DNA of 64,000 nucleotides. Source: an uncultured Gelidibacter sp. (GTDB taxonomy: Bacteria; Bacteroidota; Bacteroidia; Flavobacteriales; Flavobacteriaceae). Made by a program: the position numbers and the translations under genes. The stretch covers positions 186,001 through 250,000 of the forward strand of contig NZ_CANMTE010000003.1 in the NCBI RefSeq assembly GCF_947500795.1. The letters are read 5' to 3'. Below, piece after piece: positions 1 to 64,000 of the stretch. Numbering within the stretch: position 1 is the stretch's first letter; each line of letters opens with the position of its first letter. Below the pieces are notes generated by a model. That model searched no databases. It had not been told where the DNA came from and saw only the letters and a list, made by a program, of their open reading frames with translations.

Positions 1-167
1 GTTAGAATTATCTTGTCCTATTTTAGGAGTTGGGCATCGTTATGAAATCCATCCTGAATAATAACTGCAGAATATTTATCATTTTCTGTAGCATTACTTG
101 AATCATCCTGAGAAAACAAATAAGTAGCAAATGCCAATGCCGCAAAGCTTAGTATTAGTTTTTTCAT
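1..167 (-). pseudogene. curlin-like secreted protein, 5' part, with apparent frameshift; runs off the window
   Basis: The gene reads leftward from an ATG at 167. It opens with a clear signal peptide (MKKLILSFAALAFATYLFSQ), so the product is exported. The open frame gives 49 residues and then meets a TAG at 18-20. Directly beyond an AAAA run (T run at 21-24 on the plus strand) another frame continues as KIGQDNSN, which together with the preceding DGFHNDAQLL looks like a curlin-type repeat of surface fibre subunits. Restoring one A would join the two frames. The curlin resemblance is pattern recognition only, and either a real frameshift, a sequencing error or an unrelated 49-residue peptide would fit. 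Confidence 0.45.
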
Positions 168-363
168 CTTGATAATTATTGATTAATAGCTCTACGAAGA
201 TATGAAAAATAACCTGCTGATTAACAATATCTAAGACCATATTTTCCTACTTTTTCAGTAATTTCGACTAGATGCATTATTATAAGATGAACTGCATTTT
301 AATTTTTAATAGGATACGTATTTGTACGTATAATTGACTCAAAACAAACCATCTAAAATGCAA

Positions 364-385
364 AAAACCTCTAAAAAGAGGTTTT
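364..385. terminator. bidirectional hairpin terminator after glnN
   Basis: A 9-bp perfect stem (aaaacctct / agaggtttt) with a 4-base loop lies 30 bases past the glnN stop. It carries A/T runs on both arms, so it can end minus-strand glnN transcription. Confidence 0.8.
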
Positions 386-414
386 CTACGATTTATATTT
401 TGCTATCCTTTAAA

Positions 415-2601
415 TTAGTTGGTAAACAATAATTCACGGTATTTTGTCATTGGCCAAATTTCATCATCAACCATTAATTCCAATTTATCACAGTGGTAGC
501 GAATACTATCAAAAAGAGGTTTTACCTTATTGCAGTAATCGTGAGCTTTCTGCTCGAAATCAGTTAAAAGATTAGCCGTTCTTCTTTCATCAGTCATTTT
601 AGTAACATCAGAATTGATAGATGAAATATGTCCTGAAATAGCCTCAATTAAATTCAGCTGCTCTTGAGCGAACTTCTTATACTCTGATCCGTAGATTTCC
701 TTTAACCCAACAACGTTCTTAATCAATCTGTTTTGGTATTGAACCGCAATTGGCACAATATGATTACGAGCAATATCACCAAGCACACGTCCTTCAATTT
801 GAATACGCATCACATAATCTTCCATTTCAATTTCATAGCGTGCTTCAGATTCCACCTTATTCATTACACCCATTTCCTCAAAAAGCGCTATTGCCTTCTT
901 AGAAACCTTAGCTTTCAATGCTTCTGGAGTTGTTCTATGGTTACTAAGTCCACGTTTTTTAGCTTCTTTTTCCCAAGCTTCACCGTATCCGTTGCCTTCA
1001 AATAATATTTTCTTAGAATGTTTGATGTATTCACGTAACACATTAAAGATGGCATCATCCTTTTTCATCTCCTTTTTAAGGATCAATTTATCAACCTCAA
1101 CTTTAAAATCTGTCAATTGTTTTGCAACGATGGTATTTAAAACCGTAATCGGATTTGCACAGTTAGCAGTTGAACCTACAGCTCTAAATTCGAATTTATT
1201 TCCAGTAAAGGCAAAAGGAGACGTTCTATTTCTATCCGTATTATCCAATAATACATCAGGAATTTTACCAACCACATTTAATTTTAGATCTGTTTTCTCT
1301 TCCGGAGATAATTTTCCGTCAGTTACATTTTCCAATTCGTTCAACACGTTGGTCAATTGCTCACCAATAAAAATCGACATAATTGCCGGTGGCGCCTCAT
1401 TTGCTCCTAAACGATGATCGTTACCTGCCGATGCTATAGCCGCACGCAACAACTCCTCATTATCATTAACAGCCTTAATCGTATTGATGAAGAAGGTTAA
1501 AAACTGCAAATTACTCATTGGCGTCTTTCCTGGACCCAATAAATTAACACCAGTATCCGTAGACAAACTCCAGTTGTTATGCTTTCCTGAACCATTTACA
1601 CCTGCAAACGGTTTTTCATGAAACAACACTTTGAAATTGTGACGCTCAGAAACCTTATCCATCACATCCATCAATAGCGAGTTGTGATCTACCGCTAAAT
1701 TAGCTTCATCATATATAGGTGCCAACTCAAATTGGTTTGGAGCAACTTCATTATGCCTTGTCTTAACAGGAATCCCCAACAGCATACATTCGGTCTCCAA
1801 ATCTCTCATAAAAGCCAACGCTCTTGCAGGAATTGATCCGAAGTAATGATCATCCAACTGTTGTCCTTTTGCAGCCGAATGGCCTAATAAGGTACGGCCA
1901 GTCTGCACTATGTCAGGTCTTGACGCCGCCAAGGCACTATCAATTAAAAAATATTCCTGTTCCCAACCCAAAGATGTGTTCACTTTTCTAACATTCTTGT
2001 CAAAATATTTACACACCGCTACTGCCGCAGTATCCATGGCGTATAAAGCTCTTAACAAAGGTGTTTTATAATCTAGCGCTTCACCTGTATAAGAAACAAA
2101 TACTGTTGGAATACATAATGCCGTTCCATATATAAATGCTGGAGAAGTTGGATCCCATGCCGTGTAACCTCGTGCTTCAAAGGTGTTTCTAATACCTCCA
2201 TTTGGAAAGCTTGAAGCATCAGGCTCTTGCTGCACTAATTGAGAACCCCCAAATTTTTCAATTGCCAATCCGTTTCCGATAGTTTCAAAAAAGGCATCAT
2301 GCTTTTCAGCGGTAGAACCTGTTAATGGCTGAAACCAGTGCGTGTAATGCGTAGCGCCTTTAGAAATAGCCCACTCCTTCATTCCTGTAGAAATATGATC
2401 AGCTACTGAACGGTCAATTTTAGTACCGTTTTCAATAGCAGCCATAACACTGTTAAAAGCTTCTTTTGTCAGAAACTGACGCATGGTAGCCTCATTAAAA
2501 ACATTCCTTCCAAAAAGTTCGGAACGCCTTTCCTTTTCTTCAATATGAATCGGTTTTCGATCGAGAGTTTTCTTAATTGCGTGGAAACGTAGAGTTGACA
2601 T
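415..2601 (-). CDS. glnN: glutamine synthetase type III
   Basis: ATP-dependent amidation of glutamate with ammonium, the main nitrogen-assimilation step, in the cytoplasm. The 728-residue length is that of type III enzymes (types I and II are about 450 and 370). The N-terminal part carries the GSIII-specific region. The catalytic half shows WEQEYFLI near residue 212, PNQFELAP near 288 and the nucleotide-binding NGSGKHNNWS near 333. The ATG start is preceded by a good TTG-N18-TACTTTTG promoter, and a terminator follows, so it is probably a single-gene unit. Type III enzymes are typical of Bacteroidota and cyanobacteria. Confidence 0.97.
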   Translation of the reverse strand: MSTLRFHAIKKTLDRKPIHIEEKERRSELFGRNVFNEATMRQFLTKEAFNSVMAAIENGTKIDRSVADHISTGMKEWAISKGATHYTHWFQPLTGSTAEKHDAFFETIGNGLAIEKFGGSQLVQQEPDASSFPNGGIRNTFEARGYTAWDPTSPAFIYGTALCIPTVFVSYTGEALDYKTPLLRALYAMDTAAVAVCKYFDKNVRKVNTSLGWEQEYFLIDSALAASRPDIVQTGRTLLGHSAAKGQQLDDHYFGSIPARALAFMRDLETECMLLGIPVKTRHNEVAPNQFELAPIYDEANLAVDHNSLLMDVMDKVSERHNFKVLFHEKPFAGVNGSGKHNNWSLSTDTGVNLLGPGKTPMSNLQFLTFFINTIKAVNDNEELLRAAIASAGNDHRLGANEAPPAIMSIFIGEQLTNVLNELENVTDGKLSPEEKTDLKLNVVGKIPDVLLDNTDRNRTSPFAFTGNKFEFRAVGSTANCANPITVLNTIVAKQLTDFKVEVDKLILKKEMKKDDAIFNVLREYIKHSKKILFEGNGYGEAWEKEAKKRGLSNHRTTPEALKAKVSKKAIALFEEMGVMNKVESEARYEIEMEDYVMRIQIEGRVLGDIARNHIVPIAVQYQNRLIKNVVGLKEIYGSEYKKFAQEQLNLIEAISGHISSINSDVTKMTDERRTANLLTDFEQKAHDYCNKVKPLFDSIRYHCDKLELMVDDEIWPMTKYRELLFTN

Positions 2602-2629
2602 AATTATGGGTTTTATTAAAATTATGCAA

Positions 2630-2658
2630 CAAAAGTATAAAAAAAGTATTCAACTCAA
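2630..2658 (-). promoter_or_regulatory. glnN promoter
   Basis: Read on the minus strand there is a -33 TTG (2656-2658), an 18-base spacer and a -7 box TACTTTTG (2630-2637), matching the Bacteroidota primary sigma consensus TTG / TAnnTTTG. The glnN start codon is about 28 bases downstream. Confidence 0.75.
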
Positions 2659-2722
2659 CTAACCACCCTAAAAAAAATAGGGTCTGATGATAAAAATTAT
2701 GAGATTCGCAATTATAACCCCT

Positions 2723-3676
2723 CTAATTTTCGATGTAGAAAGCAAGAAATACAAAAATGAGATAGGCCGCTAATAAGATAAAACCTTTCAGTCTCCCTAA
2801 TTCAAGTTTCTTTGGTAAAAAGATCATAGGAATTAATATGAAGGCAAAAGCAATCATCCAAATCATATCACTGCCCAATATTTTAGGATTATTGACTGCA
2901 ATAGGCTGGATAATGGCAGTAATTCCGAGTACGGAAGCGATATTAAAAATATTAGACCCAATTAAGTTCCCTAAAGAAATAGCTTTCTCCTTTTTTAAAG
3001 CTGCAATAACAGATGCTGCCAATTCAGGTACACTCGTCCCAATAGCCACCATCGTTACAGAAATGACACGTTCACTAACGCCAAACGAAAGAGCCATTTC
3101 TTTAGCACCAAAAACCAACCATTCACTTCCATAATAAAGTGCCAAACCACCTATGAGCAGCCAAATAGTAATTTTAAAACCTGAAGTCACCTGCAAAGTA
3201 TCATCAACATCATCAATCTCTACATTGGCTTCTTTCCTTGAACGTTGGATTAACACTATTAGAAAAATTATAATAGAAATCAGTAAGGCCGCACCTTCCC
3301 ATCGGTCCAGCACATTACCACTCTGTAACATAAAATAGAGCACAATGGAGAGCAACATCATCATTGGCCAATTGAGTTTATAGAAATTCTTATCCACTCC
3401 TAATGGCGAAATCAGCGCCGTTATCCCCAATACCAATCCAATATTAGCAATGTTTGAACCTATAACGTTTCCTAAGGAAATATCTGACGATCCATCCAAT
3501 GCCGCCTGTAAACTCACCAAAAGCTCTGGAGCCGAAGTCGCAAAAGACACCACGGTCATACCAATAACCAACTTGGAAATATTGAATTTAAATGATAGCG
3601 CTACTGAAGAGCGCACTAAAAACTCACCACCTACAACCAAGAGAATTAATCCTAAAATGACCCAAACAAAACTCAT
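2723..3676 (-). CDS. CaCA-family calcium/sodium antiporter
   Basis: Inner-membrane cation exchanger of 317 residues, probably Ca2+ against Na+ or H+. The two inverted alpha-repeats of the CaCA superfamily are visible: residues 43-83 (SAPELL ... GNVIGSNIANIG) and 211-251 (SVPELA ... GNLIGSNIFNIA), separated by an acidic cytoplasmic loop around 150-160. About ten hydrophobic segments are present. I start it at the ATG at 3676, because the frame upstream opens only with a GTG and adds a charged segment before the first membrane helix. It resembles YrbG/K+-dependent exchangers; the ions cannot be read from sequence. Confidence 0.9.
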   Translation of the reverse strand: MSFVWVILGLILLVVGGEFLVRSSVALSFKFNISKLVIGMTVVSFATSAPELLVSLQAALDGSSDISLGNVIGSNIANIGLVLGITALISPLGVDKNFYKLNWPMMMLLSIVLYFMLQSGNVLDRWEGAALLISIIIFLIVLIQRSRKEANVEIDDVDDTLQVTSGFKITIWLLIGGLALYYGSEWLVFGAKEMALSFGVSERVISVTMVAIGTSVPELAASVIAALKKEKAISLGNLIGSNIFNIASVLGITAIIQPIAVNNPKILGSDMIWMIAFAFILIPMIFLPKKLELGRLKGFILLAAYLIFVFLAFYIEN

Positions 3677-3856
3677 AATTATTTTTTTTTGCGAAGATAC
3701 TATATTCACATTATGTGTAAAGGATTATGGATTATGAATCTTGAAATTATTGAACCAAGGCCATAAATCACTTGATAAAACTAATTAGTGTCAACATGAT
3801 AGAAAATCAACAATAAAAAAGGAATCCTTATATTACACCTATAAAATTCGAACCTT

Positions 3857-4858
3857 ATGAATATTAGGAAATACAGCATTATTGTTTCTTTATTGGTGGC
3901 ATTCACGTTTAACAATGAAACAATTGCCCAGAAAACTTCAACTAACGACTCAGCATCTACTCTAAATAATAAGGACAACATTTTAAAATTTGTTGTTACA
4001 AAAGATACTAAGGACAAACAGTTGAATTTTATAACGGAGAAGCTTTCCGAAAAAGGTGCTACTATTACTTTCAAAGATATCGAACGCAATGCCAAGAATG
4101 AAATTACTGGCATCGAAATCAACTATGACTTCAACAGCAAAGTCGGCACCTATTCTAAAAAGCTATCGCAGGTAATTCCATCCATAGAGATTTCGATCAA
4201 TCCATCACAGAAGATGATTAACATCGAACACCAAACCTCAGGATTGAGTCAAACTATAGACATTGAAATTAATAAAAATGAAGACACCGATTTGTCAACG
4301 CCCAATTCCAGCTCCAAAGCGGATTCCTTCCTCATCCTTGCAAACAAAATCAACGCCAATAGCACAAGCAAGGACACAATGTTCATTCAAAACACAACAG
4401 ATAAAGTCAATTTTATCCACACCATTGATGACGATGGCAAAACTAAGGCAATAAGAAAAACAGATCACAAAGAACAGATTTTCAACGATGAGGGAAAAAA
4501 TCCATTAATCATTTTAAACGATAAAGAAATCTCAAGCGAAGCAATGCGCACTATAGACCCAAATACAATTGAATCTATAACCGTTTTAAAAAATGAGAAT
4601 GCTACGAAAAGCTATGGCCAAAAAGGTAAAAACGGCGTGATTATCATAAATCTTAAAAACACAGCTTCAACTTCTGAATCAGCAAAACAACCCTTATACA
4701 TTTTAGAAGGAAAAGAAATTACCAAAACAGAAATGGAAGCTATTAGCCCAGACGACATCGAATCTGTTGCTGTTTTAAAAGACAAAGCTGCTACCGCTAA
4801 ATATGGCACTAAGGGTGAAAATGGTGTAATCATTATTAAGACAAAAAAGAAAAACTAG
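3857..4858 (+). CDS. secreted protein with M56-type C-terminal region and two TonB-plug-like repeats
   Basis: A 333-residue protein with an N-terminal signal peptide ending near residue 24. Residues about 40-100 (VVTKDTKDKQLNFITEKL ... GITGIEINY-like) resemble the periplasmic tail that follows the M56/BlaR1 peptidase domain in Bacteroidota. Two direct repeats follow, residues 216-267 and 279-331, each of the form PL.IL..KEI...M..I.P..IES..VLK...A...YG.KG.NGVIII, like the start of a TonB-dependent receptor plug. No peptidase domain, membrane anchor or barrel is present, so it looks like a stand-alone tail of a BlaR1-like sensor. Function unknown. A strong terminator follows. Confidence 0.75.
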   Translation: MNIRKYSIIVSLLVAFTFNNETIAQKTSTNDSASTLNNKDNILKFVVTKDTKDKQLNFITEKLSEKGATITFKDIERNAKNEITGIEINYDFNSKVGTYSKKLSQVIPSIEISINPSQKMINIEHQTSGLSQTIDIEINKNEDTDLSTPNSSSKADSFLILANKINANSTSKDTMFIQNTTDKVNFIHTIDDDGKTKAIRKTDHKEQIFNDEGKNPLIILNDKEISSEAMRTIDPNTIESITVLKNENATKSYGQKGKNGVIIINLKNTASTSESAKQPLYILEGKEITKTEMEAISPDDIESVAVLKDKAATAKYGTKGENGVIIIKTKKKN

Positions 4859-4879
4859 ACTTTTTCGACCTTATAGTTT

Positions 4880-4931
4880 AAAGCGGAGCGGAAACATCAA
4901 TCAATTTGAAATGATGGTTCCGCTCCGCTTT
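4880..4931 (+). terminator. long hairpin terminator
   Basis: A perfect 14-bp GC-containing stem (4880-4893 with 4918-4931) with a further catca/tgatg inner helix, followed by a T-rich run at 4935-4940. It ends the gene at 3857-4858. Confidence 0.85.
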
Positions 4932-4940
4932 TGCTTTTTT

Positions 4941-5453
4941 AGACCTCCAATTGATCACCGTTGCTTTCTAAAAAAAAGATGAACTCCCTGTTTTATATCA
5001 AATTTCAGATAAAAATCACCTTAGAAATCCAAAACCAGTCAAATTCAACCCTTAAGATATTACGAAACATAACTTTAATGCAGCTTTAACCTTACGATTT
5101 AAAACAATATTATAGATAACACTTCAAAATTCAAAATATATCCGATTTTTTTAGTTATAAAACCGAAGTCAAATTCACTAATAATGACCTCAGCATTTGG
5201 ATAATAATTCACAAATCATATATCTTCAAAAGACAATTGCAATTATACACTATATATGAACCTTCTAAATGCTACGCTCATGATCACAATTGTCAAAATT
5301 ATAATCGATATTATTTTCTCGATTCAGTAAAAGATAACACTAAGTCAAACTCAGTTCTAGAATGAGTTTAAACTTAGTTTCACCATTAGTCCTAAAGAAT
5401 TAATTTTAACACATTTAATTTTTATCTTTGTCGTTAACTCAATTAGGATCTTC
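4941..5453. other. AT-rich intergenic region with a nested inverted repeat
   Basis: No convincing gene is seen here. A nested inverted repeat occupies 5339-5378: outer arms actaagt/acttagt (5339-5345, 5372-5378) and inner arms aaactca/tgagttt (5347-5353, 5363-5369). It lies upstream of the -7 box at 5423, so it is more likely a DNA site or a weak terminator than a leader structure. Confidence 0.5.
5423..5430 (+). promoter_or_regulatory. -7 promoter box for the 50-residue protein gene
   Basis: TATCTTTG matches TAnnTTTG exactly and lies 23 bases before the ATG at 5454. No clear -33 TTG is found at the usual distance. Confidence 0.5.
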
Positions 5454-5606
5454 ATGAAAAAAAACTTCTTCAAATTTTTGGCAAAGATCAACAAAGCAGT
5501 ACTTCCAAGCTATTCAAAAAGAAGGCTCGACCTTTCTAAAGCATCAAAGTTAGAAATGGCCATTATTGGTTGGCGCGTTTATGTTACCAAACAAGCCATC
5601 GATTAA
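5454..5606 (+). CDS. conserved small basic protein of Flavobacteriaceae (50 residues)
   Basis: A short gene of 50 codons. The product starts MKKNFFKFLAKINKAVLPS and ends in a hydrophobic/aromatic stretch (MAIIGWRVYVTKQAID), with many lysines between. Peptides of this type occur throughout Flavobacteriaceae and are, as I recall, often labelled SsrA-binding protein in databases, although they are far shorter than SmpB (about 150 residues) and show none of its fold. Its own -7 box, and a separate promoter for the next gene, support it being a real gene. Function unknown; a membrane-associated or nucleic-acid-binding peptide is possible. Confidence 0.75.
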   Translation: MKKNFFKFLAKINKAVLPSYSKRRLDLSKASKLEMAIIGWRVYVTKQAID

Positions 5607-5626
5607 AACCTAAACCCATCTACATT

Positions 5627-5653
5627 TTGCCGTTATATTTTCTGCTATCTTTG
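5627..5653 (+). promoter_or_regulatory. promoter of the DEAD-box helicase gene
   Basis: TTG (5627-5629, within TTTTG) and TATCTTTG (5646-5653) with a 16-base spacer, ending 16 bases before the ATG at 5670. The spacer is slightly short against the usual 17-20. Confidence 0.6.
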
Positions 5654-5669
5654 TAGAAAATATTTAAGA

Positions 5670-6911
5670 ATGTCATTTAAGGACTTACAGCTCAACAAAC
5701 CCATTTTAAAGGCAGTAGCCGAATCAGGTTACGAAACTCCAACCTTAGTACAAGAACAAACAATCCCGTTAGTTTTAGCAGGAAAAGATGTGATTGCCTC
5801 CGCCCAAACCGGGACTGGAAAAACAGCTGCCTTTGCCCTACCCATTTTGCAACGTCTTTTTGACAAACAGGAAGGGTCTAAAAAAGGTAAAAAAATTAGA
5901 GCGCTTATTATTAGTCCTACTAGAGAACTGGCGATTCAAATTGCCCAAAATTTCAAAACTTACAGCACGCACACCAATTTGCAAACCATGGTTGTTTTTG
6001 GCGGTGCTTCTATTGAGCCGCAAATTGATCTGCTTAAAAAAGGAGTAGATATTGTAATTGCAACTCCAGGACGTTTGTTGGATTTACACAAACAAGATCA
6101 AATCAATTTAGATTATGTTGAAACCTTGGTATTGGACGAGGCTGATTTGATGCTCGATATGGGATTTATTGATGAAGTCACCAAAATTGTTCGGTTATGT
6201 CCGGAAGACAAACAAACCTTGTTGTTTTCAGCAACCATGCCTTTTAAAGTGGAACAATTGGCCAATTCGATTCTAAAATCTCCAGAGCGCGTTGAAGTCA
6301 CCCCAACCTCATCGGCAGCCAAAAATGTGAGTCAAGTTCTTTATTACGTTCCAAAACAAAATAAAATTGAGCTCTGTCTCCATTTATTAAGAAACACCAT
6401 AAAAGGAAATATTTTAATATTTAGAAGGACTAAATTCGGCGTAGAAAAACTGGAACAAACACTACTTAAAAACGGGTTTAAAGTAGAAAGTTTTCATGGT
6501 GATAAAACACAAAGCGACCGTCAGGCCGCTTTAGGTAAATTCAAACATGGCCAAGCAAATATTCTTATTGCTACAGATGTTGCCGCACGAGGAATTGATA
6601 TTGATGCATTGGATGCCGTTGTCAATTTTGACATGCCCAACGTTCCTGAAACCTATGTTCACCGTATAGGACGAACAGGTCGTGCTGAACATTTTGGAAG
6701 CTCTTTTTCGTTTTGCTCGGCAGATGAAAAGCCTTATGTTAAAAGTATTCAGCAATTAATTAATACTCAAATTCCGGTAGAGAACGATCATCCTTATCCT
6801 CTTGATCCGCAAGCGAAACCAATAATCCACACGTCTAAAAAAACGGGCAGCAAGCATAAAAAAGGCCGTAAAGGTCAAGGCTCAAAAAGCAAGAAGAAAC
6901 GTTGGTATTAA
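5670..6911 (+). CDS. DEAD-box ATP-dependent RNA helicase (RhlE-like)
   Basis: Cytoplasmic RNA unwinding enzyme of 413 residues. All core motifs are present in order: Q motif (LVQEQ, about 27), Walker A AQTGTGKT (45-52), PTRELA, TPGRLLD, DEAD (from residue 156), SAT, ATDVAARGID and HRIGRTGR (about 330). A lysine/glycine-rich basic tail after residue 380 probably adds RNA affinity. The type is usual for ribosome assembly or cold adaptation. The next gene starts 49 bases downstream with no terminator between, so the two may be co-transcribed. Confidence 0.95.
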   Translation: MSFKDLQLNKPILKAVAESGYETPTLVQEQTIPLVLAGKDVIASAQTGTGKTAAFALPILQRLFDKQEGSKKGKKIRALIISPTRELAIQIAQNFKTYSTHTNLQTMVVFGGASIEPQIDLLKKGVDIVIATPGRLLDLHKQDQINLDYVETLVLDEADLMLDMGFIDEVTKIVRLCPEDKQTLLFSATMPFKVEQLANSILKSPERVEVTPTSSAAKNVSQVLYYVPKQNKIELCLHLLRNTIKGNILIFRRTKFGVEKLEQTLLKNGFKVESFHGDKTQSDRQAALGKFKHGQANILIATDVAARGIDIDALDAVVNFDMPNVPETYVHRIGRTGRAEHFGSSFSFCSADEKPYVKSIQQLINTQIPVENDHPYPLDPQAKPIIHTSKKTGSKHKKGRKGQGSKSKKKRWY

Positions 6912-6960
6912 AAGTAATTAGTTTGTAGCCGGAAGGATAAATCTTTAACGTTACCTTGTT

Positions 6961-7287
6961 ATGAATTGGATTCTATTAATCATAGCCGGCTTATTTGAAG
7001 TTGGATTTGCCGCCTGCCTTGGCAAAGCGAAAGAAACCTCAGGCGCTACAGCCACTTGGTGGTACATCGGTTTTTTGGTCTGCTTGGCCATTAGCATGAT
7101 TCTTTTGGTAAAAGCGACAAAAACCCTCCCAATTGGCACCGCATATGCCGTATGGACAGGCATTGGAGCGGTAGGTACTGTGCTGGTAGGCATATTTATA
7201 TTTAAAGAATCGGCAGAATTTTGGCGTGTTTTTTTCTTGGCAACGCTTATTCTCTCAATCGTCGGATTGAAATTTGTCTCCAACTAA
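6961..7287 (+). CDS. SMR-family transporter, guanidinium exporter (Gdx/SugE) type
   Basis: A 108-residue, four-helix inner-membrane protein that works as a dual-topology dimer. The essential membrane glutamate is E13 (AGLFEVGFA). The segment KTLPIGTAYAVWTGIGAVG is characteristic of the Gdx/SugE branch, not of EmrE-type multidrug pumps, so guanidinium export coupled to protons is the best guess. The usual Trp after the glutamate is replaced by Phe. No guanidine riboswitch was recognised upstream. A strong terminator follows. Confidence 0.85.
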   Translation: MNWILLIIAGLFEVGFAACLGKAKETSGATATWWYIGFLVCLAISMILLVKATKTLPIGTAYAVWTGIGAVGTVLVGIFIFKESAEFWRVFFLATLILSIVGLKFVSN

Positions 7288-7352
7288 CAGAATTCTCCAC
7301 TTTCACAAAACGACATCAACTCTAAGTTTTGCGTTTAAAACGTATATCCATT

Positions 7353-7384
7353 AAACGGTTAACATTTTGTTGGCCGTTTTTTTT
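7353..7384 (+). terminator. hairpin terminator after the SMR gene
   Basis: A 12-bp stem (7353-7364 with 7368-7379, two G-U pairs) with a 3-base loop followed by a T run. Confidence 0.85.
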
Positions 7385-7499
7385 ATTAATAACTGTATCT
7401 TTAAAGTCTTGAATACCGATTTATTACCCTCAATAATAAAATTGAAATTCATTTTTAGCAGCATTTAAGCTGAAACAATAAAACATACAACAGGATTCG

Positions 7500-8498
7500 A
7501 TGGCTGTACTCCAAATTACTTTTAAATCTACACTCACTTTATTAACCTTGTTTTTTGTGACTTTTAGTTTTTCACAAACAACCATAATCGATGCACAATC
7601 ACAATATCCGGTGTCTTATGCAACCGTATCTTTCAACAATGGCAATGGATTGTTTGCAAATGATGAAGGCGAATTCACCTTCACCAGACAACTATATCCA
7701 GACATTGACACCCTTTATATTTCTGCGTTAGGCTATAAAGAGTTGAAAATAGCAACGTTGAACCTGCCAAAAATCATACCAATGCAAACCGAAACGAATG
7801 CTTTAGATGAAGTCCTGATCTCAGCAAAAATCGATCGTAAGTTTAAGGTAGAAGACATCAAACCTTATTTAGATGATGATTATTACCATTGTTGGCTGCC
7901 AACCATAGAATCTGAAATCGCGGTGTACTTCAACAATGCTGATGAAGCTCTGAAAAAAATCACCAAAGTTCATTTTCCTGTCACTCTAGAGTCTAAAGAT
8001 TGGGAAAAACGAAAACGTTCCAATGCAGATAAAAAGCCATTTTCAACCTTATTTAAAGTGAAGTTTTACAACAATGAAAACGGGTATCCTGGCAAAGAGC
8101 TCATCTATAAAACACTTGTAGTTAGGGCGACAGAAAAAGGTGGAGATGCTGTTGTTTTTGACGTGTCAGAGGAAGATATTTTCATTCCAGAAAACGGTGT
8201 CTTTGTTTCACTTCAAGTGTTAGGGTATACTGATGAAAATGGAAAACTACTATCAAATAAGAAATACAAGGAAATTAAATCTAGAGATGGTAGTGTCGTA
8301 AAAATTCCAACAAATTTCAGGCCTCTGCTTCCTTTTACAGATGAAATATCTGAAAACAGAACTTTTATAAAACGTGTGTTTGTCAATGGCAACAAATGGA
8401 CGCGATTCGAAAAAGGAAGCGATTTCCAATCCACTTTATTACAAAACGGACTCAACAATTACGGAATGGGATTAACCTATAACGTTTATAAAGACTAA
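7500..8498 (+). CDS. secreted protein with carboxypeptidase-D regulatory-like domain
   Basis: A 332-residue exported protein. Residues 1-26 form a signal peptide ending in FSFSQ. Residues about 28-100 are a carboxypeptidase-regulatory-like beta-sandwich (PVSYATVSFNNGNG ... GEFTF ... YISALGYKEL), the domain often found at the start of Bacteroidota surface proteins. The remainder is not recognised. The next gene begins 5 bases after the stop, so they are probably one transcript. No catalytic motif is visible; a periplasmic or outer-surface role is inferred. Confidence 0.75.
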   Translation: MAVLQITFKSTLTLLTLFFVTFSFSQTTIIDAQSQYPVSYATVSFNNGNGLFANDEGEFTFTRQLYPDIDTLYISALGYKELKIATLNLPKIIPMQTETNALDEVLISAKIDRKFKVEDIKPYLDDDYYHCWLPTIESEIAVYFNNADEALKKITKVHFPVTLESKDWEKRKRSNADKKPFSTLFKVKFYNNENGYPGKELIYKTLVVRATEKGGDAVVFDVSEEDIFIPENGVFVSLQVLGYTDENGKLLSNKKYKEIKSRDGSVVKIPTNFRPLLPFTDEISENRTFIKRVFVNGNKWTRFEKGSDFQSTLLQNGLNNYGMGLTYNVYKD

Positions 8499-8503
8499 AT
8501 TTT

Positions 8504-8863
8504 ATGACCTACCCTTGGCATCTTTATCTTATGGCAGCAATGTATATTCTTGCTGGAATGATGCATTTTATAAGACCTAAAATGTACCTGCGCATCATGC
8601 CAAGATATTTACCTAACCCTAAACTTTTGGTTACTTTAAGTGGTGTCGCAGAAATCATGTTAGGCGTTGGTCTCTGTTTCCCAGCCTCAAAAAATGTTGC
8701 CATTTCTGGAATTATCGCCATGCTTACCGTTTTTTTATTAGTGCATTTTTACATGTTGTCCAGCAAAAAAGCGGGCGCAGGCATTCCACAATGGGTATTA
8801 CTCCTACGCATCCCCTTACAATTTGCGTTAATGTATTGGGCCTATTGGTATTTACAGCTTTAA
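8504..8863 (+). CDS. DoxX-like small membrane protein
   Basis: A 119-residue integral membrane protein with four predicted helices. The start (YLMAAMYILAGMMHFIRP) and the middle (VTLSGVAEIMLGVGL) match the DoxX/DoxD-like family pattern. The molecular role is not established; relatives are linked to redox stress or quinone metabolism. It is 5 bases downstream of the preceding secreted-protein gene. Confidence 0.8.
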   Translation: MTYPWHLYLMAAMYILAGMMHFIRPKMYLRIMPRYLPNPKLLVTLSGVAEIMLGVGLCFPASKNVAISGIIAMLTVFLLVHFYMLSSKKAGAGIPQWVLLLRIPLQFALMYWAYWYLQL

Positions 8864-8913
8864 TTTCTTCAATTAAAATAGTAACTTCGAAAACTTATTA
8901 CTAAAATATTCAT

Positions 8914-10794
8914 ATGAAAACCTCAAACTCATTACTATATCTAATCCTTCTCATTATGACGAGCTGTGCACAACCTAAAGCAGAAGAACCCATAGTATAC
9001 AGCTATGTGGAAGAACCACATTCTTACGCAAAGCCGAATAATGCGTTTATAAAACACCTTAAATTAGATATTACGGTCGATTTTGAAACTGAAGTTATTA
9101 GTGGAAAAGCCACTTATGACATTAAAAATAATAACAGCACACAAATCATTTTAGACTCAAAACATCTGGATATTGAGGCCGTTAGCGCTGATGGTAAAGA
9201 AACTGAATTTTCATTGGGAGCAAAGGATAAACAACTAGGCCAACCCTTAACCATCACCATTGACAAAAACACCAAACAAATAGAAATCCTATATAAAACC
9301 ACCAAAAACACAGAAGCGTTGCAGTGGTTAAAAGCACAGCAAACAGCTGATAAAACCAATCCATTCCTTTTTACACAAGGGCAGGCCATCTTAACAAGAA
9401 CGTGGATTCCTATTCAAGATAGTCCACAAATACGGCTAACCTATGAAGCGAATGTTCAAGTTCCTAAAGGCTTAATGGCGGTAATGAGTGCTAAGAATCC
9501 GAAAGAAAAAACTGAAAACGGACTGTATCATTTTAAAATGCAACAACCTATTCCTGCCTATCTAATTGCATTGGCTGTAGGTAATTTTGACTATAAAGCC
9601 ATTAGCGATCGAACCGGTGTGTATGCTGAGAAATCGATGCTAAATAAAGTTCATGATGAGTTTTCAGATATGGAGAAAATGGTTACTGCAGCCGAACAAC
9701 TTTATGGCGACTATGCATGGGAACAATTTGATGTCATTGTACTACCACCAAGCTTCCCATTTGGCGGTATGGAAAATCCACGATTAACTTTTGCAACCCC
9801 AACCGTTATTGCAGGAGATAAAAGTTTAACATCTTTAGTTGCTCATGAATTGGCGCATTCCTGGTCTGGAAACCTGGTTACCAACGCGACATGGAATGAC
9901 TTTTGGCTGAACGAAGGGTTTACGGTTTACTTTGAAATGCGCATCATGGAGGCTGTCTACGGTAAAGAACGTGCAGATATGCTCGCTTTAATTAGTCGCC
10001 AAGATTTAGATGATGAATTGGAAAATTTAAAAGACACACCGAATGCCACCAAATTGAAATTGGATTTGAAAGGGAAAAATCCGGATGATGGCATGAATAG
10101 TATTGCCTATGATAAAGGTTATCTTTTATTAAGAACATTGGAAGAAACTGTAGGCCGTGAGAAATTTGATGCATTTTTAAAACAATACTTTAAGGCGCAT
10201 GCTTTTTCAACCATGACTACGGATAAATTTGTGACGTATCTTAATACAAACTTATTGGAAAAGAATAGCGTGACTTTCAATACTGATGAATGGATCAACC
10301 AACCTGGTATTCCAAAAAACCAAGCTATCATCACTTCTGATAAATTTAAAAAGGTTGAACAAGTGCTTCAAGAATTTATCACTACTGACAAAATTAATAA
10401 AGACCTTACCAAGGATTGGACACCTCAAGAATGGGTACATTTTATTAGAAATTTCCCAACAACCATGACTACGGATCAAATGAAAGACTTGGACACGGCC
10501 TTTAACTTTACAAACACTACCAATTCCTATATTCAAATGGTGTGGTACGAGCAAGCGCTCAACCACGACTATCACGGGAATAATGTAGATGCTAAAATGG
10601 AGAATTTCTTGACTTCTGTGGGCCGTCGTTGGTATGTTGAAAGTCTTTTTAAAGCGTTCAAGAGAAATGACAGAATGGAAGACGCCTTAAAGATTTATGA
10701 AAAATCACGTCCTAATTACCATTCAGTTACGGCACATACAATAGACGCTTTGTTAGGTTACGAACCAGAAACTGAAGCAGCACTAGGCAACTAG
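8914..10794 (+). CDS. M1-family metalloaminopeptidase (leukotriene-A4-hydrolase-like lipoprotein)
   Basis: A zinc aminopeptidase of 626 residues. The N-terminus has a lipoprotein signal (LIMTSCAQ, Cys at about 18), so the enzyme is attached to a membrane outside the cytoplasm. The substrate-binding GGMEN motif is at about 285, the zinc site HELAH at 311-315, and the third ligand E334 18 residues further on. The C-terminal helical domain resembles the leukotriene A4 hydrolase branch. A role in trimming peptides for uptake is inferred. Its stop is only 6 bases from the stop of the convergent dipeptidase gene, with no terminator between them. Confidence 0.95.
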   Translation: MKTSNSLLYLILLIMTSCAQPKAEEPIVYSYVEEPHSYAKPNNAFIKHLKLDITVDFETEVISGKATYDIKNNNSTQIILDSKHLDIEAVSADGKETEFSLGAKDKQLGQPLTITIDKNTKQIEILYKTTKNTEALQWLKAQQTADKTNPFLFTQGQAILTRTWIPIQDSPQIRLTYEANVQVPKGLMAVMSAKNPKEKTENGLYHFKMQQPIPAYLIALAVGNFDYKAISDRTGVYAEKSMLNKVHDEFSDMEKMVTAAEQLYGDYAWEQFDVIVLPPSFPFGGMENPRLTFATPTVIAGDKSLTSLVAHELAHSWSGNLVTNATWNDFWLNEGFTVYFEMRIMEAVYGKERADMLALISRQDLDDELENLKDTPNATKLKLDLKGKNPDDGMNSIAYDKGYLLLRTLEETVGREKFDAFLKQYFKAHAFSTMTTDKFVTYLNTNLLEKNSVTFNTDEWINQPGIPKNQAIITSDKFKKVEQVLQEFITTDKINKDLTKDWTPQEWVHFIRNFPTTMTTDQMKDLDTAFNFTNTTNSYIQMVWYEQALNHDYHGNNVDAKMENFLTSVGRRWYVESLFKAFKRNDRMEDALKIYEKSRPNYHSVTAHTIDALLGYEPETEAALGN

Positions 10795-10800
10795 CAGCTG

Positions 10801-11484
10801 TTATTCAACTGGGAAATCAAAATAAGTATCAGGAAAAGGCTCCCATCTTAAGGTGAAATGCCACCATTCTTTAGGATAGTTTCTAAAGTTATTGGCTTGC
10901 ATAACCTTTTGTAGGATCTCTCGATTGTTTTGTTGGGCTTCAGTTAGGTTGGCATAGGACAACCATGATTCTTCACCGAAAAAGTCGTAGGCGCCGCCCA
11001 TGTCCAAAGGTTCACCAGTATTGCCATCAGTAATGGTCAAGTCTATGGTACTGCCCCTACTATGCCCTGACTTTGAAGCGATATAGCCTTCGCTGAATAA
11101 AAATTGCTTTTCAACTTCAGGATAAAATTCACGTTTATTAATAGTGTCACCCAAATCTTTGGCCCAAGCGACAAAATTGTTGACGGCACGTTGTGGCCTG
11201 TAGCCATCATAAACTTTTAAACATAGGTTTTGGTACCGAAGTGCTTCCTGTACCTTTTGCAATGCAACCGCTGCATCTTTTGTTAAGATCAAGGTGTTGG
11301 TATGATAACCGTCAATTGGTTTCCCTACAAAATTATGATCCGTTAAATAACGCAACTCCACATCCAAATCAGGAATGTAATCTTTAACATATACAAATCC
11401 TTCTGGAAGTGGGTTTACTGGCGATTTGGCAAATGCAAATCCCAAAATAATCAGCACTAAAAGCAATCCTTTGTTTTTCATCAT
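10801..11484 (-). CDS. D-Ala-D-Ala dipeptidase, VanX/DdpX type (peptidase M15D)
   Basis: A 227-residue zinc dipeptidase with a signal peptide (residues 1-20), so it acts in the periplasm. The M15 zinc motif SGHSRGSTID lies near residues 137-146 and the catalytic EWWHF near 205. It probably recycles D-Ala-D-Ala or similar dipeptides. No vanH/vanA partner is present, so vancomycin resistance is not implied. Two in-frame ATGs open the gene; I use the first. It is divergent from the AlkB-like gene with only 30 bases between starts. Confidence 0.9.
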   Translation of the reverse strand: MMKNKGLLLVLIILGFAFAKSPVNPLPEGFVYVKDYIPDLDVELRYLTDHNFVGKPIDGYHTNTLILTKDAAVALQKVQEALRYQNLCLKVYDGYRPQRAVNNFVAWAKDLGDTINKREFYPEVEKQFLFSEGYIASKSGHSRGSTIDLTITDGNTGEPLDMGGAYDFFGEESWLSYANLTEAQQNNREILQKVMQANNFRNYPKEWWHFTLRWEPFPDTYFDFPVE

Positions 11485-11514
11485 AGTTGTGCTAATTTAG
11501 ATAAAAATTAAATT

Positions 11515-12111
11515 ATGGACTTATTTTCTGCTGAAAAAACACATCTGTTTCTCCCCAATGCAGAAGTGCTCTATATTCCAGATTTTTTCGACAAAGTACA
11601 AGCGGATCATTACTTTCATCTGTTAAGAAATACAATTGATTGGCAGCAAGATGATATTAAAATTTTTGGAAAGACACATCCCCAACCCCGATTAACCGCG
11701 CTATATGGTACAAATGATAAGCCTTATAGTTATAGTAACATCACTATGACACCCAAAATATTCACTAAGGAACTCGATCAAATTAAAACAAAACTTGAAG
11801 ATTACTGTAGCCATCAATTTACCACAGTACTTCTTAATTTATATAGAAATGGTTCTGATAGCAATGGCTGGCATTCGGATAATGAAAAAGAATTGGGAAG
11901 GAATCCCGTGATTGCTTCACTGAGCTTCGGTGCGACGAGGGTCTTTCACTTTAAACATCGCACCAATAAAGAAGAAAAATACAAATTGCATTTAAATCAC
12001 GGTAGTTTATTGGTCATGAAAGGCGAAATGCAACACTTTTGGCTACATCAAATTCCGAAGACAAAAAAGGATGTTTCTGAGCGTATCAACCTCACTTTTA
12101 GATTATTATAG
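11515..12111 (+). CDS. AlkB-like 2-oxoglutarate/Fe(II) dioxygenase
   Basis: A 198-residue member of the ALKBH2/3-like group, expected to remove alkyl groups from DNA or RNA bases oxidatively. Iron ligands H120 and D122 (WHSDNE) are present, with the distal His probably in MQHFWLHQ near 178. The oxoglutarate-binding region RINLTFR is at the C-terminus. Short divergent spacing from the dipeptidase gene and a strong terminator make it a single-gene unit. Confidence 0.93.
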   Translation: MDLFSAEKTHLFLPNAEVLYIPDFFDKVQADHYFHLLRNTIDWQQDDIKIFGKTHPQPRLTALYGTNDKPYSYSNITMTPKIFTKELDQIKTKLEDYCSHQFTTVLLNLYRNGSDSNGWHSDNEKELGRNPVIASLSFGATRVFHFKHRTNKEEKYKLHLNHGSLLVMKGEMQHFWLHQIPKTKKDVSERINLTFRLL

Positions 12112-12118
12112 AATAGAA

Positions 12119-12146
12119 AAAACCGAGGTCCCTCAACCTCGGTTTT
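12119..12146 (+). terminator. hairpin terminator after the AlkB-like gene
   Basis: An 11-bp perfect stem (aaaaccgaggt / acctcggtttt, 12119-12129 with 12136-12146) and 6-base loop. Confidence 0.9.
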
Positions 12147-12479
12147 CCTAATTTGCTTTTTTTATAATGTGTAGATTTAGGGTCGCTAAGTCAACAACAT
12201 GTGCAAATATTAATTAATTAATCCATTGTACAAAAACGTTAATTCCAGTACACTTCAAAGATAGAATTATTCTTGAATACTTCTGCTCAAATACATAATT
12301 AATCGATGAAATACATATAATTTTAACATTTAAAGATAAAAAGATACATTTAACCGACAAAATACACTATTCTATTCGAAAAAATCATCACTCGATTTTA
12401 TCATATTTTCTATAATTGAACGTTCAATTATAAAAAATCGAATACCGTGATGTATCTTCGTTTCATTAAAAATTGATTT
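12147..12479. other. AT-rich intergenic region
   Basis: No gene is seen. The only distinct element is the 22-bp palindrome listed separately. A possible degenerate -7 box (TATCTTCG, 12453-12460) lies 19 bases before the hydrolase ATG. Confidence 0.5.
12411..12432. promoter_or_regulatory. 22-bp perfect palindrome, candidate operator
   Basis: TATAATTGAA immediately followed by CGTTCAATTATA is an uninterrupted palindrome centred on ACGT. It ends 20 bases before a possible -7 box and 47 bases before the ATG at 12480. The absence of a loop argues for a dimeric-protein site over an RNA hairpin; TetR- or MarR-type operators look like this. No regulator gene is adjacent. Confidence 0.5.
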
Positions 12480-13400
12480 ATGAAAAATTTAGTTCTTCTT
12501 TTTTGTTTCATGTCGGTACTGACTTATGGTCAAGAAACTAACTATACTGAAACTGATCTTATCATTACAAAATGGATTGACGGAAGTTTAATGGTTCCAA
12601 ATGCTGGGTCAGATGTTCTCGCGATTATTATTGGTGGGTCTGGCCCAACAGATAGAGATGGCAATCAGAATTTCGCGAAAACGAATAACCTTAAAAAGCT
12701 CGCTAAAGAACTTGCACATAATGGTATCGCAACCTTTCGTTATGACAAGCGTATCGTAAAACAGATTAAAATGCGATCTGTAGACCCGAACATCAAATTT
12801 GATGATTTCGTTTCTGATGCTATTGCAGTGGTCAATTATTTCAAAACAAAACAGCAATTTAAACACCTCTATATTATTGGACATAGTCAAGGCAGTTTAA
12901 TTGGCATGCTTGCCGCTCAAAAAGATGTTGATGGGTTTATTTCATTAGCGGGCGCCGGACAATCTATTGATGCTGTTATTATAGACCAGGTTGAGAAAAC
13001 AGCGCCAATGTTTACTGAAGATTCGAAACGCGCATTTGAAGTCATGAAATCCGGCAAAACAACCACAGACTACCCTCTTGCGCTTGCCTCAATATTTGAC
13101 AGTAGCGTTCAGGAATTTATGATGAGTTGGATGAAGTACGATCCTGCAGCTGTCATCAAAACGTTAGAAATTCCTGTTTTGCTCATTAACGGAACAAAAG
13201 ATTTACAAGTGAGCACATCGGAAGCTGAATTGCTCCATAAAGCTTCTGCACAGTCTGAATTGAAACTCATTGACAATATGAATCATGTATTATTCATTAT
13301 TCAGGGAGACGATCAAGAAAACGCAAAGTCGTATAATGATCCTAATGGCAAAGTTTCGGACACCTTAATAAACTCGATAGTTAAATTTATAAAAAAATAA
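12480..13400 (+). CDS. exported alpha/beta hydrolase
   Basis: A 306-residue serine hydrolase with a short signal peptide (residues 1-17, ending LTYGQ). The nucleophile elbow is GHSQGS with S136. The oxyanion region GGSGPTDRDGN is near 52-62, a likely acid lies in LLINGTKDLQVS, and the final His in NMNHVLF near the C-terminus. This pattern is common in Bacteroidota esterase/peptidase-like proteins such as the dienelactone hydrolase type. The substrate is unknown. A strong terminator follows. Confidence 0.9.
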   Translation: MKNLVLLFCFMSVLTYGQETNYTETDLIITKWIDGSLMVPNAGSDVLAIIIGGSGPTDRDGNQNFAKTNNLKKLAKELAHNGIATFRYDKRIVKQIKMRSVDPNIKFDDFVSDAIAVVNYFKTKQQFKHLYIIGHSQGSLIGMLAAQKDVDGFISLAGAGQSIDAVIIDQVEKTAPMFTEDSKRAFEVMKSGKTTTDYPLALASIFDSSVQEFMMSWMKYDPAAVIKTLEIPVLLINGTKDLQVSTSEAELLHKASAQSELKLIDNMNHVLFIIQGDDQENAKSYNDPNGKVSDTLINSIVKFIKK

Positions 13401-13422
13401 AACCTACAACCTGTAAAAATGC

Positions 13423-13450
13423 AAAAAGCACCTCTTTCGAGGTGCTTTTT
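13423..13450 (+). terminator. hairpin terminator after the hydrolase gene
   Basis: A 12-bp perfect stem (13423-13434 with 13439-13450) with a 4-base loop and T run. Confidence 0.9.
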
Positions 13451-13618
13451 TACTAACTAACCAACCAAAATGTAATATTAACTTCTCTAAAGGTTAACTA
13501 CTCCTTTTTTGTAATGCAGAGCATAATTATTTACATCTTATGCTTTTCAAATTCCGTGCCATAATTAAATTTGTCATCAGAATAATTATCCTTATTTTGC
13601 GACTCAAATTCACAATAA

Positions 13619-15328
13619 ATGAGTCCATATTATAAATTCCTACTAGTATTTAGTTTTTTAATTTCATCAGCAGCTACAATCAACGCTCAAACCTTGGTTG
13701 TAGATAAAGCAAATGAGAGCTATTCAGAAAGCTTTGATGTTCCTGTTTCTATTGATTCTACAACATTTGATAGATTTCAAATCAAACTTTCAACAACGGA
13801 TCCATCCTTGGTGATTAACCAGGTTGTTCTCAACAAAAAATTCTCGAAAGGAACTTTAAAATTTTCCTCATCAGGATCCATCTATACCATTGATTATGCA
13901 GGTGAAGGTCCAATTGCCATAGCGAAAAAGGAAAAGTTGTTCGATTTAAAATTAAATACCACGAACCGTTTTTCAGAAACGAACCTCATCGCTATAAATG
14001 AGAGTAAATTTTACAACAATGCGGATGTAGTTGCGGTAAGCAATAAGGTAAAATCATCAACAGTCAATCAATTTGTACTTTTTAAAAATGATGCCATTGT
14101 ATTTGGCCTTTTGATGTTGGCGCTTGGTTTTGTGTTTTATACCGAATCAAAAAAGGAAGGCTTTTGGCCAAAATTCTACAAATACATCCCAGGTCTTTTA
14201 ATGTGTTACATGATTCCTGCGGTATTCAATTCGTTAGGATTAATCTCTGCAGACGTATCTCAAACCTACTATATTGCAAGTCGTTATCTATTACCAGCCT
14301 CTTTGGTGCTACTTACCATCAGTATCGATTTAAAAGCGGTGTTCAATTTAGGTTGGAAAGCGTTGGTAATGTTTTTCACCGGAACTATCGGAATTATTAT
14401 TGGCGGACCGATTGCTATCCTGATCATCTCTACCTTCTCTCCAGAAACTGTTGGAGGTGCAGGATTTGACGCTGTTTGGCGTGGATTGGCAACATTGGCA
14501 GGTAGCTGGATTGGCGGTGGCGCTAACCAAGCAGCCATGTTAGAGATTTACGGCTTTAACCAAGAACTCTATGGAGGAATGGTTTTAGTTGATATTGTAG
14601 TAGCCAACATTTGGATGGCTGTACTTTTATTAGGTATTGGAAAACGTGAAAAAATAGATAATTGGTTGAAGGCGGATAATACAGCCATCAACGAATTACA
14701 AAAAAAGGTACAGAGCTTCAGTGAAAAAATCACCCGGATCCCTTCATTGACGGACATCCTCATTATTTTGATGTTCGCCTTTGTTGCTGTGGGAATCGCC
14801 CATTTTGGTGCTGATATCATTTCCACCTATTTATCTGAAAATTTTGAAGCCGTAAGCAACCCGAGAAGCGCCCTATCATCTTTTGGCAGCCAATTCTTCT
14901 GGTTGATTTCAATTGCGACTATTATTGGAATTTTATTGTCATTTACACCGGCAAAAAATTATGAAGGTGCAGGCGCCAGTAAAATTGGAAGTGTATTTAT
15001 CTATATCCTAGTTGCCACCATTGGTATGAAAATGGATTTAGGTAAAATCTTCGAAAATCCAGGTCTTATTTTAATTGGATTGGTTTGGATGACCATTCAC
15101 GCTGTACTTTTAATTGTCATTGCCAAACTTATTAAAGCACCCTACTTTTTCTTGGCCGTTGGAAGTCAAGCAAACGTTGGTGGTGCAGCTTCCGCTCCTG
15201 TGGTGGCAGCGGCGTTCCATCCATCATTGGCAACCGTTGGCGCACTGTTAGCAGTGTTTGGTTATGTGGTAGGAACTTATGGTGCACTTTTATGTGCAGA
15301 GCTCATGAGAATAGTTGCTGTAGGTTAG
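13619..15328 (+). CDS. DUF819 membrane protein with an added exported N-terminal domain
   Basis: A 569-residue protein. Residues about 160-565 are a multi-pass membrane region with the DUF819 (YjcL-like) pattern, including GSWIGGGANQAAM near 300 and GSQANVGGAASAPVVA near 520, which suggest a transporter. Unlike plain DUF819 proteins of about 400 residues, it begins with a signal peptide (to about 24) and a beta-rich domain at about 25-145 resembling a cohesin- or Ig-like sandwich (SYSESFDVPVSID ... FDRFQIKLS). The substrate is unknown. The DUF4369 lipoprotein gene follows 52 bases downstream. Confidence 0.85.
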   Translation: MSPYYKFLLVFSFLISSAATINAQTLVVDKANESYSESFDVPVSIDSTTFDRFQIKLSTTDPSLVINQVVLNKKFSKGTLKFSSSGSIYTIDYAGEGPIAIAKKEKLFDLKLNTTNRFSETNLIAINESKFYNNADVVAVSNKVKSSTVNQFVLFKNDAIVFGLLMLALGFVFYTESKKEGFWPKFYKYIPGLLMCYMIPAVFNSLGLISADVSQTYYIASRYLLPASLVLLTISIDLKAVFNLGWKALVMFFTGTIGIIIGGPIAILIISTFSPETVGGAGFDAVWRGLATLAGSWIGGGANQAAMLEIYGFNQELYGGMVLVDIVVANIWMAVLLLGIGKREKIDNWLKADNTAINELQKKVQSFSEKITRIPSLTDILIILMFAFVAVGIAHFGADIISTYLSENFEAVSNPRSALSSFGSQFFWLISIATIIGILLSFTPAKNYEGAGASKIGSVFIYILVATIGMKMDLGKIFENPGLILIGLVWMTIHAVLLIVIAKLIKAPYFFLAVGSQANVGGAASAPVVAAAFHPSLATVGALLAVFGYVVGTYGALLCAELMRIVAVG

Positions 15329-15380
15329 TTTTTAATCGAATTTTATTTGATATTTGCCCACCAAAATTTAAAAAATTTCA

Positions 15381-16073
15381 ATGAAAAGATTAGCGTTTAT
15401 AATCAGTTTACTAATTGTTTCGTCTTGTGCTAAAGACAATTCAAATTTCACTCTTAAAGGGTCTATCAAAGATTTAAAAAAAGGTACCGTTTATCTTCAG
15501 AGGATTGATGACACATTACTTGTTTCCATTGATTCTTTACAAATAAATGGCGAATCGCAATTTGAACTTCATACTAATTTAGAGGAGCCTGAAGTGCTTT
15601 ATTTAAAATTGGATAAAAATGGTGAAGAATCTGGCATTATTCCTTTTTTCGCTGATCAAGGAGTTACAGAAATCAACACTACTTTAAAAAACTTCTATAT
15701 GGATGCCAAAATTAAGGGCTCCAAACAACAAGAACGTTTAGAGGAATACAATAAGATGATGGATAGGTTTAAGGAAAAAAACCTCGATCTTATTAAAAAC
15801 AATCTAGAAGCACGAAAAAGTCAGGATTCTTCGTTAATAAACTCAAGCTTTAAGGAATACAACAACTTGATTCTTAGAAAGTATTTGTACACCATTAACT
15901 TTGCGATGAATAATAAGGACAGTGAAATTGCACCTTATTTAGCTGTGTCTGAAATTTCAGATGCCAACGTAAAATATTTAGATACGATCAACAATGCCTT
16001 AACTCCAGAAGTAAAGTCGTCTAAATACGGCAAAATTTTGCAAGAGTTAATTTCAGAAAGGAAAAAACAATAA
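15381..16073 (+). CDS. DUF4369-type lipoprotein
   Basis: A 230-residue lipoprotein (lipobox VSSCAK, Cys at about 17). Residues about 22-115 match the DUF4369 beta-rich domain (FTLKGSIKDLKKGTVYLQ), which in Bacteroidota usually precedes a thioredoxin-like domain. Here the thioredoxin part is absent and a charged helical segment follows. Role unknown; it probably faces the periplasm. Confidence 0.8.
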   Translation: MKRLAFIISLLIVSSCAKDNSNFTLKGSIKDLKKGTVYLQRIDDTLLVSIDSLQINGESQFELHTNLEEPEVLYLKLDKNGEESGIIPFFADQGVTEINTTLKNFYMDAKIKGSKQQERLEEYNKMMDRFKEKNLDLIKNNLEARKSQDSSLINSSFKEYNNLILRKYLYTINFAMNNKDSEIAPYLAVSEISDANVKYLDTINNALTPEVKSSKYGKILQELISERKKQ

Positions 16074-16179
16074 GCATTTCATGTTGCGTTTAGCTTCGTA
16101 TTGACACATCAGAATATCAAGCTTAAAATTGAAATACTTAATGAGGATATCCGTTATTGTGTAAACACATATTAAAATA

Positions 16180-18516
16180 ATGAATATTACCAAGGTTAAA
16201 GTTATCAAATGGGCTAAGAGAATAAGCTATGGTTTAGGCGTTCTCTTAGCCCTTTTTATTTGTTTTTATGCCAGTATTTATTTTGGATTATGGGGAAAAA
16301 TTCCAGATTCCAAACAATTAGCGCAGCTTAAACAAAGTCAGGCCACACAAGTTATGGATGCCAATGATGATTTGATTGGTAAAATTTATGTTTACGATAG
16401 GCAATCCATCAAATACGAAGATTTTCCACAACATTTAATTGATGCCCTTGTGGCAACGGAAGACGTCCGCTTTTACGAACATAGCGGTATCGATAGTAAA
16501 AGTTTACTTCGTGTGTTTTTTAAAAGCATCCTCATGTCAGATGATTCTTCTGGCGGCGGAAGTACCATCACTTTACAATTGGCAAAAAATCTCTTTGGAA
16601 GAAAGGATTATGGTGCCTTTGGAATTGTAATCAATAAAATTAAAGAAAGTATTGTTGCACGGCGCATTGAAGATCTTTATTCCAAAGAGGAAATTCTCAC
16701 TCTATACCTTAACACCGTCCCTTTCCCGGACAACACATATGGAATTGAAAGTGCATCCGAAAAGTTTTTCAACGTGCGCACTAAAGATTTGAATCTTGTT
16801 CAGTCTGCCGCTCTAGTCGGATCATTGAAGGCGAATACGAGCTATAATCCGCGTCGTTATCCTGAAAAATCAGGCGCACGGAAAAATGTGGTCATCCATC
16901 AAATGGAAAAGTATGGCTACCTGTCCGAAGCGGAAGCCGCCAAAGCTAAAAAGGATAGTATTCTTATAGATTATCAAAACTATGCTCCCAACGAAGGTTT
17001 AGCCCCATATTTTAGAGCGGAAATCAAAAAACAACTGGATAGCCTTCTCAAGGAGAAAAAGTATCGCAAACCTGATGGTGAGATGTACAACATTTATCAC
17101 GACGGTCTGAAAATCCATACAACTTTAGACAATACGATGCAGCGTTACGCAGAAGCCGCCATGAAAGAACACATGGCCGATTTGCAACGACAATTTGAAA
17201 AAGCATACGGACAAAACGCCCCATGGTTGAAAGGTAAATCGGCTTATGAAGCCGCAAAAAAGCGATTGAAGCCCTATAAAAAACTGAAAGTCCAAGGCCT
17301 AAGTGATAAAGCAATTGAAGATTCTTTAAAACAAAAGCACCAAATAGATCTTTTCTCTTGGGATGAAACTACAGTAGCGTCGATGTCTACGCTAGACAGT
17401 TTGGAATATTACTCTAAGTTCCTAAACGCTGGGCTCGTCTCTTTAGACCCTTCTAATGGCGCAATAAAAGCATATGTTGGTGGTATTGACTATGGTTTCT
17501 TTCAATTTGACCATATTGTACAGAGTAAACGCCAGGTTGGTTCTACTTTCAAACCTTTTGTATACACGGCAGCTATAGAAAACGGCATGGATCCTTGTAC
17601 TTATGTCCCTCTTAAAGCCATTACGTATACGGATGTTAACAATTGGCGACCAACAAACGCTGGCAATTTGGATGATGAAGACCTTAATTATTCGTTGCAA
17701 AAAGCGCTAAGCAATTCGGTAAATACCATCGCTGTAAAAGTACTTTATGAAACAGGTCTTGGCAATGTCATCGCTCAGGCAAAGAAAATGGGTATTAGTA
17801 GTAATATTGAAGCTGTACCATCAATCGCCTTAGGCTCCTCAAATCTTACCGTGCTAGAATTAGCCAAGGCATATACGACCTATGTTAACGGAAGCAAACC
17901 TTCTACCCCAATATTCATTACGAAAATTGAAGATAAGGACGGAAATATTATCGCCTCTTATGAAGATTTGTATCCTGAGAAAACGCAAGGCGACATGGCT
18001 TTCAGCAATGAAACACGCCAGGTGATGTTAGAGTTTATGAAAGCTACGGTTAATGAAGGTACTGCTACACGCTTGCGTTCTACTTATCAATTACCAAATG
18101 CAATTGCAGGAAAAACAGGAACCACACAGGACAATAAAGATGGTTGGTTTGTGGGCATAATGCCCAAATTAGTAACGGTGACCTGGGTTGGTAATGATAA
18201 TCAGCAAATTGGTTTTAGATCTACCGGATTAGGACAAGGAGCGAGTTCTGCGCTGCCAATTTTCGCAAAATACCTTCAAAAGTTAAATGCCGATTCTAGA
18301 TACAACAGTATTACTAAGGCTTCCTTTGAAAACCCTACGGAAGCTGTTTTAAATTCCCTGAATTGTGATCCTACAAAAACAGATGGGTTCTTTAAGCGAC
18401 TCTTTGGTGGAAATAAGGATGAACGTCAGTTTAAAAAACAAGAAAAGAAAGAAAAGAGAGAAAAGAAACGCGGCGGAATTTTCGGTTGGTTAAAGAAGAA
18501 AGATAAAAACGATTAA
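16180..18516 (+). CDS. penicillin-binding protein 1A (bifunctional peptidoglycan synthase)
   Basis: A 778-residue class A PBP that polymerises and cross-links peptidoglycan at the inner membrane. One transmembrane helix lies near residues 12-33. The GT51 glycosyltransferase domain shows ATEDVRFYEHSGID (about 91-104) and GGSTITLQLAKNLF. The transpeptidase domain has the nucleophile S455 (STFKPF), SNSVN near 512 and KTGTT from K645. A lysine-rich tail follows residue 735. Length and motifs are those of an intact enzyme. Confidence 0.97.
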   Translation: MNITKVKVIKWAKRISYGLGVLLALFICFYASIYFGLWGKIPDSKQLAQLKQSQATQVMDANDDLIGKIYVYDRQSIKYEDFPQHLIDALVATEDVRFYEHSGIDSKSLLRVFFKSILMSDDSSGGGSTITLQLAKNLFGRKDYGAFGIVINKIKESIVARRIEDLYSKEEILTLYLNTVPFPDNTYGIESASEKFFNVRTKDLNLVQSAALVGSLKANTSYNPRRYPEKSGARKNVVIHQMEKYGYLSEAEAAKAKKDSILIDYQNYAPNEGLAPYFRAEIKKQLDSLLKEKKYRKPDGEMYNIYHDGLKIHTTLDNTMQRYAEAAMKEHMADLQRQFEKAYGQNAPWLKGKSAYEAAKKRLKPYKKLKVQGLSDKAIEDSLKQKHQIDLFSWDETTVASMSTLDSLEYYSKFLNAGLVSLDPSNGAIKAYVGGIDYGFFQFDHIVQSKRQVGSTFKPFVYTAAIENGMDPCTYVPLKAITYTDVNNWRPTNAGNLDDEDLNYSLQKALSNSVNTIAVKVLYETGLGNVIAQAKKMGISSNIEAVPSIALGSSNLTVLELAKAYTTYVNGSKPSTPIFITKIEDKDGNIIASYEDLYPEKTQGDMAFSNETRQVMLEFMKATVNEGTATRLRSTYQLPNAIAGKTGTTQDNKDGWFVGIMPKLVTVTWVGNDNQQIGFRSTGLGQGASSALPIFAKYLQKLNADSRYNSITKASFENPTEAVLNSLNCDPTKTDGFFKRLFGGNKDERQFKKQEKKEKREKKRGGIFGWLKKKDKND

Positions 18517-18549
18517 GACTGGCATTATACCAGTTAATATAATCAAAGG

Positions 18550-18573
18550 TAAACGCCTACACGCGAGCGTTTA
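18550..18573 (+). terminator. weak hairpin after the PBP1A gene
   Basis: A 7-bp stem (taaacgc / gcgttta) with a 10-base loop; only a short T stretch follows. Confidence 0.4.
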
Positions 18574-18644
18574 TTCATTCACTTTAGGGCGATACTTCAA
18601 AACAAAAAAACAACAGGAATATAAGTCCAAAACTTATTGGGTAT

Positions 18645-18928
18645 CTCCTTCGACTGCGCTCAGAATAACTTCCCATCCCATACTAATTAAAACAAAAAAA
18701 CCTCTCGAAATGAGAGGTTTTTATTAAGAGCCGATGAGGGACTCCCTTCGACTGCGCTCAGGGTAAACTTCTCGTCCCAAACAAATTAAAACAAAAAAAC
18801 CTCTCGAAATGAGAGGTTTTATTTAGAGCCGATGGAGGGACTCCCTTCGACTGCGCTCAGGGTAAACTTCTCGTCCCAAAACTAATTAAAACAAAAAAAA
18901 CCTCTCGAAATGAGAGGTTTTTATTAAG
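18645..18928 (-). repeat. tandem array of tRNA-Thr 3'-end fragments, terminators and a REP-like word
   Basis: Units of about 99 bases repeat downstream of tRNA-Thr. Each has a terminator hairpin (cctctcgaaatgagagg at 18701, 18800 and 18901), a 16-18 base copy of the tRNA 3' end (gagccgatggagggactc; about 18729-18744 and 18826-18843, the former with one base deleted), and the word ccttcgactgcgctcag (18647, 18745, 18844). The third terminator belongs to the intact tRNA. Copies differ slightly. The REP-like word resembles a short dispersed repeat common in Bacteroidota intergenic DNA. Confidence 0.85.
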
Positions 18929-19002
18929 AGCCGATGGAGGGACTCGAACCCACGACCTGCTGATTACAAATCAGCTGCTCTAGCCAGCTGAGCTACATCG
19001 GC
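18929..19002 (-). tRNA. tRNA-Thr (anticodon TGT)
   Basis: A 74-base cloverleaf on the minus strand: acceptor GCCGATG/CATCGGC with discriminator T, anticodon stem CTGA/TCAG around loop TTTGTAA, and T-loop TTCGAGT. CCA is not encoded. It is identical in sequence to the tRNA-Thr at 37505-37578. The terminator at 18897-18921 follows it directly. Confidence 0.97.
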
Positions 19003-19061
19003 CTAAGAGAGTGCAAATATAATCTTGAAAATAATATTTGCAAATCTTTTGAAATAAAAAA

Positions 19062-19331
19062 TTAAGCTAATTCGTTAATTTTTTTAATCAACGCACGACC
19101 TTTAGTTTCCAACTCAGCGTTGATTTGTTTAAAGTGTGCTTTTTTGTTTTCTACTTTCTTATCATTTACCTTAGCAATCAACTCGTCAAACGCTTCAATA
19201 GCTTCATCAACTATCGCTTCTGTTTTTTTAGTGTCTTTACCAGTATGCGTATATTCCCAAACATATGCTGCTTCAATAATATCTCCTAAAACGTAATTAA
19301 TATCTTTTTTTAGGTCTCTAACATTTGCCAT
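19062..19331 (-). CDS. conserved hypothetical helical protein
   Basis: An 89-residue, highly charged and probably all-helical cytoplasmic protein (MANVRDLKKDINYVLGDIIE ... ALIKKINELA). I start it at the ATG at 19331, because the longer frame begins with a non-ATG codon. A -7-like TACTTTTG at 19355-19362 could give it its own promoter. It lies downstream of manA. No family function is known to me. Confidence 0.75.
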   Translation of the reverse strand: MANVRDLKKDINYVLGDIIEAAYVWEYTHTGKDTKKTEAIVDEAIEAFDELIAKVNDKKVENKKAHFKQINAELETKGRALIKKINELA

Positions 19332-19406
19332 TTTTCTTAATTTTAAAATTTTTACAAAAGTAGTCAATTAAACAATGTCTTTCATAATGGATGACGTAAA
19401 TTTTAA

Positions 19407-20378
19407 CTACACGTAAACTTCCAACAATGTCGCATCTTTTGCAACAATCTGAAAATTAGTAACCGCCGCAGGAATCAAGATGGTTTCTCCCTTCTTTATA
19501 ACCTCAGATTTACCTTCTGTCTTTATTTCAGCTTCACCATCTACACAGATATAAATCATGAACGAATCGTAGGTGTTTTCCTTTTCAATTTCTGAATCAA
19601 CCTTTAAATAGCTCGTTGTAAAATACGGACAACTCACCATTTCATTGGATTGGTTCGCAGTGGTATCATACTTTACTCTATAATTATCTGGCATATCAAA
19701 ACCAATCGCATCAATTGCTAAATCCGTATGGAGTTCACGTTCATTACCAGCGTCATCCTTTCGGTCCCAATCATAAATACGGTAGGTAATATCACTTGTT
19801 TGTTGAATTTCTGCCAACAACACCCCTGCACCAATAGCATGCACACGCCCTACTTCAATAAAATAGGTGTCTCCAGCTTTAACCTTATCAAAATTGAGAA
19901 TTTTAGTCAGCGTCTTATTATTTAGATGCTCTAAATAAAGCTCAGGCGTCATTTTCTGATTAAAATCGACAATCAAGTTGGCATCTTTATCAGCTTGCAT
20001 GACGTACCACATTTCAGTTTTACCAAACGAATTGTGACGTTTTGCTGCCAATTCATCATTAGGATGCAATTGAATGGACAAATCCTCCTTAGCATCGATA
20101 AACTTAATGAGCAACGGAAATTTATTACCGAATTGCTTATAATTCTTCTCCCCTATTAAATCGGCCTTATAAGTGCTCAACAAATGTTTTAAGGATTGAT
20201 TTTCCAAACTTCCATTGGCAACTATAGAGGTATCGCCCTCAACATCACTAATTTCCCAACTCTCACCAATATTAGGCAAATGGGAATCTTTATTTAATAG
20301 CGATTTTAATTTTTCTCCACCCCAAATTTTGTCTTTTAAAATAGGATGGAATTTTATGGGATATAAAGTGGTTTTCAA
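19407..20378 (-). CDS. manA: mannose-6-phosphate isomerase, class I
   Basis: Interconverts mannose-6-phosphate and fructose-6-phosphate using zinc, in the cytoplasm. The 323-residue form is the short bacterial type. KIWGG near residue 18, the zinc ligands in IQLHPNDELA near 100 and the substrate-site YFIEVGRVHAIGAG near 170 are visible. The start appears to be TTG at 20378: no ATG lies in frame upstream before a stop, and the next internal Met would remove the conserved N-terminus. It sits 25 bases downstream of queD. Confidence 0.92.
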   Translation of the reverse strand: MKTTLYPIKFHPILKDKIWGGEKLKSLLNKDSHLPNIGESWEISDVEGDTSIVANGSLENQSLKHLLSTYKADLIGEKNYKQFGNKFPLLIKFIDAKEDLSIQLHPNDELAAKRHNSFGKTEMWYVMQADKDANLIVDFNQKMTPELYLEHLNNKTLTKILNFDKVKAGDTYFIEVGRVHAIGAGVLLAEIQQTSDITYRIYDWDRKDDAGNERELHTDLAIDAIGFDMPDNYRVKYDTTANQSNEMVSCPYFTTSYLKVDSEIEKENTYDSFMIYICVDGEAEIKTEGKSEVIKKGETILIPAAVTNFQIVAKDATLLEVYV

Positions 20379-20403
20379 AATGTAATAATTTTAAGTCTGC
20401 TGA

Positions 20404-20814
20404 TTAAGATCCGGAATAGGTAACGAAGTTACGAGGTGTTTCGTACAGTGTTACTGAAAGTTCTAATGTCGGTTTAAGCTTCGGTTTGATTTTGTTGTAA
20501 ATTACAACGGCAATATTTTCAGCGGTAGGATTTAAATCTTTAAATTCTGCTACTTCAATATTCAAGTTCTTATGGTCAAAAGCATCTTCAATTTCATCTT
20601 TTATAATGTCTTTTAGCACCTTCATATCCATCACAAAGCCCGTTTCTTGGTCTATTTCTCCAGTAACACTTACCGTTAGGTCATAATTATGGCCATGATA
20701 ATTAGGGTTGCTACATTTCCCGAAAACAGCTTCATTTTGCGCATCGCTCCATTCTTTTCTGTAAAGGCGATGTGCAGCATTAAAATGTGCCTTTCTACTT
20801 ACAGTAACAATCAT
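20404..20814 (-). CDS. queD: 6-carboxytetrahydropterin synthase / 6-pyruvoyl-tetrahydropterin synthase homologue
   Basis: A 136-residue T-fold enzyme. Zinc-binding histidines are in HFNAAHR (residues 9-15) and NYHGHNY (about 38-44), with the catalytic Cys in GKCSNPNYHG. In bacteria this family usually serves queuosine synthesis, although a pterin role is also possible. Its start overlaps the idi stop by 4 bases (ATGA), implying translational coupling. Confidence 0.9.
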   Translation of the reverse strand: MIVTVSRKAHFNAAHRLYRKEWSDAQNEAVFGKCSNPNYHGHNYDLTVSVTGEIDQETGFVMDMKVLKDIIKDEIEDAFDHKNLNIEVAEFKDLNPTAENIAVVIYNKIKPKLKPTLELSVTLYETPRNFVTYSGS

Positions 20815-21338
20815 GATTCAACTCTGTTTATATGTTGGTAGAATTTATCAAAGATAATCTTAAACCACTCCGTGTATATCTCTGGATGTTGCGCCATATC
20901 TTCTTTCACAGCTTCCAATGGCATCCACTTCCACGCGGCAACTTCATCAGGATTTATAACGGGTGCATCTTCATAATTCCCAACCAAAACATGATCAAAC
21001 TCATGCTCGGTTAAGCCATTATCAAAAGGTGCTTTATAGATAAATGAAATGGTATCTTCCAATTCGGTCTCAAACCCCATTTCTTCCTGTAACCTGCGTT
21101 TACCCGCCTGAATATTGGTCTCTCCCACTCTTTGATGACTACAACAGGTGTTGGTCCAAAGTAATGGCGAATGGTATTTATGCGCTGCACGTTGTTGCAG
21201 CATCAATTCGTTCTTTTTATTAAAAATAAACACGGAAAAAGCGCGATGCAATAGTGCCTTTTCATGCGCTTCCATCTTCGGCATTGTGCCTATCTGCTCG
21301 TCTTTTTCATTAACGAGTATTACGTTTTCTTCAGTCAT
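20811..21338 (-). CDS. idi: isopentenyl-diphosphate delta-isomerase, type 1
   Basis: A 175-residue Nudix-fold enzyme that interconverts IPP and DMAPP for isoprenoid synthesis. The catalytic cysteine region WTNTCCSH is near residue 65, and the Nudix-like segment with catalytic glutamate, GKRRLQEEMGFE, near 85. It is the first gene of the minus-strand run idi-queD-manA-hypothetical and is divergent from prfC; -7-like boxes TAACTTTG and TACTTTTG lie within 30 bases of its start. Confidence 0.95.
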   Translation of the reverse strand: MTEENVILVNEKDEQIGTMPKMEAHEKALLHRAFSVFIFNKKNELMLQQRAAHKYHSPLLWTNTCCSHQRVGETNIQAGKRRLQEEMGFETELEDTISFIYKAPFDNGLTEHEFDHVLVGNYEDAPVINPDEVAAWKWMPLEAVKEDMAQHPEIYTEWFKIIFDKFYQHINRVES

Positions 21339-21436
21339 AACTCACAAAGTTACCAACAAAAGTAATAAAAAGAACCAATGTTGTCTTAAAATTAAAATCG
21401 ACCCGTTTGTTCTATTAATTTTGCCCTCAATAATAG

Positions 21437-21444
21437 TATCTTTG
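21437..21444 (+). promoter_or_regulatory. -7 promoter box for prfC
   Basis: TATCTTTG matches the consensus and lies 21 bases before the prfC ATG. The nearest TTG (21421-21423) is too close for a standard -33, so only the -7 is supported. Confidence 0.5.
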
Positions 21445-21465
21445 CATCCCATTTTAATACAGATT

Positions 21466-23055
21466 ATGAGTTTTATAACAGAGATCAACAGACGACGTAC
21501 TTTTGGAATTATTGCGCATCCTGATGCCGGAAAGACTACGCTTACTGAAAAGCTACTTCTATTTGGAGGCGCAATTCAAGAAGCTGGTGCCGTAAAAAGT
21601 AACAAGATAAAAAAAGGAGCTACGAGTGACTTTATGGAAATAGAGCGCCAACGTGGTATCTCTGTTGCAACTTCGGTTTTGGCTTTTGAATATGAAGGCA
21701 CCAAGATCAATATTTTGGATACTCCCGGACATAAGGACTTTGCGGAAGACACTTATAGAACTCTGACGGCTGTAGACAGTGTTATTGTTGTAGTGGATGT
21801 TGCCAAGGGTGTTGAGGAACAAACTGAGAAATTGGTTGAAGTTTGTAGAATGCGAAATATCCCGATGATCGTATTTATCAATAAAATGGATCGTGAAGGA
21901 AAGGATGCGTTCGATTTGTTGGACGAAATTGAACAGAAATTAGGGTTGAGTGTTGTGCCGATGAGTTTCCCAATTGGTATGGGTTATGATTTTAAAGGCA
22001 TTTACAATCTGTGGGAAAAGAACATCAATTTATTTAGTGGTAACAGCCGTAAAAATATTGAAGAGACTATTGAGATTTCTGATTTACAATCGCCAGAAAT
22101 TGATAAGCTTATCGGAGAAAAACCAGCTCGTACATTACGCGAAGAAGTAGAATTGGTTGAAGGTATTTACCCAACATTTGACAGAGATCAGTATTTAAAT
22201 GGGCATCAACAACCTGTGTTTTTTGGTTCTGCTTTAAATAATTTTGGAGTTCGCGAATTGTTGGATTGTTTCATTGACATCGCACCAAAACCAAGAGCTA
22301 AGCAAAGCGAAGAGCGTTTGGTACAACCTGACGAAAAGGATTTTACAGGATTTGTATTTAAAATTCACGCTAATATGGATCCGAATCACCGTGACCGTTT
22401 GGCGTTTGTTAAAATTGTTTCTGGTACGTTTGAACGTAACAAGCCTTACCTTCATGTTAGAAATAAGAAAAAAATGAAGTTCTCAAGTCCGAATGCATTT
22501 TTTGCTGAGAAAAAGGAAATTGTAGACATTTCATATCCTGGAGACATTGTAGGTTTGCATGATACCGGAAATTTCAAAATTGGTGATACCCTTACAGAAG
22601 GTGAAAACATAAGCTATAAAGGCATCCCAAGCTTCTCTCCTGAACACTTTAGATATATTAATAATGCTGATCCGTTAAAATCTAAGCAATTATTTAAAGG
22701 TATCGATCAATTGATGGATGAAGGTGTTGCGCAATTATTTACTTTAGAACTTAACGGTAGAAAAGTTATTGGAACAGTAGGTGCCTTACAATATGAGGTC
22801 ATTCAATACCGATTGGAACATGAATATGGCGCCAAATGTACTTATGAAAACTTAAACGTCTATAAAGCCTGCTGGGTAGAACCAACCGATGCTAAGAATG
22901 AAGAATACAAAGAATTCTTGCGCGTTAAACAACGTTATTTGGCGAAGGATAAGGAAGACCAATTGGTGTTCTTAGCAGATTCTCAATTCTCATTGCAGAT
23001 GACACAGCAAAAATACCCAAGTATTAAATTCCATTTTGTATCGGAATTTAAATAA
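21466..23055 (+). CDS. prfC: peptide chain release factor 3
   Basis: A 529-residue translational GTPase that recycles RF1/RF2 from ribosomes after termination. The G1 motif AHPDAGKT is at residues 17-24, followed by DTPGHKDF and NKMD. The frame is open further upstream, but I use the ATG at 21466 because homology begins at MSFITEINRRRTFGI and the upstream extension overlaps idi on the other strand. A hairpin terminator follows. Confidence 0.97.
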   Translation: MSFITEINRRRTFGIIAHPDAGKTTLTEKLLLFGGAIQEAGAVKSNKIKKGATSDFMEIERQRGISVATSVLAFEYEGTKINILDTPGHKDFAEDTYRTLTAVDSVIVVVDVAKGVEEQTEKLVEVCRMRNIPMIVFINKMDREGKDAFDLLDEIEQKLGLSVVPMSFPIGMGYDFKGIYNLWEKNINLFSGNSRKNIEETIEISDLQSPEIDKLIGEKPARTLREEVELVEGIYPTFDRDQYLNGHQQPVFFGSALNNFGVRELLDCFIDIAPKPRAKQSEERLVQPDEKDFTGFVFKIHANMDPNHRDRLAFVKIVSGTFERNKPYLHVRNKKKMKFSSPNAFFAEKKEIVDISYPGDIVGLHDTGNFKIGDTLTEGENISYKGIPSFSPEHFRYINNADPLKSKQLFKGIDQLMDEGVAQLFTLELNGRKVIGTVGALQYEVIQYRLEHEYGAKCTYENLNVYKACWVEPTDAKNEEYKEFLRVKQRYLAKDKEDQLVFLADSQFSLQMTQQKYPSIKFHFVSEFK

Positions 23056-23078
23056 AATCACACTATTCAAATACTAAA

Positions 23079-23123
23079 CTTCAAATTCTAAGATTTTTGG
23101 TCTCGGAATTTGGAGTTTTTTTT
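23079..23123 (+). terminator. hairpin terminator after prfC
   Basis: An 11-bp stem (23079-23089 with 23105-23115, two G-U pairs), then eight T. Confidence 0.75.
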
Positions 23124-23277
23124 AATTATTCAAATTCTGGTGTAATAATTTTTGCACTTATATTTTGCGCTTTACCGAATTTTTTATACATTTAATCGAT
23201 AGGTTTAGAGTTTTACGTACCGATTGGACATCCAAATTCTAAATTTAAATAGAATCAAACCCCAAATTGATCTACTT

Positions 23278-23505
23278 ATGGAAACAAATGCTAATCAGTT
23301 TAGTAATAGAGATATTACTATTACTTATGAACCGCGTATTTGCACCAATGCTGGTCGTTGTGCAAAAGAACTATCCGATGTATTTCGAAACTCCGTAATT
23401 CCTTGGATTGACATAGATGGCGCGCCAGCCCAACGCATTGTCAAACAAGTAAAGAAATGCCCTTCTGGAGCTTTGAAATGTCATTTTAATCAGAAAGTAG
23501 CCTAA
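23278..23505 (+). CDS. YjdI-like 4Fe-4S mono-cluster protein
   Basis: A 75-residue ferredoxin-like protein with four cysteines in the order CTNAGRC and CPSGALKC, as in the divergent single-cluster family typified by YjdI. The ATG at 23278 is chosen; the open frame starts earlier only with TTG. Its redox partner is unknown. A strong terminator follows the gene. Confidence 0.85.
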   Translation: METNANQFSNRDITITYEPRICTNAGRCAKELSDVFRNSVIPWIDIDGAPAQRIVKQVKKCPSGALKCHFNQKVA

Positions 23506-23520
23506 CTAACCTAAAAGAAA

Positions 23521-23556
23521 AATCCCTTTGAAAATTGAATTTCAAAGGGATTTTTT
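23521..23556 (+). terminator. hairpin terminator after the 4Fe-4S gene
   Basis: A 13-bp perfect stem (23521-23533 with 23540-23552) followed by T residues. Confidence 0.9.
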
Positions 23557-23595
23557 AATGCTTACAACTAAACTTCCATACCAAACGAATAGAAT

Positions 23596-23624
23596 CAAAA
23601 AATCCTCTGAGATTCAGAGGATTT
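23596..23624 (-). terminator. hairpin terminator ending the rpoBC-DUF3467 transcript
   Basis: An 11-bp stem (23600-23610 with 23614-23624). Read on the minus strand it is followed by a T run, directly past the DUF3467 stop. Confidence 0.85.
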
Positions 23625-23630
23625 ATTTGT

Positions 23631-23948
23631 TTATGCTTGACCAGTCGGACCAAAATTTAATGGTATTGGTGGCTGTTCATAATCTTTAATTTCACCATGC
23701 GCGTTTTCGAAGCGCTTTACATTTTCACCTAAAGCCTTAAGCAAACGCTTAGCGTGTTGTGGCGTCAGGATAATACGTGACTTCACTTTGCTTTTAGGAG
23801 TTCCAGGCATAATGCTGACAAAATCAACTACAAATTCTGAAACTGAATGATTGATAATTGCTAAGTTGGAATAGGTTCCTTCCGCAGTTTTTTCATCCAA
23901 TTCAATATTGATCTGTCCTTGTTTTTGGTCTTCTGTATTGTCGCTCAT
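23631..23948 (-). CDS. DUF3467 protein
   Basis: A 105-residue cytoplasmic protein matching DUF3467 (INIELDEKTAEGTYSNLAII ... SRIILTPQHAKRLLKALGEN). It lies immediately after rpoC, a position kept in many Bacteroidota, and probably shares its transcript. Function unknown; the linkage suggests, but does not show, a transcription-related role. Confidence 0.88.
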   Translation of the reverse strand: MSDNTEDQKQGQINIELDEKTAEGTYSNLAIINHSVSEFVVDFVSIMPGTPKSKVKSRIILTPQHAKRLLKALGENVKRFENAHGEIKDYEQPPIPLNFGPTGQA

Positions 23949-23951
23949 AAT

Positions 23952-24086
23952 TCTTACATTCCTACGAAGGCAGGAATCTTGTGTTTAAACGTTCATATTT
24001 TGAATGCATTGACAATTTCAAATATTAGGTATGTTAAACATTCAAAATTGTCAATTTATTCAAGAGATCCCCGCCTTCGCGGGGAT
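23952..24086. repeat. REP-like and inverted repeats in the rpoC-DUF3467 spacer
   Basis: Two GC-containing short inverted repeats bracket the spacer: attcctacgaaggcaggaat (about 23957-23976) and atccccgc/gcggggat (24067-24074, 24079-24086, loop cttc). Between them lies an 11-bp perfect inverted repeat, attgacaattt (24008-24018) with aaattgtcaat (24045-24055). The GC-rich ones share the gaagg/ccttc core of common Bacteroidota intergenic repeats. Confidence 0.65.
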
Positions 24087-24091
24087 TTGTA

Positions 24092-27000
24092 TTAATTGAA
24101 ATTCAACTCTTCTTTAGCTTTCATCATTTGGTTGAATTCTTCTTTAGAACCAACGATGATATTTTCATAGCGTCTTACACCAGTTCCTGCAGGAATTCTA
24201 TGTCCAACAATTACGTTTTCTTTCAAGCCTTCAAGTTCATCAACTTTAGCGCTTACTGCTGCTTCGTTAAGTACTTTAGTCGTTTCTTGGAACGATGCCG
24301 CTGAAATGAACGATTTTGTTTGTAATGACGCTCTCGTAATACCTTGTAAGATTGGAGTTGCTGTAGCCGGTTGTGCATCTCTTGCAACAGCCAACTGACC
24401 ATCTTCTCTTCTTACAATTGAATTCTCATCTCTCAACTGACGCATTGTAACAATTTGTCCTGGTTTAAGAGTTTTCGAATCTCCAGCATCAACAATTACT
24501 TTCATTCCAAAGATCTTATCGTTTTCTTCGATGAAATCAGATTTATGAGCTAATTGATCTTCTAAGAAAATAGTATCACCAGAATCAATGATTCTAACTT
24601 TACGCATCATCTGTCTTACAACAACCTCGAAGTGCTTATCATTAATCTTCACACCTTGTAAACGGTATACTTCCTGTACCTCATTTACTAAGTATTGCTG
24701 AACTGCAGAAGGGCCTTTGATGTTCAAGATATCGTCAGGAGTTACTGAACCATCAGATAATGGCATACCTGCTTTAACGTAATCATTTTCTTGAACAAGA
24801 ATTTGATTAGATAGCTTCACCAAGTATTTCTTAACCTCACCTAATTTAGATTCGATAATAATCTCACGGTTACCTCTTTTGATTTTTCCGAAAGAAACAA
24901 CACCATCAATCTCACTTACAACAGCTGGATTAGAAGGGTTACGTGCTTCGAATAACTCAGTTACACGTGGTAAACCTCCTGTAATATCCCCAGACTTAGC
25001 TGATCTACGAGGAATTTTCACCAAGACCTTACCTACATTAATTTTCTCTCCATCATTAATCATAAGGTGAGAACCAACTGGTAAGTTATAAGAACGTATA
25101 GCGTTACCTTTAGCATCTTGAATGTGCAATGTTGGAATCAATTTCTTGTTTCTAGACTCAGAGATTACTTTCTCTTGGAATCCTGTTTGCTCATCAATTT
25201 CAACTTGGTAAGTAACACCTTGGTCAATATTTTCATAAGCTACTTTACCAGCAAACTCAGAAATAATAACCCCGTTATATGGATCCCAAGAACAGATAAC
25301 ATCACCTTTTTTCACTTTATCTCCTGGCTTGCAGTAGATGAATGATCCATAAGGAATATTATTTGTACTTAAAGTGATTCCAGTTTTAGCATCAACCAAT
25401 TTGAATTCAGAAGTACGAGAAATTACAACATCAACCGCTTGGCCGGTGTTATCGGTTCCTTTTACAACTTTCAAGTCTTCGATTTCCGCAATACCGTCAA
25501 ACTTAACGGTTAATTTATTTTCTTCAGAAATGTTACCCGCAATACCTCCAACGTGGAATGTACGAAGTGTTAACTGTGTACCTGGCTCTCCAATTGATTG
25601 CGCAGCAACAACACCAACAGCTTCACCTCTTTGTACCATTTTACCGGTAGCAAGGTTACGTCCGTAACATTTAGAACAAATACCTTTAGTAGCTTCACAA
25701 GTTAATGCTGAACGTACTTCAACTGACTCTAAAGCCGAGTTTTGGATACGTTTTGCAACAGCATCACCAATATGTTCACCTGCACCAACGATAAGTTCTT
25801 GAGTTAATGGATCATAAACATCATTTAATGACGTTCTACCAACAACTCTATCTTCAAGAGATTCAATAATCTCCTCATTTTTCTTCAATGCCGATACTTC
25901 AATACCTCTTAATGTACCACAATCTTCGCTGTAGATAATAACATCTTGAGATACATCTACCAAACGACGTGTTAGGTAACCAGCATCTGCCGTTTTAAGA
26001 GCGGTATCCGCAAGACCTTTACGAGCACCGTGAGTAGAGATAAAGTATTCCAAAATTGAAAGACCTTCCTTAAAGTTAGAAAGAATCGGGTTTTCAATAA
26101 TCTCTCCACCACCTGCATTCGATTTTTTAGGTTTTGCCATCAATCCACGCATCCCTGTTAACTGACGAATCTGTTCTTTAGATCCACGAGCTCCAGAGTC
26201 AAGCATCATATACACCGAGTTGAAACCTTGTTGGTCTTCACGGATACGTTTCATTGACAATTCAGTCAATTCAGCATTCGTAGACGTCCAGATATCAATA
26301 ACTTGGTTGTAACGCTCGTTATTAGTAATAAGACCCATGTTATAGTTGGCCATAATACCATCAACTTGCTTATTAGCGCTATCGATCATGCTTTGTTTTT
26401 CAGGTGGGATAATAATATCTCCTAAACTGAATGACAATCCACCTTGGAAGGCGAACTTATAACCAAGATCTTTAATTTCATCCAAAAACTCAGCTGTTTC
26501 AGGAACAGACGTTGCTTTTAAGATGTTACCAATAATATCTCTTAATGACTTTTTAGTTAATACCTCATTGATATAACCTGCTGCAGCTGGTACTTTTTCA
26601 TTAAATAGTACACGACCTACAGTAGTTTGAATGATCTTTTTAACTAATTGTCCTTCTTCATTAAAATCTTCAGTTCTTACTTTGATAGAGGCATTTAAAT
26701 CGACCATCTTTTCATTGTAAGCAATGTTAACTTCTTCTGGAGAATAGAACGTTAAGCCTTCACCTTTTACTTTTACAGCCTCTGTAGATTTACGTTCCTT
26801 GGTCATATAGTAAAGACCAAGAACCATGTCTTGAGAAGGTACAGTAACAGGAGAACCGTTAGCAGGATTCAAGATATTATGAGAAGCCAACATTAATAAT
26901 TGTGCTTCTAAAATAGCCTCAGGTCCTAATGGTAGATGCACCGCCATTTGGTCACCATCAAAATCCGCGTTAAACGCCGTACATACTAATGGGTGCAATT

Positions 27001-28393
27001 GGATAGCTTTACCTTCAATCAACTTAGGTTGGAAAGCTTGAATACCTAGTCTGTGTAACGTAGGAGCACGGTTTAAAAGAACTGGATGTCCTTTTAAAAC
27101 ATTCTCTAAAATATCCCAAACTACTGGCTCTTTTCTGTCTATAATTTTCTTTGCAGATTTTACAGTTTTTACAATACCACGCTCAATCAGTTTTCTGATG
27201 ATAAATGGTTTGTATAATTCTGCTGCCATGTTTTTAGGCAATCCACATTCAAATAATTTTAATTCTGGTCCAACGACGATTACCGAACGTGCTGAATAAT
27301 CCACACGTTTACCAAGTAAGTTTTGACGGAAACGTCCTTGTTTACCTTTTAATGAATCAGATAATGATTTTAACGGTCTGTTAGAATCTGTTTTAACTGC
27401 AGATGCTTTACGCGTGTTGTCAAATAATGAATCTACTGATTCTTGCAACATACGTTTCTCATTACGTAAAATTACTTCTGGAGCTTTGATCTCAACCAAA
27501 CGCTTCAAACGGTTGTTACGAATAATGACACGACGGTACAAATCATTTAAATCTGAAGTCGCAAAACGACCACCATCTAAAGGCACTAATGGACGTAATT
27601 CTGGTGGAATTACTGGAATCGCCTTCATGATCATCCACTCAGGTAGATTCTCACGGTTAGCGTTAGAATCACGGAAAGCTTCAACAACCTGTAGACGTTT
27701 TAACGCTTCAGTTTTACGTTGCTTAGAAGTTTCAGTGTTTGCTTTATGACGTAATTCAAAAGATAAATCGTTCAAATCAATTCTTGCAAGCAAATCAATC
27801 AAGCATTCCGCTCCCATTTTTGCAATGAACTTATTTGGATCATTATCATCTAAATACTGATTGTCTTGTGGAAGTGACTCAAGAATGGTTAAGTATTCTT
27901 CTTCCGTTAAGAAATCTAATCTTTTTAATGGTTCTCCATCAATGTTTTTAGCATTACCTGCTTGAATTACGACATAACGTTCGTAATAAATAATCATATC
28001 CAATTTCTTGGATGGTAATCCCAATACATATCCAATTTTGTTTGGTAATGAACGGAAGTACCAGATGTGAGCTACAGGAACTACCAAGTTGATATGTCCT
28101 ACTCTATCTCTACGTACTTTCTTTTCTGTTACTTCAACACCACAACGGTCACAAACAATTCCTTTGTAACGGATACGCTTATATTTACCACAAGCACATT
28201 CAAAATCCTTTACAGGACCAAAAATACGCTCACAGAACAAACCATCTCTTTCTGGTTTGTGTGTTCGATAATTAATAGTTTCAGGTTTAAGAACCTCACC
28301 ACGAGATGCTGCTAAAACAGACTCTGGAGACGCTAAACCAATGGAGATTTTATTAAATCTCTGTACTGTATTCTTATCTTGTCTTCTTGCCAT
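24092..28393 (-). CDS. rpoC: RNA polymerase beta' subunit
   Basis: The catalytic large subunit of RNA polymerase, 1433 residues. The N-terminal zinc ribbon has C66, C68, C81 and C84. The Mg2+ site NADFDGDQ lies near residues 472-480. The second zinc site is formed by cysteines in [16 protein letters not shown] near 905. The gene follows rpoB by 93 bases containing a short-word repeat. Confidence 0.99.
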
Positions 28394-28408
28394 TTCTTTA
28401 TAGTATTC

Positions 28409-28481
28409 AGTTTGCAGTCTTCAGTCCTCAGTCTTCAGTTACACTAATAACTAAGGACCGTTTACTGGCGACTGCCGACTG
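28409..28481. repeat. CAGT-word repeat spacer between rpoB and rpoC
   Basis: The spacer is built from iterations of a short word: cagtttgcagtcttcagtcc, tcagtcttcagtt and then, on the other side, actggcgactgccgactg. The two halves are rough inverted copies (cagt against actg), so the transcript can fold into a loose hairpin. No promoter is evident. Confidence 0.6.
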
Positions 28482-28486
28482 TTTTA

Positions 28487-31400
28487 TTATTCTTCTAATC
28501 TAATATCTAATCCTAATCCTTTCAATTCGTGCATTAATACGTTGAAAGATTCAGGTAGTCCTGGTTCTGGCATTGGCTCTCCCTTAACGATAGCTTCGTA
28601 AGTTTTTGCTCTACCTATAACATCATCAGATTTTACTGTTAAGATCTCACGTAAGGTTGCAGATGCGCCATAAGCCTCAAGTGCCCAAACCTCCATCTCA
28701 CCAAAACGCTGACCACCAAACTGAGCTTTACCACCCAATGGTTGTTGTGTAATTAATGAGTAAGGTCCGATAGAACGCGAGTGCATCTTATCATCAACCA
28801 TATGTCCTAGTTTCAACATATAAATTACACCAACAGTTGCAGGTTGATCAAAACGATCTCCCGTACCACCATCATATAAGTATGTATGTCCGAAACGTGG
28901 GATACCAGCTTCATCTGTCAATTCATTAATTTGATCTAATGTAGCACCATCAAAGATTGGTGTTGCATACGTACGACCTAATTTTTGACCAGCCCATCCA
29001 AGAACAGTTTCATAGATTTGACCAATATTCATACGAGAAGGTACACCAAGTGGATTCAATACGATATCTACCGGAGTTCCATCTTCTAGGAATGGCATAT
29101 CTTCCTGACGTACAATACGCGCAACAATACCTTTGTTACCGTGACGACCTGCCATCTTATCACCTACTTTTAGTTTACGTTTCTTAGCAACATAAACCTT
29201 AGCTAGTTTGATGATACCTGCTGGCAACTCATCTCCTACAGAAATTGTAAACTTCTCACGACGCAATGATCCTTGAAGGTCATTTTCCTTAATCTTGTAA
29301 TTGTGGATTAAATCCGCAATTAAAGCGTTAGTATGGTCGTCAGTAGTCCAAACTCCTGAAGTTAAATGCGTATAATCATCTACAGAGTTTAACATTTTTA
29401 AGGTATATTTCTTACCTTTTGGAATGATTTCCTCTCCAAGATCATTAAAGATACCTTGCGCTGTTTTACCGTTTACGATAGCAAATAATTTATCGACTAA
29501 AACTGCTTTTAATTCGTCAAATTTTCTGTAGTAAACTGCTTCTAACGCATCAATATCCTCTTTATCTTTAGCTCTCTTACGTTTGTCTTTTACTGCTCTT
29601 GAGAATAATTTCTTCTCAATAACAACACCGTGTAATGATGGAGACGCTTTTAACGAAGCATCTTTTACATCACCAGCTTTATCACCGAAGATTGCTCTTA
29701 ATAATTTTTCTTCTGGTGTTGGATCAGACTCACCTTTTGGTGTAATTTTCCCGATAAGGATATCACCTGGTTTGATCTCAGCACCAATACGAATCATACC
29801 GTTTTCATCTAAGTCTTTAGTAGCCTCTTCAGAAACGTTAGGAATATCATTAGTTAATTCTTCGTTACCTAATTTGGTATCTCTTACTTCTAATGAATAT
29901 TCATCAATATGAATCGATGTAAAAATATCATCACGAACTACTTTTTCAGAAATCACGATCGCATCCTCAAAGTTGTAACCTTTCCATGGCATAAACGCCA
30001 CTTTCATGTTACGACCTAAAGCAAGCTCTCCGTTTTGAGTAGCATAACCCTCACAAAGTACTTGTCCTTTTTTAACTTTATCACCTTTTGTAACAATAGG
30101 TTTCAAGTTAATAGACGTACCTTGGTTGGTTTTTCTAAACTTCACTAATGGATATGTTTTGGTATCACTATCAAAACTTACCATAGCTTCTTCTTCAGTA
30201 CGCTCGTATTTAATTGTAATTTCGTTTGCATCAACGTACTCAACAGTTCCATCTCCTTCAGCATTAATCAATACTCTAGAATCTGAAGCTACTTGACGCT
30301 CTAAACCAGTTCCAACAATTGGAGCATCAACACGCAATAAAGGTACTGCCTGACGCATCATGTTAGATCCCATCAAGGCTCTGTTGGCATCATCATGCTC
30401 CAAGAAAGGAATCAACGATGCTGAAATAGAAGCGACTTGGTTAGGAGCAACATCAGTATAATCAGCACTTGCTGGATCAATTACAGGGAAATCTCCTTCT
30501 TGACGCGCAATAATCTTCTCTTCTGTGATTTTTCCTGTTTCATCAATCTTGATGTTTGCTTGCGCAATCAACATATCTTCTTCCTCTTCGGCGCTCAAAT
30601 ATGTTGGTTGATTTTTAATGTCAACAACACCATCAGTAATTTTACGGTAAGGCGTTTCAATGAAGCCCATTCCATTCACTTTCGCATATACTGAAAGAGA
30701 AGAGATAAGACCAATGTTTGGTCCCTCAGGAGTTTCAATTGGACATAAACGGCCGTAATGTGTGTAATGAACGTCACGAACCTCGAATCCTGCACGCTCT
30801 CTAGATAAACCTCCAGGTCCTAATGCTGATAAACGACGTTTGTGCGTAATCTCAGCCAATGGATTGGTTTGATCCATAAATTGAGATAACTGGTTTGTAC
30901 CAAAGAATGAGTTGATCACAGAAGATAAAGTCTTCGCGTTAATCAAATCGATTGGTGTAAACACCTCATTATCACGAACGTTCATACGCTCACGAATAGT
31001 ACGTGCCATACGTGCTAAACCAACACCAAACTGTTGAGACAATTGCTCACCTACTGTACGTACACGACGGTTAGAAAGGTGGTCAATATCATCAATCTCA
31101 GCTTTAGAGTTGATCAACTCGATTAAATATTTTATAATAGTAATGATATCTAATTTGGTAAGCACTTGCTTATCCATACCGATATCCAACTGTAGTTTCT
31201 TGTTCATTCTGTAACGACCTACTTCACCTAAAGAGTAACGTTGGTCAGAGAAGAATAATTTGTCAATAATACCACGTGCAGTCTCCTCATCTGGCGGCTC
31301 CGCGTTACGTAATTGACGGTAAATATGCTCAACAGCTTCTTTTTCAGAGTTTGTTGGATCTTTTTGTAGCGTATTATGGATGATAGAATAATCTCCTTGC

Positions 31401-32299
31401 TGCGCACTTTCTTTGTGTAAAAGAACAGTTTTTGCATCAGCTTCAAGAATTTCCTCGATATTATCTTTATCTAAAACAGTATCACGGTCAAGTACAATTT
31501 CGTTACGTTCAATAGAAACTACTTCACCTGTATCTTCATCAACAAAATCTTCGTGCCATGTATTCAACACACGTGCTGCCAATTTACGACCTATGTATTT
31601 CTTAAGTCCAGACTTAGAAACTTTAACCTCTTCTGCAAGGTCGAAGATTTCAAGAATGTCTTTATCACGCTCAAAGCCGATAGCTCTAAACAAGGTAGTA
31701 ACTGGTAATTTTTTCTTACGATCGATATACGCATACATCACTTGATTGATATCTGTAGCGAATTCAATCCATGATCCTTTAAAAGGAATAACTCTGGCAG
31801 AGTATAATTTAGTTCCATTCGCATGGAAGGACTGACTGAAGAAAACCCCTGGAGATCTGTGCAATTGTGAAACGACAACACGCTCAGCACCATTAATACA
31901 GAAGGTTCCACTCGGCGTCATGTAAGGAATTGTACCTAAATACACATCTTGAACAATAGTCTCGAAGTCCTCATGTTCAGGATCTGTACAATACAATTTC
32001 AAACGCGCTTTTAATGGCACACTGTATGTTAATCCTCTTTCGATACATTCTTCAATTGAATATCTTGGTGGATCAATAAAATAATCCAAAAACTCCAAAA
32101 CAAATTGATTGCGAGTGTCGGTGATTGGGAAGTTTTCCATGAAGGTGTTGTAGAGACCTTCATTCCCTCTTTGTTCAGATTTAGTCTCTAATTGGAAAAA
32201 ATCCTGGAAGGATTTTATTTGGATATCCAAAAAATCAGGATAATCCGTTCTATTTACAATAGAAGAGAAATTTAATCTTTCAGCTTTTTGTGCTAACAT
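28487..32299 (-). CDS. rpoB: RNA polymerase beta subunit
   Basis: The 1270-residue beta subunit, which with beta' forms the catalytic core. The rifampicin-region sequence [33 protein letters not shown] is close to residues 462-494 and appears wild type. The C-terminal [19 protein letters not shown] segment is conserved. It lies downstream of rplL after a long hairpin and upstream of rpoC. Confidence 0.99.
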
Positions 32300-32364
32300 C
32301 GATGAACGAGATTTTGATTAAAAAAAATAGTAGTTTTTTTATGTACTTTTAATATACACAAAAG

Positions 32365-32401
32365 GGTTTAGGTCATTCCGAACATTCGGAAGACCTAAAC
32401 C
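32365..32401 (-). promoter_or_regulatory. long hairpin between rplL and rpoB, candidate attenuator or processing site
   Basis: A 10-bp outer stem (32365-32374 with 32392-32401) continues, after a one-base bulge, into a 5-bp inner stem (32376-32380 with 32387-32391). On the minus strand only CTTTTG follows, so termination would be partial. In E. coli the same position holds an attenuator and RNase III site; a similar role is inferred here. Confidence 0.6.
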
Positions 32402-32424
32402 ATAAATTGTAGTTTGGGCTAAGC

Positions 32425-32799
32425 TTATTTAAGCTCAACTTCTGCTCCAGCTTCTTCTAATTGAGCTTTTAAAGCTTCTGCTTCATCTTTAGAAACACCT
32501 TCTTTAACGTTGCTTGGTGCACCGTCAACTAATTCTTTAGCTTCTTTCAAGCCTAAACCAGTTAATTCTTTTACCAATTTAACAACTGCTAATTTAGAAG
32601 CACCTGCTGATTTAAGAACTACGTCAAATTCTGACTGCTCTTCAGCGGCTTCAACACCAGCACCACCACCTGCAGCAACTGCAACTGCAGCAGCAGCTGG
32701 TTCGATACCGTACTCATCTTTTAATATTGTAGCTAATTCGTTAACTTCTTTTACTGTTAAGTTAACTAATTTTTCTGCGAAATCTTTTAAATCTGCCAT
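32425..32799 (-). CDS. rplL: 50S ribosomal protein bL12 (L7/L12)
   Basis: The 124-residue stalk protein that recruits translational GTPases. The N-terminal dimerisation segment, an alanine-rich hinge (about residues 35-50) and the C-terminal GTPase-contact domain ([20 protein letters not shown]) are all present. It follows rplJ, the stalk base, as usual. Confidence 0.98.
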
Positions 32800-32858
32800 T
32801 TTCTATCGTTTTAATAATTTTAATAAAATATAATTTGTTTAAGTGCGTACTTAGTTGA

Positions 32859-33380
32859 TTATCCTTCTCTTTCGGATAATGTTTTGACGATGCCAGCAAT
32901 TTTACCACCACTTGATTTAAGTGCAGAGATAACGTTTTTAGCTGGAGATTGTAACAATCCTACGATTTCTCCAATTAACTCTTCTCTAGACTTGATATCA
33001 ACTAATGCATCTAACTGATCATCACCAATATAAATTGCTTCTTCTATAAAAGCGCCTTTAAGCAAAGGCTTAGTAGACTTTTTACGGAACTCTTTTATAA
33101 CCTTAGCTGGAGCATTTCCAGTTTCAGAATACATTACAGAAGTGTTTCCTACTAAAGTTGTTGGTAAAGCACCAAAATCTTTATCAGAAGCTTCCATAGC
33201 TTTCGCTAACAATGTGTTTTTTACAACGGCCATTTTAATGTTTGCTTTAAAGCAAGCACGTCGTAAATTTGAAGTGGTTCCTGCGTTTAATCCAGAAATA
33301 TCTGTAATATAGATATGTGCATTATCCGCTAATTGAGCAGTCAACTCTTTAATAACTTGTGATTTTTCTTCTCTTGTCAT
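32859..33380 (-). CDS. rplJ: 50S ribosomal protein uL10
   Basis: A 173-residue stalk base that binds 23S rRNA and carries L12 dimers on its C-terminal helix. Only 18 bases separate it from rplA, so an E. coli-type L10 leader between them is not possible here. Confidence 0.98.
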   Translation of the reverse strand: MTREEKSQVIKELTAQLADNAHIYITDISGLNAGTTSNLRRACFKANIKMAVVKNTLLAKAMEASDKDFGALPTTLVGNTSVMYSETGNAPAKVIKEFRKKSTKPLLKGAFIEEAIYIGDDQLDALVDIKSREELIGEIVGLLQSPAKNVISALKSSGGKIAGIVKTLSEREG

Positions 33381-33398
33381 AATATTAAAGTTTAACTA

Positions 33399-34088
33399 CT
33401 AACCTATTTTAGTATCAATTGATATACTTGGACTCATTGTACTTGACAAAAAGATGCTTTTTACATATACACCTTTAGCCGCAACAGGTTTCATTTTAAT
33501 TAAAGTTGTAAGAAGTTCAGTAGCATTCTCCTTCAATTTGTCAGCAGTAAATGATGCTTTCCCAATTGGAGCGTGAACGATTCCTGTTTTATCAACTCTA
33601 AAGTCAATTTTACCAGCTTTTACTTCTGCAACAGCTTTTGCTACATCCATAGTTACTGTACCTGTTTTAGGGTTTGGCATTAAACCTCTTGGGCCTAATA
33701 CTCTACCTAAAGGACCTAATTTACCCATAATTGCAGGCATGGTAACGATAACGTCAACATCTGTCCAACCATTTTTGATTTTCTCAAGGTATTCATCCAA
33801 TCCTACATAATCAGCACCTGCATCTTTAGCTTCCTGCTCTTTGTCAGGGGTAACCAATGCAAGAACTTTCATGTCCTTTCCTGTTCCGTGAGGTAAAGAT
33901 ACTACACCTCTTACCATTTGGTTTGCTTTACGAGGATCTACTCCAAGTCTTACAGCGATATCCACTGAAGCATCAAACTTTGTGTAAGTGATTTCTTTTA
34001 ATAAAGTTGCAGCCTCTTCAAGGGTGTAAAGTTTATTTTTGTCAACTTTAGCTCTTGCCTCTTTTTGCTTTTTTGTTATTCTTGCCAT
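33399..34088 (-). CDS. rplA: 50S ribosomal protein uL1
   Basis: A 229-residue L1-stalk protein. The rRNA-binding region [20 protein letters not shown] near residues 123-142 is intact. It is 12 bases downstream of rplK in the ribosomal operon. Confidence 0.98.
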
Positions 34089-34100
34089 TTCAGAAATTTT

Positions 34101-34538
34101 TTAATTAGGTTTTTTACCTGTTACAGTAATACCCATTGATCTTGCTGTTCCTGCAATCATATCCATAGCTTTGTCTGAGGTAAATGCATTTAAATCTTGC
34201 ATTTTATCATCAGCAATAGCCTTGATTTGATCCCAAGTTACTTTTGCTATCTTCTTTCTGTTCGGTTCTCCAGATCCCTTTTTCGCTTTGGCCGCTTCCA
34301 ATAATTGTACAGCAGCTGGTGGGGTTTTAATAACGAAATCAAACGATTTATCCTTGAAAACAGAAATTACAACCGGTAATACTTTACCTGGTTTATCCTG
34401 AGTTCTAGCATTAAATTGCTTACAGAATTCCATGATATTAACTCCAGCAGCTCCTAAAGCGGGTCCTACCGGCGGCGATGGATTCGCTGCGCCTCCCCGA
34501 ACTTGTAGCTTAACTACTTTACTTAATTCTTTTGCCAT
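34101..34538 (-). CDS. rplK: 50S ribosomal protein uL11
   Basis: A 145-residue protein of the GTPase-associated centre. The N-terminal proline-rich [18 protein letters not shown] segment is conserved. It is first of rplK-rplA-rplJ-rplL and follows nusG by 68 bases. Confidence 0.98.
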
Positions 34539-34606
34539 TTTTTTAATTTTAGTTGTACATCTCTCATTTGGAAGCCGAAAGACACACGATCTATATGTAA
34601 CAATTA

Positions 34607-35164
34607 TTAAACTTTCTCAACTTGCATATAACTTAATTCCAATGGTGTTTTTCTTCCGAAAATTTTCACCATAACTTCAAGTTTACGCTTTTCTTCATTA
34701 ATCTTTTCAATAGTACCATCAAACCCGTTGAATGGACCATCAATAACTTTTACAGTTTCGCCAATTGTAAATGGAATTGCAACATTAGCGTTTGCATCTA
34801 CAGTAAGCTCATCAACCTTACCTAACATTCTATTAACTTCAGATTGTCTTAAAGGCACAGGATCTCCTCCTTTTGTTTCACCTAAAAATCCAATAACGTT
34901 AGTTATGGATTTAATAATGTGAGGAATCTCACCACTTAAGTTGGCTTGAATCATTATATAACCAGGAAAATAAACTTTCTCCTTGTTGATCTTTTTTCCG
35001 TTACGGATTTGTATTACTTTTTCAGTAGGAACCAAAACTTGATCCACAAAATCTTCAAGACCTAAACGAGCAATTTCACCCTCTATATAAGCTTTGATTT
35101 TGTTCTCTTGACCACTTACAGCCCTTACTACATACCATTTTTTATTTCCACTATCTTCAGACAT
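34607..35164 (-). CDS. nusG: transcription antitermination factor NusG
   Basis: A 185-residue elongation factor with an N-terminal NGN domain ([19 protein letters not shown]) and a C-terminal KOW motif ([14 protein letters not shown] near 140). It couples RNA polymerase to ribosomes or Rho. It lies 14 bases downstream of secE. Confidence 0.98.
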
Positions 35165-35178
35165 CCTCTTCTTGTATT

Positions 35179-35373
35179 TTACTTAATCCAGTCGAAATAA
35201 GCTTCGATAACTCCACTAAAAACAGTATCAACTCCCCAAATTGCCAAAGCAAATATAATTGAGAAAACAGCCACTACAATGGTCAAACGTTGTGCTTCAG
35301 CCCATGTTGGCCAAGTCACATTGTTTTTTAATTCACCAAAAGATTCTGAAATATAATTTACAAATCCTGACAT
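35179..35373 (-). CDS. secE: preprotein translocase subunit SecE
   Basis: A 64-residue inner-membrane protein with one transmembrane helix (about 29-50) preceded by the amphipathic segment FGELKNNVTWPTWAEAQR characteristic of short SecE. Partner of SecY/SecG. Between tRNA-Trp and nusG, as expected. Confidence 0.96.
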   Translation of the reverse strand: MSGFVNYISESFGELKNNVTWPTWAEAQRLTIVVAVFSIIFALAIWGVDTVFSGVIEAYFDWIK

Positions 35374-35461
35374 TACGGTTGTGTTTATTTTAAAGCGAGT
35401 GCTTCTTATTCTTTATTAACTTCATTTAAATTATAGATACTACATAATTTAAATTGCTATG

Positions 35462-35534
35462 CACGGGTTGAGAGACTCGAACTCACGACACCTGGTTTTG
35501 GAGACCAGTGCTCTACCAACTGAGCTAAACCCGT
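35462..35534 (-). tRNA. tRNA-Trp (anticodon CCA)
   Basis: A 73-base cloverleaf: acceptor ACGGGTT/AACCCGT with discriminator G, anticodon stem CTGGT/ACCAG around CTCCAAA, T-loop TTCGAGT. Lies between tuf and secE. Confidence 0.97.
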
Positions 35535-35596
35535 AAACATAATCAAGGCACCCTGAAAATTCAAGACGCCTTAATTATTATTTTGACCATTATAAA

Positions 35597-36784
35597 TTAG
35601 TCTAAGATTTCAGTTACTTGACCTGCACCTACTGTTCTACCACCTTCACGGATAGCGAAACGTAAACCTACGTTCATTGCAATCTTTTGGATAAGTTCAA
35701 CAGTGATTGTCAAGTTGTCTCCTGGCATAACCATTTCAACTCCATCAGGAAGCATAATGTTTCCAGTTACGTCAGTTGTACGTACGTAGAACTGTGGACG
35801 GTAGTTATTATGGAATGGAGTATGACGTCCACCTTCTTCTTTTTTCAAGATATAAACCTCAGCTTTAAATTTAGCGTGTGGAGTAACAGATCCTGGCTTA
35901 ACAATAACCATACCTCTAGAGATTTGAGTTTTCTCAATACCTCTTAATAAGATACCTGCGTTATCTCCAGCTTCACCTCTGTCAAGGATTTGACGGAACA
36001 TTTCGATACCTGTAATAGTAGAAGTTAATTTCTCAGCTCCCATACCGATGATTTCAACTGGATCTCCAGTTTTAGCAACACCAGTTTCGATACGACCTGT
36101 AGCAACAGTTCCACGACCAGTAATAGAGAAAACATCTTCAATAGGCATTAAGAAAGGCTTGTCCATATCACGTAATGGCTCTTCGATCCAAGCGTCAACA
36201 GATTCCATTAATTGCAATACTGTATCTACCCATTTTTGCTCACCGTTAAGTGCTCCTAAAGCAGAACCTTGGATTACAGGACCATTATCACCATCATATT
36301 CGTAGAATGATAATAAATCTCTGATTTCCATTTCAACTAGCTCTAACAACTCTTCGTCATCAACCATATCCACTTTATTCATGAATACAACAATACGAGG
36401 AATACCTACTTGACGACCTAAAAGGATGTGCTCACGAGTTTGTGGCATAGGACCATCTGTAGAAGCAACCACAAGAATAGCACCGTCCATTTGAGCAGCA
36501 CCAGTAACCATGTTCTTTACGTAATCCGCGTGACCTGGACAGTCAACGTGAGCGTAGTGACGGTTTGCTGTTGCATATTCTACGTGAGATGTATTAATTG
36601 TAATACCTCTTTCTTTCTCTTCTGGAGCGTTATCAATTTGATCAAAAGATCTCGCTTCTGAAAAACCTGCATCAGCTAATACTTTAGTAATAGCAGCAGT
36701 TAAAGTTGTTTTACCGTGATCTACGTGTCCAATAGTACCTATGTTAAGGTGTGGTTTTGAACGATCGAAAGTTGCCTTTGCCAT
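35597..36784 (-). CDS. tuf: translation elongation factor Tu
   Basis: A 395-residue GTPase that delivers aminoacyl-tRNA. GHVDHGKT is at residues 19-26, DCPGHADY and NKVD follow, and the beta-barrel domains II and III are complete. It lies within a tRNA cluster, so EF-Tu and several tRNAs are probably made from one strong promoter at 37630-37690. Confidence 0.99.
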
Positions 36785-36851
36785 GTTTAATTTATTTTAA
36801 TCTTAATTTATATTAGTGTTCAAAAATTTAATTTTGCTTATTTTCAAAAAG

Positions 36852-36923
36852 AGCCAATGACGAGAATTGAACTCGTGACCTCTTCCTTACCAAGGAAACG
36901 CTCTACCCCTGAGCTACACCGGC
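36852..36923 (-). tRNA. tRNA-Thr (anticodon GGT)
   Basis: A 72-base cloverleaf: acceptor GCCGGTG/CATTGGC (two G-U pairs), discriminator T, anticodon stem TTTCC/GGAAG around loop TTGGTAA, T-loop TTCAATT. Directly upstream of tuf. Confidence 0.95.
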
Positions 36924-37087
36924 GGTTCATTTACGATAGCCGATTTTCAGATCTACGATTCGTAAACCATAGTACGCAACTCGTAAATTAATCTAGAGCA
37001 GGACACCACGCAAAGTAATTGCGATGATATCCTTTTTTAAGAGCGGGTCCACATCGTATAATATATGTGACCACATTTCACTTTTAG
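36924..37087 (-). other. spacer between tRNA-Thr(GGT) and tRNA-Gly with TTTACGA words
   Basis: No gene is seen. The word tttacga recurs in both orientations: atttacga at 36929-36936, tacgattcgta at 36954-36964 and tcgtaaat at 36981-36988. A second inverted repeat, ggtccacat with atgtgacc, lies near 37045-37073. These may act in tRNA processing. Confidence 0.45.
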
Positions 37088-37160
37088 AGCGGGAGACCGG
37101 GTTCGAACCGGCGACATTCAGCTTGGAAGGCTGACGCTCTACCAACTGAGCTACTCCCGC
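37088..37160 (-). tRNA. tRNA-Gly (anticodon TCC)
   Basis: A 73-base cloverleaf: acceptor GCGGGAG/CTCCCGC, discriminator T, anticodon stem TCAGC/GCTGA around CTTCCAA, T-loop TTCGAAC. Confidence 0.97.
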
Positions 37161-37332
37161 ATTTTTAGAAATTCCGTTTAAGAAATTTCAAACTTCATTA
37201 TTTAATGAACATAACCTTGTTTAGAACTAATTCGCTATGCTCATCAACTCTGTCCAGATGATTCTGAACTAATTTCAAAATAAGGTTTTGCAAAGGTAAG
37301 CATTTTTACAATAACTTATTTGAAAAAATTTG

Positions 37333-37414
<82 letters not shown>

Positions 37415-37504
37415 AATTAATCAATCTTTTTTAATGAACTCTAAACTGGTTTCCCAGTGCTCTTATCGAAGGAAGCGAATCTCAAAAACTCTTCGAGTTT
37501 TTTG

Positions 37505-37578
37505 AGCCGATGGAGGGACTCGAACCCACGACCTGCTGATTACAAATCAGCTGCTCTAGCCAGCTGAGCTACATCGGC
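37505..37578 (-). tRNA. tRNA-Thr (anticodon TGT), second copy
   Basis: A 74-base cloverleaf identical to the one at 18929-19002 but with different flanks and no tail repeats. It is the first gene of the tRNA-tuf-secE-nusG run. Confidence 0.97.
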
Positions 37579-37601
37579 TTTTTATGACCTCTTCCTTCAA
37601 T

Positions 37602-37625
37602 AAAAAAGCCCGCTATTTCTAACGG
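37602..37625 (-). terminator. short hairpin terminator overlapping the start of the tRNA-tuf transcript
   Basis: A 6-bp stem (37610-37615 with 37620-37625, one G-U pair), loop tttc, followed on the minus strand by a run of six T (37602-37607). The predicted transcription start of the tRNA promoter falls inside the stem, so only read-through transcripts from hpf could form it. Confidence 0.5.
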
Positions 37626-37629
37626 ACTG

Positions 37630-37690
37630 CAAATGTATATAAATATTTAAGTATTCAAAACATTTTTTTTATTTTTTTTTATTTTTTTTT
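37630..37690 (-). promoter_or_regulatory. strong tRNA-tuf promoter with phased A-tracts upstream
   Basis: On the minus strand: -33 TTG (37656-37658), an 18-base spacer and -7 TACATTTG (37630-37637). Immediately upstream, 37663-37690 is three A-tracts of 8, 9 and 9 bases separated by single T, i.e. spaced at 10 bases. This is the geometry of an intrinsically bent UP element, usual for stable-RNA promoters. The tract starts right at the hpf stop codon. Confidence 0.8.
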
Positions 37691-37992
37691 CAAATGTGAG
37701 ATCGCAATTTCTCTTTTCTTTTCTTTAACTGCCTCTCTAGCGAGGAGATAGCCATATCAGCACCTTCTTCAAAAGTTTTACACTGCTTCTTTACAACAAA
37801 GCTATCACCAGGAACATTGACCCTTGCTTCGAATATTTTATTTTCTTTATCGCTTGTATTTTCCACTTTAAGGTATACATCAGATTGGATGACCTTATCA
37901 TAAAACAAATCTAACTTATCCATTCTTTTTTGAATAAAGTCGATCAACTTTTTGTCTGCACTAAAGTTAACGGATTGCATGTTTACTTTCAT
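37690..37992 (-). CDS. hpf: ribosome hibernation promoting factor, short form
   Basis: A 100-residue HPF/RaiA-family protein that binds the 30S decoding region in stationary phase. The family pattern MQSVNFSADKKLIDFIQKR and the basic C-terminus are present; there is no long-form dimerisation domain. I start it at the ATG at 37992 (MKVNMQ); the frame opens 24 bases earlier. It lies between xer and the tRNA promoter. Confidence 0.92.
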   Translation of the reverse strand: MKVNMQSVNFSADKKLIDFIQKRMDKLDLFYDKVIQSDVYLKVENTSDKENKIFEARVNVPGDSFVVKKQCKTFEEGADMAISSLERQLKKRKEKLRSHI

Positions 37993-38074
37993 CTGTTGTT
38001 TGTTTAATAAATTCACAGTATAAAATTATTGAACATCGCGTTTTATAATTTCACACCTTCATTTGGGTTAGACA

Positions 38075-38986
38075 CTAGGTATTATTTTTACTTCTTGGAT
38101 GTGCACCGTCGTACACCTTTTTTAATTCGGCTATACTATTATGAGTATAGACTTGGGTCGCCGCTAAACTTGAATGCCCCAGCAATTCCTTAACAGCATT
38201 TAAATCGGCCCCTTCATTAAGCAAATGAGTCGCAAATGAGTGCCTCAATATATGCGGACTCTTTTTTACTTTTAAAGATGCTTTACTAAAATACTCATTA
38301 ATAATTCTGTAAACAAGCGTTTCATATATTTTTAAACCTTTTTTAGTTAAAAACAAGTATTCGTGGTTTTCAATGTTCTCCAACGAATTTCTTAACCTTA
38401 TATATGTTTTCGCAGTCGTTACCACGGTATCAATTAATGGTATCAACCGTTCTTTATTTCGCTTTCCGAGTACTTTTAAGGTTTTATTGGAGAGATCAAT
38501 ATCCTTAAGTTTAATTTGAATAAGTTCAATACGCCGGATTCCGGTAGCATAAAACAACTCGACAATCAGCCGGTTTCTGACGCCTTCAAAATCGGTTTCT
38601 GATTCTAAGATTTGCATCACATCTTCCATTTCCTTTTGTGAAAATGGTATTTGAACCTTCTTTGTTGTTTTTAGAGCTTTGTGTTTTGATAACGGATTGG
38701 ATTGAATCGCTTCCGTTTTAATCAAAAACTTAAAATAAGAATTCAAAGATGAAATCTTACGGTTGATGGTCCTATTGGAAATCTTGGACTCCACGAGCAT
38801 GACAATCCAACGTCTTATTTGTGCGTAGTTAACATCTTGGATGGAATTAGATCCATATTCTTGAGTGATGAATTTTAAAAAACTTTCAAGATCGGTCAGA
38901 TAAGCTTTGACAGTCAAATCAGAATAGTTCTTTTCATGTAGTAAATATTCGGAAAAGTATGAGAATTCTTTGTTTAATGCGGACAT
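38075..38986 (-). CDS. XerC/XerD-family tyrosine recombinase
   Basis: A 303-residue site-specific recombinase, probably for chromosome-dimer resolution. Numbered from the ATG at 38986, the catalytic set is complete: R151, K175, H245, R248, H271 and nucleophile Y280. The N-terminal core-binding domain covers about residues 1-90. An alternative ATG lies at 38998. The conserved rpsU-xer-hpf-tuf context argues for a housekeeping Xer and against a mobile-element integrase. Confidence 0.95.
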   Translation of the reverse strand: MSALNKEFSYFSEYLLHEKNYSDLTVKAYLTDLESFLKFITQEYGSNSIQDVNYAQIRRWIVMLVESKISNRTINRKISSLNSYFKFLIKTEAIQSNPLSKHKALKTTKKVQIPFSQKEMEDVMQILESETDFEGVRNRLIVELFYATGIRRIELIQIKLKDIDLSNKTLKVLGKRNKERLIPLIDTVVTTAKTYIRLRNSLENIENHEYLFLTKKGLKIYETLVYRIINEYFSKASLKVKKSPHILRHSFATHLLNEGADLNAVKELLGHSSLAATQVYTHNSIAELKKVYDGAHPRSKNNT

Positions 38987-39028
38987 GAAGCAACCCATTT
39001 ATAGATTTAGGTTTTTAAATATAAGGCA

Positions 39029-39056
39029 AAAAAAAATTCCTGCTACTGCAGGAATC
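39029..39056 (-). terminator. rpsU terminator
   Basis: An 8-bp stem (39037-39044 with 39049-39056), loop tact, followed on the minus strand by nine T. This makes rpsU a single-gene transcript. Confidence 0.9.
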
Positions 39057-39082
39057 TCTTTTATTAAATTTCTATAAAACGA

Positions 39083-39277
39083 TTACACGTTTTCTTGATC
39101 TCTCAATCGTTGAACATATTGCGCTTTTTGAATCAAAGCTCTGTTCTCAACTGAAGGCTTTGTAAACTGCTTACGAGACTGTAATTGACGTTTCGTTCCA
39201 GTTTTATCAAACTTACGTTTGTAACGCTTTAACGCTCTATCTATATTTTCTCCTTCTTTAATTGGTATTATTAACAT
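39083..39277 (-). CDS. rpsU: 30S ribosomal protein bS21
   Basis: A 64-residue, very basic ribosomal protein (MLIIPIKEGENIDRALKRYK ... QYVQRLRDQENV). In Bacteroidota ribosomes bS21, with bS18 and bS6, helps to hide the 16S anti-Shine-Dalgarno end. The gene has its own consensus promoter, an unusually strong Shine-Dalgarno sequence and its own terminator, which fits autogenous control. Confidence 0.98.
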   Translation of the reverse strand: MLIIPIKEGENIDRALKRYKRKFDKTGTKRQLQSRKQFTKPSVENRALIQKAQYVQRLRDQENV

Positions 39278-39286
39278 AGTGTCTTA

Positions 39287-39296
39287 ACCTCCTCTC
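39287..39296 (-). promoter_or_regulatory. strong Shine-Dalgarno sequence of rpsU
   Basis: GAGAGGAGGT on the minus strand, ending 9 bases before the ATG at 39277. It contains the full AGGAGGT complement of the 16S 3' end. No other gene in this window that I examined has such a sequence. Confidence 0.85.
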
Positions 39297-39315
39297 TTTT
39301 AGAATTTTCAGGCTG

Positions 39316-39345
39316 CAAATATAAAAAGTAAATTATAATGCACAA
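39316..39345 (-). promoter_or_regulatory. rpsU promoter
   Basis: On the minus strand: TTG (39343-39345), a 19-base spacer and TATATTTG (39316-39323), an exact match. The predicted leader is about 30 bases and includes the Shine-Dalgarno sequence. Confidence 0.8.
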
Positions 39346-39480
39346 TTTTATTTTTTAAAAATATTTACTGAAAATTCTAAGCCTTGTAAAAGTGCCCGAA
39401 ATACGACATAAATCTGTTCTTTAGAATTGGTTAAATTTCTGTTTTTACCTATAAAGGAGAATTACTTGTACCCTAAATAT

Positions 39481-40905
39481 TTAATCTTTGAATAACGACG
39501 AGCGCTTGGTCAAGTCCTGAATCAGTTTTTCATCCTCTTCACTTTCCAATAAGGTATTATAGTTTCTCCAAAAATCCTTGTTATAAGGTTTTATTGCGAA
39601 AATATCTGGGTCCCATGGTTTTTGAAGTGCTATTTGTACTTGTTCTGGATCGAGGATAATTTCAGTAAACAACAATTCCTGTACGGTATAATAAAAACGT
39701 TCGTCAGTGTTTGGCTCGGCTTCATTTACTTCGCCAGGCTTTGTTGGTTTATAGCCGACATTCACAAGCTTTGGCGTTTCATAATAAATGTAGTTTGGAT
39801 ACATTTTCTCTTGATACTCTCTAAACGTCATTATTAATTTGTGATTGATTTGCGTATCAAAAAGTGTTTTACTCCTACTCTTTTGTGCTTTTGATGCTGC
39901 CACCAATTCATATTCCAATTTCTTAATAGCGTAATTATCATAATAAATATACAACCATCCTTTAGCCTGATACCCGTCATTATAAATACCTTTTGTTTCA
40001 AGGTTTATAAATTGATGGCTTTCAGAAATCTCAATTTTATACAGTTTACGGTCGTTATCAACTAGGATGGTGTCTAACCTGAATTGGTGTTTATCCAAAA
40101 CATCATCACCAAATAACGCGCGATTGGAATTGACATTTCTAAAAACATTCAGTTTGCTTTCAAATAAATTCTGAAGTCCATTAACTCGCGTATCATTCCA
40201 TTTAATTGCTTTTACTAAAGTTGATGTCTTAATGGTATCCCGTCTTAAATTTCTGGCGTGGAGATTTGCTTTGTTCGCCTTTTCCTTTAGATAGGCTGTA
40301 TACGTCAGTAAACTGTCCACATCACGTAAATCATAACTTTTTCTAACCTGATCTACATTTATTTTAAGATTGGACGCTGCCGGAGAGGCGTAACTCGAAT
40401 CGTAAACGGTGATGGCACTTTCGATAAGCCATTTAAATTCTATTCTATTGCGTTCTTTATGACGTAAAAAGCCTTTTTGTAAATACGGCAATTCAGGCAT
40501 ATTCACAGATAATCTTTCTAGTGCTTTCAACACAATGTCATTTCCTGTTTTAGGTCGGGTTTCCGCAACCAGCACAATCTCATCCAAAGAAGCAACATCT
40601 TCTTCCAAATAAATTTCTTGAGTATTGTCGAATTCGCTGACCAATGTTTTAAAACTTTTAAAACCAATGGACGAAATAACTAAAGTATCGTTTACAAATT
40701 GATTGGGTACTTGTAATACGAATTTACCATCGGCATTACTTACAGTTCCGATAGTTGTGTTTTGCACGTAGATACTTGCACTTTCTATAGGCATCAGCGT
40801 ACCGAAATCTGAAATTTTATTTTTGAGTTCCTTTTGCGAAAACGCAGAAAAACACAAAAAGCAAATTGATAACGTTAGTAGGTGTTTGAAATAATTTACT
40901 TTCAT
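39481..40905 (-). CDS. carboxypeptidase-like regulatory domain protein
   Basis: A 474-residue exported protein with a signal peptide (to about residue 23, AFSQ). Residues about 28-108 form a carboxypeptidase-D-regulatory-like domain (ESASIYVQNTTIGTVSNADG ... SSIGFKSF). The remainder, with conserved segments such as LPYLQKGFLRHKER, is typical of Bacteroidota cell-surface proteins of unknown role and predicted to be mostly beta. No peptidase residues are seen. The gene stands alone behind a terminator. Confidence 0.75.
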   Translation of the reverse strand: MKVNYFKHLLTLSICFLCFSAFSQKELKNKISDFGTLMPIESASIYVQNTTIGTVSNADGKFVLQVPNQFVNDTLVISSIGFKSFKTLVSEFDNTQEIYLEEDVASLDEIVLVAETRPKTGNDIVLKALERLSVNMPELPYLQKGFLRHKERNRIEFKWLIESAITVYDSSYASPAASNLKINVDQVRKSYDLRDVDSLLTYTAYLKEKANKANLHARNLRRDTIKTSTLVKAIKWNDTRVNGLQNLFESKLNVFRNVNSNRALFGDDVLDKHQFRLDTILVDNDRKLYKIEISESHQFINLETKGIYNDGYQAKGWLYIYYDNYAIKKLEYELVAASKAQKSRSKTLFDTQINHKLIMTFREYQEKMYPNYIYYETPKLVNVGYKPTKPGEVNEAEPNTDERFYYTVQELLFTEIILDPEQVQIALQKPWDPDIFAIKPYNKDFWRNYNTLLESEEDEKLIQDLTKRSSLFKD

Positions 40906-40954
40906 GTGGGAGTGGGGATTAATGATTTATCTCGCTTTTTATTCACTTAAAATA

Positions 40955-40997
40955 AAAACCTCATTTAAGCGGAATTGAATCACTAAAATGAGGTTTT
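40955..40997 (-). terminator. hairpin terminator downstream of the acyl-CoA dehydrogenase repeats
   Basis: A 12-bp stem (40955-40966 with 40986-40997) with a 19-base loop and A/T flanks, lying past the tandem 3'-end copies. Confidence 0.7.
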
Positions 40998-41030
40998 CAT
41001 ATGTTGTTGCTGTTGTAATTCCTGTGTTGA

Positions 41031-41257
41031 ATTACGTTGCTGGTTTATAATCTTTTTTATCGATTACCATTTTGGCGATAATTCATTTTGAATGTTCGCA
41101 AAATGATAATCAAAACAATTACGTCGCTGGTTTATAGTCTTTCTTATCGATTACCATTTTGGCGATAATTCTTTTTGAATGTTCGCAAAATGATAATCAA
41201 AACAATTATGTCGCCGGTTTATAATCTTTCTTATCAATTATCATTTTGGCGATAATT
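41031..41257 (-). repeat. tandem duplication of the acyl-CoA dehydrogenase 3' end (87-base period)
   Basis: Two extra 87-base copies (41031-41117 and 41118-41204) lie downstream of the gene's own 3' end (41205-about 41257). Copies 1 and 2 differ at about four positions. Both still read IIAKMVIDKKDYKPAT then stop in phase. Each extra copy also contains gattaccattttg and caaaatgataatc as arms of a long imperfect hairpin that the functional gene end does not have. Confidence 0.9.
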
Positions 41258-42372
41258 TCTCTCAAAATTTCAGAAGTGCCGCCACCGATTGGACCTAATC
41301 TACTATCACGCAACAATCGCGCCATTGGGTAATCTTCCATATAGCCATAACCACCTAAAAATTGTAGACAACCGTAAATAACCTCGTCAGCCATTTTAGT
41401 GGCATGCAATTTAGACATGGTCGCTTCTTTCACTACATATTCTCCTTTATTCAAGCGATAAGCCACAGAATAATTGAACTCTTTTGCGATTTCCATTTCT
41501 GTATAGAAATCCGCTACTTTATGACGTAATGCCTGAAATTTATCGATAGTTTTTCCAAACGCCGTACGCTCAGACATGTATTGTACCGCATATTCTAATG
41601 CGAATTCAGCTCTTGCGTGGGCGTTGATACCCATAATCAATCGTTCTAATGCAAAATGTTGCATGATGTAAGGGAAACCTTTGCCTTCTTCACCCATAAG
41701 TTGATCAGCAGGAATGGTCACATTATCAAATGCGATTTCACCGGTATCTGATGCTCTCCACCCTAACTTATCAAGTTTTGACGCTGAAATTCCTGGAGTA
41801 TCTCTATCCATTACAAAAATACTCATCCCATTATGGCCAGCATCTGGATCTGTTTTAGCAGCAACTACTAAGTAATCACTGTAAATCCCATTCGTAATAA
41901 AAGTTTTGGATCCATTTATCACATAAGTATCGCCTTTCTTAACAGCAGTAGTGCGCATACCTGCAACATCACTTCCACCGAAGGGTTCTGTAATACATAA
42001 ACATCCAATTTTATCGCCCAAAATACTAGGCGCTAAATATTTTTCCTTTATTTCATGACTGCCTTCTTTATTGAGGTGCGTCATTGCCAAATAAGCGTGT
42101 GCCCACATTGCTGCTGCAAATCCGCCAGAATTTATTTTTTGTAATTCCTCAAGGAAAATTACGGTATAAAACAAATCTAGGTTCATTCCACCATAAGCTT
42201 CAGGATAATTGATTCCGAAAAAGCCCATGTCGCCAAACTTTTTCCAAATGAATCGTTCAATAGTTCCCGTTTTTTCCCATTTGTCAATATGAGGAACGAC
42301 CTCTTTCTTTAAGAAATCTTGTAAACTTTTTCTAAAAAGTTGATGTTCTTCTGTGAAGTACATGCTATTCAT
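41206..42372 (-). CDS. acyl-CoA dehydrogenase
   Basis: A 388-residue FAD enzyme that introduces a trans-2 double bond into acyl-CoA. Family signatures include CLCITEPFGGSDVAGM near 133-148, TGEIAFDNV near 195 and the C-terminal FLGGYGYMEDYPMARLLRD. The final REIIAKMIIDKKDYKPAT is the segment duplicated downstream. The chain-length preference is unknown. Fatty-acid or branched amino-acid breakdown is likely. Confidence 0.95.
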   Translation of the reverse strand: MNSMYFTEEHQLFRKSLQDFLKKEVVPHIDKWEKTGTIERFIWKKFGDMGFFGINYPEAYGGMNLDLFYTVIFLEELQKINSGGFAAAMWAHAYLAMTHLNKEGSHEIKEKYLAPSILGDKIGCLCITEPFGGSDVAGMRTTAVKKGDTYVINGSKTFITNGIYSDYLVVAAKTDPDAGHNGMSIFVMDRDTPGISASKLDKLGWRASDTGEIAFDNVTIPADQLMGEEGKGFPYIMQHFALERLIMGINAHARAEFALEYAVQYMSERTAFGKTIDKFQALRHKVADFYTEMEIAKEFNYSVAYRLNKGEYVVKEATMSKLHATKMADEVIYGCLQFLGGYGYMEDYPMARLLRDSRLGPIGGGTSEILREIIAKMIIDKKDYKPAT

Positions 42373-42388
42373 ATATTGTATTTTTCAA

Positions 42389-43282
42389 TTAATTAAGTTT
42401 CAAATATAACTTAATTATCTCAAATTTTTGAACTGGGAATTTTTTAACCAGTAACAACTCATCAAAAGATTTAAAGCCTTCTCTTAAGGTACGTTGCTCA
42501 ATAATATAGTGTGCAATTTCATAATCGATGTGCTGAATGGTGACCAATTGATCTTTCGTAGCGCTATTAAGATCTAACTTCTCGATCGGTCTTGGTGTTT
42601 TAACTGCAAAATCATTGGTAAGACGTTCAATGACTTCTGGTGTTAATCCATAGATATCCTGAAGTTGGATTTCTGATATAAATCCGCCCTTAAATTTATT
42701 CCGGTATTTGATAATATTGTCGGACAACTTTTCTCCAATCCCATTCACCTTTTGTAGGTCTTGAGCGGTAGCGGTATTCAAGTCTGACTTTTGTGCAAAT
42801 GTTTTTGAACCATACTTCTTTTGATCAGGATTTTTGGAATAATCTACCCAATTGGTTTTCGCTTTTGGTTGGGTAACCCATTCCGGAAATTTAAATAACG
42901 GTTGTAAAATTGCTAATAGTGAATCGGACACTTTTGTCACCTCCTGAAATTGTTTGGCAGAATTAACCCATTGGTCGGCGGCTCTAAATGCCAACAACCG
43001 ATCGATTTCTACGGGTGACATTCCTAAGGTATAACCTTTAAAATCGGTGATGTAATTGGGATTGAAAGGATACACTTTAGGCTGGTTCTTTGCGGCAGCA
43101 ACGAGCTTTAAGGAATCAACTTGCTTTCTGAATACTTCCAACTGTTTGGCATCTGTCTGGATATCTTCTGAAGAAAAGTCAACAAATGCATAAATACATT
43201 GGAAGACCACAATGAGTACGGCCAATAAAAAAATCCCATTCCGTTGACTGTTAGAAAACTTGAAATGGGATTTGATTGCCAT
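42389..43282 (-). CDS. helix-hairpin-helix (ComEA-like) protein
   Basis: A 297-residue protein with an N-terminal membrane anchor (about 15-35) and several helix-hairpin-helix motifs: LNTATAQDLQKVNGIGEKL near 168 and LNSATKDQLVTIQHI near 238, with another weaker one near 80. ComEA-type HhH domains bind DNA without sequence preference, so a role in DNA uptake or at the membrane is possible. It lies between the acyl-CoA dehydrogenase and the AGCS transporter on the same strand (16 and 13 bases apart), so these three are probably co-transcribed. Confidence 0.85.
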   Translation of the reverse strand: MAIKSHFKFSNSQRNGIFLLAVLIVVFQCIYAFVDFSSEDIQTDAKQLEVFRKQVDSLKLVAAAKNQPKVYPFNPNYITDFKGYTLGMSPVEIDRLLAFRAADQWVNSAKQFQEVTKVSDSLLAILQPLFKFPEWVTQPKAKTNWVDYSKNPDQKKYGSKTFAQKSDLNTATAQDLQKVNGIGEKLSDNIIKYRNKFKGGFISEIQLQDIYGLTPEVIERLTNDFAVKTPRPIEKLDLNSATKDQLVTIQHIDYEIAHYIIEQRTLREGFKSFDELLLVKKFPVQKFEIIKLYLKLN

Positions 43283-43295
43283 GATGAATTATTTA

Positions 43296-45365
43296 TTATT
43301 TAGGCTCCTGCTTTTTATAAAGAAGATTGGCCTTTAATTTTACAATATATGCATCTAAATCAAACTTGACTTCTTTAGACATAATGTACAATCCTATAAT
43401 ATTAGGGAATGACATTGCCAAAATCATCATATCTGAGAAGTCTAATACAGCACCTAAACTTACAGAAGCTCCGATTACTACAAAGACTAAGAATAACATT
43501 TTATAGATGAATTCGATTTTTTTACTTTTTCCGAATAAGTATGTCCAAGCTCTCATTCCGTAATAAGACCAAGAAATCATTGTAGAGAAGGCGAATAAGA
43601 AAACCGCCACTGCCAATACATATGGGAACCAAGATATTTGACTTCCAAAAGCATCAGATGTTAACTGCGCTCCTGCTAAACCTTCAACTTCGTGCATTCC
43701 AGTAAAGATTAATACTAATGCAGTTAAAGTACATACTACAACCGTATCAATAAATGGTTCTAATAAAGCCACAAAACCTTCAGATGGTGGATGGTTCGTT
43801 TTTGCTGTACTATGTGCAATTGCTGCGGAACCAACACCAGCTTCATTTGAGAATGCGGCCCGTTGGAAACCGACGACCAATACTCCAATGACACCTCCTT
43901 TTAATGCAGATGCACTGAACGCACCATCAACAATCGCTGAAAATGCAGGTGCTATATTTTCAATATTCATAATGATTACCGCCAATGCTGCTACAATGTA
44001 GATAGTTGCCATAATTGGCACTACTTTACCTGTAACTCTTGCGATACTACTGATACCTCCAATAATCACGATACCAACTAAAATCGCAGTTATAATCCCG
44101 AACCAAAATCCGTTACCTGCCAGCACTGGAAACTGTCCTGCCATTTGCTCAAAAGATTGATTGGCCTGGAACATATTTCCTCCTCCAAAAGAGGCACCAA
44201 CTGCAAGTACAGCAAATAATCCAGCCAATACTTTTCCTAAACCTTTCATTTGACGTTTTTCAAGTCCGTAACGTAAATAGTTCATCGGACCTCCAAAAAC
44301 ACGTCCATCAGGTAAGATATCTCTATATTTTACACCTAAGGTACACTCAACAAACTTTGTAGACATTCCTAAAAGTCCACACACAATCATCCAAAACGTT
44401 GCTCCTGCACCACCTACTGAAACTGCTACTGCAACTCCGGCAATGTTACCTAAACCAACAGTTCCTGAAACTGCAGTTGCCAAAGCTTGAAAATGCGTTA
44501 CTTGGCCTGGAGCATCAGGATCATCATATTTACCACGTGCTAAATCAATAGCGTGTTTAAAGCCTCTGAAATTAATAAAGCCCATTCTAATCGTAAAGAA
44601 CACAGCTCCCACAACCAACCATATCACGATAAATGGAATTGGTTTTGTTAATGGATCACCATTAGGGTGTGTCAATACAACTGGTTTTTCATAAATTACT
44701 TGGGCAAAATTATGAGCCCCTTGTTCAATAACATGTTTTGAATTATCAGAATTATAAATGACTTTTCCTTCAGAGATTAAGTGACGTAATTTACCTTGAG
44801 CGGTTGATGTTACGGTGATTTCCTTACCATCCTTATCGGTTATGATAGCAATTGGTACATCTCTTGAAACTTTAGCCCCTTCCGGTTTAAGCCATTGTTT
44901 AAGCGTATATTTATTCTGAACCTCATTGGTCCAATCCGGAACACCAATTTGTTTTTCATCTGCATAAACCACAGGATCATAAACACCAATCGCTGCAAAT
45001 GGATCCCAAAACAACACAGCACCTAAAGCCGCAACGGCAGGTGTCATTGTTCCGTTAAATACTTCTGTTATAGCACCTGTTTTTACAGTATAAACTGAAG
45101 TTTTTGTATTGCCAACGGCATCTGTTACAACCACTGAATATGGCACACCTTCAGTTAAGCCTACAGCCTTATTAGAAGTTAAGGGTGTGTTTTGATTACT
45201 CCATCTATAGGTGTAAGGCGCAACACCTCCTGTTGCGGTAATCGTAATAACACCATCATTAATGCTTTCTGATGGATTTACCACTTCTCCACGAACCTCC
45301 AAATCTTGAGCAAAAATTAATACGGGAAATAAGGTTAGAAATAGGGTAAGAAGATAATTCTTCAT
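43296..45365 (-). CDS. AGCS-family sodium/amino-acid symporter with SprB-like and lipoyl-like N-terminal domains
   Basis: A 689-residue protein. Residues about 240-680 form an AGCS (sodium:alanine/glycine) transporter, with [19 protein letters not shown] near 300 and [15 protein letters not shown] near 506. In front are a signal peptide (to 19), an SprB-like repeat (about 36-95, [14 protein letters not shown] ... [10 protein letters not shown]), a hydrophobic segment (107-127) and a biotinyl/lipoyl-like domain (about 150-205) with a TDK motif at 176-178. Ordinary AGCS proteins are about 450 residues without these. What the extra domains do is unknown. Confidence 0.88.
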
Positions 45366-45639
45366 AAGTGAATATTGTATTAGTTAGTTATAATATTTGG
45401 TTAAAAACACCACAAGATGCTAAAAAAAAATGATTTTATAAAGGTTTGCTTGTTAAAATGAAAAACTTCGCAATTCTAGTGAAGATTGAAATAGTCTTAG
45501 GTATATATTGTAGTTTATACATTGATGACACCTTTATATAATCCAATTTAAATTGAATGTACACTGTGTCACAGAATTAGAATATCTAAAAACAGATTGT
45601 TATCTAAATAATCTAAGTTTCGAAGGTGAAAACCATCGC
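45366..45639. other. intergenic region, nothing recognised
   Basis: AT-rich spacer upstream of the AGCS gene. I see no gene, no clear promoter box and no strong hairpin. Confidence 0.4.
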
Positions 45640-45867
45640 TTACAAATCAAAAACAGAAGACCGCTTTGTGTAAATTAAATCTTTAATGCGCATCCAAAAA
45701 GCGAAGAACAAATAAAGCGCAAATCCAAAGCCTACCGTTACAAAGGTCAAATACATAAAAGATATGCGTACCACTTTGGCCCGAATACCCAACCTGTCGG
45801 CAATACGCTGACAAACGTAATACCCACGTTTTTGAAAATAAAGTAAAGGTTTATAGAAGATGTTCAT
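45640..45867 (-). CDS. PspC-domain protein
   Basis: A 75-residue membrane protein. CQRIADRLGIRAKVVRISFMYLTFVTVGFGFALYLFFAFWM matches the PspC domain, an envelope-stress membrane module, although here it lacks the usual N-terminal GVCGG motif and any partner. The ATG at 45867 is used. Confidence 0.75.
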   Translation of the reverse strand: MNIFYKPLLYFQKRGYYVCQRIADRLGIRAKVVRISFMYLTFVTVGFGFALYLFFAFWMRIKDLIYTKRSSVFDL

Positions 45868-45899
45868 CAAAACAAAGTTGCTAAAAATTAATCATATAA

Positions 45900-45931
45900 A
45901 AAAAAGCCACTTCAAATAAAGTGGCCATTTT
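45900..45931. terminator. bidirectional hairpin after the subtilase gene
   Basis: A 7-bp stem (45906-45912 with 45919-45925) flanked by A and T runs; it lies 14-40 bases past the subtilase stop. Confidence 0.8.
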
Positions 45932-45944
45932 TTAAAACTATTTT

Positions 45945-47156
45945 TTAGTTATGAATGATTGGATCAGGATTACCATCTGGATCACCCTTTACAGTGCCAT
46001 CTGAAGACGGATTTCCTAATAATAGAACACCTGCAGCATGTGGTGCTGCCATAGAAGTTCCGCTAATTGAATTGTAACCACCACCTTTCCAAGTTGAATA
46101 TACTGACACACCAGGTGCACAATAATCTACTGCAGATCCATAGTTAGAAAATGAAGCCCAGTTATCGCTAGAATTCATTGCTGAAATGGTGTAAATATTA
46201 TTTCCATTGACTCTTGCTGGAGAATGATTGTTTGCGTTGTCAGACTCATTACCTGCCGCTAAAGCAAACTTCAATCTAGAAGAAGCTGCTAAAACTGCAT
46301 TATCAAGTGCTGTAGAAACGCCTCCACCTAAACTCATATTGGCAACGTCATTACTACTAGCATTTGCTGCAACATAATCAACACCGGCAATTACTCCTGA
46401 GGTTGAACCACTACCACGTCTATCTAAAACTCTAACCGCGACAATTGTTGTACCTGGGGCAACACCTACAGAACCTATAGAATTGTTAAGTGCACCGATA
46501 GTTCCGGCAACATGCGTTCCATGACCGTTTTGATCATCTGGAGTTGAGTTTTTTCCTAAAAATGATCTACTTCTAGCCTCGTCAACATTTAAATCTGGAT
46601 GGTCTAAATCTACTCCTGAGTCTATCACCCAAGCCGTGTGCGCTGAAGCCGTAGTTCCACCGCCAACTCTTAACGTGCCATAAGGAATTTGTTGATCTGG
46701 TGAAGAACCACCACCGTTTCCTCCTGGTTTGCCTCTGTAAGGTGCTATTTTTATAGTCATATCTCTTTCGATACTTTTAACGCGCGAATCGCCTTTTAAA
46801 AGTCGTAATTGCTCATCCGTTAAGTTGGCGGCAAACCCATTTAAAGTATGTCCGAACGTTTGTGTAATTGAAGCTTCGGTCAGTTTTGCCATTTTAAATT
46901 CTTCAACATACATCGCTTTCAAATCTTGCATTTGTCGCTCGTATACCTCTGGCGTTGCTGCTTTCTGAAGTGGCGCCAATTTATTGTGGATATCATTATA
47001 AACCACAATATAACTACCAGGAATTGCTTGTGATTCCTCGAATGTTACGTTTTCAGCTTCTACTACTGGGTGTTCTGTTGAATCAGTTTGACAGTTAATA
47101 AGTGTCATACTTAGAACGCCGACAAAAGAATACTTTAAAATTGATTTAATCTTCAT
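45945..47156 (-). CDS. subtilisin-like serine protease (S8) lipoprotein
   Basis: A 403-residue secreted protease. A lipobox (TLINCQ, Cys22) suggests membrane anchoring. Residues about 45-137 form an inhibitor I9-type propeptide (SYIVVYND ... GHTLNGFAANL). The catalytic triad is D179 (VIDSGVDLDHPDL), H212 (NGHGTHVAG) and S368 (GTSMAAPHAAG). The chain ends soon after the serine with an Asp/Gly-rich tail (GDPDGNPDPIIHN) and has no type IX sorting domain. Confidence 0.95.
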   Translation of the reverse strand: MKIKSILKYSFVGVLSMTLINCQTDSTEHPVVEAENVTFEESQAIPGSYIVVYNDIHNKLAPLQKAATPEVYERQMQDLKAMYVEEFKMAKLTEASITQTFGHTLNGFAANLTDEQLRLLKGDSRVKSIERDMTIKIAPYRGKPGGNGGGSSPDQQIPYGTLRVGGGTTASAHTAWVIDSGVDLDHPDLNVDEARSRSFLGKNSTPDDQNGHGTHVAGTIGALNNSIGSVGVAPGTTIVAVRVLDRRGSGSTSGVIAGVDYVAANASSNDVANMSLGGGVSTALDNAVLAASSRLKFALAAGNESDNANNHSPARVNGNNIYTISAMNSSDNWASFSNYGSAVDYCAPGVSVYSTWKGGGYNSISGTSMAAPHAAGVLLLGNPSSDGTVKGDPDGNPDPIIHN

Positions 47157-47297
47157 TTTTTACTATTTAAAGGTTAATTTGACTCTCAAGTTAGGGCTTA
47201 TTTGTTAAAATTTTTAACACTTTCTTATGTTTTCGATGAAAAACATGTGTTAAAATCAAATTCGCTCCTTATTTATATATCATAAACACCACAAAAA

Positions 47298-48578
47298 TTA
47301 AAACCCTTCAGACTTAATTAAAGCATGCCCAATGGCACATTCCATACATTTATTTTTGTCACAATATTCCGTTTTGAGCTGAAGGAGGGCTTGTGAAATC
47401 ATGGCTGACGTTGCAATAGGTTTAAGATGATGATACGCTGTAATAATGCTATTATTTTCTGGACTTATCTTTTGTGCAAGAACTAAGGTAGGCTCCGTAG
47501 GATTCTTACCTTGATATTTTAGATAGCTAAACCTAAGTGGCAAAACGGTATTGATCAGCAGCAAATCAATGAAGTTTTTTGTGAGCAGTTTTTTAGATGT
47601 TTTAGATGTTTTTTCGAACGTGAAATGTGTCTCCCAAAATTCTGAGGTCCCCACTTGGAACAGTGCATACAAATCTTCCAGAGATTCTGCCGCCATCACC
47701 TTAGTGAAAAAATTGGGATGCTGATAGTACAACATCGCCAATTGGGACAGTCTTATGGTTGGAAAATTGGGAGGTCGAAGCCTGAAGAATTGTAGCGGAA
47801 TGACATTCGTAGTGGATAAATTAAATTTCTGCTTCAAAAATTGATACTCCTTTATCAGATTCAAATAATAGGCATTTTCAACATCCTTTTCCAATACACC
47901 AACTTGTCCAAAAAATAAAGCTTCCAGTTGCAATGGCTGGCTTTGTAGTTTTCTAACAATTGAAAAATCAAAGGAGTTGGCCATACTCAAAAATGCAGCT
48001 CCATTAACTTTGAGTCCGAAATTCTTGGCTAAAAGAACAAACAGCACCGCTTCCCAATCGTTTTTAGAAGTGTCCAACAACTCTTCAATCATGGTCGACT
48101 TTCTTTCGAGACGTTCTATATAAAGGCGCTCCAGCCAATTCTGCAGTAAAAAATCATCAACGTCAGCAAAGTCTGATTCGCAATTGATCCATTTATGTGG
48201 TGTCAGCAATAACTTTTGGTAATTATGGAATACATTTTTATGAATTATCGACTTTAGTTCCAACGTGGGAATAATGGAATTGTCTTTCCTAAAGATATCA
48301 GTATCGTGCTCATAAACTACATGTAAAATGACATTATCATAGGCAGCATCTACTTCATGGTTATGCACATACCAATCACTAGATTTGATATGTATCTCCA
48401 CATTTCCCACCCATATCTGTCCGTTAATTTGAAGTTGAGCATTGAAAAAATCGGGACCACCATTGAGATTAGGCTGTCCGTTGTTGCGTAAAACAATTGC
48501 TTCACCATGTGTAGTTTGTAACCTGGCGGTATCAAACTTTTTAAATTGCCATATATAATGGAGAAAAGCCTCTTGCAT
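47298..48578 (-). CDS. DUF2851 family protein
   Basis: A 426-residue cytoplasmic protein matching DUF2851. The start (HYIWQFKKFD ... GQPNLNGGPDFFNAQL) and the acidic segment VGNVEIHIKSSDWYVHNH are typical, and the C-terminal CDKNKCMECAIG carries three cysteines. Function unknown; the early G-PDF...GNVEIH pattern has a nuclease-like look, which is speculation. It is upstream of nothing in the same unit except the subtilase, 141 bases on. Confidence 0.85.
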   Translation of the reverse strand: MQEAFLHYIWQFKKFDTARLQTTHGEAIVLRNNGQPNLNGGPDFFNAQLQINGQIWVGNVEIHIKSSDWYVHNHEVDAAYDNVILHVVYEHDTDIFRKDNSIIPTLELKSIIHKNVFHNYQKLLLTPHKWINCESDFADVDDFLLQNWLERLYIERLERKSTMIEELLDTSKNDWEAVLFVLLAKNFGLKVNGAAFLSMANSFDFSIVRKLQSQPLQLEALFFGQVGVLEKDVENAYYLNLIKEYQFLKQKFNLSTTNVIPLQFFRLRPPNFPTIRLSQLAMLYYQHPNFFTKVMAAESLEDLYALFQVGTSEFWETHFTFEKTSKTSKKLLTKNFIDLLLINTVLPLRFSYLKYQGKNPTEPTLVLAQKISPENNSIITAYHHLKPIATSAMISQALLQLKTEYCDKNKCMECAIGHALIKSEGF

Positions 48579-48656
48579 ACCTTTAAAATTAAGATATTAA
48601 AGGCTCGCTATTACATGGTATAGAAGATTAATTTAAATCAAGAACACCAAAAGAGA

Positions 48657-48839
48657 CTACTGCTCAATACTTTGCGCTTCAAAACCTGTAATTGTTTGGT
48701 CGCTGATGGTTACCGATATCTGAATTGGATTGCAACACACTTCACAATCTTCCACATAACTTTGGTGCGGCACAGAATAGTCCAAGAGCATTGAAATCTC
48801 TTCCCAACAATAAGGGCATTGAAAAAAGTGCTCTTCCAT
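48657..48839 (-). CDS. CPXCG-motif cysteine-rich protein
   Basis: A 60-residue zinc-ribbon-like protein. Four cysteines sit in CPYCWEE and CEVCCNP, matching the CPXCG family. Only 6 bases separate it from the upstream ABC-F gene, so they are likely co-transcribed. Function unknown. Confidence 0.85.
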   Translation of the reverse strand: MEEHFFQCPYCWEEISMLLDYSVPHQSYVEDCEVCCNPIQISVTISDQTITGFEAQSIEQ

Positions 48840-48845
48840 AGGTTC

Positions 48846-50753
48846 CTAGCTTACTTGTTCTAGTTCTTCTTGAATGGTTTCCCACTCTTGCATTAAGCTG
48901 GCAAGTTTTTCCTTTTTCGCCTTATAGCGATCAAAGAATTTCGGATCAGCGCTGGTTTTGTCATAATCTGTTGCAAGGTCGGCATCCATCGATTTGATTT
49001 CCTTTTCATGTTGGCTAATTTTAGCTTCAACATTACTCAACCTATTATTCAACGATTTCAATTTCTTCTGATCTTCGTAAGTCTGCTTATTGGTTTCTTT
49101 AGGAGTTTCTTTAACCACATCACGTTTTTCAATCTCTCTCAAGTTTTCAACATTACGCTGATCTAGATAAAAATCAATATCGCCTAAGTATTCTTTGATG
49201 CGTTGGTCTTTGAACTCATACACACTATTAGTCAAACCTTGAAGGAAATCCCTATCATGCGATACTAAGATTAATGTGCCTTCAAATCTGGTCAGTGCCT
49301 CTTTCAACACATTTTTAGATTTGATGTCCAAGTGATTGGTAGGCTCATCCATTACCAGCACGTTAAAGGGTTGTAATAATAATTTAGCCAAGGCCAAACG
49401 GTTACGCTCACCACCGGAAAGGACTCTTACATATTTATCAGCTTCTTCGCCTCTAAAAAGGAATGACCCAAGAATATCACGGACTTTACTCCTATTCTTT
49501 TCATTGGCGGCGTCAATCATAGTGTCCAACACTGTCTTGTTACCATCTAAATACTCCGCCTGATTTTGAGCAAAATATCCGATTTGAACATTATGACCGA
49601 GTTTTAAATGGCCTTCATATTTTAATTCGCCTACAATAATTTTTGCCAAAGTAGATTTTCCTTGACCGTTTTGACCAACAAAAGCAATCTTACTTCCGCG
49701 TTCTACATTAAGGTGAATATTTTTTAGAACTTGAAGATTCCCATATCTTTTGGAAATATGATCCGCTTCAACCACAACTCTTCCAGGCATCACTGACACC
49801 GGGAAGTTAAGCGTCATCACACTATTATCATCTTCATCAACTTCAATTCGATCCATACGATCCAATTTTTTAATGAGCGATTGTGCCATGGTTGCTTTAG
49901 AAGCTTTAGCTCTAAACTTCTCTATTAGCTTTTCAGTTTGCTCAATCTGCTTTTGCTGATTTTTTTGCGATGCCAATTGCTGAGTTTTAAGCTCATTACG
50001 AAGCACTAAATAGTCAGAATAAGCCTTTTTATAATCGTAAATTCTTCCAAGGGAAATTTCAATGGTGCGGTTAGTTACGTTATCCAAGAACATTTTATCA
50101 TGCGATACAATTACGACAGCACCTACATAATTCTTCAAAAAGCCTTCAAGCCAGATAATGGATTCAATATCCAAGTGATTGGTAGGCTCATCCAAAAGTA
50201 GGATGTCATTGTTTTGAAGTAATAATTTAGCAAGCTCAATACGCATACGCCATCCACCGGAAAAAGTATCCGTCAACTTATTAAAATCTTCACGCTTAAA
50301 ACCAAGTCCTTGTAGAATTTTCTCTGTCTCGCCTTGATAGTTGTACCCACCAACAATTTCATATTGGTGCTGGAACTCGCTCAAATCGACCATCAACTGA
50401 TGATACAAATCACTTTCATAATCTGTACGCACCACCAATTGTTCATTGATGTGTTCTATTTTAGCTTCCAGTTCTTTAATTTCCTTGAAGGCTTCATAAG
50501 CTTCTTCAAGTACGGTTCTTCCCAAAACAAAATCGATATCCTGTTTTAGAAAACCGATGCTCAAATTTTTATCGGCAGCAATCTGTCCAGAATCTGGTTC
50601 TATTTCTTTGGATAATATTTTAAGCATGGTGGATTTACCTGCACCGTTTTTTCCGATGAGGCCAATTCTGTCGCCAGCGCCAAGTCTGAAAGTGATATCT
50701 TCAAAAAGGTATTCCCCCTGAAAAGAGATAGAAAGATTGTGTATATTGAGCAT
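48846..50753 (-). CDS. ABC-F family ATPase
   Basis: A 635-residue cytoplasmic protein with two ABC domains and no membrane segment. Walker A motifs are GKNGAGKST (34-42) and GQNGQGKST (about 357), with signatures FSGGWRMRIELAK and LSGGERNRLALAK. A charged linker (about 240-310) and a C-terminal coiled coil (about 560-635) fit the Uup/YheS-like group, which act on ribosomes. A housekeeping translation factor is more likely than an antibiotic-resistance protein. Confidence 0.93.
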   Translation of the reverse strand: MLNIHNLSISFQGEYLFEDITFRLGAGDRIGLIGKNGAGKSTMLKILSKEIEPDSGQIAADKNLSIGFLKQDIDFVLGRTVLEEAYEAFKEIKELEAKIEHINEQLVVRTDYESDLYHQLMVDLSEFQHQYEIVGGYNYQGETEKILQGLGFKREDFNKLTDTFSGGWRMRIELAKLLLQNNDILLLDEPTNHLDIESIIWLEGFLKNYVGAVVIVSHDKMFLDNVTNRTIEISLGRIYDYKKAYSDYLVLRNELKTQQLASQKNQQKQIEQTEKLIEKFRAKASKATMAQSLIKKLDRMDRIEVDEDDNSVMTLNFPVSVMPGRVVVEADHISKRYGNLQVLKNIHLNVERGSKIAFVGQNGQGKSTLAKIIVGELKYEGHLKLGHNVQIGYFAQNQAEYLDGNKTVLDTMIDAANEKNRSKVRDILGSFLFRGEEADKYVRVLSGGERNRLALAKLLLQPFNVLVMDEPTNHLDIKSKNVLKEALTRFEGTLILVSHDRDFLQGLTNSVYEFKDQRIKEYLGDIDFYLDQRNVENLREIEKRDVVKETPKETNKQTYEDQKKLKSLNNRLSNVEAKISQHEKEIKSMDADLATDYDKTSADPKFFDRYKAKKEKLASLMQEWETIQEELEQVS

Positions 50754-50836
50754 TTTTGTAAGGATTTCTACAAAACATTGATTTTAAAAATCTTAAATTT
50801 GTAGTTTATTTGAAAATGCAAAAGTAATCATTTACC

Positions 50837-51229
50837 ATGATAAATAAAGGAAGTAAATTGTATAGTATTTTTACGGGTGTTTGTCCGAAATGTCATGAAG
50901 AATCCATGTACTTTAATCCGAACCCTTATATGATGGCGGATACCCTTAAGATTCGTGAGAAATGTTCCAATTGCCAAACTACATACCGCATGGAGCCCTC
51001 TTTCTTTTTTGGGTCCATGTATGTGAGTTATGCGCTAGGCGTTGCTTTTGCAGTAGCAGCCTTCATTATAAGTTTCTTCTTTTTTGATTCCAGCTTAACC
51101 ACAGCATTTATTGCCATTATTGGAACACTTGTAGTCTTTATGCCTATTATTATGCGATTATCGCGTAACATTTGGATCAATATGTTTATGAGCTACGACA
51201 AGAGTCTGGCAAAAAAACATGCCAAATAA
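50837..51229 (+). CDS. DUF983 membrane protein
   Basis: A 130-residue protein with a zinc-ribbon-like start (CPKCHEE ... CSNCQTTY) followed by two transmembrane helices (about 60-85 and 88-110), the DUF983 layout. It is divergent from the ABC-F gene. Role unknown. Confidence 0.88.
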   Translation: MINKGSKLYSIFTGVCPKCHEESMYFNPNPYMMADTLKIREKCSNCQTTYRMEPSFFFGSMYVSYALGVAFAVAAFIISFFFFDSSLTTAFIAIIGTLVVFMPIIMRLSRNIWINMFMSYDKSLAKKHAK

Positions 51230-51277
51230 AAACCTTAGGCCTAAATTAATCTTTAAAAGTAGAAGCGTAGGGAAATC

Positions 51278-52327
51278 CTATTTCGCTTGGAAGCGCTTGA
51301 TATCTATTTCCGTTTCTAATGGTGTATCATGTTCCAAGTGCTGAAATAATTGTTTTGCCACATAAGGCCCAATCATCACACCACGTGTGCCCAATCCGTT
51401 TAAGATAGCCATATTCTTATATTCTGGATGTCTGCCCACAAGAGGCCTTCTATCTTTAACTGTAGGGCGTATGCCTGCAACTTGATTGACCACTTCATAA
51501 TCGCAACTGATAAGTCCCTCTAATTTATCGAGGAGTTCTGTTTTTGCGGCTTCGGTTATAGCATGGGTTTTGTCTTCCCAATTGTAGGTGGCACCTACAG
51601 AATAACAATCGTCGAGTTCAGGAACAACAAAAATAGATGCTTTCAAAATAAACTCCATTTTAAGGTTTGGTGCTTTAATGGTTAACACTTCACCTTTGGC
51701 TACATGTAATGGAAGTTCCTTAAAAAACGGGTTTTGAACCATCCCAAATCCTTCGGCAAAAACAATGAATTTAGCCTTAACATTTTTGTAATTAACTTCA
51801 TTATCACCCATAGCAACCGCATTATAATCAAAGCGTTCTTGAGCATAACTGTTGATGGTTTTTAAATACAGTTTATAATGCTGCAGTAACGTTGATGTGT
51901 CAATCCTACCGGTTTCCATGACTTTTCCAAAACCAAAAGGGGCATCTATGCTTGAATTGGAATTACTGATGACTTGCGGATGAAGGTAATTTTCCAAGCT
52001 TGGTTTATCAGAAGCATTAAACCAATCGTTCTGTTCTTCAATGGAAGCAAATCTTCTATAGACTGGAAGTTTATAATCTAACTTCACGCCCAATAATTTC
52101 TCCAGATGTCCATAAAATGAGGCTGCCATTTCTAACTGCTCCTTAGCCTTCCATACACCTGTAAAACGTTTTAGAATAACCGGATTATATAACCCTGCCG
52201 CGACGATGGACGACTGTTGAGAATGATCATCAAACACTAGGAATGATTTCCCTTGAGCCCGTAATTCTTCGCACAGAGAAACACCAGCCAATCCACAACC
52301 TACAATGATATAATCCACTTCTTTCAT
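51278..52327 (-). CDS. FAD-dependent oxidoreductase, DAO family
   Basis: A 349-residue flavoprotein. The dinucleotide motif IIVGCGLAGVSLCEEL lies at residues 6-21, and the C-terminal GLGTRGVMIGPYVAK is the second FAD contact. The fold is that of D-amino-acid/glycine oxidases; the substrate is not readable. I use the ATG at 52327 (MKEVDY), as the open frame begins upstream at a GTG. A -7 box TACTTTTG lies at 52333-52340, which would give an almost leaderless mRNA. Confidence 0.88.
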   Translation of the reverse strand: MKEVDYIIVGCGLAGVSLCEELRAQGKSFLVFDDHSQQSSIVAAGLYNPVILKRFTGVWKAKEQLEMAASFYGHLEKLLGVKLDYKLPVYRRFASIEEQNDWFNASDKPSLENYLHPQVISNSNSSIDAPFGFGKVMETGRIDTSTLLQHYKLYLKTINSYAQERFDYNAVAMGDNEVNYKNVKAKFIVFAEGFGMVQNPFFKELPLHVAKGEVLTIKAPNLKMEFILKASIFVVPELDDCYSVGATYNWEDKTHAITEAAKTELLDKLEGLISCDYEVVNQVAGIRPTVKDRRPLVGRHPEYKNMAILNGLGTRGVMIGPYVAKQLFQHLEHDTPLETEIDIKRFQAK

Positions 52328-52401
52328 AAGCACAAAAGTACTATACTTAATTGTAATTCATAATAAAAAAACGCCTGCAAGGCAATCCGAAAATTAGGGC
52401 A

Positions 52402-52433
52402 TAAAAAAACGCCCACTTAAAAAGTGAGCGTTT
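52402..52433 (-). terminator. terminator of the gld operon
   Basis: A 12-bp stem with one mismatch (52407-52418 with 52422-52433), followed on the minus strand by seven T. It lies 23 bases past the gldN stop. Confidence 0.85.
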
Positions 52434-52455
52434 CGTTTATTATGATAGCCTTAAA

Positions 52456-53355
52456 TTAATAAGACCACATGTCTTGTTCAAAATCACGAATCTTGTCTTT
52501 GATACGATCAGACTCCAATAGTTGCATTAAAGCGTTGTCAGCTACATACTCCTTAACTTCTCTATCGCCATATACGTTTTCTTCTTTGTACATATAACCA
52601 TTAAATCGTCTAGAATTCAACAAATGGTCAAAAGAAAATTGCGTAGCGCTATTCTTGTTATTAAAGGCTTTAGCTTGGTGCAATACATCTCTCACTTCAG
52701 GATAGAACACCCAGAATAGAGCGATAGGTTGCTTGTTAGCTTCATCTTCAGAGTCAATAAAGTTAACGTCTGGTGCAGCCGGAGCGATACCTAAAAGTCT
52801 GTATTTTAATTCGCCTTGACGTTTGTCAAAATACCATAATCCTTTGATAAGGTAAGCACTGATGTCATAGGACTGAATGTCTCTTTTGATGATGTATTCT
52901 GGAGACACAAACCCTTCAGAGTTGTACTGTTGGTATCCAATATCTAAAGTATCAGTTTTTGACATGATAGATTGGACGTCTTTATAATTACGCTTTGTAG
53001 TAAAGTAAGAATCATCATAAACGTTTTTGATATTTCCTTCTCTTACATTTTTCCATAACACATCAAATAATGAACGTCTGTTCGCTCCGATATTATTAGT
53101 GTCAATTGGATAATAGAGTGGAAAATTCACACGCTCATCAAGAACGATTTTTTCCCAAGTCATTTTTGAAAACATGATATCTCTATCATCAACATAACCG
53201 TATTCAAGCGGTTTGTCGTTATCCATCGCCTTTTGAGCATCAGATTTTACACCAATTTCTTCTGGTGTCTTTGCGTTGAGTATATTGGTTTGACCAAACG
53301 AACTCACTGCCAACCCAATACTTAAAACGGTTAATAAACAATATTTTAATTTCAT
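52456..53355 (-). CDS. gldN: gliding motility / type IX secretion protein GldN
   Basis: A 299-residue periplasmic protein (signal peptide to about 21) homologous to PorN. With GldK it forms the large ring at the outer membrane used by type IX secretion. Recognised by YPIDTNNIGANRRSLFDVL and by its place as last gene of gldKLMN. Intact length. Confidence 0.95.
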   Translation of the reverse strand: MKLKYCLLTVLSIGLAVSSFGQTNILNAKTPEEIGVKSDAQKAMDNDKPLEYGYVDDRDIMFSKMTWEKIVLDERVNFPLYYPIDTNNIGANRRSLFDVLWKNVREGNIKNVYDDSYFTTKRNYKDVQSIMSKTDTLDIGYQQYNSEGFVSPEYIIKRDIQSYDISAYLIKGLWYFDKRQGELKYRLLGIAPAAPDVNFIDSEDEANKQPIALFWVFYPEVRDVLHQAKAFNNKNSATQFSFDHLLNSRRFNGYMYKEENVYGDREVKEYVADNALMQLLESDRIKDKIRDFEQDMWSY

Positions 53356-53422
53356 CTTTTTATTATTATTTGGGATATTACCTATCGTTGTTATTCAACG
53401 TTGCAACTGAACTTATAGTATA

Positions 53423-54967
53423 TTAGTTAGATATTTCTATAAATACTGGAGACGCTGGAAGTAGTTTTATACTGCTATTTCCTTGAATTTGTGATTTGAT
53501 ATCAAAGATTTGTACGGCATCACCTCTTGAGGCTTTACGAAGCGCACTTCTTGCTTGGTCATTCATTCTATTACCATTAACAGTAACCGTTGGTTGACCA
53601 GGAACTTTAATCTTAAATGATGTTACATTGATATTAAGATCAAAGTCAAAATCAAATAACTTCGCATCAACTGTAGCTATTTCAACATTGCTCTTTGGTA
53701 AGCTTACGTTATCAGCTTGACCTGCAATTGTACCAGATGGCTTAGGAATGTCCTTAATTCTGAAAGTAGATCTGTCACTCACTTTAGTACCATCAGGAAG
53801 CGTTCCTGTAACACTAATTGTAACTTCTTTACCAGAACCAGGGTTCATAACATATTTACCAGTACCAGAAGCCTTAGAAAGACCTGGAGCAGATGCATTC
53901 ACATTATTATCCGGAACACCAGCAAAAGAAATGGTCATTGGGTTAGCAACACCACGGTAAACTACGTTCATCTTATCTGCTGAAATAGTTGCAGAGTTTG
54001 GTTTAGGAACTACAGCATAACTACTTTTTACAGGGATTTTAATAATAGAATCGCCTTCTTTAAATTGGAACTCACCAACAATCTCTCTTTCTCCTACACC
54101 ACCTGCAGGGAATTTCAATAAGGTTTTACCAGCTTGCATAGCGTCTGGAGATAACTCTTTACCATTGATGATTACTTTATCAGCTCTTAAAGTCTGATCT
54201 TTCTTACCTAAGATAATTGTTCCAGTAAACTCTTCTCCACTGAAGAATGCAGTTTTGTCCGGTACAACAATCGCGTCAAAGTTTGTTAAAGAAGCTTCAA
54301 TTTTAAGTTTACCTGCTAACATAGAAGATAATACTTCAGACTCAGCAGTTTTAACATCCGCTTGCATTTGTGTAATCTTCGTTAATGATGCTACCATTGG
54401 GAAGCCTTCAAAATGATAGTTTAACCATCCTTTTGAAATTCCGTCAGTAGTTTTTACATCATTAGTAGCGAATTTCTTAACAAGATCTGCTTGGATATCT
54501 TTATTGTCTTCGCCTAGAACTTGAATCACACCATCTCTATAGGTTTTGATCTGATCTAAGAACTCTTGGCCTTCTTTAGTAACTTTGTCACCACTGAACC
54601 ATTTTTCATCAAGAAAATCAGTTCTGTCCATTTTCTCATACTCAGATGGATCGTCTACAGATTTCAATAAATCTGCCTTAACATTCTCTAAATAAGCATT
54701 AAAATCTGAAGAAAGCTTATCAATAGCGTCTGCTTTTGCTTTTAATGGTTGGTATTTAGCTGGTTGCTCTTCAACCTTATCTGCTAAACCTTGCATAAAC
54801 GCAGCATTACGTGCTGTTGCAGATGCATTAGAATCACTGATTCTTTCGTTCATTAACCCAAATGCTGAAAGCACTTCTTTCGACATATTAAGTGCCATCA
54901 TTGCGATAAACACCAAATACATAAGGTTAATCATTTTTTGTCTTGGGGATAATTTTCCTCCTGCCAT
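53423..54967 (-). CDS. gldM: gliding motility / type IX secretion motor protein GldM
   Basis: A 514-residue protein with one N-terminal transmembrane helix (SPRQKMINLMYLVFIAMMALNMSKEVL, about 7-33) and a long periplasmic part of repeated beta domains. With GldL it forms the proton-driven motor in the inner membrane that powers gliding and secretion and contacts the GldK/GldN ring. The length matches PorM/GldM. It is 47 bases downstream of gldL. Confidence 0.97.
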   Translation of the reverse strand: MAGGKLSPRQKMINLMYLVFIAMMALNMSKEVLSAFGLMNERISDSNASATARNAAFMQGLADKVEEQPAKYQPLKAKADAIDKLSSDFNAYLENVKADLLKSVDDPSEYEKMDRTDFLDEKWFSGDKVTKEGQEFLDQIKTYRDGVIQVLGEDNKDIQADLVKKFATNDVKTTDGISKGWLNYHFEGFPMVASLTKITQMQADVKTAESEVLSSMLAGKLKIEASLTNFDAIVVPDKTAFFSGEEFTGTIILGKKDQTLRADKVIINGKELSPDAMQAGKTLLKFPAGGVGEREIVGEFQFKEGDSIIKIPVKSSYAVVPKPNSATISADKMNVVYRGVANPMTISFAGVPDNNVNASAPGLSKASGTGKYVMNPGSGKEVTISVTGTLPDGTKVSDRSTFRIKDIPKPSGTIAGQADNVSLPKSNVEIATVDAKLFDFDFDLNINVTSFKIKVPGQPTVTVNGNRMNDQARSALRKASRGDAVQIFDIKSQIQGNSSIKLLPASPVFIEISN

Positions 54968-55014
54968 TCTAATTAGTTTTTAGTTGTTGGTTAATAATTT
55001 CTACTAATTCCTAA

Positions 55015-55638
55015 TTAGTTTCTGTTCATTGCAGAAAGCATTCCGCCATATACACCGTTTAATGAAGATAAATTTGAAGCTAAAGATTTCATTTGTTCTT
55101 TAAGTTTCTCAGCATTCTCAACTGCTTCTTCGTTAATTGAAGCTTGACGACTTGCAGACTCCATTTGTACTTTATATAGACTGTTCAATGATTCCATTTG
55201 TGCAGCAGCCAATGACATTTCTTCACTGTACTTTTTAGTAGCAGCAATAGAATCTACAGCTGGGCTGATTCCTTTTGCAGCACCTTCAAAGTTTTTAATG
55301 CTGTTTCCTAAGCTTGCCATAAGCTCGCCATCAATTTTGGCATCTTTAAGTAATTCGTCTAATTTTCTAGATAAAAGACCTTCAGCATCTTTAGGCTGCT
55401 CTTTTTTTCTATCGACACTTTGTCCTCCTGCCAATTCAGGATATACTAATGACCAGTCAAGATCATTATCTACAGGTTCAAATGCAGAGAGTGCGAATAC
55501 TGCTGCTTCTGTTACTAATCCTGCGATTAGCATTTCGTTTCCTCCTGGCCAGTGCATGATTTTGAAAAGTGCACCTAGAATTACTACTGCGGCACCTAGG
55601 CCGTAAATCATATTCATTGCTTTTTTACTTAATGCCAT
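55015..55638 (-). CDS. gldL: gliding motility / type IX secretion motor protein GldL
   Basis: A 207-residue inner-membrane protein with two helices (about 10-27 and 36-53) and a cytoplasmic coiled coil. The membrane glutamate at residue 44 (AGLVTEAAVFAL) corresponds by position to the proton-path Glu of GldL. It is the second gene of gldKLMN. Confidence 0.97.
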   Translation of the reverse strand: MALSKKAMNMIYGLGAAVVILGALFKIMHWPGGNEMLIAGLVTEAAVFALSAFEPVDNDLDWSLVYPELAGGQSVDRKKEQPKDAEGLLSRKLDELLKDAKIDGELMASLGNSIKNFEGAAKGISPAVDSIAATKKYSEEMSLAAAQMESLNSLYKVQMESASRQASINEEAVENAEKLKEQMKSLASNLSSLNGVYGGMLSAMNRN

Positions 55639-55699
55639 AATGTTTGTTTTTTAGATAAGAAAGATTTCTTAAGTAGATTAATATTTAGTTTTGGTTGTA

Positions 55700-57076
55700 T
55701 TAGTTTTTGTTTGTTGCTGCGTTTGATGTAATATCTGTACCCATGTAATCTTGTACAGTTCTAAATCCGATATAACTTCTTGCAGAATCTGCATATTCAT
55801 AATCTCTAGAGCTTACTTGTAAGAAGTAGGCAACATCTTTCCAAGATCCTCCACGTACAACTTTACGTTGGTTGTTTGGATCGTTTACATTAGGATTAAT
55901 AGTAGACATGTATTCGTACGATGCTGGATCATAAGAACCATTTACCCATTCTGAAACGTTACCAGCCATATTATATAGATTGTAATCGTTAGGCTCATAA
56001 GATTTTGCCTCAACAGTATACAATGCCATATCAGCTGCGTAATCTCCACGTAAAGGTTTAAAGTTTGCTAAGAAACAACCTCTATCATTTTTAGCGTAAG
56101 GTCCACCCCAAGGGAATGTTGCTCCTTGTAGGCCTCCTCTGGCAGCATATTCCCATTCTGCTTCTGATGGTAATCTGAACGCGTTCACATTATGCTTACC
56201 TCTACTCTTTTGGTCAGCGTTTTTATATAATGTTCTCCATTTAGTAAATGCATTTGCTTGTTTCCAAGACACACCCACTACAGGATATTCTCCGTAAGCA
56301 TCATGCCAGAAATAATCGTTATGCATTGGCTCATTGTAAGAGTAAGCGAAATCTCTAATCCAAGCCGTAGTATCTGGGTAAACCGCAACTTCTTCAGTAA
56401 CTAAAACGTCTTTACGTCTTAAGTCTCTGTTTTTAGCAGCCTTTTGGATGTCCATATACGTGTATTGGAATTTGAATTTCTTAACATCCCAAGTACGTTG
56501 TCCGTTATACGACTCTTCTATAGGAAGATACATTGTATCCATAACCTCAGCGTAGTACTCATCTGGATATTTGCTTGTGTCAAAGATTAACTTCACATCT
56601 TTGTTCAGTTTTCGACCTTCGTAACCTGTAGGGCCTAAACCACTATAGTTATCATACATATATTTTTCATATACAGTCATGTTATCAGGATCAGCATCTT
56701 TAAATGCAAATTCACCAGTTCCTCCATCACCAGGAGTCAAACCAAAGTCGTCAGCAATAATAGCTAACTTAGTTCTGATAGTAGAATCTCTTACCCAGTT
56801 TACGAACTGACGGTATTCACTATTCGTGATTTCAGTTTCGTCCATGTAAAAGGCTCTAACTGTGGCAGTTTTGGTTGGGGCATCTTGAATACCTGCCAAA
56901 TCATCATCAGATTTACCCATAATGAAAGATCCACCAGGTACTAGTGTCATTCCATAAGGCTTCTCTGGGTGCCATTTCTTTCCTTTAACTCCTACCAGTT
57001 CTCCTCTGTCTCCAGAATTACAACTAGCCAATAGAGCTAAAACAGCGGTTAATAAAGCGAACTTCTTCATATTCAT
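55700..57076 (-). CDS. gldK: gliding motility / type IX secretion lipoprotein GldK
   Basis: A 458-residue outer-membrane lipoprotein (LLASC, Cys19) with a sulfatase-modifying-factor (FGE-like) fold: GGSFIMGKSDD near 48, NVSEWVNGSYD near 378 and VVRGGSW near 412. It forms the ring with GldN (PorK/PorN in Porphyromonas). First gene of gldKLMN. Two in-frame ATGs lie 6 bases apart; the outer one is given. Confidence 0.97.
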   Translation of the reverse strand: MNMKKFALLTAVLALLASCNSGDRGELVGVKGKKWHPEKPYGMTLVPGGSFIMGKSDDDLAGIQDAPTKTATVRAFYMDETEITNSEYRQFVNWVRDSTIRTKLAIIADDFGLTPGDGGTGEFAFKDADPDNMTVYEKYMYDNYSGLGPTGYEGRKLNKDVKLIFDTSKYPDEYYAEVMDTMYLPIEESYNGQRTWDVKKFKFQYTYMDIQKAAKNRDLRRKDVLVTEEVAVYPDTTAWIRDFAYSYNEPMHNDYFWHDAYGEYPVVGVSWKQANAFTKWRTLYKNADQKSRGKHNVNAFRLPSEAEWEYAARGGLQGATFPWGGPYAKNDRGCFLANFKPLRGDYAADMALYTVEAKSYEPNDYNLYNMAGNVSEWVNGSYDPASYEYMSTINPNVNDPNNQRKVVRGGSWKDVAYFLQVSSRDYEYADSARSYIGFRTVQDYMGTDITSNAATNKN

Positions 57077-57134
57077 ATAAACTCGAGGTTAAATTATTTA
57101 GTCTTAAATGTTCAGTTTCTGTTTTTTGAGGGAG

Positions 57135-57165
57135 TAAACATATCTATATATTTTCAAAAAAACAA
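57135..57165 (-). promoter_or_regulatory. possible gldK promoter
   Basis: On the minus strand TTG (57163-57165), 20-base spacer and TATGTTTA (57135-57142), one mismatch from TAnnTTTG, in a T-rich stretch 58 bases before the gldK start. Confidence 0.4.
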
Positions 57166-57241
57166 TTTTTTTTTAACTTTTTTTGCATTTCATCCCAAAA
57201 AGCAAGCATTTCATCGATTAAAAAAACGTTAAGAGAAATGG

Positions 57242-58408
57242 TTAATAACTGTTCTTTTTGTAGGCTTTATACCACCTTTCGGGGATTTTGCCGTGTGTTG
57301 CGTCTGTATAATCCTCATGTGTGCAAGGTAATAACGTATGCTTTTTTAATTTATTATTGACATCGGGTAAAAAGGGAATTTCGATCCACCAACGTCCTGT
57401 TTTGATACTTTTATAAAAAATCAGCTCGTCATCGTCAATTAAAACGTTGAATTTTTGATAGTTTATAGGATCACCCAAAACATCTTCACTTACGCGGCAA
57501 TTCACGCCTTCAACGAAATACCACATGATTTGCGCCACCAGCATTGCCGTGATATGGTCATCAGTAGAATATTGGTATTCATAAACCCCAAATGACGATA
57601 CTTTATTACTAATTCCAGCATATCTTGCAATAGCGCAAATTTCCTTTCCATCTAAGCCGTTTGGCGAATATTTTTGCGATTTAGAGAGTTCTGAAGCCTT
57701 AACTGCCTTTAAATCAACACTCACGATATGAGCATCTCGCATAACAGGCTCCACTAAATTGATCGCATTGGAAACTTCACCCAAGCGATACGCTTCAAAG
57801 TACAGCTTTTCCATAAGGTCTATTTCCTCTTGCGAATTGAAATAGGTTTGGTACCCAATGGTAGAATAGTTAAATAGATTATAAGGTTCTTCCAATATGA
57901 TTTTGCCCAAATAGCTATTGTTTTTGATAGGAAGTGTCGAATCTCCCAAATCAAAATTGCTATCTACATTAACCACATTCACCATAGGACAAATACTGTC
58001 ATACGCTCTATAATTAGGATATGTCAAATCTTGACTGCCTCCTAATATGATAGGAATAATCTTCTTTTCGAGCAAAATGGTGATGGTGGTTCTCAGTGCA
58101 AAATAAGTATCCTCAACGCTATCACCCTTCAAAATATCACCCAAATCAGCCATATTGGTGTGCCAATTTCCAGGATATAAGCTATAAAAAACCTTTCTAA
58201 TGTTATTCAATTGCACCTCAGATCCCATATAATTGATATCATTCCTATTTTCAAGGACGCCCAGAATTGCAATTTTTACATTATCAAGATCTGGAAGACC
58301 ATGTTGTTTGGAATGTATTTTCAATTTCTTACCTAAAGCCTGAGGCAATAACAGCTCATTATGAGCTAAAACCTCATCAGAGACAGGAGACAAAAAGTTA
58401 AATGTCAT
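57242..58408 (-). CDS. arginase-fold protein lacking several metal ligands
   Basis: A 388-residue member of the ureohydrolase fold, usually labelled formimidoylglutamase. The fold motifs are recognisable but altered: GGSQ at 123-126 replaces GGxH, VDSNFD at 148-153 replaces DAHxD, and SVDLK at 230-234 replaces SxDxD. Thus at Q126, N151 and K234 the His/His/Asp ligands of the two-manganese site are missing. Normal hydrolase activity is therefore unlikely. The gene is 3 bases downstream of topA and 165 bases upstream of gldK. Confidence 0.85.
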   Translation of the reverse strand: MTFNFLSPVSDEVLAHNELLLPQALGKKLKIHSKQHGLPDLDNVKIAILGVLENRNDINYMGSEVQLNNIRKVFYSLYPGNWHTNMADLGDILKGDSVEDTYFALRTTITILLEKKIIPIILGGSQDLTYPNYRAYDSICPMVNVVNVDSNFDLGDSTLPIKNNSYLGKIILEEPYNLFNYSTIGYQTYFNSQEEIDLMEKLYFEAYRLGEVSNAINLVEPVMRDAHIVSVDLKAVKASELSKSQKYSPNGLDGKEICAIARYAGISNKVSSFGVYEYQYSTDDHITAMLVAQIMWYFVEGVNCRVSEDVLGDPINYQKFNVLIDDDELIFYKSIKTGRWWIEIPFLPDVNNKLKKHTLLPCTHEDYTDATHGKIPERWYKAYKKNSY

Positions 58409-58411
58409 CTA

Positions 58412-60928
58412 TTATTTCTTTTTAGCAGTTGCTGTTTTCTTGGTTGGTTTTTTCTTTACCGCCTTTTTTGCAGTTTTTTTCTTAGGCGCTTTGGCTTCGA
58501 TCATAGCTTTTGCTTTTTCTAAAGTAAACTCAGATACATCTACAGATTTATCAAGTTCTATTTTAGTCTTGCCTTTCACGATGTTATGTCGGCCCCAACG
58601 TGCTTTTTCTATGCGAATGCCTTCTTCCTCCCAATTATGGATGAGTTTATCTATTTCTTTTTGAATTTTATCTTCAATCAATTCTACGATATCTTTATCG
58701 GACAAATTATCCCAATCGTATTTTTTATTGACGTTAATAAACATGTTATTCCACTTGATAAAAGGACCAAATCGACCTTTCCCTTTCTGAACAGGCAACT
58801 CTTTATACATATATATAGGAGCATCTGCTTTTTCCTTTTTTTTAATCAGTTCAATAGCAACATCAAGCTCAACATTTAAGGCCTCCATTCCTTTTGGAAG
58901 CGACACAAAGTTATCACCGTATTTCACATAAGGCCCAAAACGACCATTATTGACTTCCACTTCCTCTCCCTTATAAGTACCTAACGATTTTGGAAGCTGA
59001 AAGAGATCCATCGCCTCTTCATAAGTAATGGTATTTAATTGCTGATCTGGCGACAGACTGGCAAACAAAGGTTTTTCATCTTCTTCAACAGTCCCTATTT
59101 GAACCATAGGTCCGAATTTCCCTAAACGCACACTCACCTGTCGGCCCGTTTTAGGATCTTTACCCAATACACGTTCTCCCGATTCACGTTCAGCATTTTC
59201 TTGAACATCTTCAACCTGCGGATGGAAATCTTTATAGAAATCCCTCATCATTTTAGTCCAATCTTCTTTCCCTTCGGCTATTTCATCAAAATCAGCTTCA
59301 ACTTTTGCAGTGAAGTTATAATCTAATATGCTTTCAAAGTGATTCACCAAAAAGTCAGTAACAATCATTCCAATATCCGTTGGCACTAACTTCCCTTTAT
59401 CTGAACCTACTTTTTCAGTTAATTCTTTATCTTTTACTTTACCACCTTTTAATATCAACTGTGTATAGTTACGTTCTACACCTTCAACAGCACCTTTTTC
59501 AACATAGTTTCTATTTTGAATGGTTGAAATTGTTGGCGCATATGTAGATGGACGACCAATACCCAATTCCTCCAATTGCTTCACTAATGACGCTTCCGTA
59601 TATCTATATGGTGGTCTTGTGTAGCGCTCGGTAGCAGTAATGTATGAATTTAGAAGTGTTTCATTGGTACGCATAGCTGGCAACATACCTTCTTGCTCAG
59701 AATCTTCATCATCAGTACCTTCCAAATAGACTTTCAAAAATCCGTCAAAAGTGATGACCTCTCCGTTAGCCGTAAACAACTCCTTATGTGTTGATGCGCT
59801 AATCTTAACGTTGGTACGCTCCAATTCTGCTTCACTCATTTGTGAGGCAATGGCACGTTTCCAAATTAAATCATATAATCTTGCCTGATCTCTGTCAATA
59901 TTCACTGAATGTACAGAGAAATCAGTCGGTCTTATGGCCTCATGCGCTTCTTGAGCACCTTTACTTTTCCCTTTATAATTACGTGGTTTACTGTATTTGT
60001 TGCCGTACGCTGCCTTAATTTCTGCTTCTGCGCCTTTACGTGCGTCATCTGATAAGTTGACACTATCCGTTCTCATGTACGTAATCAAACCGGCTTCATA
60101 CAAACGTTGCGCCATGGTCATGGTTTTCGATACCGAAAAATACAGTTTACGAGCCGCTTCCTGTTGTAATGTAGACGTTGTAAACGGTGCAGCTGGCGAT
60201 TTCTTTGCCGGCTTTTTATCTAAATCTGCTACTTTAAATGCAGCAGCAGCATTCGATTCTAAGAATTTATAAGCTTCCTCCTTGGTTGAAAAGTTTTTTG
60301 GAAGTTTTGCTTTGAAGGTCTGCCCTTCTTCATTTGAAAATTCAGCATCTATTCTATAAGACGCTTCTGGAGTGAAATTTTGTATTTCTCTTTCACGCTC
60401 CACAATAAGCCGCACAGAAACTGACTGTACACGACCTGCTGAAAGTCCGCCTTTCACTTTACGCCATAACACTGGCGACAACTCATAACCAACAATTCGG
60501 TCCAAAACACGACGTGCCTGTTGGGCATCTACTAAATTGTAATCAATATCTCTTGGATTCTCAATAGCCTTAAGAATGGCAGTTTTTGTAATCTCATGAA
60601 AAACGATACGTTTGGTTTTCGCTTTGTCCAATTTTAAGGTCTCAGCTAAATGCCAAGCAATGGCCTCACCCTCGCGATCCTCATCACTTGCTAGCCAAAC
60701 CATTTCGGCTTTCTTTGCTAACTCTTTCAGTTTTTTTACAACTGCTTTTTTATCTTTAGAAACTTCATATTTTGGTTTAAAATCGCCTTCAACATCTACC
60801 CCCAATTCTTTAGAAGGCAGATCGGCAATATGTCCAAAACTGGACTCTACCTTATAATCCTTACCTAAAAATTTTTCAATAGTTTTAGCCTTCGCAGGGG
60901 ACTCAACAATTACTAAGTTCTTCGCCAT
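58412..60928 (-). CDS. topA: DNA topoisomerase I
   Basis: An 838-residue type IA topoisomerase that relaxes negative supercoils. The TOPRIM domain is at the N-terminus (VESPAKAKTIEKFLG, then DEDREGEAIAWHL near 80). The catalytic Tyr lies in LITYMRTDS near residue 283. In place of zinc fingers it has several C-terminal GxFGPxV repeats (about 595-720) and a Lys/Ala/Thr-rich tail. Own consensus promoter; the arginase-fold gene follows in the same transcript. Confidence 0.97.
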   Translation of the reverse strand: MAKNLVIVESPAKAKTIEKFLGKDYKVESSFGHIADLPSKELGVDVEGDFKPKYEVSKDKKAVVKKLKELAKKAEMVWLASDEDREGEAIAWHLAETLKLDKAKTKRIVFHEITKTAILKAIENPRDIDYNLVDAQQARRVLDRIVGYELSPVLWRKVKGGLSAGRVQSVSVRLIVEREREIQNFTPEASYRIDAEFSNEEGQTFKAKLPKNFSTKEEAYKFLESNAAAAFKVADLDKKPAKKSPAAPFTTSTLQQEAARKLYFSVSKTMTMAQRLYEAGLITYMRTDSVNLSDDARKGAEAEIKAAYGNKYSKPRNYKGKSKGAQEAHEAIRPTDFSVHSVNIDRDQARLYDLIWKRAIASQMSEAELERTNVKISASTHKELFTANGEVITFDGFLKVYLEGTDDEDSEQEGMLPAMRTNETLLNSYITATERYTRPPYRYTEASLVKQLEELGIGRPSTYAPTISTIQNRNYVEKGAVEGVERNYTQLILKGGKVKDKELTEKVGSDKGKLVPTDIGMIVTDFLVNHFESILDYNFTAKVEADFDEIAEGKEDWTKMMRDFYKDFHPQVEDVQENAERESGERVLGKDPKTGRQVSVRLGKFGPMVQIGTVEEDEKPLFASLSPDQQLNTITYEEAMDLFQLPKSLGTYKGEEVEVNNGRFGPYVKYGDNFVSLPKGMEALNVELDVAIELIKKKEKADAPIYMYKELPVQKGKGRFGPFIKWNNMFINVNKKYDWDNLSDKDIVELIEDKIQKEIDKLIHNWEEEGIRIEKARWGRHNIVKGKTKIELDKSVDVSEFTLEKAKAMIEAKAPKKKTAKKAVKKKPTKKTATAKKK

Positions 60929-60947
60929 ATCTGATTTTTTCTGGCTA

Positions 60948-60975
60948 CAAATGTATATGAAAAATAATTATTCAA
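60948..60975 (-). promoter_or_regulatory. topA promoter
   Basis: On the minus strand TTG (60973-60975), 17-base spacer and TACATTTG (60948-60955), an exact consensus match 19 bases before the ATG. Confidence 0.75.
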
Positions 60976-61036
60976 CCTAATTTTAAAAATTTAAGCCTAT
61001 TTATCTGCAGTTTACCGAATAGCGATAGCCACAAAA

Positions 61037-61060
61037 AAAAGCCTGAATGTTCAGGCTTTT
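61037..61060. terminator. bidirectional hairpin between the membrane-protein gene and topA
   Basis: A 10-bp stem (aaaagcctga / tcaggctttt) with a 4-base loop and A/T runs on both sides. Confidence 0.85.
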
Positions 61061-61083
61061 ATTATATATATGGTGTGTGAAAT

Positions 61084-61866
61084 TTAAAACGTCTCCGTTT
61101 TACCTATTTGATGCAATTCACTGGTTTCGTCAAACCCAATCGTTTCCTTATAGATGTAATAAATAGGATGAAACATAAACGGTGCGAGAAACAAACTTCC
61201 AATGCCACAGGTTACGACGGTCAGTATCATCATTATTATATAGAACACGATGAGTAAGCCAAATGTTAATACCCATTTTTTATTTCCCAACCTAAAACTA
61301 GAGCTTACGATATTGCCTATTGACCATTCTGGATTAAAAGCAAAAACAACTGCGAAGAATGCTAATGGAACCATGACATATATAAGTGGTAAGTAAAAAG
61401 CTAATGCTGCCGGAATCGCAATTACTATCGTAACAAGCATTAACAACAGTAATTTTCCAAAGTATTCCTTTTTCATGAAATATAACAAATCAGTAGTTTT
61501 CACTTCCCGTCCTTCATCTAAAGCTCTCAGAATTCTAAAAAATGCGGCATTTAAGGCCACCTGAATGGCAGCAACCACTAAAATACCCAACATAAAAAGC
61601 AAGCCGTATACAATAGTAAAACCTTCTAATAGGCTGCTCACGCTATTAGACTCAAAATCTCCTGATTCCGATTGTGCAACTATCGCCATAACAAATGGCA
61701 CATAAAAGATGAGAATAAAAGGCAACATCAAAATCATGACGAACAATTGCATTAAAAAACCTTGCAACCAGCTTTTCTTGAACAGTTCTATGGATTGGTT
61801 AAATATGGTTCCGAAATCTAAAGCCCTAGCATTGGCTAATTTGGATTGAAATTCTACTGGTGACAT
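61084..61866 (-). CDS. multi-pass membrane protein
   Basis: A 260-residue protein from the ATG at 61866 (MSPVEFQ); the frame extends 13 codons further to another ATG at 61905. It has about six hydrophobic segments and no catalytic motif. It resembles Bacteroidota proteins annotated only as membrane protein. Divergent from miaB. Function unknown. Confidence 0.75.
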   Translation of the reverse strand: MSPVEFQSKLANARALDFGTIFNQSIELFKKSWLQGFLMQLFVMILMLPFILIFYVPFVMAIVAQSESGDFESNSVSSLLEGFTIVYGLLFMLGILVVAAIQVALNAAFFRILRALDEGREVKTTDLLYFMKKEYFGKLLLLMLVTIVIAIPAALAFYLPLIYVMVPLAFFAVVFAFNPEWSIGNIVSSSFRLGNKKWVLTFGLLIVFYIIMMILTVVTCGIGSLFLAPFMFHPIYYIYKETIGFDETSELHQIGKTETF

Positions 61867-61945
61867 TTTTGAGGTTTTTAGTTGGTTAGATATCAAAGGA
61901 ACCATTAATTTTTAACAATATCAAAACATTTTTAAATACTGTCAC

Positions 61946-61978
61946 TTTGTCACAATCATTAAAATAATCATATCTTTG
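61946..61978 (+). promoter_or_regulatory. miaB promoter
   Basis: TTTG (61946-61949), a 21-base spacer and TATCTTTG (61971-61978), 53 bases before the miaB ATG. Confidence 0.65.
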
Positions 61979-62031
61979 CAGCTGCATTTTATAGAAGTGT
62001 AAAATTCAAATTCAGACGTTTCAAAAGCCTT

Positions 62032-63477
62032 ATGGAGAAAATTATTGACGAAAGCAAACAAGGAAAATCTCTAGTACTAGAACCAAAAAATGGTAATACC
62101 CGAAAACTTTTTATTGAAAGTTATGGCTGCTCCATGAACTTTAGTGACAGTGAAATTGTGGCTTCCATCCTATTAAAGGAAGGCTATAATACCACCCAAA
62201 CCTTAGAAGAGGCTGATCTTGTCCTGGTAAACACCTGCTCTATTCGCGATAAAGCTGAACAAACTGTACGTAAAAGACTGGAAAAATATAACGCTGTAAA
62301 ACGCATCAACCCGAAAATGAAAGTTGGCGTTCTCGGCTGCATGGCGGAACGTTTAAAAAGTAAATTCTTAGAGGAAGAAAAAATTGTCGACCTCGTTGTG
62401 GGTCCAGACGCTTATAAAGATCTACCAAATTTATTGGCAGAAGTTGATGAAGGTAGAGATGCCATCAACGTTATCTTGAGTAAAGACGAAACTTATGGTG
62501 ATATTTCTCCTGTCAGATTAAACTCCAACGGGGTTTCTGCATTTGTTTCCATAACACGTGGTTGCGACAATATGTGCACCTTTTGTGTGGTTCCTTTTAC
62601 TCGCGGTCGTGAGCGCAGCCGTGATCCACAAAGTATTTTAGAAGAAATCAAAGATCTTTGGGACAGAGGGTTTAAGGAAATTACCCTTTTAGGTCAAAAT
62701 GTGGATAGTTATTTATGGTATGGCGGTGGACTTAAAAAAGACTTCGACAAAGCTAGCGATATCCAAAAGGCAACAGCCGTTAATTTTGCCAATTTACTAG
62801 ATTTATGTGCAAAGGCATATCCTAAAATGCGCATCCGTTTTTCAACATCTAATCCTCAAGATTTAACTTTGGATGTGATTGAAACAATGGCGAAACACAA
62901 AAATATATGTGACCATATCCATTTGCCTGTGCAAAGTGGCAGCAACCGTATTTTGAAAGAAATGAATCGTCTTCACACCCGTGAAGAGTATTTTGAACTT
63001 ATAGATAATATCAGACGCATTCTTCCTGATTGCGCTATTTCTCAGGATATGATAGCAGGTTTCCCAACTGAAACTGAAGAAGACCATCAAGATACGTTAA
63101 GCTTAATGGAATATGTAAAATATAATTTTGGTTATATGTTTACCTATTCTGAACGTCCTGGGACTTTGGCCGAACGAAAAATGGAAGATGATGTACCTGA
63201 AGAGATTAAGAAAAGACGTTTGGATGAGATTGTCCAATTACAAAGACAACATAGTGAGTTCAGAACCAAAGCATTTTTGAATACTACTGTGGAAGTTTTG
63301 ATTGAACGCGAATCCAAAAAATCAGATCAAGAATGGTCTGGACGAACTTCACAAAATGTAGTAGCAGTGTTCCCTAAAGAAGACTATAAAATTGGCGATT
63401 TAGTAAATGTAAAAATCACAGATTGTACCAGTGCAACTCTCATTGGAGAAGCTATCGGATATGCGATGAACGACTAA
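62032..63477 (+). CDS. miaB: tRNA-2-methylthio-N6-dimethylallyladenosine synthase
   Basis: A 481-residue radical-SAM methylthiotransferase that modifies A37 of tRNAs reading UNN codons. The N-terminal domain binds a second 4Fe-4S cluster through cysteines in SYGCSMN, NTCSIRD and LGCMAE. The radical-SAM motif is C178-C182-C185 (CDNMCTFC). A C-terminal TRAM domain follows. It is followed 68 bases later by the sigma-54 activator gene, a common Bacteroidota order. Confidence 0.97.
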
Positions 63478-63545
63478 AGCGTCATACTGAAGTCGATACA
63501 TTCACACTATTTATTGTACAATTATTTATTCATAATTTAAGTTAA

Positions 63546-64000
63546 ATGGAATCAATTCAAGCCATAAAACAACGTTTCGGAATTATTGGGAATGACCCAA
63601 AACTCAACCGAGCTATAGAAAAAGCCATTCAAGTTGCTCCAACAGACATCTCCGTGTTGGTTACTGGAGAAAGTGGTGTTGGTAAGGAAAGTATTCCAAA
63701 AATCATACATCAATTATCACATCGCAAGCACGGAAAATATATTGCCGTAAACTGTGGCGCTATTCCGGAAGGCACTATTGACAGTGAACTCTTTGGTCAT
63801 GAGAAAGGCGCTTTTACAGGTGCAACCCAAACTCGTGAAGGTTATTTTGAAGTAGCTGACGGCGGTACTATTTTCCTTGATGAAGTAGGTGAATTACCAT
63901 TAACCACGCAAGTACGTTTACTTCGTGTTTTGGAAAATGGCGAATTTATAAAAGTAGGATCTAGTAAAGTCCAACAAACAAACGTGCGCATTGTAGCTGC
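63546..64000 (+). CDS. sigma-54-dependent transcriptional activator, N-terminal part
   Basis: At least 151 residues, cut by the window edge. Walker A GESGVGKE is at residues 41-48, the sigma-54 contact loop GAFTGA at 88-93, and Walker B GGTIFLDE at 106-113. The AAA+ domain begins almost at residue 1, so there is no N-terminal receiver or sensor domain. Its targets are unknown. Confidence 0.93.
   Translation, partial: MESIQAIKQRFGIIGNDPKLNRAIEKAIQVAPTDISVLVTGESGVGKESIPKIIHQLSHRKHGKYIAVNCGAIPEGTIDSELFGHEKGAFTGATQTREGYFEVADGGTIFLDEVGELPLTTQVRLLRVLENGEFIKVGSSKVQQTNVRIVA

Follow-up and report, generated by a model that had tools for sequence, protein, structure and literature searches.

The rpsU gene of this uncultured Gelidibacter sp., which encodes ribosomal protein bS21, carries a strong Shine-Dalgarno (SD) sequence in a genome that otherwise avoids them, and it shares that genome with a second bS21 gene that has none. 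What does the SD do, and what does the second gene mean for it? Published work supplies part of the answer: bS21, together with bS18 and bS6, sequesters the anti-SD of 16S rRNA (McNutt 2023, PMC9976891), and in Flavobacterium johnsoniae depletion of bS21, a Y54A substitution and a C-terminal deletion each raise translation of an rpsU'-gfp reporter (PMC9976891). Residue 54 is the position of anti-SD sequestration, with Tyr54 stacking on A1534, and rpsU, at < -13 kcal/mol, clearly leads the other ribosomal protein genes in ∼80% of Flavobacteriales (PMC9976891). In the sections of that study used here, rpsU is treated as essential in F. johnsoniae, a second copy there is not discussed, and the list of taxa with bS21 paralogues names no Bacteroidota (PMC9976891). 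The idea of a feedback loop is already published, and the present locus is a further member.

The gene in the window (the whole stretch of 64,000 nucleotides that was analyzed), here called rpsU-A, occupies positions 39083..39277 on the minus strand and encodes a clade A bS21 of 64 aa with Tyr54, scoring above the cut-off of NCBIfam TIGR00030. A putative promoter (39316..39345, minus strand) consists of TTG (39345-39343), N19 and TATATTTG (39323-39316), a reading that presumes the Bacteroidota promoter consensus, and an intrinsic terminator lies at 39027..39060 on the minus strand (hairpin of -17.3 kcal/mol plus a T-run, z = -5.9 versus shuffles); both had been proposed in the initial annotation and both are present in the sequence. 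The leader between promoter and start codon reads AAAAGAGAGGAGGTTAAGACACT. Within it, GAGAGGAGGT is separated by 9 nt from the ATG (39277), and the extended SD AGAGAGGAGGU (39287..39297, minus strand) forms 11 contiguous pairs, one of them G-U, with the 16S 3' end of the same genome (GGAACACCTCCTTTCT), at -17.6 kcal/mol (duplexfold). The strong SD claimed for this gene is thus confirmed, and its pairing energy lies beyond the < -13 kcal/mol that characterizes bS21 autoregulation of the F. johnsoniae type. The leader folds no better than shuffled sequences (z 0.16), and we claim no riboswitch-like element in it. A 13-nt inverted repeat surrounds the promoter in this genome (39368-39380 and 39299-39311; leader arm CTGAAAATTCTAA). 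Its length was not seen at the other rpsU-A loci checked, and we rejected the repeat as an operator, the mean repeat length over 77 readable loci (our own included) being 6.2 versus 5.9 in shuffles.

How unusual is such a start in this genome? We sampled 346 starts of ATG-started ORFs of at least 120 aa, called mechanically (304 from 400 kb of contig C1 and 42 from the window), a length limit for which rpsU-A itself is too short. Pairing of -12 kcal/mol or stronger was found at 0 of the 346 starts versus 2 in a mock region 42-65 nt upstream, and pairing of -8 kcal/mol or stronger at 3 versus 8. Mean pairing was likewise weaker at the starts (-1.3) than in the mock region (-2.4; Mann-Whitney P = 3.6e-7), so SD pairing is avoided at gene starts in this genome, and an SD-less start is its default state. 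The genome-wide scan covered sites with the RAGGAGG core before ATG starts. RAGGAGG-N3-12-ATG occurs at 75 sites versus 64 for the reversed control pattern, and hence there is no clear enrichment ahead of ATG. Only 4 of 79 RAGGAGG-ATG pairs open an ORF of at least 40 aa without in-frame readthrough of the motif, and rpsU-A alone among the 79 also has its motif outside every open frame of at least 130 aa. One other site reaches -17.6 kcal/mol (L371); this site is internal to an open frame of 345 codons, and the frame that its ATG opens has 11. A longer open frame shares the reading frame of 22 of the 79, and all five of these that were re-read have earlier in-frame starts. The looser pattern GGAGG-N4-14-ATG gave 569 unclassified sites versus 339 for its control, a surplus that Gly-Gly codons within genes may explain. 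The initial annotation had described a genome that otherwise avoids SDs and had suggested a scan of all gene starts as a check; many equally strong starts were not found, and the description stands unrefuted. Of the gene starts examined in this genome, only that of rpsU-A bears a strong SD.

A profile search with PF01165 identified two bS21 genes (57.9 and 55.1 bits, cut-off 27), both of which also exceed the TIGR00030 cut-off of 28.95 (45.8 and 45.0 bits). The second, rpsU-B (contig 5, 93885-93694), encodes a protein of 64 aa that is 56% identical to bS21-A, and Tyr54 is present in both. It begins 33 nt behind a 287-aa RpoD gene, rpoD2 (1696-2559 of locus record L002, from contig 5 of the same genome), and a terminator-like hairpin follows it (z -8.5). 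Its leader has no SD (+2.9 kcal/mol). Because SD-less is the genome default, the missing SD needs no special cause and proves nothing alone. The other rpoD, on contig 3, encodes a protein 82% identical to the rpoD2 product and is presumably the canonical copy, judging from relatives. Second RpoD genes are common in Flavobacteriaceae. We recognized no description of a second bS21 gene, or of an rpoD-rpsU pair, in this family in the open-licence literature searched.

The distribution of the SD between the two genes was then read across the family. The survey comprised 149 family genomes, nearly all of different genera, with a bS21 match in 144 (at least two matches in 58 of these) and none in 5; second matches of G027 and G041, which fall below the family cut-off and one of which contains a stop, were dropped, and the clade A genes of these genomes were kept as single-copy. 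We read 193 bS21 genes in 132 genomes. The 12 remaining single-match genomes (G001, G011, G018, G039, G050, G075, G080, G096, G111, G131, G135 and G139) were unread, so two-copy genomes are slightly over-represented among the 132; a strong SD was seen in G001 and G131 outside this census. All pairing energies were computed by duplexfold with the 16S tail of G000, whereas the published survey used free_scan. This genome shares a deeply separate bS21 paralogue, clade B, with 61 others in the set of 132. Leaders at or below -13 kcal/mol precede 117 of 126 clade A genes and 0 of 67 clade B genes, the strongest of the latter reaching -10.2 (G117). The comparison of rpsU leaders across the family, which the initial annotation had also suggested, finds the strong SD in most of clade A and not in clade B. 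Where a genome holds both clades, the SD stands on A in 56 of 56 cases and on B in none, and this constancy is the notable point; A-only genomes carry it in 61 of 70. We read 78 of 80 named loci that resemble rpsU-A; 76 leaders lie between -16.3 and -21.9 kcal/mol, the exceptions being L094 (-10.6 kcal/mol) and L065 (masked by N). Gelidibacter algens provides the closest named match to this rpsU. The length, spacing and sequence of this SD are near-constant across many genera.

Since clade labels were set from SD and tree together, the split is tested independently by the tree and not by the SD count. The tree was built from 200 distinct sequences of 202, 11 of them from phages, leaving out L400, which has one unknown residue, and L425, which is truncated. 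The A/B split has support of 100/96, in a tree with few alignment columns, a bootstrap that had not settled and long phage branches. The B side holds 65 rows, none with an SD, and the other side holds all 116 SD rows together with 8 SD-less rows and the phages.

Neither the SD nor clade A is universal in the family. A strong SD is missing from nine clade A genes (L387, L390, L393, L400, L402, L407, L411, L417 and L421), and some relatives can thus do without the loop; all nine are in genomes of at most 2.2 Mb (sizes read by hand), and loss of the loop along with genome reduction is possible in these cases. Six of the 132 genomes have only clade B, three of them listed as 99% complete (G053, G091 and G138), and an order-wide search added G305, a single-contig family genome, and G185, each with one match that is B-like and SD-less. 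The loci from B-only or B-like-only genomes are L394, L414, L419, L422, L423, L424, L429 and L449, L429 coming from a single-contig assembly. Clade A may be truly absent from the B-only genomes, or it may have been lost in assembly gaps or missed; the single-contig G305, and G185, favor true absence in some relatives. Some relatives may therefore live without an SD-bearing bS21 copy.

The order-wide search covered 196 genomes, 166 of them outside the family, with bS21-B as the query at E 1e-6, a setting that may miss distant copies. No sure second bS21 was found outside the family at this setting: 2 of the 166 genomes gave two matches (G237 and G321), and these are 7% and 6% contaminated. All 30 loci from this search were read. 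The B or B-like ones (L426-L430 and L449) include none at or below -13 kcal/mol, the strongest being -9.8 (L430), and leaders outside the family are mixed, with a strong SD in some and none in others. Another family of the order is itself mixed for the SD (L440, L443, L445-L448, L450, L453-L455), and the loop may come and go between genera.

Bacteroidota phages also encode bS21. We read 24 viral loci (20 from IMG/VR and 4 from huge-phage records) with 11 distinct proteins, and no viral leader (0/24) reached -13 kcal/mol; Tyr at position 54 is present in 23 of 24. One huge-phage gene, at position 1501 of L283, has AAAGGAGG in its leader (-12.1 kcal/mol), unlike the other viral leaders read. Phage bS21 shares with bS21-B the missing strong SD and the Tyr, but bS21-B is chromosomal with shared synteny, and in the tree the phage proteins sit with clade A. 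Scanning IMG/VR with bS21-A gave the 20 loci; with bS21-B as the query it yielded 16 candidate stretches, none of them a confirmed relative, and tblastn of bS21-B against phage records found 6, all below 60% identity (4 of the 6 fetched). These results speak weakly against a phage origin of bS21-B, the phage proteins joining the A side on long, unsure branches.

Some residues are kept in both clades. Ser42, Arg46 and Ala52 are invariant (124 A proteins of at least 64 aa and 67 B proteins). Residue 54 is aromatic in all 125 A proteins long enough to include it (121 Y, 3 H, 1 F) and in all 67 B proteins (61 Y, 4 H, 2 F). Residue 56 is Gln in all 124 A proteins but in 52 of the 67 B proteins, and residue 60 is Asp in 47 of 67 B proteins. 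A core of clade B with the HRN loop (41 genes, 64 aa) is more uniform, with Y54 in 41, Q56 in 40 and D60 in 40 of the 41. Part of clade B may differ in the pocket region, and, to judge from the residues, not all B proteins may be equal sequesterers. Clade B also includes divergent proteins whose C-terminal tails are altered (e.g., K55, E56), encoded at L231, L236, L237, L239, L247-L251, L253, L255 and L258, some of them in genomes with three bS21 genes; their anti-SD sequestration may be weaker.

We consider it very probable that the SD of rpsU-A serves as sensor in the bS21 autoregulation loop described in print. With bS21 hiding the 16S anti-SD, normal ribosomes translate SD-less mRNAs; 30S subunits without bS21 would expose the anti-SD, which would pair with the extended rpsU leader, and bS21 would be made from rpsU-A until the deficit is filled. 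The features shared with F. johnsoniae are an extended SD (9-13 bp in the published survey), rpsU at < -13 kcal/mol, SD avoidance elsewhere and a conserved Tyr54, while the difference is the second, SD-less bS21 gene of this genome, of which the sections of that paper used here mention none for Bacteroidota (PMC9976891). The feedback loop suggested in the initial annotation accordingly has experimental backing in F. johnsoniae (PMC9976891), though it is not new and did not reckon with a second SD-less gene. Given that gene, the loop may sense ribosomes without any bS21, not just those without bS21-A. rpsU-B, on another contig, SD-less and behind rpoD2, would be a second input beyond the control of the loop. 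Provided that the loop operates in this organism, and that bS21-B enters ribosomes at the same site and hides the anti-SD, production of bS21-B would lower translation of rpsU-A, and bS21-A could not lower that of rpsU-B by the same route. We infer that bS21-B is not subject to the loop and that its incorporation into ribosomes would silence bS21-A. Francisella tularensis also has several bS21 genes per genome, with a proposed role in tuning translation (PMC9578407, PMC9976891), but it is a gammaproteobacterium in which SD-like sequences are common and bS21 appears to act differently (PMC9578407).

What bS21-B does is the point on which explanations diverge. It could specialize ribosomes by altering mRNA choice via loop 23-31, the rpoD2-rpsU-B cassette changing sigma factor and ribosome together, which is possible but in our judgment doubtful; the accompanying notion that the SD on rpsU-A just allows the A form to shut itself down once B prevails is similarly tentative. 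Residues 23-27 are almost fully changed between the clades (most A proteins have F D K/R T G, most B proteins H R N V/I K) and residues 28-31 likewise differ, while much of the C-terminal half is kept. Phage bS21 proteins have a divergent N-terminal loop, and the host-phage divergence at R21, F23, D25 and T28 has been assigned to the mRNA side (PMC9723584). Of the 67 B genes, 29 follow an RpoD-like gene, here the second RpoD, at a distance of 9-234 nt, as does none of the 126 A genes. On the other side, no RpoD is present in the upstream stretch (∼1.5 kb in most) of 38 of the 67 B genes, and at least two RpoD matches occur in 36 of 86 single-bS21 genomes versus 33 of 58 with at least two bS21 genes (hand count), so RpoD2 and bS21-B are not an obligate pair. 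RpoD2 also keeps nearly all of the promoter-contacting regions in the alignment, which also counts against this explanation.

A different explanation would make bS21-B a mere backup, or place it off the ribosome, the SD split then having no regulatory meaning and only one copy needing the loop. The SD-less default agrees with this, as does the fact that B was not found in 70 of 132 family genomes, but we still think it rather unlikely: the B clade stands well apart and its B-specific residues are near-invariant, its constantly aromatic residue 54 fits continued use on the platform, and B-only genomes fit a working ribosomal protein better than an idle spare. Its neighborhood, moreover, is shared, gene clusters placing a large gene upstream, rpoD between in many genomes, and a convergent gene and another gene downstream. 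We take these neighbors to be AsmA-like (upstream) and DUF2797-like (convergent) and GH3-like (downstream); no NCBIfam family was assigned to the DUF2797-like one. That the rpsU-A SD itself is a relic or a chance purine run could draw on the nine clade A genes without it, yet its near-constant form over many genera, its uniqueness among the starts examined and the published function and reporter data in F. johnsoniae (PMC9976891) contradict this, and we regard it as highly improbable.

As the probable sensor of the loop, the lone SD of rpsU-A extends a published case of specialised bacterial ribosomes by one member, and the second bS21 gene matters more. A one-way ribosome switch in much of Flavobacteriaceae, made of an SD-sensing bS21-A and an SD-blind bS21-B, often in one operon with a second sigma-70, is a conjecture that we consider unlikely to hold. 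If it were true, turning on rpoD2-rpsU-B would load ribosomes with bS21-B, the anti-SD would stay hidden and bS21-A would be turned off by the SD loop of its own gene, so that one ribosome type would cleanly replace the other as the sigma factor changes. With SD-bearing and SD-blind copies together, three questions become directly testable: do two kinds of ribosome occur in one cell, does one of them silence the gene behind the other, and does an alternative sigma factor go with an alternative ribosome?
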